Below, piece by piece: positions 1 to 64,000 of a stretch of DNA of 64,000 nucleotides. The stretch lies in the NCBI GenBank assembly GCA_015056205.1, contig SVGS01000013.1:1-64000 (forward strand), read 5' to 3'. The first letter of the stretch is position 1. Every line of letters starts with the position of its first letter. This stretch comes from Clostridiales bacterium. GTDB taxonomy: Bacteria > Bacillota > Clostridia > Christensenellales > Aristaeellaceae. The translations under genes and the position numbers were made by a program. The notes under the pieces are model-generated. The model had not been told where the DNA came from. It did not search any database and worked only from the letters and a program-made list of their open reading frames with translations.

Positions 1-369
1 TGCCTACGATGCGTTTGCAACCCTCCTTTCGTTGTTAGGCATACCGCAGACCACACGTTTCTGCGGACACCGCAGGCTCTCCCCAGTTGACAATGTAACT
101 TTGTACAGCATGAATAGGTCTCTGACGTCGTTGCAGCGTTCATCCGCTCACCATATCGCTGATGTCCGTGTTGCCTTCCGTGGGACGGACCACGTCGGCC
201 TGCAAGTTGGTGTCTGTTTCGCCGCTCAATGCTATCCCTACTGCCTCGCTTCCTACGCTTTACTCACATAGTCTCCCCTGTGAGCACAAGGTTCGTTGCC
301 GGTGACTGGTTAGGTCTTTCCGGGCCGGGTTTCCACCGGCTTGTTACATTACCCTTCTACTGGGCGCAC
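1..369 (-). mobile_element. 5' part of a group II intron (ribozyme domain I region), truncated by the window edge
   Basis: Read on the minus strand, the element begins at 369 with GTGCGCCCAG, the conserved 5' start of bacterial group II introns (GUGYG class). It runs leftwards through structured, gene-free sequence typical of domain I. The exon just outside (376-370, minus) reads GGGACGG, and the intron carries its exact complement CCGTCCC at 188-182, a plausible IBS1/EBS1 pair of 7 bp. A GAAAGGAGG ribosome-site-like sequence near 30-22 suggests that the intron-encoded reverse transcriptase starts at or beyond the window edge. The maturase, domains V-VI and the 3' splice site are not visible. 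The insertion lies in intergenic sequence about 160 bp upstream of the metallo-hydrolase gene, in the opposite orientation. Identification rests on the 5' motif and the EBS/IBS match. Confidence 0.8.
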
Positions 370-530
370 CCGTCCCCGTGACTCACGCAGACGATAAAAA
401 AGGGGCCGCGCGGAAAATGAACCCTTGAAGAGAAGCAGCGTTCCGTTTATAATCAGATGCAGCAAAAGCGAAAAGCGCCGACCCGGCAAAGCCCGCGCCG
501 CGCGGGCTGCCACGGAAAGAGGGAGAAAAC

Positions 531-1730
531 ATGCACTGTTGGAAACACATGGTCAGCCTGCTGCTGTGCATATGCCTGTTCTGCCCTGTTCCCATGGGAG
601 GCGCGGAGGCGCCCTCCGGGGAGACCGCGGCGGAAATTCCCTACGAGGACGTCAGGGAAGACTACTATCGATACGTGGAGACTTATCCGGATACGGACGA
701 AGAAGCAAATGCCGTGAAGGAAAAGATCGACGAGTACCTGGACAGCTTTTATGAATACGTGAAGACCTATCCGGCTTCGAAGGAGGAGTGGGAGGCCTGG
801 AGCGCACTTCTCGATGGTTTCGACCTGGAGAAATGGATGTCCTATGAACAGCTCGAGACACCCACCGATGGGTTCTACTGCTTCAGGCTGCCCGGAAACG
901 TATATGCCATCTGCGAAATGCTGCATGAGCAGCAGGTTTTTTCCTTCCTGATTCCCGGAGAAGAAAGGGCGCTTCTGCTGGACACGGGTCTGGGCATGCT
1001 GGATATCCGGGAGGTGGTGGATTCACTGACGGATCTGCCCGTGACCGTGCTGAATTCCCATGATCATTTCGACCATATCGGCGGAAACGCGCGCTTCGAA
1101 GAGGTCTGGTGCTACAACGATCCGGCCGCGATTGCCCATCTGACCGCGGGACCGTCGGAGACGGAGCTGCAGGAAGTGAAGAACCGCACAAAGTACATCC
1201 GGATTATCATGGATTATATGGATATCCGGGTTCGCGATATCATTCCCGGCAAAGCGCCAACAGGAACCGTGGAGGACGGGCAAATCATTGACCTGGGCGG
1301 CCGGAAGCTGGAGGTGATTCATACCCCAGGGCATCAGCCCTCCTGCATCATGCTGCTGGACAGGGAAAATCACCTGCTCTTTACGGGGGATATGTTCTAT
1401 CCAGGACCCATGTACTGCATGTTTGTGGATTCCTCCCTTGGGGACTACGTCCAAAGCATCCGGAAGGCGCTGGCCATTGCGGAGGAGAATGGGGTGGAGC
1501 AGGTTTATCCCTCCCACAACCTGCCGACCGCGGATCTGGAGGATCTGCGCCGCTTCTCCGCTTTTCTGGAGCAGGTCGAAGCGGGAGAAATCAGCGAATA
1601 TGAAATCGAGGACGGCTACCCGACCTACTATATGAACGATGTATACAGCATCTCTCTGGCGGGAGAAGGCCAGGAGCCGATGTCCGGCTTCAGCGGGCCG
1701 GCATGGGAGGAACCCGCGCCGGAAAACTGA
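531..1730 (+). CDS. secreted metallo-beta-lactamase-fold hydrolase
   Basis: A 399-residue protein with a short hydrophobic N-terminus (about residues 7-25) that looks like a signal peptide. An acidic helical linker (about 36-105) repeats the pattern Y-x-Y-V-x-T-Y-P. The metallo-beta-lactamase fold then follows: the HDHFDH zinc motif at about 177-182, a later HTPGHQP histidine loop, and TGDMFYPG with the next metal ligand. Substrate cannot be deduced; the family includes thiol hydrolases, lactonases and nucleases. Export makes a role on an extracellular or envelope substrate likely. The start is supported by GAGGGAG just upstream. It stands alone between a group II intron and a gene-poor stretch. 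Confidence 0.8.
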   Translation: MHCWKHMVSLLLCICLFCPVPMGGAEAPSGETAAEIPYEDVREDYYRYVETYPDTDEEANAVKEKIDEYLDSFYEYVKTYPASKEEWEAWSALLDGFDLEKWMSYEQLETPTDGFYCFRLPGNVYAICEMLHEQQVFSFLIPGEERALLLDTGLGMLDIREVVDSLTDLPVTVLNSHDHFDHIGGNARFEEVWCYNDPAAIAHLTAGPSETELQEVKNRTKYIRIIMDYMDIRVRDIIPGKAPTGTVEDGQIIDLGGRKLEVIHTPGHQPSCIMLLDRENHLLFTGDMFYPGPMYCMFVDSSLGDYVQSIRKALAIAEENGVEQVYPSHNLPTADLEDLRRFSAFLEQVEAGEISEYEIEDGYPTYYMNDVYSISLAGEGQEPMSGFSGPAWEEPAPEN

Positions 1731-2186
1731 GGCAAAGGGCCCCGGGCTCCGTACCTGCGTCCGGCTGCCGTTCCCTGAACCCCCCCCGGCCCGCGCGCCG
1801 GCTGCGCGGCGGCGACGCCTCTGCTATCCTCGCGAACGAAATGGTTTGCCAAGCCAACGTCCATCTCGCGGTATATAGTGCAAGGATTCTATGATGTGGA
1901 ACGAGTGAAAGGGCACAGCTGGTTTCCAGACTGACCCTGGCGCTGGAACTTCGGTTCCGTAATGCCGGCCTCGTTCCTTTTCTATTGCAACAGCGTTATT
2001 CGGGCTTACGTCGGCATTCCGAGCAGGCTGCTCAGTAATAAACAGAAAAAAGCTGCGCCTCATGGACCTAGTGCCCGTTAACACCGGAGTCATATCCAGT
2101 GAATCAGCATCAGCTTCTAATGGGATTTTATCACAAATCAGAAAAAAGCAAACTGTTTTCACCCAGACAAATGATTGTTTCTCTCT
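1731..2186. other. gene-free stretch
   Basis: No reading frame with a ribosome site or family motif was seen here. Base composition shifts from GC-rich next to the hydrolase gene to AT-richer towards the terminase gene, as expected at the edge of an inserted or decaying segment. No terminator with a T-run was found after the hydrolase gene. Confidence 0.4.
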
Positions 2187-3527
2187 TCACCTCGCCCGTC
2201 TTCTTCCATGCCGGTCAAGGATTCGGCAGCAGCAGGCTGCCGAATCCGGGGCGTCGTCATGGTCGGCGTCGGGGGTGTAGTCCATGATCTGGGCGATGTA
2301 TTCCGGGTCGGAGGCTTCGAGGAAGCGGATGCGGGGCCACCATTCCACCAGGTGCGTGCTGATCTTGACGTATTTGTTCGTGTCCTCGTGGTAGGCGCGG
2401 CCGAATTTGCCCCTGCCGCGGATCTCCCGGACAACGAAGCCCTTGTCTCCGTTGTCTTCGGTGTAGAGGGGCCAGCAGCGGAAGCGGTCCGCCAGAGCGA
2501 GGCATTCGTCCAGGACTTCGCTGACGTGCCTGTGCCACAGGCGGCCGTACAGATAAAGGATTCCGTCTTCGAGGCGGGCGCAGGTGAAGGCCGTGTAATC
2601 GGCTCCGCCGTAGGAGCAGTCGATATGGGAGATGCCGTTATAGAGCAGCTTCTCATTCGCGAAGAATTCCGGGGCCGAGCGGAACAGGGCGTCCTCATCG
2701 GCGATATGCTTCAGCTCGTAGTTGGCCGCGAAGAGGGAGGCGGACATGGACTTCCGGAGGGACTGCAGTTTTTCCGGGAGAATCAGGCCGGTCGAATAGC
2801 AGTCGTAGCGGTGGAGATTCGGCATCATGGTGAAGACGTCTTCCTTGTGCCAGGGCGTGCCCAGATTGATGATGCGGCCTCCCCTGTTCCGGATGTTCTG
2901 CAGTTCGGCGTACTGCAGTTTCGTGCGCTCACGCTCGGCCCGGGAGATACGATCCATGATATTGCAGATATCGTCGGTGATGACGATATCCGCATGGGAA
3001 CCGGTGATGGAGGATTTGATGCCCAGGCCACGAATCTGTGGCGCGCCGGAAGGCGATTGCCACAGATTCGTTACGATCTTCCCTTGGGCTTCTTCCGTGA
3101 TCTCAAGTTCGGTGTCGTACATCAGGGCCACCAGGTCTTTGACAATCTGGGAAGAGAGAATCTTCGATACCCTGGTCATCATTTCGGCAACGTCCGGATC
3201 GGTCTTCCGCAGAAAGATGATGCCCTTATCCGGCTTCAGGATCATCAGCAGGGCAATCGCGACGGAGAGGGCGGAGGATTTGAAGGAGCCGCGGTGCCCC
3301 TGGAGGGTATAATCCTCCGTGCCGAAGACCATCTCCCGAATCCAGAGGCCGTGGAGGGCGGTCATGTCTTTGAAGCCGATTTCATGGCCGATGATTTCCG
3401 GATGCCGCAGCAGGTATTCGAAGGCTTCATAGACTGCTTCGGCATCGATGATACCAAAGAAGTATGATATGATCAGACTGCAAAGAATGGGTCGAGAGCT
3501 CCGGGAGAACCCCGGGGCTTTTAACAT
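2187..3527 (-). CDS. phage terminase large subunit-like protein (isolated, probably a prophage relic)
   Basis: The protein has the two-domain layout of a phage DNA-packaging motor. The ATPase has a P-loop-like GHRGSFKS (about 77-84) and a Walker B-like DIVITDDI. The RNase H-like nuclease half begins near HIDCSYGGADYTAF, with further acidic residues late in the chain. About 446 residues is normal for TerL. No portal, capsid, tail or small terminase gene is adjacent, so this is probably a remnant. The annotated ATG has no ribosome site, and its first ~25 codons run through a terminator-like hairpin (3497-3522), so the true N-terminus is probably lost or lies near AVYEAFEYLL. The last ~20 codons contain a perfect 12-bp inverted repeat, and the C-terminus after it may not be native. 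Confidence 0.7.
   Translation of the reverse strand: MLKAPGFSRSSRPILCSLIISYFFGIIDAEAVYEAFEYLLRHPEIIGHEIGFKDMTALHGLWIREMVFGTEDYTLQGHRGSFKSSALSVAIALLMILKPDKGIIFLRKTDPDVAEMMTRVSKILSSQIVKDLVALMYDTELEITEEAQGKIVTNLWQSPSGAPQIRGLGIKSSITGSHADIVITDDICNIMDRISRAERERTKLQYAELQNIRNRGGRIINLGTPWHKEDVFTMMPNLHRYDCYSTGLILPEKLQSLRKSMSASLFAANYELKHIADEDALFRSAPEFFANEKLLYNGISHIDCSYGGADYTAFTCARLEDGILYLYGRLWHRHVSEVLDECLALADRFRCWPLYTEDNGDKGFVVREIRGRGKFGRAYHEDTNKYVKISTHLVEWWPRIRFLEASDPEYIAQIMDYTPDADHDDAPDSAACCCRILDRHGRRRAR
2219..2247. repeat. perfect 12-bp inverted repeat inside the terminase 3' end
   Basis: GGATTCGGCAGC and GCTGCCGAATCC are separated by 5 bases. There is no T-run on either side, so it is not a standard terminator. 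It encodes the odd Ala-Ala-Cys-Cys-Cys stretch near the end of the terminase-like protein. Confidence 0.7.
3497..3522 (+). terminator. terminator-like hairpin overlapping the terminase 5' end
   Basis: AGCTCCGGG and CCCGGGGCT form a 9-bp stem (one G-U pair) with a 5-base loop, followed by TTTT on the plus strand. No plus-strand gene lies upstream. Its position argues that the first codons assigned to the terminase-like gene are not original coding sequence. Confidence 0.45.
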
Positions 3528-3749
3528 GGCTAAATGAAAGGACGAGTGAATGACGAAGATTGACGCGCGACAATTGATGCAGGCAGGGTTCTGGTAAGAG
3601 ATAGGAAAACAGCAGTGGAACTGTGCCGTTTGCTTGTAAAAATGCAGGACGTCTTTTTCATGCAGTACTCCTTTTGCTGAAGTTCATCGGTCAAGACTGT
3701 TTTTCTTCGGATATTCCTTTACAGCTGCAGAAAAAGCATCTGATGCCTG
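3528..3749. other. intergenic, possible gene stub
   Basis: On the plus strand a GAAAGGA ribosome-site-like sequence precedes ATG at 3550, but the frame (MTKIDARQLMQAGFW) stops after 15 codons. This may be the stub of a decayed gene. Nothing else is recognisable. Confidence 0.25.
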
Positions 3750-5000
3750 TTACATAGCTTTATATTTTGTCCCTCTCCCGGTTCCAACCACCGTGATATA
3801 CCCGTTCTGCACAAGCCTGTTCAGAATTGTCACTGCCTTCGATTTGCCGAATCCGGTTGCTTCCACGACTGCGGAACTGGGCATTTCCCTGTTTTTCAGC
3901 AGCTGATATACTTTCTGCTCATCCGGCGGTAAATCGCTTTTTTCCTGTAAAACCGGCAAAATGATACATATGGTATTTTCTGTGATTGAAAATGACGGTT
4001 TGATCATGCTGTCCTGATAAGTCTCGTTGATCCTGCGTATTCCTGTTCCGAATTTTTCAATCATATGGAGCCTATAGAACACATTGCCGATGATTGGATT
4101 CCTCAGAATGGATATACCGCCCCTCATGTATTCTTCCTCACTGATCCCCTCTGGCAATCCGCCCGGAGAAGTGATCAGGATTTTATCATGAAACATCGCT
4201 ATGTTGATATGGGAATTCACATCCCACGTCCTGTGAACCAGTGCGTTTGCTGTTGCCTCACGGAAAGCTTCCTCCGGGATCAGCGAAATCTGTTTCCGGG
4301 TACTGCCTCTGATCTGCTCATATTCATAATATTTCCGGAACAGTCCCAAAACAGAATCAAATTGTTTCAGGATGGAAGTGTGTTCATACGTTTCCCGGTC
4401 AAGAATGATGTTGATGCTGTCCCCAAAGCGGACCGCGTCAATGCCGGGAAACTCATTTTGGTCAGCGAGCAGTTCACCTGCCTTGTTGAAGCCGGAACCT
4501 TCCTTGTACAATTCCAGGGTTTTCAGGGTATCTTTGGTAAATGAATCAATTTGCAGGACGGTCTTCAGTTTTTCCTCGAGAATCTGAAATGACAGGGACT
4601 GATCCGATGCAGGCAGTTCCTCATAAGAGGAATTCTGGCCTTCCAGGATAAGCCTGGCCAGTTCAAGCCGGTCTGCAGCAATCGTAGCGGAGTCATTTCT
4701 CCTGTAAGCTTTTGCCTTATACAGGTACGGCTTATGCAAACCTTCCTGTACTCTAAGTGTGATTACAGACGTTTTTTCATTAATGCTCAATGTGTATTCC
4801 GGAACCGGATCAATACTGTCATTGATACGGTTTTCAATATCCAGACAGGCTGCTTTGGGATCCTGAATCCCGATGATTCTTCCGTCGTCTGCAATTCCAA
4901 ATATGATTTCTCCGGAACCATAATTAGCAAACGCACTGACAGTTTTTAAAAAAGTGTTGGTGATTGATTCCTTATATTCCAGCGTCCGTGATTCTCTCAT
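3750..5000 (-). CDS. Schlafen AlbA_2 domain / divergent-AAA transcriptional regulator
   Basis: 416 residues. The N-terminal AlbA_2/Schlafen domain starts with the typical E-x-K-E motif (RTLEYKESI) followed by AFANYGSGEIIFGIADDG (about 20-40). The middle part (about 215-330) has the GHKL-like ATP-binding signature of this family (EAFREATANALVHR, then GLPEGISEEEY and the GTGIRRI loop). The C-terminus (about 355-416) is a winged helix for DNA binding. Such proteins are usually stand-alone regulators or defence-associated factors, often with mobile elements. GGAGGA lies just upstream of the ATG. A long palindrome overlaps the predicted promoter, suggesting autoregulation. It sits between a phage relic and decayed sequence, consistent with a horizontally acquired island. 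Confidence 0.85.
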   Translation of the reverse strand: MRESRTLEYKESITNTFLKTVSAFANYGSGEIIFGIADDGRIIGIQDPKAACLDIENRINDSIDPVPEYTLSINEKTSVITLRVQEGLHKPYLYKAKAYRRNDSATIAADRLELARLILEGQNSSYEELPASDQSLSFQILEEKLKTVLQIDSFTKDTLKTLELYKEGSGFNKAGELLADQNEFPGIDAVRFGDSINIILDRETYEHTSILKQFDSVLGLFRKYYEYEQIRGSTRKQISLIPEEAFREATANALVHRTWDVNSHINIAMFHDKILITSPGGLPEGISEEEYMRGGISILRNPIIGNVFYRLHMIEKFGTGIRRINETYQDSMIKPSFSITENTICIILPVLQEKSDLPPDEQKVYQLLKNREMPSSAVVEATGFGKSKAVTILNRLVQNGYITVVGTGRGTKYKAM

Positions 5001-5025
5001 GCCTGTTCCTCCTGCGTCCGTTCTG

Positions 5026-5090
5026 AGTATAATATACCAGCAATCGGCCGCAAAATCAAACGCAAATTTTTACGTTCGATTTTGCGGCCG
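5026..5090 (-). promoter_or_regulatory. promoter with 18-bp palindromic operator for the AlbA-type regulator
   Basis: An inverted repeat with 18-base arms (5045-5062 and 5073-5090; 17 of 18 positions match) is centred in an AT-rich spacer. On the minus strand a TATACT -10 box lies at 5031-5026, and a TTGCGG -35-like box lies at 5053-5048 inside the repeat arm, with a spacer of 16. A protein bound to the palindrome would cover the -35 box of the 3750-5000 gene. Confidence 0.5.
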
Positions 5091-5819
5091 TTTTCAGATC
5101 AAAGCATGACAGCAGAACCGGAATACACCGAAAGATGCCTTGCAGGATTACCGGGTAGGATAATCATCCGATGCTTTTTTTCTGAACCATGCTGAACCGT
5201 TCCTGCTATCATCAGTTTGCCTGACGAACTGTTCAGCCTGGTACGGTTCATATCCCTTTGTTTTCAGCGCCTGCATCGAAAGTAAACCCTGAAGAACCCC
5301 TGCCTCAAAAGTGAACGGTTCACTCCTTGAAAAAAGTAAACCCCTGCCGGACTTTTATTACGAACCCCTGGCGCGTGAAGCCGAAATGCCGAGGCCCCAA
5401 TTATCAAAGGCTTCAGCGGTTTCGTACTGTAAAATTCAGTTGGACATAGGCAGTCAGTGCAACATGAGACTTCATATTTTTGAGGTTTGTGCTTGTTACG
5501 CCCAAGTATCCCGCGCTTCTTCCGCCTTTGCCAGGCTGCTGTCCAGGTTTTCGATACGCAGCTGCTTCGCATCCGTCTGATTTGACGTCTCTCCGTGATA
5601 ACCCGATTCAACAAAGCCATAAAAGAATCCGTCTTCACAGCGATGGAAATCTGTCGCCCTATGAGCAAAAGAAGGTGTATCACCACGAGATGGGTCACAT
5701 CGAGCGGGGCGAGATCTGGGATATGAAATTCAGCGAATACGGAGAGGTCTGGGAATAAGGGGATAGCTTGCACAGGCATAGTGGGGCAAAACAGCAAAAA
5801 CGGAACATGAAAGGACAGC
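5091..5819. other. decayed, gene-poor segment
   Basis: No intact gene is supported. Short open pieces remain. On the minus strand, 5276-5148 encodes a 42-residue frame (MQALKTKGYEPYQAEQ...), and the frame ending at 5496 reads ...IENLDSSLAKAEEARDTW. On the plus strand, a frame ending at 5758 contains HHEMGHIERGE, a possible HExxH zinc-peptidase motif. All three frames stay open across much of 5550-5758, so none can be trusted. Near 5281-5372, four imperfect copies of AACCCCTGCC-type sequence occur, resembling the multiple terminal repeats of some insertion sequences. Confidence 0.35.
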
Positions 5820-5849
5820 TTGACAGGAAGCTTTATTCTCCCCTATAAT
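5820..5849 (+). promoter_or_regulatory. sigma-A-type promoter for the solute-binding protein gene
   Basis: TTGACA at 5820-5825 and TATAAT at 5844-5849, with an 18-base spacer; both boxes are perfect. The gene starts about 70 bases downstream. Confidence 0.75.
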
Positions 5850-5920
5850 TTTTCCAGCAGAAAAACTGAATGAGCTCCGCTTACAGGAGTTTAAATACAA
5901 CAGGAAAGAGGTTGATTTGA

Positions 5921-6952
5921 ATGAAAAAAAGGCACCTGATTTCCGCGGTCGCGATGCTCCTGGCTCTGATGCTGCTGGGTCTGTCCTGCAGCACCCTCGC
6001 AGAAGAGGTAAAGTTCGGCGCACTGTCCTTTCTGAACATGACAGAGGAAGAAAGCGGCCCGGTCGGCAAATCTGTGTGGCGGCCGATGGAGGAAATCCTT
6101 CTCCTCCATGGTGTGCTGGAAGAGAAAGAAAGTAACGTACCGGCCGGCCGCCCTGCTAACCATTACTACGACACCCTGAACGCCATGCTGATGGGCCTTC
6201 AGGCCGGAGAAGTGAACGCCATTAAAGTACCCTATTATACAGGGAAGTATCTCTGCTCCGCCAATGATAATTTGATGATGAGAGAGGAGTATCATCCGGA
6301 GAAGGCGACCGAAATCACCGACTGGGCGCTCAACTGGATCAGCGACGGTTATTCCTTTATGACAAAGGAAGAGAACACCGCTCTGCGCGACGCTTTTGAC
6401 GCCCAGATCACGGCCATGAAAGAAGACGGTACCCTGCAGAATCTGATCGATGAGTATATCATCAAGGCTTCGGAAGGCGGTGAACCGGTGGCCATCGCTT
6501 TCGAAAAGTTTGAAGGGGATCCCATCCGGATCGCTGTCACCGGCTCCCTGCCGCCCATGGACTATGTGGCCGCGGACGGAACCTTCGCCGGATTCAACAC
6601 GGCTGTGCTGTCCGAGATTGGCAAACGGCTGCAAAAGAGCATCGAACTGGTACAGGTCGACAGCGTCGGCCGGGCTCTGGCTCTTTCCGAAGGCACGGTG
6701 GATGTGGTCTTCTGGACCCGCGGCATTACCGAAGCCATGACGGAGCGCGGCAAACCCAGTGATGAAGAAGCGGAAGCCCGAAGGATTGAACGTCTGGAAA
6801 TAATGTCGGATGAAGAAAAAGCCATTCTTGAGAAATACGGATTCGGGGATACAGCGTCAATTGGCAAAAACGAAGCCCGTGACCTGCCGGCCGGCGCGAT
6901 CATCACCCAGCCGTACTTCTCGGATTTCACTGTAACGGTGACCCTGAAATAA
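5921..6952 (+). CDS. ABC transporter substrate-binding protein (SBP_bac_3-like, tandem lobes)
   Basis: 343 residues with a cleavable signal peptide containing LLGLSCSTLAEE; the Cys could be a lipobox, but spacing fits type I cleavage (TLA-EE) as well. Two SBP_bac_3-like halves follow. The first ends near MKEDGTLQNLIDEYI. The second contains IRIAVTGSLPPMDYVAADGTFAGFNTAVL, the hallmark of polar amino-acid binding proteins, with an unusual acidic insert before the C-terminus. No permease or ATPase is adjacent, so it works with a distant transporter or as a sensor. GAAAGAGG precedes the ATG, and a strong promoter and terminator make it monocistronic. A degenerate copy of its last ~24 residues lies at 12825-12923. 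Confidence 0.8.
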   Translation: MKKRHLISAVAMLLALMLLGLSCSTLAEEVKFGALSFLNMTEEESGPVGKSVWRPMEEILLLHGVLEEKESNVPAGRPANHYYDTLNAMLMGLQAGEVNAIKVPYYTGKYLCSANDNLMMREEYHPEKATEITDWALNWISDGYSFMTKEENTALRDAFDAQITAMKEDGTLQNLIDEYIIKASEGGEPVAIAFEKFEGDPIRIAVTGSLPPMDYVAADGTFAGFNTAVLSEIGKRLQKSIELVQVDSVGRALALSEGTVDVVFWTRGITEAMTERGKPSDEEAEARRIERLEIMSDEEKAILEKYGFGDTASIGKNEARDLPAGAIITQPYFSDFTVTVTLK

Positions 6953-7051
6953 ACGCCTGTATCCCGCCTTTTTTCTCCGATGCGCCGCGGGCGTTCTTCC
7001 CGCGAACGCAAGAAGACCTTCGGCTGACCGCCGGGGGCACAACTGATCAAA

Positions 7052-7083
7052 AGAACCCTGCCGGGGCTGTCCGGCAGGGTTCT
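7052..7083 (+). terminator. rho-independent terminator-like hairpin after the binding-protein gene
   Basis: AGAACCCTGCCGG and CCGGCAGGGTTCT form a perfect 13-bp stem with a 6-base loop, followed by GTTTGCT. Confidence 0.75.
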
Positions 7084-7292
7084 GTTTGCTATCCGGGTTT
7101 TCTTTTGCCTTTTTCCCGTCCCCTGTCTCCCACCGCGTCATCCGGAAGGAGGAATCCTCGGAAAACGCGGCGAATTATTATCTCATGGCAGCGCCGCATA
7201 TACAACCGCCGGCATCCGGGATGGCCGGCCGGTAAATTGAATGAACAAAACAGCGGTTATCTGTCCGTTTTTTTGTACGGGAGATGAATCTT

Positions 7293-8192
7293 ATGAACCG
7301 AAAAACCATCATGTCGGTGCCGGTGGCCTGCTTCCGGTCGGTCATCGCGGTGTGCGTACTGGGAATCGTCATTGGCTCCTTCCGGGATTATGACATCAAT
7401 GTCGCTCTGGCCAATAAAACGGATCTGGGATCGTTCTTTGCCACTTACGGTTCCTACTTCTCCTATTGCCTGTATCCGGCGGCGGGGGCCTGCCTGTATG
7501 CCGGGCTGAAGAAGAAGGGCGACGGGTATCGCCTGCTTGCCCGGACGCTGCTGATCCTGGGCTGGTTCATGGCCGTGTACTATTCCAACAGCTATAACGG
7601 CAAGGTTGTCCGCAAGGCCTTCGGCTATACCCCCGGAGAGTCCTCCGCGGCGCTGTCCGTGCTGAGCTGGCTGTTCTGGGCTGTCCTGTACGGATGGGTG
7701 CCATTTGCTGTCATCCGTCTGGCGGATGACAGCAATCCTGATAAGCTGATCGCCGTCGGCGCGGCGATTCTCATCGCGGGCATTGCCGCGGACAATGTGA
7801 ACCTTTGGCTCAAGCAGGTTGCTTCCCGTCCGCGGTACAAATATCTGATTACGCTGGAAGATCCGAAAAGCGAGTTCCGCAACTGGTGGCAGATGATCCC
7901 GAACCTGGCCGGCAGCAACGACAACTTCAAAAGCTGGCCCAGCGGCAACATGACCATTGCAAGCATGATGTTCTCCCTGCCGATGCTGACAGACGTGATG
8001 AAAAAGCGCAGCAGCCGAAAGAACCTGGTTGCGTTCGTGCTGGCTTGTGTGTACGTCCTGCTCTATGGCTATAACAGGATTCACATGACCAACCATTTCC
8101 TGACGGACGTCTGCTTCGGAACGCTGATCACGTATCTGGTTTTCTCCCTCATCAGCACCGCGTTTCTGCGCGGGTTAAAAGCACAGCGGTGA
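7293..8192 (+). CDS. PAP2-family membrane phosphatase-like protein with an altered motif
   Basis: A polytopic membrane protein of 299 residues with about six hydrophobic segments. The three PAP2 motifs are recognisable: K-x6-RP (KQVASRPRYK), the PSGH motif as WPSGNMT, and R-x5-H-x3-D (NRIHMTNHFLTD). The histidine of PSGH is asparagine here, while the nucleophile histidine of the third motif is kept. Classical members dephosphorylate lipid phosphates such as undecaprenyl pyrophosphate or phosphatidate. GGGAG directly abuts an upstream ATG (7284) but sits nine bases before the ATG at 7293, so 7293 is the better start. Monocistronic, with its own terminator. Confidence 0.75.
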   Translation: MNRKTIMSVPVACFRSVIAVCVLGIVIGSFRDYDINVALANKTDLGSFFATYGSYFSYCLYPAAGACLYAGLKKKGDGYRLLARTLLILGWFMAVYYSNSYNGKVVRKAFGYTPGESSAALSVLSWLFWAVLYGWVPFAVIRLADDSNPDKLIAVGAAILIAGIAADNVNLWLKQVASRPRYKYLITLEDPKSEFRNWWQMIPNLAGSNDNFKSWPSGNMTIASMMFSLPMLTDVMKKRSSRKNLVAFVLACVYVLLYGYNRIHMTNHFLTDVCFGTLITYLVFSLISTAFLRGLKAQR

Positions 8193-8260
8193 AAAGACTG
8201 AAACAGTCCTGATGGACACGGACCGACTGAGGATCTCAATGAAAACGCTTGACAACGGTG

Positions 8261-8291
8261 GAGACAGGGGACGGTTCCCTGTCTCTTTTTT
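8261..8291 (+). terminator. terminator built from a GACAGGG repeat
   Basis: GAGACAGGG and CCCTGTCTC pair perfectly (9 bp) around GACGGTT, followed by six T. The loop and left arm match the dispersed repeat also found at about 9271-9315 and 19116-19166. Confidence 0.8.
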
Positions 8292-8446
8292 GATACGCCC
8301 TTATGCCCGGCCGTTTTCAAAGATTTTTTAACAGCCCCGTCAGGCAGCTCAGCTGTCGGATGAAAATCCCGGCATGAAACTGCTTTCGGACGGAAGGCAA
8401 GAAGATATCTCCGGCGGTATTGCTTATGTTTGTCCGGGGGTATCGC

Positions 8447-8689
8447 TTATTTTCTGACTTTGCTTGCGGCCAGACCGCCGATTCCCGCCAGACCCAGCAG
8501 GATCAGGCTCAGCCAGAGGACGGGGTTGGCGCTGTCGCCGGTCTTCGGGACAGGATTAGGCGTGGCGGTGGGAGCGGCCGTCGGAGCCTCGGTTGGGGCC
8601 GCGGTGGGGGCCGCCGTCGGGGCTGGGGTTGGCGTAGGATCAGGTTCCAGGAACTGAACCCTCTTAAAATCAGCCAGGGATCGTTTCAC
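8447..8689 (-). pseudogene. orphan cell-wall sorting tail (VPKTG type)
   Basis: The frame encodes a P-T-A repeat spacer (PTPAPTAAPTAAPT...), then PVPKTGDSANPVLW, a hydrophobic segment and a KVRK tail. This is a complete sortase-recognition C-terminus without the protein it should anchor. The only start is GTG with no ribosome site, and an in-frame TGA lies nine codons earlier, so it is probably the 3' remnant of a lost surface-protein gene. Similar tails occur at 9183-9275 and 18788-19012. Confidence 0.6.
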
Positions 8690-8720
8690 GGCTGATCCGG
8701 CCGCCGGAACCTCTCATGGG

Positions 8721-8915
8721 TCACAGAAAGAACAGCGGAATGCCGGCCTTTTCTGCTTTCGCCTTCACGAATGCGATCGCTTCCTTCTCCGAAGCATCAC
8801 AACCGTGGGCCTTCATGAAAGCGCCCAGCTTCCCTGCCTGAATCGCGGCGATCCCCTCTTCCTTCAGTTTCTCGTCCTTCTTGATCTCATTGAACAGTTC
8901 CTCGATGGTTTTCAT
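8721..8915 (-). CDS. small Nif11-like peptide
   Basis: 64 residues, mostly charged amphipathic helix: MKTIEELFNEIKKDEKL, then KLGAFMKAHGCDASEKEA and a hydrophobic end. The layout resembles the Nif11/leader-peptide fold found in peptide natural-product precursors and in unlinked small clostridial proteins. There is no Gly-Gly cleavage site or cysteine-rich core, so a mature peptide cannot be proposed. AAAGGGA precedes the ATG by about 10 bases. It lies downstream of, and on the same strand as, the ATP-grasp and MATE genes, but about 550 bp of relic sequence separates them. Nif11 assignment is by pattern only. Confidence 0.55.
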   Translation of the reverse strand: MKTIEELFNEIKKDEKLKEEGIAAIQAGKLGAFMKAHGCDASEKEAIAFVKAKAEKAGIPLFFL

Positions 8916-9182
8916 TTCTATTTTTTCCCTTTGCCTGTTTTCGCTTCATTAGCCGTTTGTTGAATCAACTGCCGGCACGGTCCTTCCCTGCTGCCCGGCA
9001 GAATCCTCCCCCGGTGTTTTAGGCTCCTGAGAGAAGGATAACACAATCCGACGCCCGGTTTCAAGAAACAGCGGGACGTTGCCAGCTGCCATTCCGGCAT
9101 CTGTCTGCATATGAATCTGTGAACTATGGGCGCTCCCTGACAATCCTTCCGCCCGGGCCCGGATCCGGGAGCTTTTCGTCGG

Positions 9183-9275
9183 TTATCTTTTCCGGACGGA
9201 TACCAGCACGATTCCTGCGGCGCCGATCAGGCCCAGCAGGATCAGGGCCAGCCACAGGACAGGATTTCCACAGGC
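9183..9275 (-). pseudogene. truncated sorting-signal tail
   Basis: The minus strand encodes GNPVLWLALILLGLIGAAG, then IVLVSVRKR and a stop, matching the hydrophobic anchor and basic tail of the 8447-8689 fragment. The VPKTG motif and spacer are missing; the sequence runs directly into GACAGGG repeat DNA. Confidence 0.6.
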
Positions 9276-9315
9276 GACAGGGAACCAGGCGACAGGGGAC
9301 GGTTCCTCGTCTCCT
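9271..9315. repeat. GACAGGGGACGG dispersed repeat (copy 2)
   Basis: Contains GGCGACAGGGAACC and GGCGACAGGGGACGGTTC followed by CTCGTCTCC, so a short hairpin can form. It shares the GACAGGGGACGGTTC core with 8261-8291 and 19116-19166, and it interrupts the sorting-tail fragment. Confidence 0.65.
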
Positions 9316-9465
9316 TTCCCACAATTCCGTCCGGTCTCCGCGACTCAGGTCTTGTAAAAAAGCACCTCTGTGGAGAACACAGAGATGCGTGGAGATCGAT
9401 TATCTTTGGATCCGCATCGCCCGCGTTACGGGCTGTGCCACATGTATCGTTACCTGATGGAAGCG

Positions 9466-10953
9466 TCAGCAGAAGCTCCGAATCAGTTCAAGGATGCGGC
9501 GATTATATTCCGAGGCTTCCAAAAGCTTTTCCGGGACGATGGGCTCTCCCTGTGCGCCATCCCTGTAATATGCTATGATCCTGGTGATCAGGGTCTCCGG
9601 GTCGTCGTTCAGGATGCTTTCGATCTCCGGGGTAATCTGCGACGCATCCTCCGGCGGGAGGAACAGCGGTTCATCCGAATGCAGGAGCTTCGGGTAATTC
9701 TCCTCGATATACATGAGCAAATCGAACTCCCGTTTCACCACATCCGGATCATCATGAACCATATAGACACAGCCCGTCTCGGTTTCAAGGTCGATGGTTT
9801 CCCGCAGCCGTTCGGTCAGGCCCGCGTTTTCCACCCATCCGGAATAGTAGCTCTTCATGGCAAGCAGGATCGGGACGACCCCCGAAGATGAGATCGTCTG
9901 GTCACAGGCCGACGAAAAATCCTTTACATAGCCCTTGCGCAGGGGGCTGTAAGACCGCTGCCGGAACCTGCGGTGATATTCCACATCCAGCATGCTGTTC
10001 AGGATCACCTCCGTCTCATGGTAGCCGAACACCTTGTCCAGGAAACCGGCGGGCGCGCTGCCGCCCATGACGCGGCAGTTGGCTTCGATGAGGATGGGGC
10101 CGTTTTGGTCGATCATGTATTCCCCGTGAACCGGACCATCGGTGATCCCCAGGGCGGGAACTGCCCTGAGCGCATAATCGATCAGCGCTCTCTCCGTTTC
10201 ATCCGGAGCATTGACGGATTCCTGTCCGTTGTAGATGATCGCGCCGGACGGCGTGCGCTTTTTGTAATACCTGAATACGGAGGTCAGAGCCGGGATGCCC
10301 TCGCGGCTGATGGTGTTGACGATATATTCTGTGCCGAAGATCCGCTCCTGCAGCAGAAAACGGGTGTGCGCCTCGCCGAACATGTTGTTGCCGGCGCCGC
10401 GCTCCTGCTCGAAGGCCGCCCGGAGCTCTTCCCTGCCGTGAACCAGATGTACGCCCACCGCGGCCGCGCCGTGATCGTGCTTCAGGACGACGTCCTCCGT
10501 CCCCGCCTCCTCCAGGAACCTGAGACAGTCCTCCCAGTCCTTCACCTCCGTCCCGCGGATAGATCGCAGGCCCGCCCTTTTCAGGCTCCGGTGCATAGCG
10601 CTCTTCTGCGTCATGTTGGCGATATTGGCGTATGAGGTTCCCGGCATGCCGAGATCATCAGCCAGGCGCGTGCCGGTGATGACGCCCTCCTCGCCGCCCG
10701 CAATGACCAGCAGCGGGTCAAGCGCTTTGATCTCGCGAAGCGTCACATCGTAATCAGGATCCTCTTTGATGATCGTGATGGGATACTTGATGCGTGAATA
10801 CTTGACCTTGCGCTCCTGATCCAGTGTTCTTTTCGCGTAGCCGTCGGGAAGATAGGCTTCCAGGATCACGGGCTCGCATCCCAGGGCACGGATATCCTCC
10901 AGGTAGTTGAACGCGGTGGACGTAGCCTCCACCACAACGATTTTATTTTTCAT
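9466..10953 (-). CDS. ATP-grasp carboxylate-amine ligase-like enzyme
   Basis: 495 residues of the ATP-grasp superfamily. The N-terminal Rossmann-like domain begins KNKIVVVEATSTAFNYL. The nucleotide-binding part carries VVLKHDHGAAAVGVHLV (a phosphate-loop region), and the metal-binding part carries GEYMIDQNGPILIEANCRV. The architecture is that of L-amino-acid ligases and related dipeptide-forming enzymes; the substrate is unknown. The start at 10953 has GGAGG five bases upstream, within the last codons of the MATE gene. The two genes overlap by 11 bp and are translationally coupled, so the exporter may handle the ligase product (inference). The upstream ATG at 10968 is less well placed. Confidence 0.8.
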   Translation of the reverse strand: MKNKIVVVEATSTAFNYLEDIRALGCEPVILEAYLPDGYAKRTLDQERKVKYSRIKYPITIIKEDPDYDVTLREIKALDPLLVIAGGEEGVITGTRLADDLGMPGTSYANIANMTQKSAMHRSLKRAGLRSIRGTEVKDWEDCLRFLEEAGTEDVVLKHDHGAAAVGVHLVHGREELRAAFEQERGAGNNMFGEAHTRFLLQERIFGTEYIVNTISREGIPALTSVFRYYKKRTPSGAIIYNGQESVNAPDETERALIDYALRAVPALGITDGPVHGEYMIDQNGPILIEANCRVMGGSAPAGFLDKVFGYHETEVILNSMLDVEYHRRFRQRSYSPLRKGYVKDFSSACDQTISSSGVVPILLAMKSYYSGWVENAGLTERLRETIDLETETGCVYMVHDDPDVVKREFDLLMYIEENYPKLLHSDEPLFLPPEDASQITPEIESILNDDPETLITRIIAYYRDGAQGEPIVPEKLLEASEYNRRILELIRSFC

Positions 10954-12694
10954 AGCCGCCTCCTGCAATCAGGGTTGTGGAATTCAGGCCAAATATGTAT
11001 TCGTGCTTGATCTGAAAGAGCTTAATCAGCAGCACTTCATTGTCCGAAAGGTTTTCCCGGTCGGGCTTTATGGGATAAAAGGGCTTGCCGGGGCTCCGGC
11101 AGGTGATGATCGTTCTGTGCCTGTCCGCGCTGATCATGATATCCACCGGAGTGTCTGCGCCACAGTTTTCATGGATGTAAGCGCAGATTTCCTCTACCGC
11201 AAGGCGGGTCCGGATGACCGGCAGACGGTCCTCAAACTGCGGCGTCAGGGTCTCCTCCACGGTGCTGTCCAGCTCTCCGGTATCTCCCCGGATGGTAAAG
11301 GTATACAAGGCCTTGAGGGGGTTTTTCTCATCCAGCAGCAGGATCGGGGAATAGCGTCCCCGGGACCTTCGGTGGATGCAGAAATTCACCGCCAGCACCC
11401 CCAGCAGAAGCAGAACCATACTGACTGGGAAGGCCGCAATTATGCCATCGCCTCCGATGATCCGGTATAGGCAATAGCCTGCCACCGGGATGGATACCAC
11501 CTTGTCCAGCACGCCAAGAGCGGTGGCGTAGGCGCTCCACTCCAGGGTGTTGTAAATATCCCGCAGCGTCAGCAGCAGCGCCCGGGGGGGATAGTACAGT
11601 ACGTAGATGGGGGTCAGCCTGGCGATCAGCGCAAGCGACTCCTCATTGCGGACGTTAAAGACCTCCGCAATGGGCCTGGAAAAGCACGCAAAACCGATTG
11701 CCAGCACAGAACAGACCAGCGTGAGCCAGATGGCGACATTGCGGGTCATGGTGCGGATACCGTAGTAGTCGCCTTCGCCCTTGAGCATGGCGGCAAAGGA
11801 GGCGTTGTTGTCACCGATGCCGCCGATTGCAATGGAGATGACGGAATCCATCTGACCGAAAAGGGACATCGCCACCACGCCTGCCGCGCCGAAGCTGATA
11901 TTCATGAAGTGATCGCAGAAGATACCCGTCACAGCGTAGCCTGCCTGTACGATCCCCACGGGAAAGCCCTTTTTGACGATCTCGGCAATCACCCGCCGGG
12001 GGGCCTGCAGTCTGCGCAGTTTCAGCGGAACCTTCTGAATACGGCAGATCAGTAACATGGCGGCGAACGCGATGAGATAGGAGATCACCGTTGCCAGAGC
12101 CGCGCCCTCGCAGCCCATCCCGGCAACGCGAATGAAAAAGACATCGAGCCCCACGTTCATCACGTTGGCCCCGACCACCATCGCCATGGAAAGAAAGGGC
12201 TTGCCGACGATGGGCAGAAAAAAGGTGACGTTTGTAAACATGATGCCTGCGATCACGAACCAGCACAGGCAGAAGACATAGCGGTCGAAATCCTCCTTCA
12301 GCGCATCCGGACAGCCGAAAGGCCCGGCCAGCCGGGTGCGGAAGAGCATCAGCACGGTAAACAGGATGAGCCCCGCTCCCAGCGAGCTGATCACAGAGGC
12401 GGTAAAGCAGGCGTCCGCCCGGTCCTCCTCCTTCTTTGCGAGGTATTCCGCGTACAGAAGAGAGCCGCCCAGCCCTGTGATCGTATAGATCGTAGCGGCC
12501 ATGAATACGATCGGTACGGCAAGATTGACGATCGTAAAGGCGTTCTCGCTCAAAAGCCGGCCGACGATCAGGCTGTCCGCGAACTCGCTCAGCGAAACCC
12601 CCACAGCGGACAGCAGCGCCGGTATCATATAGATGCTGTATTTATGGTTGAGTATGGCCGCGCTTCTCTGGTATTTTTTTCGGTAAGTCTCCAT
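10943..12694 (-). CDS. MATE-family exporter with C-terminal degenerate GHKL/RsbW-like domain
   Basis: 583 residues. About 1-445 form a 12-helix MATE antiporter, opening with IPALLSAVGVSLSEFADSLI and containing ADACFTASVISSLGAGL. About 460-580 form a soluble tail: RLAVEEICAYIHENC resembles the N box of anti-sigma-factor ATPases, followed by CRSPGKPFYPI where the usual D-x-G-x-P-F motif has lost its Asp, and FGLNSTTLI as the last strand. The tail is therefore GHKL-like but probably unable to hydrolyse ATP. MATE proteins exchange Na+ or H+ for drugs or metabolites. The gene overlaps the ATP-grasp gene. The cytosolic tail may sense or regulate (inference). Confidence 0.8.
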   Translation of the reverse strand: METYRKKYQRSAAILNHKYSIYMIPALLSAVGVSLSEFADSLIVGRLLSENAFTIVNLAVPIVFMAATIYTITGLGGSLLYAEYLAKKEEDRADACFTASVISSLGAGLILFTVLMLFRTRLAGPFGCPDALKEDFDRYVFCLCWFVIAGIMFTNVTFFLPIVGKPFLSMAMVVGANVMNVGLDVFFIRVAGMGCEGAALATVISYLIAFAAMLLICRIQKVPLKLRRLQAPRRVIAEIVKKGFPVGIVQAGYAVTGIFCDHFMNISFGAAGVVAMSLFGQMDSVISIAIGGIGDNNASFAAMLKGEGDYYGIRTMTRNVAIWLTLVCSVLAIGFACFSRPIAEVFNVRNEESLALIARLTPIYVLYYPPRALLLTLRDIYNTLEWSAYATALGVLDKVVSIPVAGYCLYRIIGGDGIIAAFPVSMVLLLLGVLAVNFCIHRRSRGRYSPILLLDEKNPLKALYTFTIRGDTGELDSTVEETLTPQFEDRLPVIRTRLAVEEICAYIHENCGADTPVDIMISADRHRTIITCRSPGKPFYPIKPDRENLSDNEVLLIKLFQIKHEYIFGLNSTTLIAGGGYEK

Positions 12695-12824
12695 GCTGAA
12701 AAAACCTTCCTGCCATGAACCTTCTCGATGGCAACCTATTGTACCACTTCAGTCCGATCCGTTGCAACAAGAAGCAGGGAAATTCATAAAACCCCGCTGC
12801 CGGAAGGACAGCGTGGCGGTTATT

Positions 12825-12923
12825 TTATTTCTTCAGATAAATGTTCACAAAGATATCATGGAAATATGCGTCCGTTGTAATGGTGCCTGCAGGAATATCG
12901 ATACCGGAACGCGGTTCAGCCAT
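12825..12923 (-). pseudogene. C-terminal remnant of a solute-binding protein
   Basis: The frame reads IDIPAGTITTDAYFHDIFVN then IYLKK and a stop, which lines up with DLPAGAIITQPYFSDFTVTV at the end of the 5921-6952 protein. There is no ribosome site and no N-terminal part; it starts right after the tyrosine phosphatase stop codon. It is best read as a leftover of a paralogue deleted when the phosphatase gene was placed here. Confidence 0.5.
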
Positions 12924-12928
12924 TGAAA

Positions 12929-14101
12929 TCATTCGCCGAGGCCGGTACGAATCCGCGTGATCTCTTCCTCTGAGAGGCCGATCTCCAGCAGGTAGGCTTT
13001 CGCCGCCGCCTGCAGGTCGGCGTCCCGGATGTCCTCCGTCCGGAAGGCGGTGGCCAGGGATTTGCAGATATTGCTACCGGCAATGATGTCGTACTGTTCG
13101 GTTCCCGGCTTTACACCGTAGTAGTTAAAGAAGGAGACCATGTAGTCGGCAATCACCTCTTCCGCTGTGGCGCCCATCAGGCATTCCAGCACGGCGATCA
13201 CAAACCCGGCCCGGTCCTTTCCTTCCAGGCAGTGCACCATGTACGGCGCCTGATGATCGATCATGAAGCGGAGTCCCTTTGCCAGGCCGCTGCGGAAATC
13301 ATCTCCCGTGAAGATCATGCCCAGGTTCAGCGGGATAATCGCCTGTGTGCTGTAATAGGAGGAGTCAAATCCTTCATATCCGCGCATCACTTCCCCGTTA
13401 TCCTCCAGGTTGATAAAGGTCCTGATCCCGGCCGCGGCTGAGGCCCGGTCGGCATACAGGTTCCGCCTGATTTCGGGATTCACCGGAGAGGAGGAGCGGT
13501 AGAGCTTTCCAGGGCTGATCCCGGTGGTGGTGACAGCGCGAAAGTTCGCGAATTCCTCATCGCTCAGCTCCGGATAGTCCTCCCGTTTTTCACCGCGGAC
13601 CAGGTGGTGGCTGACGTACTGATCGTAGTATCCGCCCTGTTCCTTCATGGTTATGGAAACGCGTATCGGTTCCTGAATGCCCTCGTTCAGATGCCAGATA
13701 TACCCGGGTTCCTCTTCCGTCTTCTCCTTGGTGGCAATTCCGGTAACGGTGGCCAACTCGTCCATGTAAATCGCCAGAATCGTCCTGTCCTCATTGAGAT
13801 CCGGATCAATGGCCACGCGGCAGACCATGCTGCCCTGATCCACATCGGAAAAGTTGGAGCCGACCGGCATATCGTATCCGGTACCGTTGATCGTAACCGT
13901 CAAGATATCCCCGTAGGCATAACCGGCCTCCAGCAGCTCAGAGCCCTTCCGGGAAAGAACAAAGTTGCCGTATTTCTGGATTTCGGTAACGACCACCTCC
14001 ATATCTTCCGCTGCTTCCGCAACTTCCGCAGCTTCCGTGAAGGAGGAAACCGCAAGCAGCGCAAGGATCAGTACAAGCACCAGGGAAAGAAGTTTTTTCA
14101 C
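12929..14101 (-). CDS. secreted tyrosine-protein phosphatase (Y_phosphatase3-like)
   Basis: About 390 residues with a strong signal peptide (KKLLSLVLVLILALLAVSSF). An N-terminal beta-rich part (about 35-190) is followed by a Y_phosphatase3-like domain with the P-loop HCLEGKDRAG (C-x5-R) and the LYRSSSPV motif of this family. It should remove phosphate from tyrosine or another substrate outside the membrane. CGGAG touches the ATG at 14110 but lies nine bases before the GTG at 14101; starting at the GTG gives a standard (M)KK signal peptide, so GTG is preferred. Confidence 0.8.
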   Translation of the reverse strand: MKKLLSLVLVLILALLAVSSFTEAAEVAEAAEDMEVVVTEIQKYGNFVLSRKGSELLEAGYAYGDILTVTINGTGYDMPVGSNFSDVDQGSMVCRVAIDPDLNEDRTILAIYMDELATVTGIATKEKTEEEPGYIWHLNEGIQEPIRVSITMKEQGGYYDQYVSHHLVRGEKREDYPELSDEEFANFRAVTTTGISPGKLYRSSSPVNPEIRRNLYADRASAAAGIRTFINLEDNGEVMRGYEGFDSSYYSTQAIIPLNLGMIFTGDDFRSGLAKGLRFMIDHQAPYMVHCLEGKDRAGFVIAVLECLMGATAEEVIADYMVSFFNYYGVKPGTEQYDIIAGSNICKSLATAFRTEDIRDADLQAAAKAYLLEIGLSEEEITRIRTGLGE

Positions 14102-14311
14102 TGTCAGCATCTCCGATTATTTGGTCATTTTTTGGAGTCCTCCCGGTTATTGTACCGAAAAAGAACATAAACCGCAAGATGACAGAATGAAAAGATCATT
14201 CGGACTGAACCCGGTTCCAAAGCCATCCATAAAAAAATCCGCTGAAAAAGGAATTTGACAGCGGATGGGAGAAATAACAATGTAACCAAAAATGATAGGA
14301 GGACGGGTACC

Positions 14312-14827
14312 ATGATTGAACTGAGCAATGAAAGAATCGAGGAGATTCTGCACACTGAAACGAAGAAGACGGAAGCGCTTCCGCTCATTCTCCGCAGCAT
14401 CTATACGCGGTATATGAATCTGTTTGAGAATTATATTGCCAACCTGGATTCGCTGGATAACGACAAGATCGATGAATTCAGAAAATATCACGAAGAAACC
14501 CAAAGCCTGATCAAGTATTATTACATGGACATTCCCCAGGACATCTGCACGGATCTCGAAAAATTTGAGGAAGAGACAGGCAGTGCTCTGCTGGGGCGTG
14601 AATGGAAAAAGGTACTCTATGACGCCTATGACGAATTCAAAGAGCGCAGCAACGAGTGGGACATGAGCGAGGACTACTATAAAGCGGCGTTTAAAAAGCA
14701 TGCGCTGAAAGAATTCTACGCGGCCATGAGCGAGATTTTCAGAAGCGGCTTCGGCACCGAAAGCCAGACCGCCAAAGATATTATGGGCGGGATCTCCGGC
14801 CTGCTGTTCGGGAAAAAGGAGAAATAA
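14312..14827 (+). CDS. hypothetical acidic helical protein
   Basis: 171 residues, no recognised family. The chain is mostly predicted helix with many Glu, Asp, Lys and Tyr, and no signal peptide or membrane segment. The sequence contains FRKYHEETQSLIKYYYMDIP and ends in a glycine-rich GGISGLLFGKKEK that could be a short membrane-interacting tail. AGGAGG precedes the ATG; a TTGACA box at 14255-14260 is a possible -35. It has its own terminator. Confidence 0.7.
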   Translation: MIELSNERIEEILHTETKKTEALPLILRSIYTRYMNLFENYIANLDSLDNDKIDEFRKYHEETQSLIKYYYMDIPQDICTDLEKFEEETGSALLGREWKKVLYDAYDEFKERSNEWDMSEDYYKAAFKKHALKEFYAAMSEIFRSGFGTESQTAKDIMGGISGLLFGKKEK

Positions 14828-14844
14828 TCAGCCGGCGGCAGAAG

Positions 14845-14882
14845 GGGCTGTCTCACAAAATGATGCGGGACAGTCCTTTTTT
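14845..14882 (+). terminator. rho-independent terminator
   Basis: GGGCTGTC and GACAGTCC form an 8-bp stem (one G-U) with a 16-base loop, followed by six T. Confidence 0.7.
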
Positions 14883-14933
14883 ATGGGCAATCGCCCCAAA
14901 ACCGCGAGCACTGCATCCCCGAATTGGGAATAT

Positions 14934-14962
14934 TTGACAGTTTCATTCATAAATGATAGAAT
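14934..14962 (+). promoter_or_regulatory. sigma-A-type promoter of the DUF308-AarF operon
   Basis: TTGACA at 14934-14939 and TAGAAT at 14957-14962, with a 17-base spacer. Confidence 0.75.
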
Positions 14963-14974
14963 ATCCTGTATTCA

Positions 14975-15060
14975 TACGGCCTGCCGCAGGCCGTACACAA
15001 ACCGGAAGCGTAATCATGCAAAACGATCTCCCTCTGAATGCTCCGGAGGGAGGAGTTTTT
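14975..15060 (+). promoter_or_regulatory. structured leader with attenuator-like hairpin
   Basis: The transcript first meets a perfect 9-bp hairpin (TACGGCCTG / CAGGCCGTA, 14975-14995). A second stem follows (CTCCCTC / GAGGGAG, 15028-15052) with GGAG and five T after it, ending 20 bases before the first start codon. The second stem could act as an intrinsic terminator or attenuator. No riboswitch class was recognised. Confidence 0.45.
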
Positions 15061-15079
15061 GTGATATGGAGGGTTCAGT

Positions 15080-15628
15080 ATGCTGTTTCAGTCAATCAAC
15101 AAAATCAAACGGTCATCCATTGTCATCTCCATGACCCTGATCGCCCTCGGCGTGGTGATGATCATCTGCCCGGGGCGCTTCACGATGTCGCTGATTTCCG
15201 GTCTCGGGTACGCCGGTATGATCCTGGCCACCGTGATGGGGCTGGAATACCTGAACAGCAGGAAGACGGTCGTGAATGGGCTGCTGCTGGCCCTCGCCAT
15301 TCTGATCGGACTGCTGGGACTGGCGATTGTGGTCTTCAGTGATTCCGTGCTCCAGATTCTCGGATGGACCTTCGGCATTCTCCTGATCCTGCAGGGGATC
15401 GAGCTGTTCTATAACGCGCTTATGTACGTCCGGCCCGCCGGAAGAAAAGGCTGGTGGCTCCTTGCCTTTCTTGCCCTGCTGCTTGCCGTGGCGGGCGTAC
15501 TGATTCTGCTGAACCGGTGGTGGGATACGCCCCGGATGCTGCTGAAAGTCATTGGCATGGCGCTTCTGTTTGACGCGGCGGTCGGGATCATCCGACTGAT
15601 CTTCATCTGGCCGATCAAGGGCGAGTAA
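15080..15628 (+). CDS. DUF308/HdeD-like membrane protein
   Basis: 182 residues with six predicted membrane helices in three similar pairs, as in DUF308 (HdeD) proteins: MTLIALGVVMIICPG, then FGILLILQGIELFYNAL and VIGMALLFDAAVGIIRL. HdeD in enterobacteria is tied to acid resistance; the role elsewhere is unknown. GGAGG precedes the ATG. It is first in an operon with the AarF-like kinase, 14 bp apart. Confidence 0.8.
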   Translation: MLFQSINKIKRSSIVISMTLIALGVVMIICPGRFTMSLISGLGYAGMILATVMGLEYLNSRKTVVNGLLLALAILIGLLGLAIVVFSDSVLQILGWTFGILLILQGIELFYNALMYVRPAGRKGWWLLAFLALLLAVAGVLILLNRWWDTPRMLLKVIGMALLFDAAVGIIRLIFIWPIKGE

Positions 15629-15642
15629 GGAGGAAATGAACC

Positions 15643-17496
15643 ATGGAGAATAAAGAGAACAGAGCCGAAAAACCGGCTGAGCGGAAGACGCCGCAGCCCA
15701 CGTTCACCGATAAGGTGAAGCAGCGGGCGGAAGAATGGACCGAAGCGCTTGAAAAAAACCGGGAACAGCGGGCCGGCGCGCGCGAAAAGAGCAAAGCGGC
15801 CATTCACCGGGAACTGGAAGAGCGGATGAAAAAGCTGCAGCATACCCAGGCGGAGCTGAGCGATAAGCTGAAAAACCTGCTGAAAAAAGAAATCAGCGAA
15901 CAGAAGCGAAAGGAAAAGCACCGCGCCGCGGAAATCATCGGCGTCTTTTCCGCGCATAACTTTTATGCCAACGGATTCACGCCGGAAGAGATGCGCAGCA
16001 CGCTGGAGGATCTGGGACCGACCTATGTCAAGATCGGCCAGATCATGTCCAGCCGCGTGGATCTGCTGCCGGAAAGCTACTGCCGGGAGCTGGAGAAGCT
16101 GAGGCAGAACGTGAAGGAACTGGATCCGCAGATTGCCCGGGCGGTCATCGAGCAGGAGGCCGGCAAGCCGATCGATGAGATTTTCAGCGAGTTCCGGGAT
16201 AAGCCCCTGGGGTCCGCGTCCATCGGCCAGGCTCATTACGCGGTGCTGAAGGATGGCACGAAGGTCGTCGTGAAGGTGCAGCGGCCTCTGATCGCCGAGA
16301 TGATGCGCAACGACTATGTGCTGCTGAAAAAAGGTGCGGCCATGATCAACGCCATCGACGACGCGAAGGATGACGACGAGGAAAAGGTGGACCTTCTCTC
16401 CGTGATCGAAGAAATGGAAAAGGTCACGGAGGAGGAACTCGATTTCCGGATTGAGGCGGAAAACACCCGTTTCTTCAAAGAAAACTGTATTGAGGATGAA
16501 ACGAAGATCAGCTGCCCGTCGGTGATCGACGAGCTGACGACGGAGCGGATGTTCACCATGACGTTCGTGGACGGCTGCTCCATCGGAAAGAAGGACAAAG
16601 TGATCGCCCAGGGCTGCGACGTGAATCAGCTCGGGACGGTGATCGTCGAAAACTACCTGCACCAGATCCTTGACATCGGCACCTTCCACGCCGACCCGCA
16701 TCAGGGCAACCTCATGGTGTCCGGCGGCATTCCGTACTGGATCGATTTCGGCATGATCGGCCGGATCTCCGAAGCGGACGTAGGAATTCTCCAGAACCTG
16801 GTTCTTTCCCTGGTGAACGGCGATATGGAGGCGCTGGTCAACGCCGTGATGTCGATGGGCGCGGCTTCGCCCAGAACCAACCGCAACAAACTGCTGGATG
16901 ACGTCGAGGTGATGTTCGGCAAGTATATGAACGTCACCAGCATCAACGACCTCGACCTCGGCGCGGTGCTGGAGGAAGTCATTGATCTTTGCACCCGGCA
17001 TTTTATCACCCTGCCCGGGAGGTATACGATGCTCGTGCGCTCCATCGCCACCTTCGAGGGCGTCCTGGAGCAGCTGTGCCCCGACCTGAACCTGTTTGAG
17101 CTCGTTTCCGGAAAGCTGATGGAACGGGCCAGAAAGAACCTGGACGTCAGTCAGGAGCTGCTTTCCGCCGGCAGGAACGCCCTGGAGATCGGCAGGAAAA
17201 CGGTGAAGCTGCCGCTTCTGGCCTCCGACGCGCTGAACAGCATGCTCAAGGGCCGGATGAAGATGAACATGGAGCTGACGGGGTATGAGGAAATCCTGAA
17301 AAAAACGGAGACTACGGTTTTCAATCTCGTTCTCGCGCTCTTTTCCTGCGTTCTGTTTTTCGGCTCCTGCATCCTGACCACCGCGGATATCAACCCCAAA
17401 ACATCCGGCGGGGTTCCGCTGATCGCGGCTGTGGGAATCGTATTCTCCATCGCGCTGGCGATTTTTACCGTCCGGAAAATGCTCCGGAAGAAATAA
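15643..17496 (+). CDS. AarF/UbiB/ABC1-family atypical kinase
   Basis: 617 residues. A charged coiled N-terminus (about 1-95) precedes the UbiB fold, with YVKIGQIMSSRVDLLP (the KxGQ motif), the Ala-rich loop PLGSASIGQAH, VVVKVQRP (nucleotide lysine), FHADPHQGN and WIDFG (catalytic and metal residues). Two hydrophobic C-terminal segments (about 560-612) anchor it in the membrane. UbiB proteins are ATPases that support isoprenoid-lipid (quinone) synthesis or handling; this anaerobe may use it for another lipid. AAGGAGG lies before the ATG. Confidence 0.85.
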   Translation: MENKENRAEKPAERKTPQPTFTDKVKQRAEEWTEALEKNREQRAGAREKSKAAIHRELEERMKKLQHTQAELSDKLKNLLKKEISEQKRKEKHRAAEIIGVFSAHNFYANGFTPEEMRSTLEDLGPTYVKIGQIMSSRVDLLPESYCRELEKLRQNVKELDPQIARAVIEQEAGKPIDEIFSEFRDKPLGSASIGQAHYAVLKDGTKVVVKVQRPLIAEMMRNDYVLLKKGAAMINAIDDAKDDDEEKVDLLSVIEEMEKVTEEELDFRIEAENTRFFKENCIEDETKISCPSVIDELTTERMFTMTFVDGCSIGKKDKVIAQGCDVNQLGTVIVENYLHQILDIGTFHADPHQGNLMVSGGIPYWIDFGMIGRISEADVGILQNLVLSLVNGDMEALVNAVMSMGAASPRTNRNKLLDDVEVMFGKYMNVTSINDLDLGAVLEEVIDLCTRHFITLPGRYTMLVRSIATFEGVLEQLCPDLNLFELVSGKLMERARKNLDVSQELLSAGRNALEIGRKTVKLPLLASDALNSMLKGRMKMNMELTGYEEILKKTETTVFNLVLALFSCVLFFGSCILTTADINPKTSGGVPLIAAVGIVFSIALAIFTVRKMLRKK

Positions 17497-17511
17497 CGGC
17501 CCCGGATTCGG

Positions 17512-17610
17512 TTATGGCTTCCTTCCTCCCCTTCTTCCGCGCCGGATAAACCGGTACGCCGCCAGGGACAGGTCGAGAATCAGCAGGATCCTCCGGGTTG
17601 TCTCTCGCAT
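17512..17610 (-). CDS. small hydrophobic-cationic peptide (32 residues)
   Basis: MRETTRRILLILDLSLAAYR continues as FIRRGRRGGRKP: one possible short membrane helix followed by a strongly basic tail. GAGGAG lies nine bases upstream of the ATG. It sits 69 bp downstream of the diguanylate cyclase on the same strand, so it may be co-transcribed. No family was recognised. It could be a regulatory membrane peptide or chance; the ribosome site favours a real gene. Confidence 0.4.
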   Translation of the reverse strand: MRETTRRILLILDLSLAAYRFIRRGRRGGRKP

Positions 17611-17679
17611 CGTTCATCACTCCTCGGCCGGAACGGATTCCGTGTCCGGCAGCCTCCCGCTTCGGGGCGATTTCTTGGG

Positions 17680-18762
17680 TCAGCCTCTTCTTCTCCGGTC
17701 GATGTGGGAATCCGCGTAATATTTTGCCTTTTCCGCGTACATCCGGCGGTCTGATTCCTTCTGCATCTCGCTGACCGTCTTTTTCCCGTTTCCCCGGCAG
17801 CACCACCCGATGGAGCACCGGTACTTTGTTTCCGCCACTTTCTCCCGGATGCGCTCAACCAGGGCGGCCGCCTCTTTCTCCGCCGTATCCCGGCAGAGGA
17901 TGATAAATTCGTCCCCGCCGATCCGGTAGATGGACTGCATCCGGCTCATCGCGCTGCGGAAGCAGTCCGCCAGGGTGATCAGCGCCTCGTCTCCCGCGGC
18001 GTGTCCCTGGGAGTCGTTGATCCGCTTGAGCCCGTTCATGTCGATGGTAACCAGGGCGGTAATGTTCTCCGGGCTGGTTTCGCTGTCGTCATAGAAGGCC
18101 AGGCGGTTCAGCGTCCCGGTCAGTGGATCCTTCTTGCTCATCTGGTGCATGGAGAATACATTGTAGACATACAGGGAAATCAGGATGGTCGGGCAGAACA
18201 TCTGGGCGAAGTCCGGGCCGAACAGGAACGGAAAAATCAGGCCGGAGGCAAAGGCCAGCGCCAGAAAAGCAATCGGAAAGAGCTCCGTGTAGAGCCGGTT
18301 GCTCTGCAGGTACAGCACCGCGATCAGGCAGACGCCGTACAGCCCGGCCACGATGAAGGGCAGGTATCCCAGGGGGCCGCGCCGCAGCACGCCCTCCTCC
18401 GTCAGCCCGAAGACAACGCCGGTGAAAATGGATATGATATTGAGGACGGCGAGCAGAATGGCGGGAATAAAGACAAACCATTTCATCCGCCCCGGCAGCG
18501 TATACAGAACCATCGCGACAATCAGCGGCGTGGCGCTGTACCGGACGGCCATCAGGATGGTGCGCTCCGTGATATACCTGCCGTGCTCCGCCAGATAGAA
18601 TTCCGTGAATACAACCGCCGAAAGGGCGACGACGCACCCGATCAGCAGGTACATGCGCTTTTTCCATTCCCTGTTCTGCTGTCCTGAGGTTTTCAGGGAG
18701 ATCACGAACGCGACCGCGATCAGGATCAGCGTCCAGTTCTGCAGGATATATCGGCTCAGCAA
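17680..18762 (-). CDS. membrane diguanylate cyclase (GGDEF)
   Basis: 360 residues. Six or seven N-terminal membrane helices (about 1-205) form the sensor, followed by a GGDEF domain starting KDPLTGTLNRLAF, with the active-site loop RIGGDEFIIL. It makes cyclic di-GMP from two GTP. No RxxD inhibitory site is visible at the usual distance before GGDEF, so product feedback may be missing. The start is TTG with GGAGGA eight bases upstream. Confidence 0.85.
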   Translation of the reverse strand: MLSRYILQNWTLILIAVAFVISLKTSGQQNREWKKRMYLLIGCVVALSAVVFTEFYLAEHGRYITERTILMAVRYSATPLIVAMVLYTLPGRMKWFVFIPAILLAVLNIISIFTGVVFGLTEEGVLRRGPLGYLPFIVAGLYGVCLIAVLYLQSNRLYTELFPIAFLALAFASGLIFPFLFGPDFAQMFCPTILISLYVYNVFSMHQMSKKDPLTGTLNRLAFYDDSETSPENITALVTIDMNGLKRINDSQGHAAGDEALITLADCFRSAMSRMQSIYRIGGDEFIILCRDTAEKEAAALVERIREKVAETKYRCSIGWCCRGNGKKTVSEMQKESDRRMYAEKAKYYADSHIDRRRRG

Positions 18763-18787
18763 GTTGATTCTCCTCCGGTTCGGTTTG

Positions 18788-19012
18788 CTATTTTCTGAAT
18801 TTATGGACAGCCAGTCCGATGCACAGCACGCCCAGCACGATCAGACCGATCCACAGCGCCGGATTCGCGCTGTCCCCGGTCTTCGGTACGGGCTTCGGCG
18901 TAGCGGTGGGTGCAGCGGTAGGCGCGGCGGTCGGACCCCAGCAGCTTCCTGCCCGTTTTCTGTTCCATACAGCATTCCCCCCTGAGTGATCCCGAATGAT
19001 AAAACCCGGCAA
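18788..19012 (-). pseudogene. orphan cell-wall sorting tail (VPKTG type)
   Basis: After about 24 unrelated residues the frame reads GPTAAPTAAPTATPKPVPK then TGDSANPALW, a hydrophobic segment and KFRK. It is a second full VPKTG sorting signal with its proline-threonine spacer but no surface domain. The fused N-terminus is not convincing coding sequence, and an overlapping frame is open too. It lies 100 bp from a GACAGGGGACGG hairpin. Confidence 0.55.
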
Positions 19013-19115
19013 GGCTGACAGGATCCGTGTCCGACATTCACGATCCTTCTGCCTGAATTCTATATTTTTTATATCATACCAGAATCGAAAACCTTTAACA
19101 AGACTGCTATTGATT

Positions 19116-19166
19116 GGAGACAGGGGACGGTTCCGCGTCTCCTGTCTCCACCGTTCCCCTGTCTCC
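19116..19166. repeat. GACAGGGGACGG dispersed repeat (copy 3), long hairpin
   Basis: GGAGACAGGGGACGGT and ACCGTTCCCCTGTCTCC pair over 16 bases with a one-base bulge, around an 18-base loop that holds another GTCTCC pair. It lies 5 bp past the stop codon of the amino-acid ABC ATPase. Confidence 0.8.
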
Positions 19167-19171
19167 CTTGT

Positions 19172-20263
19172 TCAGGCCTTTCGGATGACCAGGCGCAGGC
19201 AGTTGGGTAGTTCGGAATCCTCCTCCCGGGTATAGGTCATAGAAGAGGTGATCCCTTTCAGCACCGTCATGCCCAGATCCCCGGTTTCTTCGGTCAGGTC
19301 CAGCCGCTTCCCCGCGTAGCGGATGGTCCATTCCGCGGTTTCCGTTACCTCGGAATACTCGCATACCGCCCGGATCCGGGGATGCTCCATCCCGGAAAGC
19401 AGCATCTGCACGGTTTCCTCGAAAGCCAGGCTGATGTAACCGGCCGTCCGGAAAGCGATCTGGTTTCTGGCGCAGTATGTCCCGATCTGCTGCGCCGCGC
19501 CCGGGAAGTCGAACTCCCGGCTTTCCACGTTCAGCTCGATCGTCTTCAGCTTCCGGATAAAGCGCCGGGTTTTCTCCCTCTGCGGATGCTCAAAGATCTG
19601 CTCCGGCGTGCCGTCCTCATAGATCCCGCCTTCATCCATAAAGAAAATACGGTTGCTGATGGCCCGGGCGAAGTTCATTTCATGGGTCACGATCATCATG
19701 GTCTTCCCGGTTGTCGCCAGATCGCGGATGACCGCCTGTACCTCCCCCACCATGGTGGGATCCAGGGCGCTGGTGGGCTCGTCCAGCAGGATCACTTCCG
19801 GATCCATCGCCAGAGCCCGGGCGATCGCGATGCGCTGCTTCTGTCCGCCGGAAAGCTCATCCGGAAAGCTCAGTTCCTTCTCCGCCAGGCCTACCGTGTG
19901 CAGCAGGCGCATCCCATCGTCATAGGCTTCCTGCGCGTCTTTTCCCAGCAGGTCCATGGGCGGCCTCATGATATTCTCGATCACGGTCCAGTGGCCGAAA
20001 AGGTTAAAGCTCTGGAAAACCATGCCCATCTTCCGCCGCACCCGGTTGATATCGCATTTCCGGTCCGTGATTTCCTCTCCGTCCAGCCAGATGCGTCCGG
20101 AGGTGGGCATTTCCATCTGGTTGATGCAGCGCAGCAGCGTGCTTTTTCCCGTGCCGGACGGCCCGATGACGCTGATGACATCCCCGTCGTGGATTTCAAC
20201 GCTCACGTCCTTCAGGGGGGTGACATTGTCGTATTCCTTTTTCAGATGCTCGATCTTAATCAT
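19172..20263 (-). CDS. polar amino-acid ABC transporter ATPase with GHKL-like C-terminal extension
   Basis: 363 residues against about 245 for the family. Residues 1-240 are a standard GlnQ/HisP-type ATPase: Walker A GPSGTGKST (34-42), LSGGQ (137-141), VILLDEP (157-163), then THEMNFAR. Residues 241-363 are an extension. SLAFEETVQMLL (278-289) resembles an anti-sigma ATPase N box, DLGMTVLKGITSSMTYTRE resembles the G2 region, and LRLVI is a last strand. The metal-site Asp expected before the GK motif is Tyr (IRYAGKRLD), so ATP use by this part is doubtful. It overlaps its permease partner by 8 bp. Confidence 0.85.
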   Translation of the reverse strand: MIKIEHLKKEYDNVTPLKDVSVEIHDGDVISVIGPSGTGKSTLLRCINQMEMPTSGRIWLDGEEITDRKCDINRVRRKMGMVFQSFNLFGHWTVIENIMRPPMDLLGKDAQEAYDDGMRLLHTVGLAEKELSFPDELSGGQKQRIAIARALAMDPEVILLDEPTSALDPTMVGEVQAVIRDLATTGKTMMIVTHEMNFARAISNRIFFMDEGGIYEDGTPEQIFEHPQREKTRRFIRKLKTIELNVESREFDFPGAAQQIGTYCARNQIAFRTAGYISLAFEETVQMLLSGMEHPRIRAVCEYSEVTETAEWTIRYAGKRLDLTEETGDLGMTVLKGITSSMTYTREEDSELPNCLRLVIRKA

Positions 20264-21797
20264 GCCGCCTGACCCCCTTCAGAATCCCGGGCTGCGTGCC
20301 CTTCTTCGGTTTGGAACCGATCCGGATCCGGCTGATGCCAAAGGCGAACAGCCCTTCCAGCACAAAATACACCACCGTAACCGCAATGAGGGGGAAGAAG
20401 GCTTCATAGGTGCGGCTGCGCACGATGTCGCCCATCTTGGTCAGATCCTGCACCGCGATATAGCCCACGATCGCGGTCGCCTTGATCAGTTCCACGATTT
20501 CTCCCTGATAGGCCGGAAGCACGTGGGGGATCGCCTGGGGCAGGATGATCTGATAAAAGGTCCTCCGGTTGCTGTAGCCGAGGGCGTAGGCCGCCTCAAA
20601 CTGTCCCCGGTCAATGGCCCCGACGCCCATCTTCAGCAGGCCGAATACCGACGCGGCAAAGGTGAGCGTGAAGCCGATCACCGCCACGGTGATGCCCGGG
20701 ATGGCGATGGAGGCGAAGACGATGTAGTACAGGATCATCATCAGCACCACCACGGGCATGCCCCGGACCAGCCAGATGAAAAACCGGGCGATGCCGTTGG
20801 CGACGGGGTTGCCGTTCCGGCAGGCCATATACACCATGAATCCCAGAATCGTGCCGAAAAGAAGGGAAAGCACGGTGATCAGCAGGGTGGTGCCGATGCC
20901 GCTCAGAAACATCTGCCAGCGGTTTTCCCGAATGAAGGTTTTTTCAAAGCTGGCTGCGATTCCTTCCGGAGCGTCTCCCTGCCGGCCGCCGGCCGCGGCA
21001 GCCCCGTCCGGCCGGAGAACCACGGCCACCGTCCCGCCGGTGAAATACGGTTTTGAAAACAGGACGCTTTCCTCCCGCTCCGGGGTGATCGTGATCCCCG
21101 ACACGGCGAGCTGGCATTTTCCGGACTGCACGGAAGGCAGGATCCCGTCAAAATTCATATTCACAATCTGCATGCCGTAGCCCCGCTCCTGGCAGAACAG
21201 GGCGACGATCTCCAGATCGTAGCCCACGACCCTTCCGTCGCGTACATACGTGAACGGCGCGTAGTCGGCCTCCGTCGCCACCCGCAGCGTTCCGTTCGTT
21301 GCGGGCAGGGAGGCGGGATCCGGCATGGTCTTCCGGCTTTCATCCCCGGCGAGCCACTTTTCCTTCAGGCTCTCCGCCGTCCCGGCGGGCAGGCCGTCCA
21401 GGAAGGCGTTAAACTCGTCCCGCAGTTTCGCGCCCTGCTCGTTTTTTGCAAACACACAGCCGAAGGAAAAGGTATCCAGATATTCCGGCAGCCAGGTAAG
21501 CCGGGGAGTTTCGTAGGACATCAGCCGCGCCACCGGTTCATCCACGATAATAGCGTCGATCTTTTTCCCGATCAGGGCTTCCGCCAGATCCGCCTTGTTG
21601 TTGTAATATTCGATCCGGGCTTCCGGCAGCTGCGTTTCCACCATTTTGTCAAAGCTGCTGCCGGTCTGCACCCCGATGATTTTTCCGTTCAGTTCTTTCA
21701 GGGACGGCAGGGCGCCTGTCCCCGCCTCCTCCGCCCCGGCGGAAAGAAACGCCATGAGCAGCAGGGCGGCCAGCCCCGCGAAAAACCGTTTTTTCAT
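20256..21797 (-). CDS. amino-acid ABC transporter: substrate-binding and permease fusion
   Basis: 513 residues. A signal peptide is followed by two SBP_bac_3 lobes, the second opening LRVATEADYAPFTYVRDGRV with the ligand region KCQLAVSGITITPEREE. A HisM/GlnP-type permease forms the C-terminus (about 290-505), with the EAAYALGYSNRRTFYQIILP coupling loop that contacts the ATPase. It takes up a polar amino acid as a self-contained binding-protein/channel polypeptide. The ATG at 21797 has AGAGGTGAG upstream; an earlier in-frame ATG at 21938 lacks a ribosome site and would bury the signal peptide. Confidence 0.9.
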   Translation of the reverse strand: MKKRFFAGLAALLLMAFLSAGAEEAGTGALPSLKELNGKIIGVQTGSSFDKMVETQLPEARIEYYNNKADLAEALIGKKIDAIIVDEPVARLMSYETPRLTWLPEYLDTFSFGCVFAKNEQGAKLRDEFNAFLDGLPAGTAESLKEKWLAGDESRKTMPDPASLPATNGTLRVATEADYAPFTYVRDGRVVGYDLEIVALFCQERGYGMQIVNMNFDGILPSVQSGKCQLAVSGITITPEREESVLFSKPYFTGGTVAVVLRPDGAAAAGGRQGDAPEGIAASFEKTFIRENRWQMFLSGIGTTLLITVLSLLFGTILGFMVYMACRNGNPVANGIARFFIWLVRGMPVVVLMMILYYIVFASIAIPGITVAVIGFTLTFAASVFGLLKMGVGAIDRGQFEAAYALGYSNRRTFYQIILPQAIPHVLPAYQGEIVELIKATAIVGYIAVQDLTKMGDIVRSRTYEAFFPLIAVTVVYFVLEGLFAFGISRIRIGSKPKKGTQPGILKGVRRHD

Positions 21798-21925
21798 ATT
21801 CTCACCTCTTGTGTTCTCCCGGCCCGGAAGGCCCGTTTTCGCTCCCGTCCGGCTCCCGGACCCCCGGCGAGGATCATTATAGCACAATTCCGGTGCCCGG
21901 TGTCCCTGCCCGGGAAAACCGGCTG

Positions 21926-21960
21926 GCAAAAAAAGCACCCCCGGCGGGTGCTTTTTTTGC
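21926..21960. terminator. bidirectional rho-independent terminator
   Basis: GCAAAAAAAGCACCC and GGGTGCTTTTTTTGC form a perfect 15-bp stem around CCGGC, with a T-run on both strands. It closes the minus-strand alpha-galactosidase/zinc-ribbon unit. Confidence 0.9.
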
Positions 21961-22018
21961 GGTTGAAAGGATGCGGAAATCGGTCTGCTTCCGGCGGCGG
22001 TGCGGAGGCGCGGAGCGG

Positions 22019-22234
22019 TTATCCGGCCGTCGTTCCGCCCGGGGAAAACAGGGTGCAGCCCGACTGCCTGAAATACGCGATCCGTTCCCGGATTTCCTCC
22101 GGCGTGACTTCAAAATACGCCGCCAGGCAGTCGACACAGTAAAAGGAGCGGGCGCCCCGGTTGATCAGCTTTCGCGTCACGGCGATTTCATCCGCCGTCA
22201 GGGCACGCCCGCATTCCCTGCAGCGCTCACTCAC
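22019..22234 (-). CDS. small zinc-ribbon protein
   Basis: 71 residues with two Cys pairs, CRECG near the N-terminus and YCVDCLAAYF in the middle, which probably bind one zinc. VTPEEIRERIAYFRQSGC follows, a helix typical of small uncharacterised clostridial proteins. The GTG start overlaps the stop of the alpha-galactosidase gene (GTGA), implying translational coupling. Function unknown; a protein- or nucleic-acid-binding adaptor is possible. Confidence 0.7.
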   Translation of the reverse strand: MSERCRECGRALTADEIAVTRKLINRGARSFYCVDCLAAYFEVTPEEIRERIAYFRQSGCTLFSPGGTTAG

Positions 22235-23412
22235 GGCCGGACCATCCGGGCCAGCAGAACGCGGCTCGCGTGGGAGGGCAGCATCACATGGTAATAATCC
22301 TGATGAACGCCCAGATCCTCTCCCGTCACCGCGTCGGTCAGATGCAGGGCCAGGCCGCTGCCGTAGGGCAGGCCGGCATCCGCGAAGATGAAGGGCAGCT
22401 CGCCGGAGGCCGGCGCGAAATTGAAATATCCGACCGCGAACTCACCGCCGTCCAGATGCTTGAAGAGGGTCAGGCCGGAATCCGGATACTCCCGCCAGGA
22501 GGTCCCGGTTTCCGGATCGTAGTCCGTGTTCAGCACCCTTCCCCGGTAAACCGGATAGGGCGGACGGCATTCGGGATCCTGCTGAATGCGAAGAAGCCCG
22601 GGGTTCTTCACCAGCGCTTCGGCGAAGGGGCTCATGGACCGGACGTCCGCGCCCAGCATCAGCGGAGCGCTCAGCATGCACCAGAGCGCGAACTGTGTCT
22701 GGTATTCCTCATCCGTGCAGGGCTTGCCGAGGGCCACATTGCCCTTTCCGTACATGCCCACCGTCAGCATGTCGATATCATTGTAGCAGGAGGGGCCGCT
22801 CATGCAGAAGTTGTCCAGCTGGGACCGGGCGATGGAGGAGAAGGACTTGAAATTATCCTGAATATCGCCGGTGGAGCGGTACATATGCGCGCCCAGGGAA
22901 TTCATCCAGCGCCAGGGCTCGTCCGTTCCCCAGTTGCAGGCGGCAAACAGAATATCCCGCCCGGTCGCCTTCAGCGCCATGGACATCACGGCGTAGCGGT
23001 TCTTCCCCTCCGCGCTGACCGGGAAGTTGCAGAAGTCATATTTCAGATAGTCCACGCCCCAGTCGGCAAAGGTCTGGGCGTCGACAAACTCATGGTCGTA
23101 GGAAGAGGGATAGCCCGCGCAGGTCTGCACGCCGGCGCAGGAGTACATGCCGAACAGGAAGCCCAGCTCATGCACGGCGTCCGCGACTGCCTTCATGCCG
23201 TTCGGGAACTTTTTCGGATCCGGAACCAGACGTCCCTGGGCGTCCCGTTCCCGCAGGCTCCAGCAGTCGTCAATCACGATATAGCGGTACCCCGCCTCCA
23301 GATAGCCTTTCTCCTTCATCACCCGGGCGGTTTCCCGGATCAGGGAATCGGAGATGTTTTCTCCGAAGGTGTTCCAGCTGTTCCATCCCATGGGGGGCCT
23401 TGCGATAACCAT
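22231..23412 (-). CDS. alpha-galactosidase, GH27 family
   Basis: 393 residues, the usual length for GH27. It opens with PPMGWNSWNTFG; YLKYDFC contains the nucleophile Asp and CYNDIDMLTVG the acid/base Asp. A C-terminal beta domain begins around PPYPVYRGRVLN. No signal peptide is present, so it hydrolyses imported alpha-galactosides (melibiose, raffinose family) in the cytoplasm, which fits the neighbouring sugar ABC transporter. CGGAGGAC precedes the ATG. Confidence 0.9.
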   Translation of the reverse strand: MVIARPPMGWNSWNTFGENISDSLIRETARVMKEKGYLEAGYRYIVIDDCWSLRERDAQGRLVPDPKKFPNGMKAVADAVHELGFLFGMYSCAGVQTCAGYPSSYDHEFVDAQTFADWGVDYLKYDFCNFPVSAEGKNRYAVMSMALKATGRDILFAACNWGTDEPWRWMNSLGAHMYRSTGDIQDNFKSFSSIARSQLDNFCMSGPSCYNDIDMLTVGMYGKGNVALGKPCTDEEYQTQFALWCMLSAPLMLGADVRSMSPFAEALVKNPGLLRIQQDPECRPPYPVYRGRVLNTDYDPETGTSWREYPDSGLTLFKHLDGGEFAVGYFNFAPASGELPFIFADAGLPYGSGLALHLTDAVTGEDLGVHQDYYHVMLPSHASRVLLARMVRP

Positions 23413-23480
23413 TCTTTTGTCCTCCGTTTTCTTTCATTTTGTTTCTCTTTGTTTGTTTTCTTTTTCCGGCGGGCGGTTCC

Positions 23481-25019
23481 TTACCGCACGGTAAAGGTGA
23501 TAAACCGGCTGACGGGCTCCGGCGCGCCGTACGCGTTGCAGGTCACCGTAATCACGGTTCCGGAAGGCGCGTCCGGGCTGATGGTCACGTTGCCGCTGCG
23601 GCTGATCGTCGCGATGCTGCTGTCCACGTCGAGCGACCAGCTGACGTCCTTGACGCCCGCGCCCTTGGGAATCAGGCTCCAGATCACCCGCACCTTTCCG
23701 CCCGGCCGGGGTGTTCCCCCGATGGACAGGCTGATGTCCGTCACCGGCTCCACGATCCGGATCTGCAGCTGGGCCTTTTTGCCTCCCAGTCCGGTAACCG
23801 TCACCGTGGCTTTTCCGGAAGCCAGGGGGCGGATGACCGCCATCCCGTCGTCCCCCGGCACAATCTCCACCGTCTTCCGTGGGCTGACGGACCAGGTCAG
23901 GCCGACCGGCGGAATGTTGTCCGGGATCATGGAGGCCTGCACCGTGGCTTCCGAGCCTTCCGCAAGGTACATGATCAGGCGGTTCGGGCTGACCTTCACC
24001 CCGGAGACCGCCGGAATCACGGTGACGGAGTATTCCGCGGATGTGTGGAAAACGGGAGATTCCGCCGTCACGGTCAGATTGATCACCCGGCTGATTTTCT
24101 TCCGGGTCGTCAGCTGGCCCTTGTCGGAGAGGCTGACTTCCTCCGGGGCGGTTCCGGTTTCCGTCTCCTTCACCCGCCAGTCGATCCGGGACAGATTCTT
24201 TTTCTGCCCGACCGTCCCGTTTTCAAAAAGCGCCTCGAAGTTCAGGGTCTGGCCGGCCAGGATTTCGGAAACGCCCTCCTGGCAGAGAATCCGGAACTGT
24301 CCGTCCTCCTGCTTCAGCTCCGCCGCGGATTCGTCATAGTGAACGCCCTCCGCGATCCGGGCCATATCCGCGACGGTCACCTTCGGCGGCTCCGTGGCCG
24401 AATCCCGGGGAGGAATCGACAGCAGGCGGACCTTCAGCACTGTGTTGTTCCGCACATAATACAGCCCGCCGATATAGGTAACCATCCCTCCCTGCAGGGA
24501 TACCCGCAGCACGATCCGGGCCGGATGACCGTCGATCTCGATGTCCTCCTGCTTCAGCACCGCTTCCCCGTCCTGATAGTCGTAGCGGTCATAGAACGCG
24601 TTGGCATCCTCCGGACGCTCCTTGAAATCCGTGACCCCGTGAATCACAAATTCCTCATACAGCGTATGATAGGTTACGGGATCCACCCGCCGGGCGCCGA
24701 TGCCGTTCTGCGTCTTTCCCCAGGCGAATCCTGCTTCCTCATCCGAAATGACGTGAAAGGAGAAGCCCGTTTTGGAGGCGTACTCGGTGGTCCGGTAATC
24801 CCGCAGCACCCCCTCCTCCGGGGCGGAATCTTTCTCCGGAGCGGCCTCTTTATCCGAATCAGTCTCCGTCTCCGGGGCCGCGTCCGCCTCAATCGGAGCC
24901 GTCTGAACCGGGGCCGCCGGCCGGTCTCCGCTCTCGCCCGCCGCGGGCAGCGCCGCCACGGCAACGATCAGCGAAATGAGAAAGGAAAGCGCCCGCCTCC
25001 GGAGCTTCAGAAAGGTCAT
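23481..25019 (-). CDS. secreted protein with bacterial Ig-like (BIG2-type) domains
   Basis: 512 residues: a signal peptide ending near LPAAGES, an acidic Glu/Asp/Ala linker (about 35-70), an N-terminal domain of unknown fold (about 75-215), and three beta-sandwich segments. VSGVKVSPNRLIMYLAEGSE, VTDISLSIGG and SWSLDVDSSIATISRSGNVT are typical Ig-like/BIG2 patterns. It is probably attached to or released from the envelope and may bind polysaccharide. CGGAGGAACC precedes the ATG. No sorting signal or lipobox is present. Confidence 0.75.
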   Translation of the reverse strand: MTFLKLRRRALSFLISLIVAVAALPAAGESGDRPAAPVQTAPIEADAAPETETDSDKEAAPEKDSAPEEGVLRDYRTTEYASKTGFSFHVISDEEAGFAWGKTQNGIGARRVDPVTYHTLYEEFVIHGVTDFKERPEDANAFYDRYDYQDGEAVLKQEDIEIDGHPARIVLRVSLQGGMVTYIGGLYYVRNNTVLKVRLLSIPPRDSATEPPKVTVADMARIAEGVHYDESAAELKQEDGQFRILCQEGVSEILAGQTLNFEALFENGTVGQKKNLSRIDWRVKETETGTAPEEVSLSDKGQLTTRKKISRVINLTVTAESPVFHTSAEYSVTVIPAVSGVKVSPNRLIMYLAEGSEATVQASMIPDNIPPVGLTWSVSPRKTVEIVPGDDGMAVIRPLASGKATVTVTGLGGKKAQLQIRIVEPVTDISLSIGGTPRPGGKVRVIWSLIPKGAGVKDVSWSLDVDSSIATISRSGNVTISPDAPSGTVITVTCNAYGAPEPVSRFITFTVR

Positions 25020-25128
25020 ACCGGTTCCTCCGATTCTTTCACGCCTGATTCCTGCCGGATGCCTGTCCGGCGGATTTCATGACTGAAGTCATAATTCGAC
25101 AGCGCCCGGCCGCTTTCCTGCCGGGTAT

Positions 25129-25181
25129 AAAAAAGGAGCTGCCTCCTTCCGGTTCTGTCGGAACCTTCCGTCGGCAGCTCC
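25129..25181 (-). terminator. rho-independent terminator after the sugar-binding protein gene
   Basis: On the minus strand GGAGCTGCC and GGCAGCTCC pair (25173-25181 with 25135-25143), with further inner pairing, followed by a run of six T (25134-25129). Confidence 0.85.
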
Positions 25182-25197
25182 CCTTTGCGGATCCGGA

Positions 25198-26904
25198 TTA
25201 CTTCACGTCATTTTCATCCATGTACTTGAAGCAGTTCTCGATATCCGTCATCTTCTCGGCCACCACGTCGTCGTAGCCGTAGTTCTTGCAGGTTTCCACC
25301 ATCGTCTTCCAGTTGGAGTCGAACTCTTCGTCCGTCGCGGAGTACACGCACTTCCAGCTGTATTCCTTCATGATGGGGGCGAACTGAGCGCGCTTCTGCT
25401 GGCCTTCTTCGGACAGCTGAGCCTTGCTGTAGGCGATCGCGGCGGGGCTCTCCACGGAGACCTTGCCGGTCTTGCGGTACAGATCCACACCGGAGGTGGC
25501 GCCGTTGGCGTATTCGGTGCTCCAGGCGGTGCTCAGCGCGGTGGCATAGTGCTCCGCGTAGCAGGGCCATCCCTTGTAGCTGAAGCTGTAGGTCTTTCCG
25601 GGGATCAGCTGCTCAACCTTCAGGGTTTCATGGTTGATCTTGCTCTCGCCGTCCTGGAAGGTGCCGCCGCCGAATTCCTCGGGCATCTGGGTGGTATCCC
25701 GGGCTTCCTGGCACTGCCAGCCGAAGTCGGTCATGTAGGGCACGCCGTCCTCGCCGTAGTCCCAGCACAGGCCCTTGGGGCCGTAGTTCTGGATGATGAT
25801 GCCTTCCTCGGAGCACAGCCAGTCAATGACTTCCAGCGCCCGCTCGGCGTTTTCCGTCTTGGAGCCCAGGGCCCACATCCGGTTGGAGCCGGCCTTGGAG
25901 ATGGTCTGCATGGCCGGAGCGGAGTCTTCGATCATGAAGGTTACGAAGCCGTCCTTGTTGGCCGCCTTCTCCGCGCTGTTGTAGTTTCCGATGATCCAGC
26001 CCCACAGGGCCATCAGGTAACGGCCGGAGCTGAGCTTCTGGGAATAGGTGTCGAAGTTCTGGGAGGTGGATTCCGGATCAAACAGGCCTTCGCGGTACAG
26101 CTGGTTGTTCACCTTCAGCGCGCGGTAGTACAGGCTGTTCTCCTCCAGGGGATTGACCACGTCGCGGGTCGCGTAGTTCACGCCCAGGAAATCATATTCC
26201 TGATAGCCGTAGTAGGTCATCAGGTCCCAGGTGAACTTCATGACGCAGTCTTCCCAGTCCGGGAATCCGCCGTAGGCATACACTTTTTCGCCGCTCGGAT
26301 TGGCGGGAACCGCGTCCTGCAGGGCTTTCAGGAAGGCGGGCAGATCTTCCAGGGTCTTCAGCGCGGGCTTGCCGGCCTTTTCCCATGCATCGTAGCGGAT
26401 CTGCAGCGCGTAGGTGGGGTCGGTCAGCTCGGCCCAGGCGCCCTCTTCCAGAGCAACCGCGTAGGTGAAGCCGTAGATGCCTTCATGGCCCTTGGAGGCC
26501 GCGAAATCGGACACCTTCTTCATGGCGTCGCCCAGATAGGCGGTGATGTTGGGGTACTTGGTCAGGTCGATGTCGCTCCAGTCCAGGATCAGGTCCGCGT
26601 TCAGACCTTCCACGAACTGATCGCCCAGGTCGCCCAGGCAGATGATATCGCCCAGGTCGCCGGCGGAAACCGCGGAGGTCCAGGCGTTGCCGTCCACGTT
26701 GGTGGAGGCGATGTCGAGGGTTACGTTGAAGCGGTCTTTCAGTTCCTTGCCGAACCAGCCGCCCTGAACGCCGGCGAAGTTCGCCAGGCCGGAGAACATC
26801 TTCAGGGTCACCGGCTCGCGGTAGGTTTCCTCAGCCATTGCCGGAACCGCCGCTACGGTCGCCAGCATCACGAGGGTCAGTACGAGGGACAGGATTTTTT
26901 TCAT
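25198..26904 (-). CDS. extracellular carbohydrate-binding protein of an ABC transporter
   Basis: 568 residues, the large SBP class that pairs with LplB/LplC-type permeases. The signal peptide MKKILSLVLTLVMLATVAAV ends at AMA-EE. The mature protein starts VTLKMFSGLANFAGVQG and has the aromatic-rich middle (WDLMTYYGYQEYDFLG) expected of oligosaccharide binders. There is no lipobox cysteine, so how it stays at the surface is unclear. It lies 107 bp after the second permease. Alpha-galactoside binding is inferred from the neighbouring GH27. Confidence 0.88.
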   Translation of the reverse strand: MKKILSLVLTLVMLATVAAVPAMAEETYREPVTLKMFSGLANFAGVQGGWFGKELKDRFNVTLDIASTNVDGNAWTSAVSAGDLGDIICLGDLGDQFVEGLNADLILDWSDIDLTKYPNITAYLGDAMKKVSDFAASKGHEGIYGFTYAVALEEGAWAELTDPTYALQIRYDAWEKAGKPALKTLEDLPAFLKALQDAVPANPSGEKVYAYGGFPDWEDCVMKFTWDLMTYYGYQEYDFLGVNYATRDVVNPLEENSLYYRALKVNNQLYREGLFDPESTSQNFDTYSQKLSSGRYLMALWGWIIGNYNSAEKAANKDGFVTFMIEDSAPAMQTISKAGSNRMWALGSKTENAERALEVIDWLCSEEGIIIQNYGPKGLCWDYGEDGVPYMTDFGWQCQEARDTTQMPEEFGGGTFQDGESKINHETLKVEQLIPGKTYSFSYKGWPCYAEHYATALSTAWSTEYANGATSGVDLYRKTGKVSVESPAAIAYSKAQLSEEGQQKRAQFAPIMKEYSWKCVYSATDEEFDSNWKTMVETCKNYGYDDVVAEKMTDIENCFKYMDENDVK

Positions 26905-27011
26905 GCGTCTTTCCTCCTCTTTTTTTTATGCTAACCCGAACGCCCGGGTTACAGCCTTTTGGATTTCCGGCGGCCGTGCCGGCCCGCCGCTTTGGGATGT
27001 TCTTTCCCGCC

Positions 27012-27959
27012 TTATCCCTTGACCGCGCCGATCATGATGCCCTTCACGAAATAGCGCTGGAAGAAGGGATAGACCAGCAGGATCGGAATGGTGACGACCA
27101 TGGCCACGGTCATCCGGACGGACAGCGCGGTCTGCTTGGTCGCCACGTTGGCCAGCGCGCTGGCGTCCTGGGTGTTCCGCACCAGGGCCGCCAGGGACGA
27201 GGCCTCGTTCTGATACTTGTACAGCAGGAACTGCAGGGTATAGAACTTGCCGGAAGGCATCAGCATCATGGTATCCGTGAAGCTGTTCCACTGCCCCACC
27301 GCGCTGAAGATACACAGCGTGGCCAGAATGGGAGTGATCAGCGGCATGATGATGGAGAAGAACACCCGGGTATATCCGGCGCCGTCCAGGGTGGCGCTTT
27401 CCTCCAGGGAAGGCGGAAGGGCCTCAATAAAGGTCTTCACCAGAATCACGTTGTAGGGGGATACCAGCCCCGGAATCACGTAGACCCAGAAATTGTCCAG
27501 GAATCCCAGCATCCGCAGATTCATATACCAGGGAATCAGGCCCGCGCTGAAATACATCGTAATGATGATCAGCCGGTACCAGAGCTTGCGCAGCCACATC
27601 TCCTTCTTGGTCACCAGGTATCCCAGGAAGGCGCAGCCACCCACCGTCCACAGCGTGCCGAGCACCGTCCGGGCCACGGAGACGAACAGCGCGTCCAGAA
27701 TGCCCGGAATTTTCAGCACCTGCACATAGTTTTCCAGATGAATCCCCTGGGGGAGCAGCTGAATCTTTCCCAGCCGGACCAGCTCGTTATCCGAGATGGT
27801 ATTGATCAGCAGGTAGTAGAAGGGAAAGATACAGGCCAGCGTGATCAGAATGAATACCGTGTAGTTGACGATGTTGAACGCAATATCGCCGCGGCTCAGC
27901 TTCTGCCTGTTTTCCCGTTTTTCGGCCCGGCGGTGCATCTTCTTGTCGATCGCGGTCAT
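27012..27959 (-). CDS. sugar ABC transporter permease (MalG/LplC type)
   Basis: 315 residues with six membrane helices and the cytoplasmic EAA-type loop ESATLDGAGYTRVFFSIIMP. The C-terminus FFQRYFVKGIMIGAVKG is characteristic of MalG/LplC-type permeases. It pairs with the 27976-30540 permease (16 bp gap) and the 25198-26904 binding protein. The ATPase is not in the cluster; such systems often share an MsmK-like ATPase encoded elsewhere. Confidence 0.9.
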   Translation of the reverse strand: MTAIDKKMHRRAEKRENRQKLSRGDIAFNIVNYTVFILITLACIFPFYYLLINTISDNELVRLGKIQLLPQGIHLENYVQVLKIPGILDALFVSVARTVLGTLWTVGGCAFLGYLVTKKEMWLRKLWYRLIIITMYFSAGLIPWYMNLRMLGFLDNFWVYVIPGLVSPYNVILVKTFIEALPPSLEESATLDGAGYTRVFFSIIMPLITPILATLCIFSAVGQWNSFTDTMMLMPSGKFYTLQFLLYKYQNEASSLAALVRNTQDASALANVATKQTALSVRMTVAMVVTIPILLVYPFFQRYFVKGIMIGAVKG

Positions 27960-27975
27960 CTTCTCTTCCCTCCCC

Positions 27976-30540
27976 TTACATGATGGACTCGCCGCGAAGC
28001 TTTTTGCTCAGGAAGTTCGCGCTGAACAGAAGCGTCACGCTGACCAGGGTCTTCAGAATTCCGATCGCCGTCGCGTAGGCATAGAGGGTGGTGCCCCGGG
28101 AGGCGATGGTGATGTTGTACACGTAGAGATCCAGCACCTCGATCGTCTGCCGGTTCATGGGGTTCTGGAATACCAGATACTGCTCCATGCCGTTGTTCAG
28201 GATGTTGGAAATGCTCAGCATCAGCAGCACGAAGAATGTCGGCAGCAGGCTGGGCAGGGTGATGTGGCGCATCAGCGCCCACCGGTTCGCGCCGTCCACC
28301 CGGGCGGCCTCATACAGCTCCTGATCGATGCCCGCGATCGCCGCCAGATACATGATGGCTCCCCATCCGAGGCCTTTCCAGGTGCTCCATCCCCACATCT
28401 TCAGCCAGATATGGTCTCCGGAATTCAGCCATACCGTCGGATTGTTGGGATCGTTCAGCCCCAGCTCCATCATCAGCTTGGAATAGATTCCCGTATCCGC
28501 TGCGAACAGACACATGGCGAAGGAGAATACCAGCGCCCAGCTGATGAAATTGGGCAGCGTGGTGAAAATCTGAACGAATTTCTTGAAGCGGGTTCTCGTT
28601 ATCTCGTTCAGGAACACCGCGAAGATCATGGGCAGCCAGCTGGTTACCAGATTCAGCCCGCTCATGCCGAGGGTGTTTTTCAGCACCCGGAAGATGTTTT
28701 CCCGGTTGGCCGGGTTGGTAAACATCTCGCTGAACCACTTCAGCCCGACAAATTCCTGCTGATCCATCGGCAGGCCGAACTTGTAGTTGTAGAACGCGTA
28801 GCTCCATCCGTACAGAGGCAGATAGCTGAAGAGGAATACCGCCAGCAGGAAGGGCAGCATCATCAGGAACAGCTTGTACTTCTTGGGCAGCTCCTCCAGC
28901 GCCGCGAAGTTGCTGAAGAACGCCGCGAAAATCAGCAGCGGAAGGCTGGCATAAAGATACAGCGATCCTTCCGCCACCGCCACGTTCCGGTCCAGTCCCG
29001 CACCCAGCGCCAGCCAGGTCACCAGCCGGACGACCGTCGCGCACAGCAGCACCGCCATCACCAGGCGCTTGTTCGCCTTGGCGATCAGCAGGACCGTACC
29101 GGCCAGGGTCAGGATCAGCGCCGCCCAGGTCAGCCAGGTGAACCGCGAGGCCATCGCGTCCGTGCCCGCCTTCACCAGGGCCGGCGTGGCTTCCGGATTC
29201 TCGTCCGTATAGACCGGCTTGCCCTTGCTGTCCGCCGGGTCGCTGAGCTTCTCCGCGGCCTTCAGGGTCAGGGCGTCCGTTCCGCTGATGGTGGCTGTGG
29301 CAAGCACCTTGTTCTTGCCGGGCTTGCTGAAGCTGACCGTCGCTCCGGGCAGCAGCATGCAGACCAGCGCGATCACGCACAGGCAGATCGCCACAAAGCG
29401 GATCCGGAACCCGACGGGCAGCGGATTGACAAAATAGGGTTCGTTGGCATAGCGGATTCCGAGGATTCCGGTCACCGCAGAGGCGATCGCGAAGGCCGCC
29501 GCCAGCAGCGGCACAAAGGTGATTTTTCCGATCCCCAGCAGCATCAGCTGGCGGCTGGCGGATGCGTACATATCCCCGGCCCCGATCGTCAGGAGGCCCG
29601 GCATCTCCGTAGCCAGCAGCACCGCCGCGCCGCTGATCATCACCGTGGAAAACCACCGGTCAACCTTCGGAATCAGGCCCAGCACCACGCTCAGAAGCAG
29701 CAGCACGGCCACGGCCATCAGCAGCGGGTTCGCTCCGGTATTGGCCGAACGGATCTGGAAAATGCCCCCGACGTTATTCTGGTCGTTGGAGAAGGCGTTC
29801 AGCTCCGCCAGCTCGCCGCTGACCGGCGTCTTCAGTCCGCCCTGTTCCTGCCCGAGGGTATACAGGTTCTTTTCCTTCCCCAGCATGATATCGGCCAGGC
29901 TGATATTCCGGTTCATGATGGCGGCGTCGCCGGGCGTGCCCGTCACGGAATCCGGCAGCGCGACCCGGTAGGCCGGCAGGAAAAACAGGATCAGCGCCGC
30001 GAGCGCCAGCCCCGCGCTGATGAGCCTCAGCTTCCTGTCGTCCGCGCAGAGCGGCTTCTGGGTCTCCGGATCCCGGATCTTCAGGCTCAGCGCGGACCAG
30101 AGCAGCGTCACCGCCGCCGCGATCACCGGCACATAGATCCCGATGCCGAGGGAGATCATCATTTCGAACAGCAGGCTGTTGTCCAGGTTCGTCCACTGAA
30201 ACACCCCGGTGCCGAGCAGCACCAGGCTCAGGCCGGAGCACCACAGCGCGCCGCAGGTCGCTTTCCGCCGCGGAAGCAGCAGCAGGCATCCGCCGATCAC
30301 CGCCAGTGCGAGACCGATGCCCAGTTCCAGCCGGGCCGTCTGTATCCGGTTCAGGCTGGTCAGGGTGGGATGAATCGCCCCGGCTCCGCTGACGATCAGT
30401 TTCCCGAGGGTTACGGACTCAGGGATCTGAGCGGCGATTGCTCCGTCCACCCGGGTGTGGACATGAATGCTCACCGCGGGAAGAAACAGAGACGCAATGA
30501 GGACCAGGACCAGCGCCAGAGCGGGCCATCTCAATTTCAT
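27976..30540 (-). CDS. sugar ABC transporter permease (LplB type) with ~550-residue membrane extension
   Basis: 854 residues against about 300 for the family. The last ~300 form a normal LplB/UgpA-type permease (LPFLLAVFLFSYLPLYGW onward, coupling loop YEAARVDGANRWALMRHITL). The first ~550 contain three similar modules, each a membrane helix ending in a Leu-Pro pair (FLPAVSIH, FLPAYRVA, LLPGATVS), a polar extracytoplasmic loop of 50-100 residues and more membrane helices. The frame is continuous with no internal ribosome site, so this is a true fusion. The extra loops may help capture sugar at the membrane (inference). AAAGGA precedes the ATG. Confidence 0.85.
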   Translation of the reverse strand: MKLRWPALALVLVLIASLFLPAVSIHVHTRVDGAIAAQIPESVTLGKLIVSGAGAIHPTLTSLNRIQTARLELGIGLALAVIGGCLLLLPRRKATCGALWCSGLSLVLLGTGVFQWTNLDNSLLFEMMISLGIGIYVPVIAAAVTLLWSALSLKIRDPETQKPLCADDRKLRLISAGLALAALILFFLPAYRVALPDSVTGTPGDAAIMNRNISLADIMLGKEKNLYTLGQEQGGLKTPVSGELAELNAFSNDQNNVGGIFQIRSANTGANPLLMAVAVLLLLSVVLGLIPKVDRWFSTVMISGAAVLLATEMPGLLTIGAGDMYASASRQLMLLGIGKITFVPLLAAAFAIASAVTGILGIRYANEPYFVNPLPVGFRIRFVAICLCVIALVCMLLPGATVSFSKPGKNKVLATATISGTDALTLKAAEKLSDPADSKGKPVYTDENPEATPALVKAGTDAMASRFTWLTWAALILTLAGTVLLIAKANKRLVMAVLLCATVVRLVTWLALGAGLDRNVAVAEGSLYLYASLPLLIFAAFFSNFAALEELPKKYKLFLMMLPFLLAVFLFSYLPLYGWSYAFYNYKFGLPMDQQEFVGLKWFSEMFTNPANRENIFRVLKNTLGMSGLNLVTSWLPMIFAVFLNEITRTRFKKFVQIFTTLPNFISWALVFSFAMCLFAADTGIYSKLMMELGLNDPNNPTVWLNSGDHIWLKMWGWSTWKGLGWGAIMYLAAIAGIDQELYEAARVDGANRWALMRHITLPSLLPTFFVLLMLSISNILNNGMEQYLVFQNPMNRQTIEVLDLYVYNITIASRGTTLYAYATAIGILKTLVSVTLLFSANFLSKKLRGESIM

Positions 30541-30585
30541 CGTTTCGCTTTTCCTTTCATTGGTTTCATCCCCGGTACCCTTTGT

Positions 30586-31347
30586 TTACTCGGCTTTCTT
30601 GTCCAGGCTCAGGGTGTAGCCCAGCTTCTCCAGCGGAGCCTTCAGCTGCTCCACCACGCCCTGCAGGGCCTCCAGATCCATGCCGGCAAAGTCCGCCGCC
30701 TTCTTCAGCGTTTCGTTCTCCGCCGTCAGCGTCTGAATCTTCTCCTCCAGGCCGGTCTTCTCGGCCACGGCTGCTTCCACCTGGGCGGTCAGATCCTTCG
30801 TCACGGAATCCAGTTCGGCCTTCGCGGTTTCCTGAGCGGCCTTCAGCTGCGCTTCCGCTTCGGTTTTGGCGGTTTCCAGCTGCGCGGCAGCCGCGTCCTG
30901 CGCCGCCTTCACCTGCGCTTCCGCTTCGGTCTTGGCGTTCTCCAGCTGAGTGGCCAGGGCATCCTTCGCCGCGGTCGCCTCATCCAGCTTCGCCTGAAGC
31001 GCGTCCTGCGCTTCCTTCACTTTGGTTTCCGTTTCAGCCTTGGCGGCCTCGAGCTCTGCAGCTGCGTTCGTCTTTGCGGTTTCCAGCTCCGCGGCCAGCG
31101 CGTCCTTCGCAGCGGTCGCCTCGTCCAGCTGCGCCTGGGCGGCTTCCTGAGCCTCCTGCAGCTGCGCTTCCGCGGTCTTCTTCGCGGTCTCCAGCTGGGC
31201 GGCCGCGTCCTCGGACGCCGTCTGCATCTGCGCCTTGACATCGTTTACAGTCTTCTGCAGGTCGCCCTTCTGGGTGGCGAATACCACGGCCAGAATGATC
31301 GCGACGATCATGGCGATCGCCAGAATGGGAGTCAGTGCCTTCTTCAT
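30586..31347 (-). CDS. membrane-anchored Ala-rich coiled-coil protein (family A)
   Basis: 253 residues. An N-terminal helix (ILAIAMIVAIILAVVFATQ) anchors the protein. About 160 residues of Ala/Glu/Lys/Gln heptads follow (QLETAKTEAEAQLKAAQETA and similar). The end is conserved: LEALQGVVEQLKAPLEKLGY, then TLSLDKKAE. The same end occurs in the 46901-47908 protein. It lies between the LacI regulator and the LplB-type permease and is probably co-transcribed. A structural or spacer role for the transporter or envelope is a guess. AAGGAGG precedes the ATG. Confidence 0.8.
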   Translation of the reverse strand: MKKALTPILAIAMIVAIILAVVFATQKGDLQKTVNDVKAQMQTASEDAAAQLETAKKTAEAQLQEAQEAAQAQLDEATAAKDALAAELETAKTNAAAELEAAKAETETKVKEAQDALQAKLDEATAAKDALATQLENAKTEAEAQVKAAQDAAAAQLETAKTEAEAQLKAAQETAKAELDSVTKDLTAQVEAAVAEKTGLEEKIQTLTAENETLKKAADFAGMDLEALQGVVEQLKAPLEKLGYTLSLDKKAE

Positions 31348-31422
31348 GGGATAATTCCTCCTTGATTGAGTCCGTTCCGGACCTTTTATCGCTTCCGCCC
31401 GGAGGGCGGCCGGCGTCCCTCT

Positions 31423-32418
31423 TTAAACCTCGCCCAGGGTATCCCCGTCCAGAATGTGGCCGGGCACCTTGATCTGCCGGGGTACATGGCTTTCCGGATT
31501 CTCGATGTTGTCCATCAGAAGCGCCAGCGCCTCGCCGGCGATCGTCTCGTAATCCTGACAGTAGGTCGTGGGCCGGGGATTCATCAGCTGCGCCAGCTGA
31601 ATGCCGTCGAAACCGATCAGGCTGACGTCCTCCGGCACCCGGATCCCCGCGTTTTTCAGCAGCCATATGGCGCCGAGGCAGCTGTGATCATCCGGGCAGA
31701 GAATGCAGGTCGGCTTTTCCGGCAGCCGCAGCAGATCCAGAATCTTCCGGCAGCAATCCTCCGGATGATGGAAACGGCCGTCCACGACGTATCCGGAAGG
31801 AACGCGGATTCCCTGCTCCGCGCAGCCTTTATAGAACCCGGCCAGCCGCTCCTGGCTGACCGCGCCCCGCTCTCCCTGGATCAGGGCGACCCGCTGATGC
31901 CCTTTTTCCCGCACGCGGGCCACGATCTGCTCCATGCTGGCGCGGTTGTCGCTGGTCACGCAGTCGCATCCCTCATACAGGTGATCGATGATCACGGTGG
32001 GAATGCTGCTGGTCGCCAGCCGGATTACGCCGGCGGAATCAAAATCCGCCTGGATCACGATCACCCCGTCCATGTTCCGTCTTCTGGCATGCTCGTAATA
32101 GGATTCCCGCGGCCGCTCCAGCTCCCGCCGGATAAAGGTCAGATCGTATCCCCGCTCCTCCGCGCCCCGCCGGATCGCTTCGATCAGGGAACTGAAATAT
32201 TCATGGCTCATCAGATCCTCATAGAGGATGCCGATGTTATGGGACCGGGACGTTTTCAGCGTTTTCGCCGCGGCGTTGGGATAGTATCCCATCTCCCGGG
32301 CCGTCCGGCAGATCCTGGCCGTCCGCTCCTTGTTCTCATTCGTCAGCCCGTTGAGCGCGCGCGAAACCGTCGCCACGGACACGCCGCAGGCTTCCGCCAC
32401 ATCCTTCAGTCTGACCAT
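31423..32418 (-). CDS. LacI-family transcriptional regulator
   Basis: 331 residues. The helix-turn-helix is VRLKDVAEACGVSVATVSRA with the hinge helix NAAAKTLKTSRS; the periplasmic-binding-like sensor begins NIGILYEDLMSHEYF. A LacI-type protein next to GH27 and a sugar transporter fits a repressor released by an alpha-galactoside. The start at 32418 has AGGGG upstream and puts the HTH at the N-terminus; ATGs at 32442 and 32514 have no ribosome site. An operator sits at its own transcription start, so it is probably autoregulated. Confidence 0.9.
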   Translation of the reverse strand: MVRLKDVAEACGVSVATVSRALNGLTNENKERTARICRTAREMGYYPNAAAKTLKTSRSHNIGILYEDLMSHEYFSSLIEAIRRGAEERGYDLTFIRRELERPRESYYEHARRRNMDGVIVIQADFDSAGVIRLATSSIPTVIIDHLYEGCDCVTSDNRASMEQIVARVREKGHQRVALIQGERGAVSQERLAGFYKGCAEQGIRVPSGYVVDGRFHHPEDCCRKILDLLRLPEKPTCILCPDDHSCLGAIWLLKNAGIRVPEDVSLIGFDGIQLAQLMNPRPTTYCQDYETIAGEALALLMDNIENPESHVPRQIKVPGHILDGDTLGEV

Positions 32419-32466
32419 TCTGATCGCCCCTGTCTGATTCATGAAACCCGGTGTTTTCTGAAATTC

Positions 32467-32514
32467 TGCAATCGTTTGCACCGATATGATAGCGCAACCC
32501 GGCTCCCCTGTCAA
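32467..32514 (-). promoter_or_regulatory. promoter and LacI-type operator of the sugar locus
   Basis: On the minus strand TTGACA (32514-32509) and TATCAT (32491-32486) are 17 bases apart. Just downstream, over the expected start site, lies TGCAAACGATTGCA (32480-32467), a near-palindrome with the central CG of LacI/GalR operators. Binding there would block initiation. No second copy was seen upstream of the alpha-galactosidase gene. Confidence 0.75.
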
Positions 32515-32524
32515 TCACTCTGTG

Positions 32525-32560
32525 AAAAAAAAGAAACGATGGGGGGCATCCCCATCGTTC
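32525..32560 (-). terminator. rho-independent terminator of the pot operon
   Basis: On the minus strand AACGATGGGG and CCCCATCGTT form a perfect 10-bp stem around a 5-base loop, followed by TTC and eight T (32532-32525). Confidence 0.9.
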
Positions 32561-32574
32561 CCGTTCCGCCGGAA

Positions 32575-33687
32575 TTATTTGGCGGACATGACCTTGATCC
32601 ACAGTTCCGCCAGACGGGCCTGGAGTACCTGGGAGTCATGGAAGATTTCATCCTTTTCATAGCCGAACCGGGGCAGATAGGCGGAGTTCCCCTCATAATC
32701 CCCGCCGGGGCCGGACAGCTCCTGCAGCACCCGGTCGTTCGGGGAAGCGTAGCCCACGTCGGCGGAGATGGCCAGGGCGGAATCATAGGACATGATGTGC
32801 TTGATGAACAGGTTCGCCAGCCGGGGATTCCTGGCGTTGGCTGGAATGACCATGGCGTCCACCGCGATATTGGTCCCCTGCTTCGGCGCGCAGAATTCCA
32901 TGTTTTCGTTCTGGGAGATCGCATAGGCGGCGTCGCCGCTGTAAATCAGCGCCAGCCAGCGGTATCCCTGGCTCATGTCCTCGATCACTTCGTCCGTCAC
33001 GTAGAAGGGATTCACGGCGCTGTTCATCTTCAGCAGCCATTCATACGCGGCCTGAATTTCCTCTTCGTTTTCCGTATTGGCGGAATATCCCAGGGACTTC
33101 AGGGCGATCATGAACGCGTCCCGCTCGGAGTCATACATATCCGTATGCCCCGCGTAGGCCGGATCCAGGAAGATCTCCCAGCCCTTTTCCTCCACGACGG
33201 CCGGATCGATCTTCGTCTTGTCATAGGCGATGCCCACGCTCTGCCAGAGGTAGGGCACGCTGTAGGTATTGTCCGGATCGTAACTCAGGTTCTTCACGCC
33301 CTCCGTCAGGCCGGAAAGATCCTCCTCGGTGATGATGCTTTTGTCCAGCGGCTGCAGCATGTTCTTCGCGATCAGCCGCTCCACCATATAGTCGCTCGGA
33401 ACCAGAATGTCCCACGCGGAATCCCCCGCCTCGATCTGCGTATACAGGATTTCATTGGATTCATAGGTCTTGTAATTGACGCGGCAGTTATATTTCTTCT
33501 CAAAACTGCGGATGACGTTCATCCCTTCGTCAATATACTCTCCCCAGTTATAGACGTTCAGCGTCGCGCCGCCGAAGTCCTCAGCCGCCTCGCCCAGGGC
33601 GGGGACCGCCGTCACAGCCAGGGAAAGGATCAGCAAAAGGGACAGGAAGCAGCGGGTCAGCTTCGGGGTATTCCGGTTCTTTTTCAT
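32575..33687 (-). CDS. potD: spermidine/putrescine-binding protein PotD
   Basis: 370 residues with a signal peptide (LLLILSLAVTAVPALGEA) and the polyamine-binding fold: LNVYNWGEYIDEGMNVIRSF, then DILVPSDYMVERLI and SVPYLWQSVGIAYD, all PotD hallmarks. The Asp/Glu and Trp pocket residues appear conserved. It is the last gene of potABCD; its ATG overlaps the potC stop by one base. Confidence 0.92.
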   Translation of the reverse strand: MKKNRNTPKLTRCFLSLLLILSLAVTAVPALGEAAEDFGGATLNVYNWGEYIDEGMNVIRSFEKKYNCRVNYKTYESNEILYTQIEAGDSAWDILVPSDYMVERLIAKNMLQPLDKSIITEEDLSGLTEGVKNLSYDPDNTYSVPYLWQSVGIAYDKTKIDPAVVEEKGWEIFLDPAYAGHTDMYDSERDAFMIALKSLGYSANTENEEEIQAAYEWLLKMNSAVNPFYVTDEVIEDMSQGYRWLALIYSGDAAYAISQNENMEFCAPKQGTNIAVDAMVIPANARNPRLANLFIKHIMSYDSALAISADVGYASPNDRVLQELSGPGGDYEGNSAYLPRFGYEKDEIFHDSQVLQARLAELWIKVMSAK

Positions 33688-34493
33688 CAGTATTGTTCCT
33701 CCTTTTTCATTCTCTTATCTTTCAGGTGCGGGATCAGGTTGGCCAGCACCAGAATGACGGTAACCACGATCACGATCACGGTGGAAAGGGCGTTCACGCT
33801 GGGATTGAAGCGCTTCATGGAATAGACGTACATGGAAATATTCTGGACATCCATGCCCGCGGTGAAGAAGGAAATCACGAAGTCGTCGAAGGACATGCTG
33901 AAGGCGATCAGGGCGCCGGAGAGAATGGCGGGATAGATCTGGGGAATAATCACCTTCGTCAGCGCCTTCCACGGGGTCGCGCCCAGATCCATGGCCGCCT
34001 CCGCCACATTGTCGTCCAGCTGGCGCAGCTTCGGCATCACGGAGAGAATCACGTAGGGAATGCAGAAGGTGATATGCGCCAGGGTCAGGGTGACGATGCT
34101 CCGCTGAATCTTCATGGACAGGAACAGGAGCATCAGGCTGATCGCCGTCACGATATCCGGATTCAGCACCGGCAGGTTGTTGACCTCCAGCACGATGCTC
34201 CGGATGATCCTTCTCGCCTTGGACAGGCCGATGGCGGCCACGGTTCCGATCACCGTGGAAACCACCGTCGCCACCACGGCGATGATGACGGTGTATTTGA
34301 TGCTCTCCAGCATCTCCCGGTTGTTCACCATGCTCTCGTACCACTGGAAGGAGAACCCGGTGAAGGCCGTCATGGACCGGCTTTCGTTGAAGGAAAAGAC
34401 CATGACATACACGATTGGGAGATAAATGAACAGGAGCACCAGGATCAGATAGCCGGAGGTGAAAAAGCGTCCGGCGGATTTTTTCTTTTTCAT
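33687..34493 (-). CDS. potC: spermidine/putrescine permease PotC
   Basis: 268 residues with six membrane helices. The N-terminus YLILVLLFIYLPIVYVMVFS and coupling loop EAAMDLGATPWKALTKVIIP are typical of PotC. Starts 3 bp after the potB stop, so it is read from one transcript with potA, potB and potD. Confidence 0.92.
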   Translation of the reverse strand: MKKKKSAGRFFTSGYLILVLLFIYLPIVYVMVFSFNESRSMTAFTGFSFQWYESMVNNREMLESIKYTVIIAVVATVVSTVIGTVAAIGLSKARRIIRSIVLEVNNLPVLNPDIVTAISLMLLFLSMKIQRSIVTLTLAHITFCIPYVILSVMPKLRQLDDNVAEAAMDLGATPWKALTKVIIPQIYPAILSGALIAFSMSFDDFVISFFTAGMDVQNISMYVYSMKRFNPSVNALSTVIVIVVTVILVLANLIPHLKDKRMKKEEQY

Positions 34494-34496
34494 GGC

Positions 34497-35276
34497 CTAA
34501 TCCTCCTCCGCGTTCCGGTCAATCTTCTTCGTCAGATACATGGAGGCGATAATGATCAGCGCCATGATCAGGGAGATCGCGCTGCCGAAATTCCAGTCTC
34601 CGGCGACGAGGAAGTATTTCTCGATCAGGTTGCCGATCAGCACGTAGTTGCCGCCGCCCAGCAGCTTCGGAATCACGAAGCTGGACACCGCCGGAAGGAA
34701 GACCAGCGTGATGCCGGAGATAATGCCCGGTACGCTCAGCGGCAGGGTAACCTTCAGGAAGGACTGCCACCTGTTGGCCCCCAGATCGTAGCTGGCCACC
34801 AGCAGATCCCGGTCCAGCTTCGAGATCGCGGTATGAATCTGGATCACCATATAGGGCAGAAAATCGTATACCATGCCGATGAAAACCTTGGCCTCGCTCT
34901 CCAGATCGAAGTTCATCAGGATGCCGCGCCAGGCATAGGTCTTCAGCAGCATATTGATCCACATCGGCAGTGTCAGCAGCAGAATCATCAGCGTCTGGCG
35001 CTTCTCCGGCAGGTTGGCGATGAACAGCGCCGCCGGATAGCCGATCAGAATGCAGAACACGGTGGTAATAAGGGCAATCCGCAGGGAGGTCCACAGCACC
35101 CGCAGGAAATCCGGATCCGAGAAGAAGCGGCTGAAATTCTCCAGCGTGAACTGGAAGGTCAGTGTGCCGTTTCCCGTCCGGGTCAGCGCGTAGAGCAGGA
35201 TCATGATCATCGGCGCCACGATGAACACGGCGATCCACAGGATATAGGGATAGCTCATTCGAACAAAGGATTTCAT
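34497..35276 (-). CDS. potB: spermidine/putrescine permease PotB
   Basis: 259 residues. It begins with the conserved [20 protein letters not shown] and contains the coupling loop [20 protein letters not shown]. It pairs with PotC to form the channel and overlaps potA by 4 bp (ATGA). Confidence 0.92.
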
Positions 35277-36853
35277 GCGTCTACCACTTCCTTATGCATC
35301 ACATGGATATCGTCCGGACCGAAGTCGAGGCCGATCCGGTCCCCGACCTCGTGGGTGGAAGTGGTTTCCACCTTGTATTCCCGGCCCCGGGTGGAGAAGG
35401 TGATCTCATAGGAGCCCTCCGTCACCTCGGCCGGATTGAAGTCGAACTTGACATCCGTGATTTCGATGCTGGAATCATCCTGCAGATTCCAGGCCTCGGC
35501 GCTGGCCCAGGTCTTCAGGTCGGTGGAAATGGCCATGGATTCCTGAATTTCGTCCGGGGTGATGAAGAAATCCAGCGCGGTAATGCCGATATTGTGCCGG
35601 TCATCCTCCACGTATTCCGGATGGATCACATAGACCTTGACGGTTACTTCCGTCTTCTTTTCCGTGCCGAAGGTAATGGAATACACCCCGGTGCGGTTTT
35701 CGATGTTGTGGCTGACCTTCGTCAGGGAGATATCCCGGCCCTCCTCGTCCCAGGCCTGGGCGTTGGCGATGGAGATGAAGTCCTTGTCCGTCATCTCCCG
35801 GTTCTCCAGGTCTTCCAGGTCCACATAGAAGTCGTTGGCGCTGATCTTTTCCCCCGCCGCCTGATTGGTCAGGTCGTGCTGCGTCACCACGTTCATGTGA
35901 ACCGTCTTGCTGGTGCCGGTCTGGGTTTCCACCATCAGCTCATAGTGGATGCCCTTGAAGATCACGCTCTTCACCGTGCCCCGCAGGACGCCGTCCCGGG
36001 GTTTGACGATATCGATATCCTCCGGGCGGATCAGAACGTCGACGGGCTCGTCGGGCCGGAAGCCGAAGTCCCGGCACTCGAAATTCTTCTCGTCGAAGCG
36101 GACCTTGTAATCCGCGGGCATCGTGCCGTCCACGATATTGCTCTCGCCGATAAAGCGCGCCACATAGGCGTTGACGGGCTCGTTGTAGATCTCCAGGGGC
36201 GTGCCGATCTGCACGATTTCCCCTTCCCGCATGACCACGATCTTGTCGCTCATGGTCAGCGCCTCTTCCTGGTCATGGGTGACGAAGATGAAGGTGATGC
36301 CGACCTCCTGCTGGATCCGCTTCAGCTCCCGCTGCATCTCCTTGCGGAGCTTCAGATCCAGGGCGCCCAGGGGCTCGTCCAGCAGCAGCACGTTGGGCTC
36401 GTTGACCAGCGCCCGGGCGATGGCCACCCGCTGCTGCTGGCCGCCGGAGAGCTTCGTGACATTGCGCTTTTCATATCCTTCCAGATTCACCAGCGAGAGC
36501 ATCCGCTGCACCTTCTGGCGGATGATATCCTCCCCGGTCTTCTTGATCCGGAGGCCGAAGGCGATGTTTTCGTATACGTTCAGATGGGGAAAGAGGGCGT
36601 AGCGCTGAAACACCGTGTTGATCTCCCGGCGGTAGGGCGGCACGTTGTCGATGCACTTCCCGTCGAAAATCACGGTGCCCTCATCTTGTTCCAGGAAGCC
36701 GCCCAGGATCCGCAGCAGCGTCGTTTTTCCGCAGCCGGAAGGACCCAGCAGCGTGACAAACTCATTCTCATAAATATTCAGGTTCACGCCCTTCAGCACG
36801 ACCTGGCCGTCGAAGCTCTTGACAATGTTCTTGAACTCAATCAGTTTGCGCAT
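35273..36853 (-). CDS. potA: spermidine/putrescine ABC ATPase PotA with Ig-like inserts in the TOBE region
   Basis: 526 residues; PotA is usually 350-380. The ATPase is complete: Walker A GPSGCGKT (37-44), LSGGQ (135-139), LLLDEP (156-161), [15 protein letters not shown] domain starts about 240 and its last strands sit at the end ([19 protein letters not shown]). Between them (about 337-497) lie two ~75-residue repeats, each with an I-x-A-x-DF start, an AW pair in the middle and G-x-Y-x-ITF-x-T at the end, like surface Ig-like domains. Such domains in a cytoplasmic ATPase are unexpected; they may bind a regulator. AAGGAG precedes the ATG. Confidence 0.9.
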
Positions 36854-36911
36854 CGCTGTTCACTCCTTCTTATTGATAACGGTTCTTTTCGTTCCCCGGG
36901 GACGGTCAGGG

Positions 36912-38870
36912 TTACGACGCCGGGGTCGGCGCGGGCGTCGGGACTTCCGGGGGAACCGCGGTTTCCGGGGCCGGAGGCGCTTCGGTCTCCGGAGCCTCCG
37001 CTTCCGAATTCTCCGCTTCCGGCGTCCGTCCCGTCTCCCACATCAGGTCGATCAGTTTCTGGTCCGCGCTGCCGCTGGGATACAGGCCGTGATCCCGCTG
37101 GAAGGCCTTGACCGCCTTCACCGTGTTGGCCAGCATCATCCCGGTGCATTTGCTGTCGTAATAGCCCAGCTCCTTCAGCTTCTTCTGCATCCAGTAGACG
37201 TTTTCGTTATCGCTCTTTTCCTTCAGGTTTTTCCCTTCCAGATCCGGTTTGTAGTCCGTCGCGAAGACCGGCTCCGGCGTGGGGCTTTCCTTGTAGACAA
37301 AGACCTTGTTCTTCCGGTCCCAGACGGGGAGCTCCCGGCGCAGGGCCGCCACCAGCTCCGGCTGGGAGGGCAGGTTTTCCACGATCGAGACCACCGTGCC
37401 GGCGCCCACGTTGTCATAGATCCACTTCGAATCCGCCACCGTCAGGCGGATGCAGCCGTGGCTGGCCCGGGAGCCCAGCATATTGACGCTCTTCGTGTTC
37501 ACCGCCTTCAGATCCACCGCGTTGTAGATCACGGAATGGAAGGCGATCGACCCGTTGATCTTCGTCCAGTAGCGCGCGTAGCTGTTGCCCCACTTCGGGA
37601 AGGTGCACCAGTTGGCCTTGCGGCCGCTGAGTACCCAGTCCCCCGGATCGCTGGGCGTCGCCTTCATGCCTGTGGAACAGAGCATCTGGCGGGCGACGAC
37701 CGTATATTCTCCGTTCTCATCCAGGCCGTAAACCGTGGTGACCTGGTTGGCCACGTCCACCGTGATTGCGAAGGGAACCGGAGTCGGTTCCGGAGTCGGC
37801 TTCGGGGTATCCTGGGGCAGGACGATCGCATAGTCATTGAAGATCAGGTTCCAGGTGGTTTCATCCACCACGCCGTCCGCCTCCAGGGCGTTCTGGGACT
37901 GGATCTTTTTGACCGCCCGGGTGGTCTTGACCATGAAGTTGCCGCTGATCGGGCCGTCATAATAGCCCAGCGCCGCCATCCGCTCCTGCAGCTGCTTGAC
38001 GAGCTTGCCGGTGGAGCCGTTTTTCAGCTTCTTCGTAAAGGGCACCGGTTCCTCCGGCATGGGAACCGGGTTCTCCCGGGTGTCATCCACGAGATAGTGG
38101 GCCAGATCCGGGGCCGGGGTGGGCGTGGCCTTCGTCTTCGGCTCCTGGCTGGCATCCAGGGCGGCGGAAGAGAAGAGCACCTCCTGGGTATCCGGGTCCG
38201 CGATTCCGGTCCGGTCCAGGGCGTTGATCTTCTGGAAGGTGACCACGGCGCTCTGGGTCACCTCGAGGTAATTGCCGCTGACCTTCGCCTTGTAGTATCC
38301 GAGCTCCATGAGGCGGGTCTGCAGCGCCTTGACGTCATCGCCCTTGGAGCCGTAGCGCAGGGGGCGGTAGCGGGTGCTGTAGAGCAGGGACTGGGTGCGG
38401 GCGTCCGCCACGCCCGTGGCCTCGAGGCCGAAATCCTTCTGGAAGGTGCGGACGGCCTCCCGGGTGCCTTCCCGGTAGCGGCCGGAAAGCTTCCCCGTAT
38501 AGTACTTCATTTCCTTCAGGCGGGTCTGCAGAGCCTTGACGTCGTCTCCGTTGTCCCCGTATTTCAGAACCCGGACATCCTCCGTTTCGATCTCCAGATC
38601 GTCCCCGGACTCCTCCAGATCCATGGGCACCGATTCGGAGTCCGGGTTTCCGGTCTCCCCTTCTCCGTCGTCCCCGGGTCCTTCCGCGGGCGCCGCTTCG
38701 GCTTCCGGTTCTCCGTCCTCCCCGGGCCCTTCCAGAGGCACCGCCTCGGTCGCCGCTTCCTCGGCTTTTCCCGGCGCCTGGAGCGCCGGTACGAGGAGCA
38801 GGGCCGCCAGAACCAGGGCGCAGAGCGCGCAGAAGGTTCTGCCAAGGATTTTATCGATACGCTGGTTCAT
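36912..38870 (-). CDS. L,D-transpeptidase with four peptidoglycan-binding domains
   Basis: 652 residues: signal peptide, acidic Pro/Glu linker, two PG_binding_1 domains (GDDVKALQTRLKEMKYYTGK, then GSKGDDVKALQTRLMELGYY), a third near TGKLVKQLQERMAALGYYDG, a YkuD catalytic domain with SHGCIRLTVADSKW (Cys nucleophile, His, Arg) and a fourth PG-binding domain near the end, then a Pro-rich tail. It forms 3-3 cross-links or attaches proteins to peptidoglycan. AAAGGA precedes the ATG. It lies next to the SdrD-like surface protein gene. Confidence 0.88.
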   Translation of the reverse strand: MNQRIDKILGRTFCALCALVLAALLLVPALQAPGKAEEAATEAVPLEGPGEDGEPEAEAAPAEGPGDDGEGETGNPDSESVPMDLEESGDDLEIETEDVRVLKYGDNGDDVKALQTRLKEMKYYTGKLSGRYREGTREAVRTFQKDFGLEATGVADARTQSLLYSTRYRPLRYGSKGDDVKALQTRLMELGYYKAKVSGNYLEVTQSAVVTFQKINALDRTGIADPDTQEVLFSSAALDASQEPKTKATPTPAPDLAHYLVDDTRENPVPMPEEPVPFTKKLKNGSTGKLVKQLQERMAALGYYDGPISGNFMVKTTRAVKKIQSQNALEADGVVDETTWNLIFNDYAIVLPQDTPKPTPEPTPVPFAITVDVANQVTTVYGLDENGEYTVVARQMLCSTGMKATPSDPGDWVLSGRKANWCTFPKWGNSYARYWTKINGSIAFHSVIYNAVDLKAVNTKSVNMLGSRASHGCIRLTVADSKWIYDNVGAGTVVSIVENLPSQPELVAALRRELPVWDRKNKVFVYKESPTPEPVFATDYKPDLEGKNLKEKSDNENVYWMQKKLKELGYYDSKCTGMMLANTVKAVKAFQRDHGLYPSGSADQKLIDLMWETGRTPEAENSEAEAPETEAPPAPETAVPPEVPTPAPTPAS

Positions 38871-38894
38871 GCTGAGTGATTCCTTTCGTTCCCT

Positions 38895-41800
38895 TTATTC
38901 TTTGCCGGCGGATCCGGTCCAGTTCTGCGTGGGAGCCTCGCCGTACCCCGCGGGATAAACGCCCGCCGTGCGGCAGACGAAGCCCGCGTCCGCGTTGTAA
39001 TTCGCCCGGGCGCTCTCCACCCGCACGGGATCCGAGACGGAGGAGGTTTCCTCCGTTTCCGCGAGGCAGGAGGCGATCAGGGCGGGAGACGCCCCGTGCC
39101 GGGTCGGCTTGACCTCCGGCGGCGGCGTGACCCGCAGGGTGTAGACCGCGGGATAGACCTCCGTGAACCGGTAGAAGCCGTACGCGTCCGACACTGTGGA
39201 GGCGACAGGCTCGCCGTTCCGCAGCAGCTCGATGCGCACACCGGGCACGCCGGCTTCGCCCATGCCCTGCAGGCCGTCTCCGTTCAGATCCAGCCAGCAG
39301 AAGTCGCCCAAGGTGCCGGGCTGCACCGCGCCGATATCCAGATCCGCGAGATCCAGGCCCATGCGCAGGGCGATCGGATCCGAAACGCCGCGGCGGCCGT
39401 CCGTCTCCGTCAGAATCGATACGGGACCGGTGAGAAGCCGTTCATCCCCCGGCTCGATTACCACGCAGCCCTCCGGCAGCTCCGCCTCGACGCGGTAGAC
39501 TCCCGGCAGGAGGCGGCCAAAGCCATATGCGCCGCTTTCGCCCGTAATCATCGAGGCGAGTGCCGCGCCGCTTTCATCCCGGAGGGTAAGCGCCGCGCCG
39601 GAGAGCGGGACGATTTCCCCGCCCCGGTCGATCCAGGCCATGCCCTCCAGTCTGGTGAACCGGACGAGGCCCAGCAGCGGATCCTCCCGGCTGCCGTTTT
39701 CGGTAAGCGCGACGCCGGTCATGACCAGGAGGCCGTTTTCCTCCCGGAAGGTGCTGTCCCCCGCCTTCGCGGAGGCAACCGAATCATCCGGGGTAAAGGA
39801 CAGGGCATAGGATCCGGGGATCAGGCCTTCCGAGCGGAAGATCCCCTGCCCGTCCGTAACGAGGGCCGCGTAAAGCCGACCGGTCCGCTCGTCCGTCAGG
39901 GCGACGGTATAGCCGGCGGGGGTCTGTTCCCCCGCGTCCAGGAGACCGTTATTGTTTTCATCCAGCCAGACCCGGCCCTGCAGGGAGGCGGGCCGCACGC
40001 AGCCGAGCCCCTGTTCCTCCCACCGGGCGCCCATTTCCACCGGCAGGGAAACGGTCTGGGACGGAAGGCCCGGCGAAAGCGGCAGACTAAGCGCGTCCGT
40101 CCGGCTCAGCGCCATGCCCTCCGGGCAGGACACGGAAAGCGTCCATGTATCCGGATGGATGCCGGTGATCGCCACCCGCCCGCCGGCGTCGCTCCGGACC
40201 TGCAGCGGCCGGAGATCCGCCCGGGAGGGCGTCAGCGTCAGCGTCAGGCCCGCCAGGGGCTCTTCGCCCTCTTCCTGCAGGCCGCTGCCGTTTCCGTCAT
40301 GGAAGATTGAGGCGGTTATCCGGCCCAGGGTCAGCGCGCCGCAGAGCGGAGCCGTGACATGGGCGCCGGTGGCGAAATCAAACCAGTCGCCCCGGCCCTC
40401 GCGGGGGGATCCGGAGGCGGTGCCGCCTCCGGTGACCGTATTGCCTCCGGAGATCGTGTTCGGTACGGGAGCGAAGACCGCGTCCTCCGGCAGGATGTAT
40501 TCCAGACAGTAGCGGCCGGGCATGACCGCGTCGAAGACGAAGGCGCCGTCCTCACCCACGGTTGCGCGGAAGGCTTCCCCTTCCCCGCTCATGAGCCGGA
40601 CCGTCACCCCGGGCAGGCCCTGTTCGCCCGGATCCCGGAGACCGTTGTCGTTCCGGTCCGCGAACACCAGGCCCTCCACCGTGCCGGGAAGGATCATTCC
40701 CAGATCCAGGCCGGAGCGGTTCACCCCCAGCTCCACCCGGAAGGGATCGGAAACGCCTTCCCCGCCGGAAAGATTGCGCATCACATTGCCCTCTCCCGTC
40801 CGGGTGAAGGCATAGCCCGGCAGAGCCGTTGCCCGCAGGGTATATTCTCCCGGAGGCACGCCGGGAATCTCGTACACGCCCTTGATATTGGTCTTGTCGG
40901 AGCCGGCGGCGTTCCCCTCCGCGTCCGTGAGGGTAACGGAGAAGCCGCTGACGATCTTTTCCTTTCCGTTTTTCGCGCCGGAAAAGTCATTGTCCATATA
41001 GACGGTGCCGGAGACCGTGGCCGGATAGATGACGCCCACGTTGACCCGGCGGGTTTCCATATCCTGAAGGACAAAATCATTCCAGAAGTTCTCCCGGCGG
41101 CCGGCGCGGGCAGCGAAATGATTGCCCAGGGGATCCGTGACCACCCGGGAGAAATCGCATCCGTCGTCCGGGAGCACCACCCGGATCCGGTAGGTGCCGC
41201 CCCGCAGGCTGGGCAGCGTATAGACGCCGTCCTCGCCGCTGAAAACGGCGGCCAGCTCCTTTTCGGCGTTCGGCCGGCCGATGGCGACCTTGACGCCCTT
41301 CATCGGGAGCTCGCCCTCGTCGTACAGCCCGTTGTAATTCGCGTCCAGGAAGCAGAGGCCGGTGACGGAGCCGGAGGGAACGAAGCCGATATTCTGCTGG
41401 GGCAGATCCTCCCCGTCGCTGGTATCCATGGTCTTCGATCCCTTCGAAGCGCCCTCCCGGGTGATGATGGACCGGTTATCCCGGCCCTTCGCGCTGTAGC
41501 GGGTGAACATCATCCCCTCCGGGGTATAAGCGGTCAGGGTGTAGCCGCCGGGCTTCACCCGGGTGAAGGCATAGCGGCCCTCCGCGTCGCTGACGGTTTC
41601 GAAATGCAGGCCGTTCTTCACGCCGTCCAGGGTAATCCGGACGCCGGGAAGCCGGGCCTCCCCTGTCGCGTAAATGCCGTCCGCCTCGGTTTCCAGCCAG
41701 CAGAAGCCGCTGATCCGGACCGCGGGCAGAAGGCCTACGCCCCGCTCCGCCGTGGCGCCGGCCGGAAGGGAGAAGGCATCGCTCAGGGCGTCCGGCTCCG

Positions 41801-42794
41801 CAGTAACCGCCATGCAGTTCGAGGTCGGAAGGGTGGTTTTTCCTTTTTTGCTGAAGGTGCGGTTTTCCGGAGCCCAGACATGGATCCGGTAGGAACCCGC
41901 CGGAACCGAGGTAAAGACGGCCTGACCGTCCGTGCCCGTTTCCGTCAGGGCGGCGGCGCTGCCGTCCTCCCGCTCGAGGGCGACGGGAACGGAAGGAACC
42001 CCGTCCTCATAATTGCCCTGCTCGCCGTTGCCGTTTTTATCCAGAAAGACGTTGACGCGGACCGTGCCGCCGGAGGGATCCGAAGGCAGGGGCGGAAGCG
42101 CCGGATCCGGCCCCAGGGGAGCCGCCGGCTCCGCCGCGGGAACCGGAGCGGCGGATACATCCGAAGCGTCCGCGGTTTCCGTGTCAGCGGAGTTCGCTGT
42201 GGAGTTGTCCGTGAAAACGGAATCGGCTGTTACGCTGTCTGTGGTGACAGAATTATCCGCCGGTACGGAATCCGGTTCAGGATCCGCGGCCGCGCCGGTC
42301 TCGTCCGTGATGCCGGCCTCGTCCGCGGGATTTGCCTCGTCCGCGGGATCTGCCTCGTCCGCGGAATCGGTCCCGTCTGCGGGGACAGAATCGCCCGCGG
42401 CGCCGGGAAGGGCCGTCGTGCCCTCCTGCAGGAGGATCTCCACCGTGTTCTCTCCCGCCTTCAGATCCCGCAGCGTGCAGTACGCCGGAGTCAGATCCCA
42501 GCCGGGGGTGAAGGTTTCCGGCATCGGTTCCAGCCGGATCGGATCCGTTCCGCTCAGGAGCGCCGGCGATCCGCCCGCCTGCAGGCTGCCCGCCTCCCGG
42601 CCGTTCTGCCAGAGGCGGAAGGATCCCGTCAGGGGAACCCGGACCTGCAGGCCGTCCTGCGTCCGGATCCCCGCGAGGGTTACCCGCAGGGAGACCGTCT
42701 CCGCCGCCGCGGGGAACAGAACCCCCGCCGGAAGCAGGAGCGCCAGCGCCAGCAGCAGAGAGAGAAACCGAACCCTTCGAACCCTTCTATTCAT
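38895..42794 (-). CDS. giant SdrD B-like repeat surface protein
   Basis: 1299 residues. A signal peptide and an N-terminal beta domain precede an Asp/Ser/Thr/Ala-rich linker (about 135-225, DSADEADPADEANPADEAG). About nine SdrD-type B repeats follow, recognised by the calcium loop D-x-N-x-NG-x-x-x-x-G-E-x-x-x-x-GV (VFLDKNGNGEQGN, FADRNDNGLRDPGE, WLDENNNGLLDAGE). At least two repeats (around GMAWIDRGGEIVP and GTVYMDNDFSGAKN) have lost part of the loop. No sorting signal, lipobox or C-terminal anchor is present, so attachment may be non-covalent or by the neighbouring enzyme. Confidence 0.85.
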   Translation of the reverse strand: MNRRVRRVRFLSLLLALALLLPAGVLFPAAAETVSLRVTLAGIRTQDGLQVRVPLTGSFRLWQNGREAGSLQAGGSPALLSGTDPIRLEPMPETFTPGWDLTPAYCTLRDLKAGENTVEILLQEGTTALPGAAGDSVPADGTDSADEADPADEANPADEAGITDETGAAADPEPDSVPADNSVTTDSVTADSVFTDNSTANSADTETADASDVSAAPVPAAEPAAPLGPDPALPPLPSDPSGGTVRVNVFLDKNGNGEQGNYEDGVPSVPVALEREDGSAAALTETGTDGQAVFTSVPAGSYRIHVWAPENRTFSKKGKTTLPTSNCMAVTAEPDALSDAFSLPAGATAERGVGLLPAVRISGFCWLETEADGIYATGEARLPGVRITLDGVKNGLHFETVSDAEGRYAFTRVKPGGYTLTAYTPEGMMFTRYSAKGRDNRSIITREGASKGSKTMDTSDGEDLPQQNIGFVPSGSVTGLCFLDANYNGLYDEGELPMKGVKVAIGRPNAEKELAAVFSGEDGVYTLPSLRGGTYRIRVVLPDDGCDFSRVVTDPLGNHFAARAGRRENFWNDFVLQDMETRRVNVGVIYPATVSGTVYMDNDFSGAKNGKEKIVSGFSVTLTDAEGNAAGSDKTNIKGVYEIPGVPPGEYTLRATALPGYAFTRTGEGNVMRNLSGGEGVSDPFRVELGVNRSGLDLGMILPGTVEGLVFADRNDNGLRDPGEQGLPGVTVRLMSGEGEAFRATVGEDGAFVFDAVMPGRYCLEYILPEDAVFAPVPNTISGGNTVTGGGTASGSPREGRGDWFDFATGAHVTAPLCGALTLGRITASIFHDGNGSGLQEEGEEPLAGLTLTLTPSRADLRPLQVRSDAGGRVAITGIHPDTWTLSVSCPEGMALSRTDALSLPLSPGLPSQTVSLPVEMGARWEEQGLGCVRPASLQGRVWLDENNNGLLDAGEQTPAGYTVALTDERTGRLYAALVTDGQGIFRSEGLIPGSYALSFTPDDSVASAKAGDSTFREENGLLVMTGVALTENGSREDPLLGLVRFTRLEGMAWIDRGGEIVPLSGAALTLRDESGAALASMITGESGAYGFGRLLPGVYRVEAELPEGCVVIEPGDERLLTGPVSILTETDGRRGVSDPIALRMGLDLADLDIGAVQPGTLGDFCWLDLNGDGLQGMGEAGVPGVRIELLRNGEPVASTVSDAYGFYRFTEVYPAVYTLRVTPPPEVKPTRHGASPALIASCLAETEETSSVSDPVRVESARANYNADAGFVCRTAGVYPAGYGEAPTQNWTGSAGKE

Positions 42795-42901
42795 CGCGTA
42801 TCCTTATCCTCCCGAAAAACAGACGGCGACGCGCCTGGGAGCTTTGTCCGGCGCGCCGCGTCCTCAAATGAATTCCCCTCGGGCGACCCCGGCGTTTCCT
42901 T

Positions 42902-43756
42902 TCAGTTGGCCGCGGCGGTTCCGCCCAGCTTCACCGAGTGGCGGAATTTGTCATACACGTTCTGGATATAATACTCCCGGTATCCCTGGGGGAACGACAC
43001 ATGCAGAATATACAGCGTCTTGTCCACGCAGGCGGCGATGATCCGTCCGCCCACTTTGACGCCCGATTCCAGCGTGCCGTTGTAATTCGCGTAAATGCCG
43101 TCGCTGTTCAGGAAGACCCGGCCCGCCGTCTTCGAAGGATCGAAGCGCTTGAAGCCCGAGCCCTTGATCGTGTCCAGGGCTCCGGTGATCTCCCGCGTCA
43201 GCTCCGTCTTGTTGTACTGCTTCGCCACCGGCACCGCCCGGATCACCAGCTGGGCCGCGTAATCCATGGACGGATCCGGATTCGTCAGCGTGAAAGTATC
43301 CGAGGAGGTCTCCTCCGCCAGCCAGCCGCTGGGTCCTTCGAAGGTCATATGCAGCATCGGCGCCTCATAGGCGATGAAGCCGAAGTTCAGCGTCGGCAGC
43401 GGCGTCGCCGTGGGCTTGTCCACCGGGTCGATCAGCACCGGGGTCGCCCCCGCGTATTCGCTTTTCATCGTCGGCGCCGGGGTCAGAACGCTCTCCTGGG
43501 CGGTCATGGGAATTTCCTCCTCATCCCCGCCTTCCTCCGAGGCCGGATCGTAGCTGCCGCTGTCATAGTCCGTGGCCGTCACCGTCGTATTGCCGAACAG
43601 CGACTGGGATTCGGACTGCACCGTCACCGCCGCCGTCTCCGCCGGCGCGCTCTCTCCGCTCTGCGGCTGATTCGGGAAGGTTTCCTGCTGCTGGCAGGCC
43701 GTCAGAAGCACCGCGCTCAGCACCAGGATCAGACACAGCATCCTTCTCTTCCACAT
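42902..43756 (-). CDS. lipoprotein with PsbP-like fold
   Basis: 284 residues. The lipobox LLTAC puts the lipid-modified Cys at about 21, followed by a Gln/Ser/Glu-rich linker with TPAPTMKSEY and a compact C-terminal domain (about 120-280). SGWLAEETSSDTFTLTNPDP and AAQLVIRAVPV resemble PsbP-like or Mog1-type folds, but the match is weak. It is membrane-tethered outside the cell. It lies 107 bp upstream of the giant repeat protein gene. Confidence 0.75.
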   Translation of the reverse strand: MWKRRMLCLILVLSAVLLTACQQQETFPNQPQSGESAPAETAAVTVQSESQSLFGNTTVTATDYDSGSYDPASEEGGDEEEIPMTAQESVLTPAPTMKSEYAGATPVLIDPVDKPTATPLPTLNFGFIAYEAPMLHMTFEGPSGWLAEETSSDTFTLTNPDPSMDYAAQLVIRAVPVAKQYNKTELTREITGALDTIKGSGFKRFDPSKTAGRVFLNSDGIYANYNGTLESGVKVGGRIIAACVDKTLYILHVSFPQGYREYYIQNVYDKFRHSVKLGGTAAAN

Positions 43757-43811
43757 GATTCTACCCCTCCATCCTCTGTTCAGACTCCGTGATTTCTCCG
43801 GGCGCGGCGCC

Positions 43812-44771
43812 TTATTCCGCGTCCTCCGTGTACAGCGGGTGATAAACCCGCCGGTCCAGACTGAAAATCTTCTCGCTGAAGGCGCCTTCCGGCGTTTTGT
43901 CCACCACCGCCTTCATCGTGTTCATCCGCGCGTCCGTGATGTCCAGCCAGTGCAGCGCCTCCGCCTCCGGAAACATCGGCGGCCGCGGACTGCCGAACTC
44001 CGCCTCCCCGTGATGGCTCAGCAGCATATGCTCCAGCAGCACCACCGTCTCCCCGGTAACTCCCGCTTCCTCCGCCGCCCGGCGCAGGTTCGTGATTCCC
44101 CGCACCAGATGGCCCAGCAGCTGCCCGTCCCGGGTATAGTCCGTCACATTGCCCGTCCGGTCGCTCTTGAGCTCGTCGATCTTTCCCAGATCATGCAGGA
44201 TCACCCCCGCCAGCAGCAGATCCCGGTTCAGCCAGGGATAAACCTCCAGCATTCCCTCCGCCAGCCGCAGCATATCCGTCGTATGGTGCAAAAGCCCGCT
44301 GCGCTCCGCGTGGTGCATCCGCTGCGCTGCCGGAAACCAGGGCAGGCTCTCCCGCACGTGGGAGAGCATCGTCTCCGTCAGCCTTTTCAGCTTCTCGTTC
44401 CGGAAGGAGGCCACCGTCTCCCGGATCTGCGAAAGCATCTCCTCCGGAGAGCGCGGCGCACAGGGGACCAGCGCGTTCATCTCCACCGGATCCCCTTCCT
44501 CCGCCGGCCGCCACCGCTCCACCCGCAGCTGCAGCCGCCCGTTATACTCCTGAATCAGCCCGCGGACCTTGATCACCCCGCCGGCCTCCGGCGCCTCCGC
44601 GCCCGCGTCCCAGTTCCAGATCTTGCAGTTGATCTCCCCCGTCCGGTCCGTCAGGTTCATATCCACGTATTCGTTGCCCTTGACATCCTTCCGCTTCTCC
44701 GCGGACCGGATCAGCAGGAAGCCCTCGAAGCGCATATCCCGCTGCAGCCGGCATACCGTAACCTGTTCCAT
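43812..44771 (-). CDS. yhaM: 3'-5' exoribonuclease YhaM-like (OB fold plus HD domain)
   Basis: 319 residues. The N-terminal OB fold binds RNA or DNA (GEINCKIWNWDAGAE). The HD domain has GLLHHTTDMLRLA, LLLAGVILHDLGKIDEL and EHMLLSHHGEAEFG with the metal-binding His and Asp residues. In Bacillus and relatives this enzyme trims RNA 3' ends and processes DNA ends. It lies downstream of dnaB on the same strand. GAGGAAAG precedes the ATG. Confidence 0.88.
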   Translation of the reverse strand: MEQVTVCRLQRDMRFEGFLLIRSAEKRKDVKGNEYVDMNLTDRTGEINCKIWNWDAGAEAPEAGGVIKVRGLIQEYNGRLQLRVERWRPAEEGDPVEMNALVPCAPRSPEEMLSQIRETVASFRNEKLKRLTETMLSHVRESLPWFPAAQRMHHAERSGLLHHTTDMLRLAEGMLEVYPWLNRDLLLAGVILHDLGKIDELKSDRTGNVTDYTRDGQLLGHLVRGITNLRRAAEEAGVTGETVVLLEHMLLSHHGEAEFGSPRPPMFPEAEALHWLDITDARMNTMKAVVDKTPEGAFSEKIFSLDRRVYHPLYTEDAE

Positions 44772-44804
44772 TCGCTCTCTCTTTCCTCAGGCCCGGAAGG
44801 CGGA

Positions 44805-46169
44805 TCACCAGGGAGCCGCGCCCCCGCCGTCCTCCCGCGCCAGATTCGCGAAGGTGGTAAACTCGCTCAGCCACGCCAGCTTCACCGTCCCCAGGGGACC
44901 GCTGCGCTGCTTCGAGATGATCACCTCGCCGATGTTTTTATCCTCCGTGTCCCGGTTATAGTATTCCTCCCGGTGCAGAAACATGACCACGTCCGCGTCC
45001 TGCTCGATCGATCCCGAATCCCGCAGGTCGCTCAGCACCGGCCGCTTGTCCACCCGGTCCTTGTTCGCCCGGCTCAGCTGCGCGCATGCCACCACCGGAA
45101 TCTTCAGCTCCAGCGCGATCGCCTTCAGCTGGCGGCTGATCTCGCTGACCTCCAGCTGGCGGCTCTCCGTCTTGCCGTCCCCGTGCATCAGCCCCAGATA
45201 ATCCACCACCACCAGATCCAGCCCGTGCTCCATCATCAGGCGGCGGCACCGGGAACGCAGCTGGGTCGGCGTGATTCCCGCCGTATCGTCGATATACAGC
45301 GGCGCCTCCGCCAGCGGCCCCAGGGATCCCGCCAGCTTGATCCAGTCCTCATCCGTCAGCGTGCCCTTCCGCACCCGCTGCATATCCACCTTCGCGTCGG
45401 AGCACAGCATCCGCAGGGCGATCTGCTCCCGCGGCATTTCCAGCGTGAACACCGCCACCGTCTTGCCCCGGACGAGCGAGGCGTGCTGCGCGATATTCAT
45501 CGCGAAGGAGGTTTTGCCCATGCTCGGCCGCGCCCCAACCACGATCAGCTCGCCCGCGTGCAGCCCCGTCAGCAGGTTGTCCAGATCGATAAACCCTGTC
45601 GGCACCCCCGCGATCTCTCCCCGGAGCAGCGCCAGCTTCTCGATCTCGTCATAGGTGTTCAGAAGCACCTGGTTCAGGGGCTTCAGGGTGTCCCCGTCGG
45701 ACCGGTTCATCACGATATCGAAGATCGCCTTTTCCGCGTGGGCCAGCACCTCCGGTACCGGGTTCATCTGGCTGTAGCACTCCCGGCTGATGCCCTGCGC
45801 CGCCTCGAGCAGGCGCCGCAGCGTGCTCTTCTCCAGCGTCAGCTGGATATAGGCGTCCACGTTCGCCGTGGTCGGCACCTGGGAGATCAGGCGGATCAGC
45901 GCCGCGCTGCCCCCGATTCCGTCCAGCGTGCCCCGCCGCCGGAGCTCGGCGTTCAGGGTGGTCAGATCGATGGGGGTATGCGCCCGGTTCAGCTCCGCCA
46001 TGGCCGAGAAGATTTCCCGGTGTTCCGCCTGGTAGAAGTCCTCCGGGGTCAGGCGCTCCAGCGCCCGCAGCACCGCGTTGCTGCTCTGCAGCATGGCCCC
46101 CAGCACGCTGACCTCCGCCTCCGCGCTGTTCGGCGCGGCGGAATGTTTCATTTCATCCCGGATCTCCAT
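44805..46169 (-). CDS. dnaB: replicative DNA helicase DnaB
   Basis: 454 residues of the standard size. The N-terminal domain has AEVSVLGAMLQSSNAVLRAL; the RecA-type motor has Walker A GARPSMGKTSFA, Walker B-like DLVVVDYLGLM and the H4 loop GSIEQDADVVMFLHR. It unwinds DNA ahead of the replication fork. It follows rplI by 36 bp, the conserved rplI-dnaB order of Firmicutes. AGGGG lies eight bases before the ATG; the internal ATG of MKHSAAPNS is less well placed. Confidence 0.95.
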   Translation of the reverse strand: MEIRDEMKHSAAPNSAEAEVSVLGAMLQSSNAVLRALERLTPEDFYQAEHREIFSAMAELNRAHTPIDLTTLNAELRRRGTLDGIGGSAALIRLISQVPTTANVDAYIQLTLEKSTLRRLLEAAQGISRECYSQMNPVPEVLAHAEKAIFDIVMNRSDGDTLKPLNQVLLNTYDEIEKLALLRGEIAGVPTGFIDLDNLLTGLHAGELIVVGARPSMGKTSFAMNIAQHASLVRGKTVAVFTLEMPREQIALRMLCSDAKVDMQRVRKGTLTDEDWIKLAGSLGPLAEAPLYIDDTAGITPTQLRSRCRRLMMEHGLDLVVVDYLGLMHGDGKTESRQLEVSEISRQLKAIALELKIPVVACAQLSRANKDRVDKRPVLSDLRDSGSIEQDADVVMFLHREEYYNRDTEDKNIGEVIISKQRSGPLGTVKLAWLSEFTTFANLAREDGGGAAPW

Positions 46170-46205
46170 CTCTCCGTCCCCTGCACCCTTTATTTCGCAA
46201 TCGGT

Positions 46206-46658
46206 TTATTTGGCAATCGGTTCCACGTTCAGCTTCATGGGCGTCGTCACCCCGCTGTACAGCCACACGTGGATCTCCCGGACGCCGGTCTCCCGGATCG
46301 GATCCCCGATATCCAGCTTGCGCCGGTCCACCTTGATCCCGTGCTGCTTCTCCAGCGCCTCGGCCACTTCCGCCGCGGTCACGCTGCCGTACAGCCGGCC
46401 TTTTTCGCCGCACTTCACGTTCAGCGTCACCACTTTGTTCTTCAGCATCGCCGCCTTCGCTTCCGCCTCCGCCCGGGCTTCCGCCTCCCGGGCATCCTGC
46501 GCGGCGCGCTTCCGGGAAATCTCCTTCAGCGCGCCCGGAGTCGCCTCCGCGGCCAGCTTCTGCGGAAACAGAAAGTTCCGCGCGTATCCGTCGCTGACAT
46601 TCAGGATTTCATCCCGTTTGCCCACGTTCTTCACATCTTTCAGCAATACAACCTTCAT
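46206..46658 (-). CDS. rplI: 50S ribosomal protein L9
   Basis: 150 residues. The L9 signature [20 protein letters not shown] follows [13 protein letters not shown] long charged helix connects to the C-terminal domain ([18 protein letters not shown]). GAAGGAGGG precedes the ATG. Just past the stop codon the last ~15 bases of the gene (CCGATTGC...AAATAA) are duplicated in tandem. Confidence 0.97.
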
Positions 46659-46736
46659 GGTTCAGCCCTCCTTCACAGGCTCCCGGCGTTTGCGTACCGG
46701 CCGCAAACCGCCCCCGATCGCCTGCTATATCACTTT

Positions 46737-46765
46737 ATTCTATTCCATATTGCTTCAAATTGCAA
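46737..46765 (-). promoter_or_regulatory. promoter of rplI-dnaB
   Basis: On the minus strand TTGCAA (46765-46760) and TAGAAT (46742-46737) are 17 bases apart, with an AT-rich upstream region. The rplI start is about 80 bases downstream. Confidence 0.65.
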
Positions 46766-46805
46766 GGAATCTGAAATTTTTTCTTAACAAAATGGGGCGA
46801 AATAA

Positions 46806-46835
46806 ACGGACGCCGGCCTCTGCACCGGCGTCCGT
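46806..46835. terminator. GC-rich hairpin after the coiled-coil gene
   Basis: ACGGACGCCGG and CCGGCGTCCGT form a perfect 11-bp stem with an 8-base loop, followed on the minus strand by TTTATTTC. It separates the coiled-coil gene from rplI. Confidence 0.6.
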
Positions 46836-46900
46836 GATCTGGCTCCCGATCCGCGTTTAGGGTTCCCGTTTTCCGCCTGACGGCGGATGCTTGTCCGGAT

Positions 46901-47908
46901 TTACTCCGCGGCTTTCTTTTCCAGCTGCAGGGTGTAGCCCAGCTTCTCCAGCGGCGCTTTCAGCTTTTCAACGATTTCCTGCAGGGTCTCCAGGTTCATG
47001 TTGTCGAAGTCCAGCGCCTTTTTCAGCGCTTCCTCCACTTCAGCCTTCGCGGCTTCCGCTGCTGTCGCGGCCGCTTCCTCCACCGTTTTCGCTGCCGCCG
47101 CGGCTTCCTGCTTCGCGGTTTCCAGTTCCGCCGCCAGCTGATCCTTCTCCGCGGTCACGCTGTCCAGCTGCGCCTGCACTTCGGCCTTCGCGTCCGTCGC
47201 GGCCTTTTCGGCGGCCGCCTTCGCGGTTTCCAGATCGGCCTTCAGCTGATCCTTCTCCGCGGTCACGCTGTCCAGCTGCGCCTGCACTTCAGCCTTCGCG
47301 TCCGTCGCGGCCTTTTCAGCGGCCGCCTTCGCGGTTTCCAGATCGGCCTTCAGCTGATCCTTTTCCGCGGTCACGGCGTCCAGCTGCGCCTGCACTTCGG
47401 CCTTCGCGGTTTCAACTGCTTTCTCCGCGGCGGCTTTGGCGGTCTCCAGCTCAGCCGCCAGCGCGTCCTTCTCCGAGGTGGCCTGCTCCAGCGTGGCTTT
47501 GGCTTCCTCCGCCTTCTTGGCCGCGTCGGAAACCAGCGTCTTGACCTGCTCCGCCAGAGTGTCCTTCTCCGCCGAGGTCTTGGCCGCTTCCGCTTCCACA
47601 GCCGCCTTGGCTTCCTCGGCCGCCTTCGCCGCCGCTTCCGCCTCGGCCTTCGCGGTTTCCAGATCCGCCTTCGCCGTCTCGGCTTCCTGCTTCGCGGCCT
47701 CGGCTTCCGCCTTCGCGGTTTCCAGCTCCGCCTTCGCGGTCTCGGCCGCCTTCTCCGCGTCCGCCTTCAGCGCGGCCACCTGATTCGTCAGTTCATCCTT
47801 TTCCTTTGTCAGCGTATCCTTCGTTCCGTTGCCCGTCAGAAAGAGGACGGCAAATACGACTGCCAGTACCGCCAGAATGGCCATTACGATATTGGATGTT
47901 TTCTTCAT
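46901..47908 (-). CDS. membrane-anchored Ala-rich coiled-coil protein (family A, paralogue)
   Basis: 335 residues. An N-terminal membrane helix (IVMAILAVLAVVFAVLFLTG) precedes about 260 residues of Ala/Glu/Lys heptads that include 36-residue internal repeats (AEVQAQLDSVTAEKDQLKAD...). The conserved end is LETLQEIVEKLKAPLEKLGY, then TLQLEKKAAE, almost the same as in the 30586-31347 protein. The coil is long enough to span a large part of the wall or to act as a spacer. GAGGAG precedes the ATG. Monocistronic. Confidence 0.8.
   Translation of the reverse strand: MKKTSNIVMAILAVLAVVFAVLFLTGNGTKDTLTKEKDELTNQVAALKADAEKAAETAKAELETAKAEAEAAKQEAETAKADLETAKAEAEAAAKAAEEAKAAVEAEAAKTSAEKDTLAEQVKTLVSDAAKKAEEAKATLEQATSEKDALAAELETAKAAAEKAVETAKAEVQAQLDAVTAEKDQLKADLETAKAAAEKAATDAKAEVQAQLDSVTAEKDQLKADLETAKAAAEKAATDAKAEVQAQLDSVTAEKDQLAAELETAKQEAAAAAKTVEEAAATAAEAAKAEVEEALKKALDFDNMNLETLQEIVEKLKAPLEKLGYTLQLEKKAAE
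47140..47463. repeat. three direct repeats of 108 bp in the coiled-coil gene
   Basis: The unit starting GATCCTTCTCCGCGGTCACG is found at 47140, 47248 and (one base changed) 47356, each 108 bp apart, encoding 36-residue coiled-coil units. Near-identity at the DNA level suggests recent expansion. Confidence 0.85.
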
Positions 47909-48076
47909 GTTCTTCTCCTCCTGTCCATTTGCTTGTTACGGATCCCTGCCTCGCGCAGATCAATTTCATTCATTATAGCGCACCCGGAGGAATTTGACCA
48001 TCCCGCGGCGGTTTTCTTTCTGGTTTTCTCTGAAATGTTTCTCCGGAATGATCCTTCTGTTTCGGCTGCCGTCCGG

Positions 48077-50209
48077 TCAGCGGCTCATATGGCTTTCCAT
48101 GACCCGGCGCACTTCATCCTCCGCGTTGATGAAGGCCTGGGCCACCTTGGGATCGAAATGCGTCCCGCTCCCCTCGCGGATGATCGCCATGGCTTTTTCA
48201 AAGGGGAAGCCTTCCTTATAGCTCCGCTTCGAAACCAGCGCGTCGAACACATCCGCCACCGCCATCACCCGGGCGGACAGCGGGATTTCCTCCCCTTTCA
48301 GCCCTTCCGGATACCCGGTTCCGTTCCATTTCTCATGGTGATAGTGCGCCAGCTTCTGCGCCTCCGCCAGATAGCCGGAATCGTCCTCGGACACCATGCG
48401 CATCGCGCTGGCGATAATCTCCGCGCCGGCGGTGGTGTGGGTTTTCATTTCGGCGAATTCTTCGTCCGTCAGCTTTCCGGGTTTGTTCAGAATCGCGTCC
48501 CTCACCTGGATTTTCCCCACGTCGTGAAGCGGGGCGGAACGGATCACATCTGCGATAAACGCGTCCGTCAGCTGATCCTCATAGATATGCTCCCGGCGCA
48601 GCTCCCGCATGATGACGCCGGTATAGGCCGCGGTCTTGCGCACATGCTCGCCGGTGTTTTCGTCCCGGCTTTCCACCATATCCGCCAGCACCAGGATCAG
48701 GCCGTTCTGCATTTTGTCGATCACTTCGTTCTGGTGCTGCGTCTGAGCCAGAATCCGCGCCATCTCCTCCGTGGTATGCGCCATATCTCTGGAGGAATTC
48801 AGGATCGCCTGATACAGGTTTTCGATTTCGTCCCCCGTCCGGATTGCCAGGCGTTCGATTCTCGCGACCGACTCCTTCCGGTTCTCCTCTGTGGAATAAT
48901 CGGAACGTGAGGACTGCAGCGCCATGCCGTTGATCGGCAGAATGACGTTGTATTCCGCCAGCCAGATGACGATCGTCAGGATCAGAATCAGGAAGCCGAT
49001 AAACAGGGAAAGCACCTTGGTCAGGAATTTCAGTCCGTTCGAGCTGATCTGCGTCATGCTGATATCCACGCCGGCGTAGCACTGGCAGACCCCGTTCCGG
49101 TCATAGATCGGCTTGTACAGGGTCAGCAGCCAGCCGTAGCTGTCCCGGCTCTCCACCGGTTCGATCTCACGGCCGGCCAGCAGGTCTCCCTTGACATGCA
49201 GGAAAGCCTGGTCAAACTCTTCGAGCGACCCCGGATCCCTGCCGGGAGTCTCCGCCGTATCCGGGTCAAACACCACATGGCAGCCATCCTCGAGAATCCG
49301 GTATACATAGCAGAATTCGATGAATTCCGAGCTGTCCATCATGCTCTTCAGGATGCGCTCCGTCTCCAGATAGCCTTCCGCCGCCTCCCCTTTTTCCAGG
49401 TATTCATCGACTCTTTCGGCGTCCACCGTCCCCACCATGACGTCCGCGACGCCCAGCGCCAGCGCCTTTTTCTCCTCAATCGCTGAATTGACGTAATGGG
49501 TGTAGCTGATCCCAGTGACCGTTCCGCCGATAATGATCATGGAGGCGGCGACGATCAGAACAATCTTCAGCCGGAGAGAAAGCTCCCCGGCGGTTTTCCG
49601 GGCCTGCTTCATTTCCCGCAGCGTCAGGGGGATCTGGCGCCAGCCGCGGTATTGGAGCCAATCCCTCATCCGCGTCGAATGCTGGGACAGAACCAGCGTG
49701 ACGATGCCGACCGTGATCGTTTTGTCCAGCAGGTCATACAGGAAATCAGCGGTCAGCTTGGCCAGAAACTGATTCGGAAGAAAGGATTCGAAAATACGCC
49801 GCGCAAGGGGGGCGGAAAACCCGATTTCGAAGGGATGGTCGTTCATGAGCCAGGTCAGGCAGGATCCGATGCCTCCGCCGATCAGGGCAAAGGTCAGAAT
49901 AATGAGCGGCAGCCGGCTCAGCTTCCGGTACCAGCCCTTTTCCATGAAAATCGAGGAGGCAATCGCGATCAGAATGGTCAGGAACCCGTAATAAACGGAT
50001 TCAAAATTGCTGATCCCGTTTACAATGTTCGTGAAAAAGCCGACCAGAACGCCCGGGATAATTCCGCCGAGAGCGGCGGCCAGGGCGCTTCCGATATTAT
50101 CCAGGTACAGAGGCAGATTCAGCCAGCCGGGAATCATCGAGCCGATCGTATTGATCAGCAGTCCGCCCCCGCAGAGTATCAGCAGCGAGATCCTGTTTTT
50201 CTTTTTCAT
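48077..50209 (-). CDS. membrane sensor HD-GYP phosphodiesterase with ECF-S-like N-terminus
   Basis: 710 residues. About 1-190 form five or six membrane helices with NLPLYLDNIGSALAAALGGI and GFFTNIVNGIS, the pattern of ECF transporter S components. An extracellular sensor of about 120 residues (cache-like, from THYVNSAIEEKKALALGVAD), another helix and a HAMP-like linker follow. The HD-GYP catalytic domain has HDVGKIQVRDAILNKPGKL, HHEKWNGTGYPEGLKG and ARVMAVADVFDALVS. HD-GYP enzymes cleave cyclic di-GMP. GGGGGA precedes the ATG at 50209; the upstream ATG at 50236 would add nine residues without a better site. Confidence 0.85.
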   Translation of the reverse strand: MKKKNRISLLILCGGGLLINTIGSMIPGWLNLPLYLDNIGSALAAALGGIIPGVLVGFFTNIVNGISNFESVYYGFLTILIAIASSIFMEKGWYRKLSRLPLIILTFALIGGGIGSCLTWLMNDHPFEIGFSAPLARRIFESFLPNQFLAKLTADFLYDLLDKTITVGIVTLVLSQHSTRMRDWLQYRGWRQIPLTLREMKQARKTAGELSLRLKIVLIVAASMIIIGGTVTGISYTHYVNSAIEEKKALALGVADVMVGTVDAERVDEYLEKGEAAEGYLETERILKSMMDSSEFIEFCYVYRILEDGCHVVFDPDTAETPGRDPGSLEEFDQAFLHVKGDLLAGREIEPVESRDSYGWLLTLYKPIYDRNGVCQCYAGVDISMTQISSNGLKFLTKVLSLFIGFLILILTIVIWLAEYNVILPINGMALQSSRSDYSTEENRKESVARIERLAIRTGDEIENLYQAILNSSRDMAHTTEEMARILAQTQHQNEVIDKMQNGLILVLADMVESRDENTGEHVRKTAAYTGVIMRELRREHIYEDQLTDAFIADVIRSAPLHDVGKIQVRDAILNKPGKLTDEEFAEMKTHTTAGAEIIASAMRMVSEDDSGYLAEAQKLAHYHHEKWNGTGYPEGLKGEEIPLSARVMAVADVFDALVSKRSYKEGFPFEKAMAIIREGSGTHFDPKVAQAFINAEDEVRRVMESHMSR

Positions 50210-50248
50210 GTTGTCTCCCCCGCCCATCCGGATCATCTGCGGCGAAAC

Positions 50249-52237
50249 TTACGGAATCCGGTAAACGGCTGCTTCCGAGTTTTCAAACACTTTCCGGTAC
50301 ATGCTGTCCAGCGCGGCTTCGTTCACCTGATACTTTCCGCGCTCCCAGGATGAAACATAAATATAGGAGGCTCCGTATTTTTCCGGAAGTTCCCGGTTGC
50401 CCTCCGGATCCTCATAGAACAGCGCCAGCTCCGCCTGCCGGTCGCCGGTATCAAATCCGTGCCAGTACAGCCAGAGATCCGGCCCGCAGACAATATCCCG
50501 GCCGCCGATCGCGCAGACCGGGTTCAGATGCTCCGTGCCCGTCACAAAAACCGCGTTTCGGGGGGTATGATCGCGGATATACTCCCCGGCCTTCACGGCG
50601 GGCGCGCTGAACGCCACGTAGTCGGATACGCATTCCCGCAGGATTGTCAGTCCCGCGCTGAGAAAGAAGACCACGGACGCCAGCACCGCGATGACCGGGC
50701 GGCTCCGCATGCCCTTCAGCCGGCGCCACAGATCCCCGCACCAGTCCGCGACCACCATGCAGCACAAAAGCCACGCCAGATAAAACAGCTTGTTGTTGTC
50801 ATATTCATTGGGCTGAAAGCGAACCAGTTCCGCGGCCAGAATGATCGGCAGCGCCATGGCGAACAGGCGGCGGTTCCGGGGCTTTTTCTCGATCAGGGCC
50901 AGCAGCAGAATCAGGAACGGAATCCCGATATTCTTGATATAGAACCAGAGATACAGATCCCGCATGCCCTGGCCGTTCCGGTTGTTGACCCAGTTGAACT
51001 GCCACTGCATAAAGCTGTGGCTGCCCTGCTGAAAGGTCTGTCCGAACGTGAAGCAGATCAGCTGGGGCGCCGCCAGCAACGCGGCGATCCCGCCGTACAG
51101 AAAGTACGGCAGCAGGATCCGGAGCCTTGTTCTGGGCAGCATCAGCGACTTGGGATCCCCGTGAATCCAGTCATACACCATGGCGCCCAGCGAAGCCAGC
51201 CCCAGCGCCAGGAAGCTGTGCGTGTGAATCAGCGGCAGCGCCCCGGCCCAGATGCCCAGCAGCACCAGGCCCCGCAGGCCGTTCTCCGGATCCCGCTGCC
51301 GGGCCCGGAAAACCGCGTCCAGCAGATAAAAGCAGGGAATCGTCATGCACCAGCCGCCCAGGATCGTCCGCTGGGGAATCATCAGATCGCAGATCACGTT
51401 GCTCCAGCGCAGATTGTTGGGATCCGGCTGATTGGTCGGCGTGGTATAGTATCCGGTCAGAATGTTTTCCGTCCGCTTCAGCGCGGTTCCGAAATAGCCG
51501 GAGAGGCTGTCCGTCGTTCCGCCGGCCAGGTCATAATCATACAGGAAGCCCAGCCCGCCATTCAGGAAGAAAAGCAGCGCCGCCAGAACCACGGTTTTGG
51601 TTCCGCCGGTCATCTCCCGGCCCAGAATCAGCACCCCGGCAAAGCACAAGGCCATCATCAGGGTGCCCGGCACGATCACGGAAGCCTGCAGGCTTGTCCC
51701 GAACAGATACCAGGTAGAGCTCAGGGAATCCGTCAGGAAGGGATAGCTCAGCCGGGCGCCGGGAAGAAAGGGATAGTCCACGGGAAAACGCTTCCCGATC
51801 ATGCCGGTGATAAAGCTCAGATGCATCGGCAGATCCCCGTAGGTGCTCTGCCCTACATGCCAGTTTCCGGCCGCGTCCGGCCGCATGGTATGCGTGAACT
51901 GCAGATATCCGCTCAGCACGGTCAGCGGGAGCGCGATCAGCAGAAGCTGCCGCAGCAGCGTCGTTTCCTTCCCGTCCCACGGGGCCGGGCTCCGCCTGTC
52001 CCGCAGCAGATAGCAGGCAAAGGTCAGCAGGGTCAGCGCTCCGGCGGCCGCCACGTGAGCCTGCGGGGTGAAGGACAGGAAGAAGGAAAACAGCGCCGGC
52101 AGCCACATTTCTTCCAGCAGCCCCAGGCTCATGCCCAGCCACAGCCGGTTCAGCGGCCGGTGCCGGGGCAGCAGCCATTGCACGGAGAATACCCCGAAGA
52201 TCAGATACATCGCGCTGTAGGCGATAGACGCAATCAA
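50249..52237 (-). CDS. polytopic membrane protein, GT-C glycosyltransferase-like
   Basis: 662 residues with about 12-13 membrane helices and a C-terminal soluble part. The layout, an acidic/aromatic first extracytoplasmic loop (SGYLQFTHTMRPDAAGNWHV) then DLPMHLSFITGMIGKRFPVD, fits lipid-sugar-dependent GT-C enzymes; a specific reaction cannot be named. Start TTG overlaps the whiA stop (TTGA) and uses AGGAGGAG, so it is translated with whiA. Confidence 0.7.
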   Translation of the reverse strand: MIASIAYSAMYLIFGVFSVQWLLPRHRPLNRLWLGMSLGLLEEMWLPALFSFFLSFTPQAHVAAAGALTLLTFACYLLRDRRSPAPWDGKETTLLRQLLLIALPLTVLSGYLQFTHTMRPDAAGNWHVGQSTYGDLPMHLSFITGMIGKRFPVDYPFLPGARLSYPFLTDSLSSTWYLFGTSLQASVIVPGTLMMALCFAGVLILGREMTGGTKTVVLAALLFFLNGGLGFLYDYDLAGGTTDSLSGYFGTALKRTENILTGYYTTPTNQPDPNNLRWSNVICDLMIPQRTILGGWCMTIPCFYLLDAVFRARQRDPENGLRGLVLLGIWAGALPLIHTHSFLALGLASLGAMVYDWIHGDPKSLMLPRTRLRILLPYFLYGGIAALLAAPQLICFTFGQTFQQGSHSFMQWQFNWVNNRNGQGMRDLYLWFYIKNIGIPFLILLLALIEKKPRNRRLFAMALPIILAAELVRFQPNEYDNNKLFYLAWLLCCMVVADWCGDLWRRLKGMRSRPVIAVLASVVFFLSAGLTILRECVSDYVAFSAPAVKAGEYIRDHTPRNAVFVTGTEHLNPVCAIGGRDIVCGPDLWLYWHGFDTGDRQAELALFYEDPEGNRELPEKYGASYIYVSSWERGKYQVNEAALDSMYRKVFENSEAAVYRIP

Positions 52238-53208
52238 TTCTGCTCCTCCTTCTCCAGCTGTTCCGCGATTTCCATCAGCCGGCGCATCCGGTGGTTGACG
52301 CCGCTCTTTCCCAGCGGGGGATCCAGCATCTCCCCCAGCTCCTTCAGGCTCAGATCCGGGTTTTCCACCCGGAGCCGGGCGATCTCCCGCAGCGCGGGAG
52401 GAAGCGTAAACAGGCCCTGCTTCAGGCTGATCCGCCGGATCGCCTCCGCCTGGCGCTGGGCCGTATCCAGCATCCGCTCCCCGTTATGCTCGTCGCAGTT
52501 GGCCGCCCGGGCCGCCTGCGCGCGCATCTGTTTCCGGATCCGGATGTTTTCCAGTTCCATCATGCTCTGGCCGGCGCCCATCAGCGCCAGCACATCCGCG
52601 ATTTCCTGCGCCCCTTTGAGATAAACCACCGGTTTTCCCCGCCGCAGGTAGCGGTGGCAGGGCAGCCCGTTTTTCTCCAGCAGTTTTTCCAGCGCCCCGG
52701 GCAGTTCGTCGTCCTCCGCCTTCCATTCAAAATGGTATCCCCGTTCCGGATGGCTCAGCGTGCCGGCGCCCAGAAAAGCGCCCCGGAGAAAAGCCTTCCG
52801 GCAGCACTGCCGCGTCATGGGATACCGGGGAACGGTTCTTTTCAGGTGAACCCGCCCTTCCTCGTCCGTCTCGGTCATGTGCAGGGCGTCCAGCAGCAGC
52901 CGGCTGTCCTGCAGGGACAGGGTCAGCACGCAGGTGCGCCGGCCTCCCAGCCGGGCCGTCTGAACAAAGTGCAGCGTGGGGTTCACGCCCAGGCGTTTTT
53001 TCAGCAGCTGAAACAGCCGCCGGGACACGCCCGCGTGGTCCAGCCGGTAGCTGACGCTGAACCAGCCGCCGCCCCGAAAGGAAAGATGGCCGGAAGTCTG
53101 CGTCAGCGCGGAGATCTCGCTGAGCATGCAGCAGCTTTTCCCGAACGGCAGGCGAACCAGTTCATCCTTCACCCGGCTCGAAAAGCTCTGCCCCTCTCCG
53201 GATCGCAT
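52234..53208 (-). CDS. whiA: DNA-binding protein WhiA
   Basis: 324 residues. An N-terminal homing-endonuclease-like domain (SFSSRVKDELVRLPFGKSCC through RKAFLRGAFLGAGTLSHPER) precedes a C-terminal helix-turn-helix (LSLKELGEMLDPPLGKSGVN). It regulates cell division and envelope genes in Gram-positives. The order murB-rapZ-whiA is conserved in this group, and overlaps of 1-4 bp show one operon. Confidence 0.95.
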   Translation of the reverse strand: MRSGEGQSFSSRVKDELVRLPFGKSCCMLSEISALTQTSGHLSFRGGGWFSVSYRLDHAGVSRRLFQLLKKRLGVNPTLHFVQTARLGGRRTCVLTLSLQDSRLLLDALHMTETDEEGRVHLKRTVPRYPMTRQCCRKAFLRGAFLGAGTLSHPERGYHFEWKAEDDELPGALEKLLEKNGLPCHRYLRRGKPVVYLKGAQEIADVLALMGAGQSMMELENIRIRKQMRAQAARAANCDEHNGERMLDTAQRQAEAIRRISLKQGLFTLPPALREIARLRVENPDLSLKELGEMLDPPLGKSGVNHRMRRLMEIAEQLEKEEQN

Positions 53209-54113
53209 CAGGCTTCATCCTCCACCGGCGTATTCCATCTCGCCTGCTCCAGCATCAGATCCCGGTGGTTGATTTCCGTCTCGATGCCCCGGTCCCGCAG
53301 CCAGGCTCCAATCGCTTCGGCAATGGCCACGCTGCGGTGCGCGCCGCCGGTGCATCCCACGGCGATCACCAGGCGGTGCTTGCCCTCGTCCCGGTAGTGC
53401 GGAATCAGGAAGCTCAGCAGATCCCGGTATTTGTCCATAAACTCAACCGTGGTCGGATGCTCCATGACGAACGTGCGGACATCCTCGTCCAGTCCGCTGT
53501 GTCGGCACAGGCTTTCGATATAGAAGGGATTGGGCAGAAACCGGACATCGACGACCAGATCCGCCGACCGGGGAAGGCCGCGCTTGAAGCCGAAGCTCAT
53601 GACCTCCGCGCGGAAGGGCGGCTCCGCGTCCGCCAGGTTTTTCAGCGTCCGGTTCAGCAGGCGCTTGATTTCCCGGGATCCCAGCCCGGTGGTGTCGATC
53701 ACGTAGTTGGCGGTCTCCCGCAGGGGCTGCAGCCGGGTGCGCTCCTCCATGATCGCCTCCGTCAGGTTCAGCCCCTCCTGGCTCAGCGGATGATCCCGCC
53801 GGGTTTCCTTGTACCGGTCCAGCAGGGTCTCGTCGCTGGCTTCCATGAAGATGGTTTCAATCTGATTGCCCAGCTGCCGCAGCTCGCGGATCATTTTGGC
53901 CACAGCCTGCGCATCAAAAAACTCGCCGCTGCGCACATCGATTCCGATCGTGACCGTCCTGAACTTGGTCGGCGTGGTATCGAACGCTTCGATCAGCTTC
54001 GGCAGCATCATCGGGGGCATATTGTCCATACAGAAGCTGCCCTTGTCCTCCAAAAAGCGGACGCACGCCGTTTTTCCGGCTCCGCTCTGCCCGGTTACGA
54101 TCAGATATTTCAT
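53208..54113 (-). CDS. rapZ: RNase adapter RapZ / nucleotide-binding protein YvcJ
   Basis: 301 residues. Walker A GQSGAGKT lies at about 8-15; the C-terminal domain has VAVGCTGGAHRSVAIAEAIG, the RapZ/YvcJ signature. It binds small RNA or nucleotide-sugar signals to set amino-sugar synthesis. The ATG at 54113 overlaps the murB stop (ATGA). Confidence 0.93.
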   Translation of the reverse strand: MKYLIVTGQSGAGKTACVRFLEDKGSFCMDNMPPMMLPKLIEAFDTTPTKFRTVTIGIDVRSGEFFDAQAVAKMIRELRQLGNQIETIFMEASDETLLDRYKETRRDHPLSQEGLNLTEAIMEERTRLQPLRETANYVIDTTGLGSREIKRLLNRTLKNLADAEPPFRAEVMSFGFKRGLPRSADLVVDVRFLPNPFYIESLCRHSGLDEDVRTFVMEHPTTVEFMDKYRDLLSFLIPHYRDEGKHRLVIAVGCTGGAHRSVAIAEAIGAWLRDRGIETEINHRDLMLEQARWNTPVEDEA

Positions 54114-54994
54114 TCTGCAGTCTCCTCTCCGAGAACCCGGACCTCCGGTTCCAGCCTGATGCCGGTTCTCTCCTCCACCACGCGGGCTACGTGCCGCATC
54201 AGATTCAGATAATCCCGGCTGGTTCCGCCCCGGTTGATCAGAAAGCCCGCGTGCTTCGTGCTGACCTGCGCGCCGCCTTCCACGTATCCCTTCAGCCCGC
54301 ACTGATCGATCAGCGCGGCGGCAAAAGCGCCTTCCGGCCGCTTAAAGGTGCTGCCGGCGCTGGGCTGATCCAGCGGCTGCTTTTCCGCGCGCTTCCGGTT
54401 CAGCTCCGCCATCCGGGCGCGGATGGCGTCCGTCCGGCCCTCCTCCAGCTCAAAGGTCACCTCCGTCACGGTGATCCCCCGGCCGGGAATCGCGGACCGC
54501 CGGTATCCGAAAGCCAGCTCCTCCCGGCTCAGCCGGATCTCCCGGCCGTCCGGATCCAGCCCGGCCGCTTCGGTCACCCGCTGGCTCATTTCGCCGTCGT
54601 AGGCGCCGGCGTTCATGCACACGCCGCCTCCGGCCGTCCCGGGGATCCCGGAAGCGAATTCCAGCCCCGAGAGTCCTTTGTCCGCCGCCGCGCCGGCAAC
54701 GACGCTCAGCATGGTTCCGGCCCGGACGGTCATCCGGCGGCCTTCCGTCTGAATCCCCCGCATGTTTTTCCCGATCCGGATCACCAGCCCCCGGATTCCG
54801 CCGTCCAGCACCAGCAGGTTGCTGCCGGAGCCGATCACGGTCACGGGCAGATTCCGGTCCCGGGCTTCCCGGAACATCCCGGCGATTTCCTCCCCGCTGC
54901 GGGGAAAGGCCAGCCAGTCCGCCGGTCCGCCCAGCTTCAGGGTCGTATAGTCCCGCATCGGGGCGTTCTGTATCACTTCATATTGTTCAAACAC
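54110..54994 (-). CDS. murB: UDP-N-acetylenolpyruvoylglucosamine reductase MurB
   Basis: 294 residues from GTG at 54994, which has AAGGAGG five bases upstream. FAD-binding motifs include TVIGSGSNLLVLDGGIRGLV and GLEFASGIPGTAGGGVCMNA; SAGSTFKRPEG holds the catalytic Ser, and the late Glu lies near LEPEVRVLGE. It makes UDP-MurNAc for peptidoglycan. An in-frame ATG at 55072 would run through the secG terminator and is rejected. Confidence 0.95.
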   Translation of the reverse strand: MFEQYEVIQNAPMRDYTTLKLGGPADWLAFPRSGEEIAGMFREARDRNLPVTVIGSGSNLLVLDGGIRGLVIRIGKNMRGIQTEGRRMTVRAGTMLSVVAGAAADKGLSGLEFASGIPGTAGGGVCMNAGAYDGEMSQRVTEAAGLDPDGREIRLSREELAFGYRRSAIPGRGITVTEVTFELEEGRTDAIRARMAELNRKRAEKQPLDQPSAGSTFKRPEGAFAAALIDQCGLKGYVEGGAQVSTKHAGFLINRGGTSRDYLNLMRHVARVVEERTGIRLEPEVRVLGEETAE

Positions 54995-55052
54995 ACTGCT
55001 CCTCCTTCCCGCGCAGGTCCCTGAAAGGCGGAAGAAATGCGGTTCATTCGTG

Positions 55053-55082
55053 AAAAAAGGCTGCTTCACCATGGAAGCAGCC
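55053..55082 (-). terminator. rho-independent terminator after secG
   Basis: On the minus strand GGCTGCTTC and GAAGCAGCC pair (9 bp), with a 6-base loop and six T (55058-55053). Confidence 0.9.
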
Positions 55083-55100
55083 CAGCAGGTTCGCCAATTC

Positions 55101-55328
55101 TTACTTAACGATCAGCATCAGCAAAGAAGCCAGAATAAACACGCCGGCCGCGATCTTGGTTCCCAGCGCAAGCTTCGCCTCAAAAGTCTTTGACTTGGAC
55201 TTGCTGAAATAGCTGTTGCTCTGACCGGAAACGGCGCTGATGCCGCCCTCATCGGAATTCTGCAGCAGCACCGTCACGATCATGAACAGCGCGGCGAGAA
55301 TCAGCACAATCGAAAGTACAGTAGCCAT
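55101..55328 (-). CDS. secG: preprotein translocase subunit SecG
   Basis: 75 residues with two membrane helices and the conserved loop VLLQNSDEGGISAVSGQSNS, the SecG signature. It assists SecYE protein export. Monocistronic with its own terminator. Confidence 0.93.
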   Translation of the reverse strand: MATVLSIVLILAALFMIVTVLLQNSDEGGISAVSGQSNSYFSKSKSKTFEAKLALGTKIAAGVFILASLLMLIVK

Positions 55329-55427
55329 GAATCAAAACCTCCTCATCAATCAGCCCGGACATCATATCACAGCCCCGGCGAAAAAGCAATACCGGAATCC
55401 GCGCAAAGCGGGCGGAACCCGGGCGTT

Positions 55428-56117
55428 TTACGGCAGCTCCCGGTTCTGCTTCCGGGCGGCCAGCGCCGCCAGGCAGTTTTCCATGCTGCGCTCGATATGG
55501 GCCTTCATCAGCTTCTCGAAGCTCTCCAGATCCCGCGCCTCCACATAGTCCACCAGCTTATGATGCTCCTGGTGGGCGGCGACGCGCCGGTCCTCCTGCT
55601 GAATGGCCATCGCGGAGAAACGGCGGATGTATTCATCCTGCCCCTCGATCACCCGCAGGATCCGCTTCTTCCCGCTGATTTCCGTCAGGCAGGTGTGGAA
55701 ATCGCGCGCCAGGGGGCTCAGGCTCTCCACATCGTCCACCGCCTGGTACCGGTCCATCACGGCCAGCTTCTCCCGCAGCGCGGCGATATCCTCCGCGGTC
55801 GCGTTCTGAATGATATCCGGAAGCGTCAGCATCTCCAGCGCGTTCCGGATGGTATAGATCTGCTCCACGTCTTCCGTCGTGAACGCGTGCACCACCACGC
55901 CGCGGCGCATGACATATTCCACCAGCCCGTCCCGCTCCAGCTTCCGCAGCGCCTCGCGCAGAGGCGTCCGGGAAATGTGCAGCCGTTCGGCATATTCCGT
56001 TTCAACGATCCGCTCCCCCGCGGGAATTTCTCCGGTAATGATCGCTTTTTTCAACACTTCGTACGCGATCTCCCGGATCGGCCGGCTTTCCATCATCGGC
56101 TGAAAAGTCAGTGACAT
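55428..56117 (-). CDS. GntR-family transcriptional regulator (FadR/FCD type)
   Basis: 229 residues. The winged helix has IREIAYEVLKKAIITGEIPA and HISRTPLREALRKLERDGLV; the helical FCD effector domain starts near EQIYTIRNALEMLTLP and contains DFHTCLTEISGK with metal-binding His/Asp. It usually represses carboxylate or sugar-acid pathways, but no such genes are adjacent, so its target is unclear. Confidence 0.88.
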   Translation of the reverse strand: MSLTFQPMMESRPIREIAYEVLKKAIITGEIPAGERIVETEYAERLHISRTPLREALRKLERDGLVEYVMRRGVVVHAFTTEDVEQIYTIRNALEMLTLPDIIQNATAEDIAALREKLAVMDRYQAVDDVESLSPLARDFHTCLTEISGKKRILRVIEGQDEYIRRFSAMAIQQEDRRVAAHQEHHKLVDYVEARDLESFEKLMKAHIERSMENCLAALAARKQNRELP

Positions 56118-56195
56118 TGTTCAACCCATCCTCTCCAAAGCACAAAGTATTTTCCCTGCACTTTGGACACATTAAACAACAAAAATACAATTCTG

Positions 56196-56444
56196 TCAAT
56201 CTTCGATCCCGTTGATTTTAAAACGAAGATACCGGGGAGCGATTCCCTTCTCCTTCCCCAGCTCGTACATCTGCTGCATCAGATAGGCTTTGGCCGTCCG
56301 TTCCGTCATGGTGTCGGATGCTTCCGTTTCGACATAGAGGTCCGGATGATCCGGATGCTGGCAGACCAGGCAGTATTTCGGTGTCTCTCCGCTCCGGTCC
56401 ACATGCCAGCGGATGCGGATCAGATCTTTTTCTTCTGAACTCAT
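56196..56444 (-). CDS. hypothetical protein coupled to the AlaX-like gene
   Basis: 82 residues of unknown family with MSSEEKDLIRIRWHVDRSGE and two cysteines (YCLVCQH). The ATG overlaps the stop of the AlaX-like gene (ATGA), with GAAGGA upstream, implying coupling. No membrane segment or signal is present. Confidence 0.55.
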   Translation of the reverse strand: MSSEEKDLIRIRWHVDRSGETPKYCLVCQHPDHPDLYVETEASDTMTERTAKAYLMQQMYELGKEKGIAPRYLRFKINGIED

Positions 56445-57640
56445 GTTCCCCGCGTTCCTTCTGTGATCAGGATCCTGCGGGCCGCCGCGATGCATTCCGG
56501 AATCCCGGCGCCGGCGGCCATCTCCGGCCGTCCGCCGCCCCGGGCGACCCGCCGGATCAGTTCATTCATATCGATCGCCACGTCCGCCGACCGGGCAAAG
56601 GTCAGCCGCCCGCCGCAGCAGAGCAGCAGGGCCTTTCCCGGCTCCCGGATATAGGCGGCCGCGGCTTCCGTCACGGCTTTGGCCTCGTGCTCCGGCAGGC
56701 TCAGCGCCGTGAGCGCCACCCCGGGCAGGTCCTCCCGGTTTTCTTCATCCCGGAACCGGCCCAGCAGATCCTGCGTTTCATAGCGGTTGGCTTTCTTCTG
56801 CGCCTCCGCCAGGCGGTACTTCAGCTCCGCCGCCGCTTTGCTCAGCTCATCCACCGGACAGCTGAGCGCCGCCCCGGCTTTCCCGGCGCTGCGCATCACG
56901 TTCTGAAACAGCCGGACGGCCCGCCCCCCGCAGACAAAGGTGATCCTCACCTTGCCCCGGGCGGGAGTGGCGGACAGGATTTTCACCAGCCCGATGCGGC
57001 CGGTCGCGTCCGGATGGGTGCCTCCGCAGGGGACCATTTCAAAATCGCCCATCGCCACCACCCGGACATGCTCCTTCACGGTCGGCGGCTTGCGCAGGGG
57101 CAGCTTCCGCAGCTCCTCCGGCTCCGGGAACCAGCAGCGGATCGGGGCGTTCAGCCGGATCCGCTCGTTGACCGTATCCTCCAGCAGGCGGATTTCCTCC
57201 TCCGTCAGATGCGTCCGCCCCTCCGGCAGGTCCGCGTCGATGCTGGAATCCTCCGCGCCCAGATGCAGCCCGATGGTCGTTCCGCCGAGCTTCTCCCACA
57301 GCGCGCCCGCCAGCATATGCTCTCCGCCGTGCTGCTCCATGTGGTCCGTCCGGCGGGCTCCGTCGATTTCGCCCCGTACCGGGATCCCTTCGGCCGGCGC
57401 CCGGTCCACCGTGTGCCAGACCTCTCCCGTCTCGTCCGCCTCCACGTCCAGTACCCGGGCGGATCCGCCTTTCCATTTCAGCGTTCCCGTATCATAGGGC
57501 TGGCCCCCGGAGGTGGGATAGAAGGCGCTTCTGTCCAGCGAAACCTTCCACTGTCCAGGCCGGTTTCCCGTCCTGCACGCGGTCACCTTTCCGTCAAACC
57601 GCCACAGGTAGGCATCCTCATAGTACAGCCGCTCCGTCAT
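56441..57640 (-). CDS. AlaX-like alanyl-tRNA editing protein
   Basis: 399 residues. The editing domain has AFYPTSGGQPYDTG, MEQHGGEHMLAGAL (HxxxH) and MVPCGGTHPDATG (CxxxH), the four zinc ligands of the AlaRS editing site. The C-terminal half resembles DHHA1 (GGGRPEMAAGAGI). It removes Ser or Gly wrongly loaded on tRNA-Ala. GGGGAGAGG precedes the ATG. Confidence 0.9.
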   Translation of the reverse strand: MTERLYYEDAYLWRFDGKVTACRTGNRPGQWKVSLDRSAFYPTSGGQPYDTGTLKWKGGSARVLDVEADETGEVWHTVDRAPAEGIPVRGEIDGARRTDHMEQHGGEHMLAGALWEKLGGTTIGLHLGAEDSSIDADLPEGRTHLTEEEIRLLEDTVNERIRLNAPIRCWFPEPEELRKLPLRKPPTVKEHVRVVAMGDFEMVPCGGTHPDATGRIGLVKILSATPARGKVRITFVCGGRAVRLFQNVMRSAGKAGAALSCPVDELSKAAAELKYRLAEAQKKANRYETQDLLGRFRDEENREDLPGVALTALSLPEHEAKAVTEAAAAYIREPGKALLLCCGGRLTFARSADVAIDMNELIRRVARGGGRPEMAAGAGIPECIAAARRILITEGTRGT

Positions 57641-57660
57641 GGTTCCTCTCCCCGTCCGTC

Positions 57661-58881
57661 TCAGCTTTCGACAATGTGCTGAGTCAGTCCGTTAATATAG
57701 ATGGGCGTCAGCTCCGCCTGGATCAGCGGCCGGGCGTAGGAAAGGAAATCCTGCGTCATATCCGTCCGGGCTTCGTTGATCCACTCCAGCGGAACCTTTT
57801 TCTCGTAGTTGGCGACCTCGCTGATGTTCACCAGCTCGGTGGTGCACTGATACGGATCGTTGGACAGCCGCTTCAGGGCCACCATCTTGGCCGTCTCTCC
57901 CTCAAAGGCCGCCTTGGCCGCCGCCCCGCCGACCTGGAAGGCCTCGGTGATGTCGGTCCGGCTGGTCAGATGCCCGGCGCAGCGCTGCAGAATGGACAGC
58001 TCCACCGACCGGGTCTTCGTGGGCAGATTCCGGGCGACCAGGTTGCTCAGATACCGGGCGGTCCCCGTCAGGTTGATATGGCCGAAAGCGTCCACGCTCC
58101 GCGCGTCGTCGCTGAGCTCGCAGACGAAGCGCCCGTCCGCCAGCTTGATTCCTTCGGAAACGGCGATCACCACGGAAGCCCGTTCCTTCTGCATCTTTTC
58201 CACCTTGGCCAGGAAACGGTCCTCGTAGAAAGGCAGCTCCGGCAGGCAGATCAGATCCACACCCTCGCAGTCCTCTCCCCGGGCCAGCGCCGCCGCGGCG
58301 GTCAGCCAGCCCGCGTTGCGGCCCATGATCTCGACCAGCGTCACATACTTGGTCCCGTAGACCGTCGCGTCCCGGATCACTTCCTTCATGACCACGCCGA
58401 TATATTTGGCGGCGGATCCGTATCCGGGCGTATGGTCCGTCAGCATCAGATCGTTGTCGATGGTTTTCGGCACGCCCATGAAACGGATTTCGCTGCCGGT
58501 CTGCTGTCCGTACCGGGCCAGCTTGTTGATGGTATCCATGCTGTCGTTTCCGCCGATATAGAAGAACCAGCGGATATCCAGCTTTTTCAGAATCGCGAAC
58601 AGCTTTTCGAAAACCGCTTCGTCCTCTTCCGGTTCCGGCAGCCGGTAGCGGCAGCTTCCCAGATAGGAGGAAGGCGTTCTCTTCAGCAGTTCGATATTGA
58701 TGAAGGATTTCATGCGCTCCGACAGATTGCACACTTTTTCCTCCAGCAGGCCCTGAATGCCGTGGAGCATCCCGTATACTTGTTCCGCTCCCCGCATCTG
58801 GCACGCCTGCATCACCCCGGCAAGGCTGGAGTTAATGACGGATGTTGGCCCGCCGCTCTGACCGACTATCGCGTTTGGCAT
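57661..58881 (-). CDS. 6-phosphofructokinase, probably pyrophosphate-dependent
   Basis: 406 residues of the PFK fold: GQSGGPTSVINSSLAGV at the start, YIGGNDSMDT at the phosphate-donor loop and VPKTIDNDL at the catalytic loop, with PGYGSAAKYIG. The Asp in GGNDS and the Lys of PKTIDND are typical of pyrophosphate-dependent enzymes, so PPi rather than ATP is the likely donor; the reaction is then reversible. CGGAGG precedes the ATG. Confidence 0.88.
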   Translation of the reverse strand: MPNAIVGQSGGPTSVINSSLAGVMQACQMRGAEQVYGMLHGIQGLLEEKVCNLSERMKSFINIELLKRTPSSYLGSCRYRLPEPEEDEAVFEKLFAILKKLDIRWFFYIGGNDSMDTINKLARYGQQTGSEIRFMGVPKTIDNDLMLTDHTPGYGSAAKYIGVVMKEVIRDATVYGTKYVTLVEIMGRNAGWLTAAAALARGEDCEGVDLICLPELPFYEDRFLAKVEKMQKERASVVIAVSEGIKLADGRFVCELSDDARSVDAFGHINLTGTARYLSNLVARNLPTKTRSVELSILQRCAGHLTSRTDITEAFQVGGAAAKAAFEGETAKMVALKRLSNDPYQCTTELVNISEVANYEKKVPLEWINEARTDMTQDFLSYARPLIQAELTPIYINGLTQHIVES

Positions 58882-58965
58882 TTTCTCGACCTCCGTTTTT
58901 CTTCTGTTGGTTTCACCTCTATTATAATCAGAAAGAAATTTTCCGTCCAGGGTTTCTTTTCCAGT

Positions 58966-60342
58966 TTAAGCCATCTTTTCCGGATGGAAACAGTCGTCGA
59001 ATTCCTCCCCGGTCAGATATCCCAGCCGGATGCACGCCTCCTTCAGGGAGCAGCCGTCGCGGAAGGCCGTCTGCGCCGTCCGGGCGGCCCGCTCATATCC
59101 GATTTTCGGAGAGAGCGCCGTCACCAGCATCAGGGACCGTTCCACGTTTTCCCGCATTTTTTCCCGGTTCGGCCGGATTCCGTCCACGCACCGCTCCCGG
59201 AAGGAATCCATGGATTCCGCCAGCAGCCGGGCGCTCTGCAGGAAATTGTACGCACACACGGGCATAAACACGTTCAGCTCAAAGTTACCCTGGCTGGCGG
59301 CGATTCCCACGGCCACGTCGTTGCCCATCACCTGGGCCGCCACCATGGTCACCTGTTCGCACTGGGTCGGATTCACCTTGCCCGGCATAATGGAGGATCC
59401 GGGCTCGTTTGCCGGAATCGTAATCTCCCCCAGGCCCAGGCGGGGCCCGCTGGCCAGCCAGCGGATATCATTGGCGATTTTCATCAGATCGCAGGCGAGC
59501 GCCTTCAGCGCCCCGTGGGCGAAAACCATCTCGTCCCGGGAGGTCAGCGCGTGAAACTTGTTCTCCGCCGTCACGAACGGCAGTCCCGTTTCCTCCGCCA
59601 GCAGCCCGGCGCTCAGGCGGTCAAACCCCGCCGGGGCGTTCAGCCCCGTGCCGACGGCCGTCCCGCCCAGGGCCAGCGCCCACAGCGGCGGCAGGGCGGC
59701 GCGAAGCATCTCCTGATCCTTTTCCAGGCTGGCGCGCCAGCCGGAGATCTCCTGGCCGAAGCGGATGGGCGTCGCGTCCTGCAGATGTGTCCGGCCGCAT
59801 TTGAGCACGTCCGCGTTCTCCGCCTCCAGCCGGCGGAAGGCTTCCGTCAGTCTTTCCGCCGCCGGCAGCACCCGAAGCGCCACAGCTTCCGCGGCCGCGA
59901 TATGCATCGCCGTCGGAAAGGTATCGTTGGAGGACTGGCTCATGTTCACATCGTCGTTCGGATGCAGGAGCGGTTTCCCGGCGGTCTCGTTTCCCCGGTT
60001 GGCCAGCACCTCGTTCATATTCATGTTGCTCTGCGTGCCGGAGCCGGTCTGCCAGACCACCAGCGGAAAATGATCCCGCAGCTTCCCGGCCAGCACTTCA
60101 TCCGCCGCCCGGACAATCGCGTCCCGCTTTTCCTCCGTCATCTTTTCCGGCTTCAGGCGCCGGTTGGCCTCCGCCGCCGCTTTCTTCAGCAGGGCAAAAG
60201 CCCGGATGATCTCCTCCGGCATGGTTTCCTGCCCCGCGCCGATGGGAAAATTCCGCCGACTCCGCTCCGTCTGGGCTCCCCAGTACCGGTCCTCCGGCAC
60301 CTCCACGGCGCCCATGGAATCATGCTCTGTTCTGGTCTTCAT
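58966..60342 (-). CDS. fumC: class II fumarate hydratase FumC
   Basis: 458 residues with the fumarase/aspartase signature [11 protein letters not shown], the active-site region [20 protein letters not shown] and the substrate-binding [15 protein letters not shown] and [16 protein letters not shown]. It interconverts fumarate and malate. It is the last minus-strand gene before a divergent junction with cca. Confidence 0.93.
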
Positions 60343-60408
60343 GTCTTTCTTCTCCCGCGTTTCGATGTTTTTATCATATCAGCCCTTTCCCCCCGCCGTC
60401 AACCGGGT

Positions 60409-60437
60409 TTGACGTTTCTCCCTGCCTCGTTTATAAT
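60409..60437 (+). promoter_or_regulatory. promoter of cca
   Basis: TTGACG at 60409-60414 and TATAAT at 60432-60437, with a 17-base spacer. The start codon is 26 bases downstream. Confidence 0.75.
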
Positions 60438-60462
60438 GGAAAAAAAGCACAGGAGGACTTCC

Positions 60463-61806
60463 ATGCAGCTTCCCGTACCGGTTCAGGATCTGATTGCCCG
60501 GCTTCGCGGCGCCGGTTTTCCGGCTTACGCGGTCGGGGGCTGTGTTCGCGACTCCCTTCTGGGCCTCACCCCGCATGACTGGGATCTTTGCACCGCCGCC
60601 TCTCCGGAGGAAATGAAGCGGGTCTTCGCCGGTGAACGGATCGCGGAAACCGGGCTCCGCCACGGTACGCTGACCGTAATCCGGGATCATATTCCCTATG
60701 AAATCACCACCTTCCGGACCGAAGGGTCCTACTCGGACCACCGTCATCCGGATTCCGTATCCTTCGTCACGGACGTGCGGGAGGATCTGGCCCGCCGGGA
60801 TTTCACGATCAACGCCATGGCCTGGGCGCCGGAGGAGGGTCTGCTGGACCTCTTCGGCGGCCGGGAGGATCTGGACCGGGGGATCATCCGCTGCGTCGGT
60901 GTTCCGGAGGAACGGTTTGAGGAGGACGCGCTGCGGATTCTCCGGGCGCTCCGTTTCGCCTCGGTTTATGATTTCGCGCTGGATCCGGATACCTCCCGGG
61001 CCGTGCGCGCCCTGTATCCCACCCTGGACCGCGTGACCGCCGAGCGGCTGCGGGAAGAGCTGCTGAAGCTGCTCTGCGGCAAGGCCGCGGGCCGGATGCT
61101 GCGGGAATATCCGGAGGTCTTTTCCGCCATGATTCCCGATCTGGCTCCCATGGTGGGCTATGATCAGCGGAATCATCATCACCGCTACACGCTGTGGGAG
61201 CATACGGTGCGCGCGGTCGAAAACGTTCCGCCCGAGCCGGATCTGCGGCTGGCCATGCTGCTTCACGATACCGGCAAGCCCGCGTCCTGCACGGTGGACG
61301 AACAGGGCGAGGCGCATTACCGGGGTCATCCGAAGCTGTCGGCGGAGATCGCCGCCCGGGTGACCGAAAATCTGCGCTGCGACCGGGCCCGCCAGGAACG
61401 GATCACGCGGCTGGTTCTGAATCATGATATTCTCCTGCGGAACGAGGACGGATCGCCCGCGACGGACCGCCGTTTCCTGCTTCACCGCCTGAATCAGTTC
61501 GGCGAAGAGGATCTCCGCGCGCTTTTCCGGATTCACCGGGCCGACCGGATCGCGACCGGCATCACCTCTCCCGCGCGGGAGGATGCCCGGATGGCGCAGC
61601 GCATGGAAGCGCTGGACGAGCTGCTCCGGGATCGTCCCTGCTTCACGCTCCGGAATCTGGCGGTCAACGGTTCCGATCTGACGGCGCTGGGTCTTCACGG
61701 CCCCGCGGTCGGCCGCGCCCTGGCCGGGCTGCTGGCCGCGGTCATGGAAGGCCGGCTTGCGAATGAGAAAGACGTCCTGCTGGACGCCGCGAAGAAAATG
61801 TCATAA
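60463..61806 (+). CDS. cca: CCA-adding tRNA nucleotidyltransferase
   Basis: 447 residues. The nucleotidyltransferase head has YAVGGCVRDSLLGLTPHDWD with the catalytic Asp residues, DFTINAMAW and EEDALRILRALRFA. An HD domain follows (TLWEHTVRAV, LAMLLHDTGKPA). It adds or repairs the 3' CCA of tRNAs. AGGAGG precedes the ATG. The frame is open far upstream (from 57676) but only as a shadow of minus-strand genes. Confidence 0.93.
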   Translation: MQLPVPVQDLIARLRGAGFPAYAVGGCVRDSLLGLTPHDWDLCTAASPEEMKRVFAGERIAETGLRHGTLTVIRDHIPYEITTFRTEGSYSDHRHPDSVSFVTDVREDLARRDFTINAMAWAPEEGLLDLFGGREDLDRGIIRCVGVPEERFEEDALRILRALRFASVYDFALDPDTSRAVRALYPTLDRVTAERLREELLKLLCGKAAGRMLREYPEVFSAMIPDLAPMVGYDQRNHHHRYTLWEHTVRAVENVPPEPDLRLAMLLHDTGKPASCTVDEQGEAHYRGHPKLSAEIAARVTENLRCDRARQERITRLVLNHDILLRNEDGSPATDRRFLLHRLNQFGEEDLRALFRIHRADRIATGITSPAREDARMAQRMEALDELLRDRPCFTLRNLAVNGSDLTALGLHGPAVGRALAGLLAAVMEGRLANEKDVLLDAAKKMS

Positions 61807-61854
61807 TTTTTTAACATATTTAATCAAAATTTCAGATTTTCTCCGAAAAAAAGT

Positions 61855-61883
61855 TTGCCTTTTCCTTTTCCCTGTGCTAAACT
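61855..61883 (+). promoter_or_regulatory. promoter of the alpha ribosomal operon
   Basis: TTGCCT at 61855-61860 and TAAACT at 61878-61883, with a 17-base spacer, preceded by an AT-rich upstream stretch, as expected of a strong ribosomal promoter. No terminator for cca was found before it. Confidence 0.6.
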
Positions 61884-62141
61884 GTAGCAGTTAGCCCTGG
61901 TTTGCCCCGGGCGGCTGCATGCGTTGATTCAGCGCATGTTCCGGTGGTAAGCCAATCCCGTCTCTGTGGCGCTGACCTGCCGCGCCTTCCATAGCGGCTG
62001 GCCGGTGTTTGTGTGCGTCTGCTTCACCAGGCGCGCGCGAGGAGTCGTGTTCCGCGGATCTGGTTGGGTTGCCTCATCCGTCCGGAGCGCCCTGTTTTCC
62101 TGGCCAGGGGGCCGAACAATATACGGAGGTGTATTACGTAA
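61884..62141 (+). promoter_or_regulatory. long 5' leader of rpsM-rpsK-rpsD-rpoA
   Basis: About 250 gene-free bases with paired segments, for example CATGCG / CGCATG around 61919-61940. Since the operon encodes S4, the leader could bind S4 and control translation, as in the enterobacterial alpha operon; that is inference. It ends at the GGAGGTG ribosome site of rpsM. Confidence 0.4.
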
Positions 62142-62519
62142 ATGGCACGCATTGCAGGTGTTGACCTGCCCAGAGAAAAGCGCGTTGAGGTTGGCCTGAC
62201 CTATATTTATGGCATCGGCCTGACCACTTCGCAGAAGATGCTCGCGGAAGTCGGCGTGAACCCTGACACGCGGGTGAAGGATCTCTCCGAGACCGAAATC
62301 AGCAAGCTGCGTGAATACATTGAGCATCACCTGAAGGTGGAGGGCGATCTTCGCCGTGAGGTGTCTCTCAATATCAAGCGTCTGATCGAGATCGGCTGCT
62401 ACCGCGGCGTTCGTCATCGTCACGGTCTCCCCGTCCGCGGGCAGAATACCAAGCAGAACGCCCGTACCCGGAAGGGTCCCAAGAAGACCATCGCCGGCAA
62501 GAAGAAGGCCACCAAGTAA
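62142..62519 (+). CDS. rpsM: 30S ribosomal protein S13
   Basis: 125 residues: [20 protein letters not shown], the S13 signature RRGV-like region as [15 protein letters not shown], and a basic tail. GGAGGTG lies ten bases before the ATG. It is the first gene of the run, so infA and rpmJ, which often precede it, are elsewhere. Confidence 0.97.
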
Positions 62520-62551
62520 GTTTTGGATTGAGATAACGGAGGGAATAATCA

Positions 62552-62953
62552 ATGGCACCTAAGCAAAAGCTGAAGAAGGCTACGCGCAAGCGCCGTGAAC
62601 GCAAGGTTGTGGAACGCGGCGCCGCCCATATCCGTTCTTCCTTCAATAATACAATTGTGACCATCACTGATATGCAGGGCAATGCCCTGAGTTGGGCGAG
62701 CGCCGGCGGCCTGGGTTTCCGCGGAAGCAAGAAATCCACCCCCTTTGCCGCTCAGATGGCCGCGGAGACCGCCGCCAAGGCCGCGATGGAGTACGGCCTG
62801 CGCACGGTTGAAGTTTATGTCAAGGGCCCCGGTTCCGGCCGTGAAGCCGCGATCCGCTCCCTGCAGGCCGCCGGCCTGGATGTAAACATGATTAAGGACG
62901 TGACGCCCATCCCCCATAACGGTTGCCGTCCGCCCAAGCGCCGCCGCGTGTAA
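62552..62953 (+). CDS. rpsK: 30S ribosomal protein S11
   Basis: 133 residues: [20 protein letters not shown], then [18 protein letters not shown] and the conserved end [16 protein letters not shown]. Follows rpsM by 32 bp. Confidence 0.97.
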
Positions 62954-62974
62954 TTAAAGGAGGACAGTGAAACA

Positions 62975-63571
62975 ATGGCAGTAAGTAAACAGCCGATCGC
63001 CAAGAAATGCCGGACCTTTGATATCAGCCCGGCGGTCATGGGATATGGCAATAAAAAGTCCAACCGCAACCCCGGCGGCAACCGTCGCCGCAAGGTTTCC
63101 GAGTACGGCGCCCAGCTGCAGGAAAAGCAGAAGGTCAAGTTCGTTTACGGCGTACTGGAAAAGCAGTTTCATAAGTACTATCTGAAGGCCGCCAACATGA
63201 AGGGCATCACCGGCGATAACCTCATGCGCCTGCTGGAGCTCCGTCTGGACAATGTGGTGTTCCGTCTCGGCCTGGCCAAGACCCGCCGCGCCGCCCGCCA
63301 GATCGTGACCCACGGTCACATCCGGGTCAACGATATGAAGGTGGATATCCCCTCCTATCAGGTGAAGGTTGGCGACAAGATTACCCTGCGCAAGCGCAGC
63401 GAGGAAAGCGAACTGTTCAAGGGCCTGCGTGAAGGCACCGGCACCACGACCCCCAAGTGGCTGAGCTTTGACGCCCAGAACCTGGCCGGCAGTGTAAACG
63501 CCCTGCCCACCCGCGAAGATATCGATCTGCAGGTGCAGGAGAACATGATCGTCGAGTATTACTCCCGTTAA
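62975..63571 (+). CDS. rpsD: 30S ribosomal protein S4
   Basis: 198 residues. The S4 domain contains LELRLDNVVFRLGLAKTRRA and ARQIVTHGHIRVND. The N-terminus lacks the zinc-binding cysteines of some S4 forms. It can act as a translational repressor of its operon in other bacteria. Confidence 0.97.
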   Translation: MAVSKQPIAKKCRTFDISPAVMGYGNKKSNRNPGGNRRRKVSEYGAQLQEKQKVKFVYGVLEKQFHKYYLKAANMKGITGDNLMRLLELRLDNVVFRLGLAKTRRAARQIVTHGHIRVNDMKVDIPSYQVKVGDKITLRKRSEESELFKGLREGTGTTTPKWLSFDAQNLAGSVNALPTREDIDLQVQENMIVEYYSR

Positions 63572-63607
63572 TCGTCCGTGCATCACCGAACTGACAAGGA
63601 ATCGTGT

Positions 63608-63627
63608 CCGGGAATTGTGGTTCCCGG
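63608..63627 (+). other. hairpin between rpsD and rpoA
   Basis: CCGGGAA and TTCCCGG pair perfectly around TTGTGG, without a T-run. It may mark a processing site or a weak attenuation point. Confidence 0.5.
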
Positions 63628-63651
63628 CCGCGATATGGAGGGTAAAACGAA

Positions 63652-64000
63652 ATGATCGTCGAAATCGAAAAGGCCCGCATCGAATGCGTGGAAGTTGGCC
63701 AGAATGGCTGCTACGGCCGGTTTGTAATCGAGCCGCTGGAGCGCGGTTTCGGCCATACGCTGGGCAATTCCCTGCGCCGCGTACTTCTGTCCTCCCTCCC
63801 CGGCGTCGCGGTTTCCTCTGTGCACATCGAAGGTGTGCAGCATGAGTTCTCGACGCTGCCGGGCATCAAGGAGGATGTAACGGAAATCATCCTGAACCTG
63901 AAATCCCTGGCTGTCCGGATGTTCTCTGAAGAAAGCAAGCAGCTGACCGTCAACGTGAAGGGCCCCTGCGAGCTGAAAGCCGGAGATATCAAGACGGACG
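63652..64000 (+). CDS. rpoA: RNA polymerase alpha subunit (5' part, cut by the window end)
   Basis: 116 codons are visible: [40 protein letters not shown] and [20 protein letters not shown], the conserved alpha N-terminal dimerisation region. GGAGGG lies before the ATG at 63652. The rest of the gene is beyond the window. Confidence 0.97.

Follow-up and report, generated by a model that had tools for sequence, protein, structure and literature searches.

Degenerate RsbW-like tails on a MATE and an ABC transporter from gut Clostridia, and their possible link to partner switching

Two tailed transporters and their neighbours

The window (the whole stretch of DNA that was analysed, 64,000 nucleotides from a Clostridiales bacterium) carries a MATE-family gene and an ABC ATPase gene, both coding for a protein with a C-terminal tail. 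The features relevant here are:

9466..10968, (-) strand: ATP-grasp ligase; the ORF overlaps the 3' end of the MATE gene
10943..12694, (-) strand: MATE-family transporter with putative C-terminal pseudo-RsbW tail, 583 aa (MatE E 4.7e-20)
10946..11332, (-) strand: MATE tail, residues 455-583, probable diverged HATPase_c_2/RsbW-like domain (HMM rank 1, alignment A6, tree)
11078..11101, (-) strand: CRSPGKPF of the MATE tail; Ser at the DxG Asp position, Gly kept
11162..11206, (-) strand: N-box-like helix RLAVEEICAYIHENC of the MATE tail; both Glu kept, Tyr at the Asn position
19172..20263, (-) strand: ABC ATPase of polar-amino-acid type with C-terminal pseudo-RsbW tail, 363 aa (ABC_tran E 1.3e-36)
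19175..19561, (-) strand: ABC tail, residues 235-363, RsbW/SpoIIAB fold predicted by a structure model
19298..19324, (-) strand: IRYAGKRLD of the ABC tail; Tyr at the DxG Asp position, Gly kept
19397..19432, (-) strand: N-box-like helix SLAFEETVQMLL of the ABC tail; both Glu kept, Asn lost
20256..21938, (-) strand: SBP_bac_3 - BPD_transp_1 fusion, 560 aa (Pfam)

In the MATE protein, Pfam matched MatE (PF01554) in two stretches. MATE transporters have 12 hydrophobic segments; a simple hydropathy scan gave 10 here and left residues 455-583 as a soluble tail beyond the last of them. The pair formed by the ATP-grasp ligase and the MATE gene is also present in another locus, L224. The nearest NCBIfam models to the ABC ATPase were TcyN/GlnQ, under their cut-offs, as were all of the best 25 of 189 NCBIfam matches. 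Its ORF overlaps by 8 bases that of the SBP_bac_3 - BPD_transp_1 fusion, presumed to be its partner, and by these Pfam domains the system is a polar amino-acid ABC importer. In some relatives SBP_bac_3, BPD_transp_1, ATPase and tail make up a single polypeptide. The first-pass annotation had described a degenerate GHKL/RsbW-like domain at the end of both transporters. We confirmed the two domains, at residues 455-583 (MATE) and 235-363 (ABC), and found in the ORFs all four of the motif strings quoted.

Homology, motif loss and selection

Searched alone in Pfam at E<=10, neither window tail gave a match, HATPase_c_2 (PF13581) included. We built a jackknife HMM from 49 other MATE tails, with the window excluded, and ranked its matches among 4120 decoy ORFs plus 400 shuffled tails. 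The window MATE tail came at rank 1 (E 1.7e-6) and the window ABC tail at rank 2 (E 4.7e-6). The next rank was an acyl-CoA synthetase (E 2.3e-5), itself bearing such a tail, with a 226-aa protein that has a similar helix close behind (E 4.1e-5) and, further down, a piece of a tailed MATE (E 3.4e-4) and a histidine kinase (E 7.1e-4). Homology is also seen in the profile-profile comparisons, in which the probabilities were 99.1% between ABC and MATE tails, 98.2% between ABC tails and canonical domains and 99.7% between MATE tails and canonical domains, against 0.5-1.7% for reversed-profile controls. Used as a single sequence, the MATE tail gave 95.0% with the MATE tails, 65.4% with the canonical domains and 30.4% with the ABC tails, and the ABC tail 95.8% with the MATE tails and 40.7% with the canonical domains. 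Direct matches of the canonical-domain HMM to the window tails were weak, E 0.072 (MATE) and 0.18 (ABC); for the MATE tail neither this match nor that of the ABC-tail HMM (E 0.69) was significant. PDB sequence searches retrieved nothing significant with the MATE-tail profile (best an RsbW, E 0.18) or with the ABC-tail profile (best 1.4, to an unrelated name). Among relatives, 11 of 41 ABC tails matched HATPase_c_2 in Pfam at E<=1 (best 8e-8), and a MATE in L028, a locus of the window's own genome, matched both MatE and HATPase_c_2 (2.4e-9).

The predicted structure of the ABC tail has the Bergerat/RsbW fold and aligned best with RsbW-type chains, which supports its reading as a degenerate RsbW/SpoIIAB-like domain. 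The same reading of the MATE tail is supported by profiles, so that the identity proposed earlier for the two domains stands on a model in one case and on profiles in the other. To judge from its sequence the window MATE tail is very divergent: against the other rows of the tail alignment A6 it lacks 5 residues of the last helix, no G2 glycine is recognisable in it in the census alignment, and in the tree it groups with the L154 MATE tail on a long branch (support 82/87).

The motif census covered 88 ABC, 50 MATE and 24 canonical rows, the canonical group having been picked by similarity to canonical domains; 1 ABC, 2 MATE and 3 other rows had been dropped as too short. The N-box Asn serves Mg2+ and the DxG Asp serves adenine. 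By alignment both are absent from the two window tails. The Asn position of the ABC tail is a Gln, and the Asp is replaced by Ser (MATE) and Tyr (ABC), in keeping with the replacement claimed by the first-pass annotation. Because these residues are lost, neither tail is expected to phosphorylate a STAS protein on Ser. In relatives the description as degenerate applies uniformly to the ABC tails, with the Asp kept in 0/88 and the Asn in 1/88 (24/24 in the canonical rows), and only partly to the MATE tails, with the Asn kept in 27/50 and the Asp in 35/50. Around half of the MATE tails have Asn and Asp, and therefore some of them may still bind ATP; the last G2 Gly is kept in 47 of the 50, and all four motif residues occur together in only one. 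In the ABC tails a Tyr is found at the Asp position in 68 of the 88, and the Gly is kept in 85. Besides, of the 17 close ABC pairs 16 had a tail dN/dS of 0.07-0.45, the other pair having no dS value; these figures come from tails only, the ATPase values being left out, with at least one ATPase pair (L089/L107) out of register. The ABC tails look to be under purifying selection.

Tailed transporters and partner-switch genes in related genomes

The first-pass annotation had also suggested scanning related genomes for tailed transporters. We found matches to the ABC-tail profile in 61 of 200 family genomes, and the fetched loci contained 89 ABC and 52 MATE tail fusions, with related domains on two further classes, NCS2 and SDF transporters. 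The MATE tail alone was a weak query, with matches in 4 of the 200 family genomes, its own among them. Its direct matches L135 and L136 are tailed MATEs, G059/L137 was rejected as a carrier (a glycosidase-like ORF without tail), and among its other matches in the window's genome (L002-L005) no tail carrier was confirmed. That the tails are an oddity of the window alone was likewise rejected, as the module recurs across the genome and the family.

We have examined the gene context in 40 MATE-tail loci, from the first 45 non-own search rows (omitting G096:C88:37283, which lies inside L224, G179, G170:C91, G163 and G185), and in 20 in-family ABC-tail loci, from the first 25 non-own rows (omitting two rows of G094 and those of G178, G155 and G119). 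In these counts, which include related genomes and paralogues and are non-independent, a SpoIIE phosphatase was present in 10/40 MATE-tail loci against 0.72 expected (P 1.3e-9; expected figures here and below derive from rounded genome sizes and SpoIIE counts). Any SpoIIE, STAS or RsbW gene was found in 19 of the 40, and a STAS or SpoIIE frame on the same strand and at most 250 bases away in 11. The linkage was weak for the ABC tails, with any module component in 3 of the 20 loci and SpoIIE in 2 against 0.31 expected (n=20, P 0.039).

At the thresholds used, no SpoIIE, STAS or canonical RsbW was found within the 64-kb window; the window's genome holds 6 SpoIIE and 6 STAS matches above cut-off. 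One of its cassettes, C42, runs SpoIIE - RsbW - STAS - MATE with a diverged tail, which is matched only by an HMM built here and not by Pfam, and sits on a long branch in the tree. L224 brings together over ~12.5 kb two tailed MATEs, a tailed NCS2, a fragment of a tailed ABC, three STAS, SpoIIE and RsbW. In the same way L283 and L069, of two families, carry STAS, SpoIIE with HATPase_c_2, an SDF transporter with an N-terminal tail-like domain and a tailed ABC. Complete modules of STAS, SpoIIE and intact RsbW are co-located with a tailed transporter in the C42 cassette, L224, L283, L069 and L291, and not beside the window's two genes. In L280-L292 a SpoIIE, STAS or RsbW gene was found in 7 of the 13 loci, a count that is illustrative because the loci were chosen by hand. 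In 30/30 STAS matches from the fetched flanks (A/S)G(L/I) is still preceded by a Ser or Thr.

The first-pass annotation had taken the two fusions in one segment as a sign of a shared signalling input to transport. The shared input is supported, because relatives of both fusions are found alongside STAS, SpoIIE and intact RsbW genes in operon-like runs. The closeness of the two window genes is not in itself evidence for it, because the module recurs in the genome and the family and no switch gene was found in the window at the thresholds used.

A candidate route from partner switching to transport

The operon-like runs of some relatives with the rest of the switch point to a possible direct control of transport by the switch. 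By homology both tails are GHKL domains of the RsbW/SpoIIAB type that were fused to transporters and have lost the ATP-binding residues. We consider it somewhat probable that they serve as docking modules for STAS proteins of the RsbV/SpoIIAA type. A signal would set the activity of a SpoIIE/RsbU-type phosphatase, intact RsbW would phosphorylate the STAS proteins, and these, once dephosphorylated, would presumably bind the dead RsbW tails. STAS proteins on the tails might then turn several transporters on or off together, namely amino-acid import by ABC systems, export by MATE proteins, and symport of nucleobases (NCS2) or of dicarboxylates and amino acids (SDF). For the window's two proteins, the gene of the STAS partner would lie in another part of the genome. 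The wider claim, that in a branch of gut Clostridia RsbU-RsbV-RsbW partner switching acts directly on transport proteins through pseudo-RsbW domains that receive STAS, seems to us evenly balanced. If true, pseudo-RsbW would sit on no fewer than four unrelated classes of transporter (MATE, polar amino-acid ABC, NCS2 and SDF), and one phosphatase signal would reprogramme import and export post-translationally.

Partner switching is known mostly from sigma-factor control. SypA/SypE is an exception in this respect (PMC10120452, excerpts), and the excerpts of PMC7367683 describe the post-translational regulation of ABC transporters as poorly understood. A dead RsbW that has been fused repeatedly would offer a general, testable path by which a phosphatase signal could reach transport. 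It would also give a role to a domain seen by Pfam in no more than 11 of the 41 ABC fusions tested. Among the matches listed in the open-access literature there was no description of transporter-fused RsbW domains.

It is rather unlikely that the tails serve oligomerisation or assembly alone, a dead copy pairing transporter subunits without STAS input. RsbW-type domains dimerise, the ATP motifs are lost with the fold retained, and in 17 of the 20 in-family ABC-tail loci the fetched stretch lacks any module gene; MlaF self-dimerises through a C-terminal extension (excerpts of PMC7367683). Against such a role stand the enrichment of SpoIIE beside MATE tails, the operon-like runs shared with STAS genes and the finding of the same domain on proteins of differing architecture. 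We regard as distinctly unlikely a sensor role for the transporter, in which MATE tails with Asn and Asp would be active kinases that phosphorylate STAS according to the transport state, and signals would pass from the transporter to the switch. The frequent retention of Asn, Asp and last G2 Gly in MATE tails, and the STAS or SpoIIE frames close by on the same strand, would fit a sensor; the near absence of MATE tails with all four motif residues and the loss of the Asp from every ABC tail do not. For the window tails in particular it is unlikely because both lack Asn and Asp.

Other ABC importers have ligand-binding tails, and a remodelled GHKL pocket could bind a small molecule, be it a nucleotide, an amino acid or the substrate, for allosteric feedback. 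The Asp of the ABC tails is mostly a Tyr with the Gly kept, and therefore the pocket is altered consistently; a gene context that indicates protein partners, and the same tail across transporters of different substrates, make this very unlikely. Finally, we give practically no weight to a chance similarity between two transporter-specific extensions, which would agree with the missing Pfam matches and the non-significant match of the MATE tail to canonical domains but is contradicted by the jackknife, the reversed profiles and the ABC tail model, the case for the MATE tail being one of sequence.

With the tails read as STAS docking modules, several known systems can be compared. Unlike the anti-sigma factor kinases RsbW, SpoIIAB and UsfX (HATPase_c_2), the window domains are fused to transporters, are devoid of the N-box Asn and the DxG Asp, and have no Pfam match. 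MetN-type ABC ATPases have a C-terminal ligand-binding (NIL) domain, and thus also a regulatory tail of ~100 residues after the ATPase. As a NIL tail the window ABC tail was rejected: it gave no NIL match in Pfam, whose filters can drop weak matches, and its model aligns best with RsbW-type chains. In MlaB-MlaF a STAS protein is bound to an ABC ATPase (PMC7367683, excerpts), an arrangement present here only as proposed mechanism. MlaF too has a C-terminal extension, but according to the same excerpts it is of ~25 aa and non-RsbW, whereas the window ATPase bears its kinase-like partner covalently. SulP/SLC26 transporters, in the excerpts of PMC7367683 and PMC10120452, likewise have a fused partner-switch domain; there it is the STAS domain that is fused, and here the RsbW side, on MATE, ABC, NCS2 and SDF. 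SypE-SypA and BtrW-BtrV (excerpts of PMC10120452; Btr from its reference list) are partner switches with other outputs, in which the kinase/STAS chemistry is used for biofilm or secretion, whereas here the output would be transport, by way of the transporter-fused domains.

Tails of the two window transporters and their homology

The MATE exporter and the amino-acid ABC ATPase of the window each extend about 125 residues beyond the transporter part. The genes concerned are the following:
9466-10968, minus strand: ATP-grasp ligase overlapping the end of the MATE gene, with similarity (below cut-off) to PRK07206/DdaF models
10943-12694, minus strand: MATE ORF, 583 aa (Pfam MatE, 4.7e-20)
12929-14110, minus strand: tyrosine-phosphatase-like protein (Y_phosphatase3, 2.5e-12), upstream of the MATE gene; on reading, it appears to have an N-terminal signal-like segment
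17680-18762, minus strand: GGDEF protein (Pfam, 8.7e-25), between the MATE and ABC genes
19172-20263, minus strand: ABC ATPase ORF, 363 aa (Pfam ABC_tran, 1.3e-36)

All the motif strings that the first-pass annotation had cited were found in the two tails. The MATE tail is soluble and lies past the last hydrophobic segment (maximum hydropathy 0.76). Pfam returned no match at E<=10 for either window tail alone, and PDB sequence searches with the tail profiles gave nothing significant. Among ABC tails in general, 11/41 matched HATPase_c_2 (Pfam, E<=1; best 8e-8). Profile comparison with hhalign gave 99.0% (E 8.7e-18) for MATE against ABC tails, and 95.4% and 98.2% for ABC and MATE tails, respectively, against canonical RsbW-like domains. 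With larger sets that excluded the window the values were 99.1% (ABC vs MATE), 98.2% (ABC vs canonical) and 99.7% (MATE vs canonical), while reversed profiles reached 0.5-1.7% and unrelated ones 0.1-0.6%. An HMM of 49 other MATE tails was run over a background of 4120 decoy ORFs and 400 shuffled tails and ranked the window MATE tail first (1.7e-6) and the window ABC tail second (4.7e-6). The two proteins next in rank (2.3e-5, 4.1e-5) seem to have the domain as well, and histidine kinases begin at 7.1e-4. Against this count the canonical HMM alone, with E of 0.072 and 0.18 for the window tails, and the ABC-tail HMM, with 0.69 for the window MATE tail.

The tails had been described as degenerate. 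We aligned 88 ABC tails, 50 MATE tails and 24 canonical domains together and compared their motifs. The N-box helix has both its Glu residues in 88/88 ABC and 49/50 MATE tails, the remaining MATE row having Asp-Glu. In ABC, MATE and canonical rows, respectively, the N-box Asn is retained in 1/88, 27/50 and 24/24, the DxG Asp in 0/88 (Tyr in 68), 35/50 and 24/24, the DxG Gly in 85/88, 15/50 and 24/24 and the last G2 Gly in 11/88, 47/50 and 24/24, the canonical scores being partly by construction because that group was picked by likeness to canonical domains. Degeneracy thus holds for both window tails, which lack the Asn and the Asp, and by motif the ABC tails are uniformly dead and the MATE tails mixed. 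The last G2 Gly is present in the window ABC tail and absent from the window MATE tail. The dN/dS of ABC tails was low, 0.07-0.45 in 16/17 close pairs (descriptive values over overlapping pairs; the remaining pair gave no dS).

Carriers and their distribution

In its own 2.94 Mb genome the window ABC tail has two relatives, one in an intact 364-aa amino-acid ABC ATPase (C20:24314, 27% identity) and one in an ABC ATPase without its 5' part (C31:80886, 46% identity). On C31, the 3' portion of an ABC-tail gene (L007 1171-1890; ATPase 5' portion absent) abuts a GNAT/nucleotidyltransferase-like ORF. HATPase_c_2 (PF13581) had 19 matches in this genome at E<=1, several of which look like histidine kinases. 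Three are MATE transporters (C31:51161, C9:61837 and C17:60018, the last confirmed by Pfam); the SpoIIE phosphatase that C17:60018 adjoins (C17:57920) is itself among the matches, through a HATPase_c_2 domain of its own. Another match is an AMP-binding acyl-CoA synthetase, C17:66349, with such a tail. In this protein (L028 11718-13700) the HATPase_c_2-like tail is C-terminal (Pfam 2e-4, own HMM 5.5e-8), which places the same domain on a non-transporter.

The first-pass annotation had proposed scanning related genomes for other tailed transporters, and these proved numerous: the fetched loci hold 89 ABC fusions, 52 MATE fusions and 28 other carriers. A profile built from the three ABC tails of the own genome matched 61/200 family genomes at E<=1e-3, some of them solely in MATE-size frames. 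Its strong matches were mostly in frames of ~365 aa, whereas frames of ~580-660 aa accounted for much of the weaker ones; ten of the longer proteins, besides a SpoIIE protein, were read, and they look like tailed MATE transporters. Pfam found MatE in three further tailed proteins (L028, L279, L214) and HATPase_c_2 in L028 (2.4e-9) and L279 (6.6e-10), with no HATPase_c_2 match in L214. The MATE-tail profile matched 106/200 family genomes at E<=1e-6, a count that also takes in SpoIIE-linked, standalone and ABC-linked domains. Beyond the family, the ABC-tail profile matched 16/341 class genomes (12 at E<1e-20) and the MATE-tail profile 12/348 phylum genomes, own genome included in both. NCS2 tails occurred in 3/300 family genomes, one of them G096. 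The named relatives (50 loci) are metagenome bins; most bear the label Clostridia or Clostridiales and two the label Treponema, and ruminant guts are the source of many.

Several genomes encode amino-acid ABC importers as a single polypeptide of 909-1173 aa that unites substrate-binding domains, permease, ATPase and tail (L065, L066, L067, L068, L069, L083, L283), as judged by reading, with two confirmed by Pfam. A similar acidic helix, together with a long insert, was also seen in standalone proteins of 204-230 aa:
L188 828-1487
L190 841-1476
L109 17968-18645
L164 2435-3046
L095 19256-19945
Those of L188 and L190 adjoin larger ORFs that encode a canonical HATPase domain; Pfam gave no convincing match for those of L188 and L109.

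A tree built from 115 tails separates the MATE, ABC, canonical, NCS2 and SDF groups, each to one side of a branch (support 65/84 for MATE, 93/84 for ABC, 86/68 for canonical), a pattern that, with moderate support, is consistent with a small number of fusions in each class of transporter. The window MATE tail is a long branch grouping (82/87) with that of L154, the second MATE of the G096 locus described below.

Gene context of the tailed transporters

No SpoIIE, STAS or canonical RsbW gene was found within the 64-kb window at the cut-offs applied. Elsewhere in the same genome (C42, L214), a SpoIIE phosphatase (504 aa), RsbW (137 aa), STAS protein (98 aa) and MATE transporter (571 aa) are consecutive on one strand, the diverged MATE tail being recognised by our own HMM only. 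Other loci combine several transporter classes:
G096 (L224), one strand, ~12.5 kb: MATE+tail, HD-like protein (by reading), STAS, NCS2 permease+tail (Xan_ur_permease 5.4e-48, HATPase_c_2 0.048), then ABC permease and ATPase+tail fragments, STAS, MATE+tail, ATP-grasp, STAS, SpoIIE, RsbW
G912 (L279), 6.5 kb: STAS, NCS2+tail (tail by HMM only), STAS, MATE+tail, full-length ABC+tail
G461 (L283) and G144 (L069), different families: in both, STAS, SpoIIE+HATPase_c_2, SDF symporter, SBP-permease-ATPase-tail

The SDF symporters (L069 5771-7528, L283 5979-7607) have the tail-like domain at the N-terminus, not the C-terminus. It was detected by our own HMMs (2e-8 and 5e-5; L069 2e-4 in the larger set), with no support from Pfam. 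The pairing of MATE and ATP-grasp genes recurs in G096 (L224 8387-10078), and the product of the ligase may be the export substrate.

SpoIIE was found at 10/40 MATE-tail loci versus 0.72 expected from genome densities (P 1.3e-9), with STAS in 16, RsbW in 9 and any module gene in 19; in 11/40 a STAS or SpoIIE frame lay on the same strand <=250 bases off. At 20 in-family ABC-tail loci SpoIIE was found in 2 versus 0.31 expected on the same basis (P 0.039), STAS in 1, RsbW in 2 and any module gene in 3. So MATE tails are strongly linked to the module, and for ABC tails the evidence of a link is mostly anecdotal. All 30/30 STAS hits in the fetched flanks have Ser or Thr preceding (A/S)G(L/I), which we take to be the phosphorylated site.

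A possible role and its precedents

Partner switching among RsbW, STAS proteins and SpoIIE is known and is described in PMC10120452. MlaB-MlaF (PMC7367683) is an earlier case of an ABC ATPase with a STAS protein bound to it. Taking both together, the simplest reading would be a STAS input to transport, in which the dead RsbW tails would receive dephosphorylated STAS proteins and this docking would change transporter activity, with either sign. The tails might instead serve assembly purely or bind a small ligand, and the MATE tails that retain Asn and Asp might play a sensing role.

As Pfam recognises HATPase_c_2 in some MATE proteins, the MATE+tail architecture is already visible in databases. 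No paper on transporter-fused RsbW domains was among the open-access full-text matches listed, a scope that takes in few subscription papers and no bioRxiv preprints. We rate the parts of the switch as known and the directly fused transport output as new.
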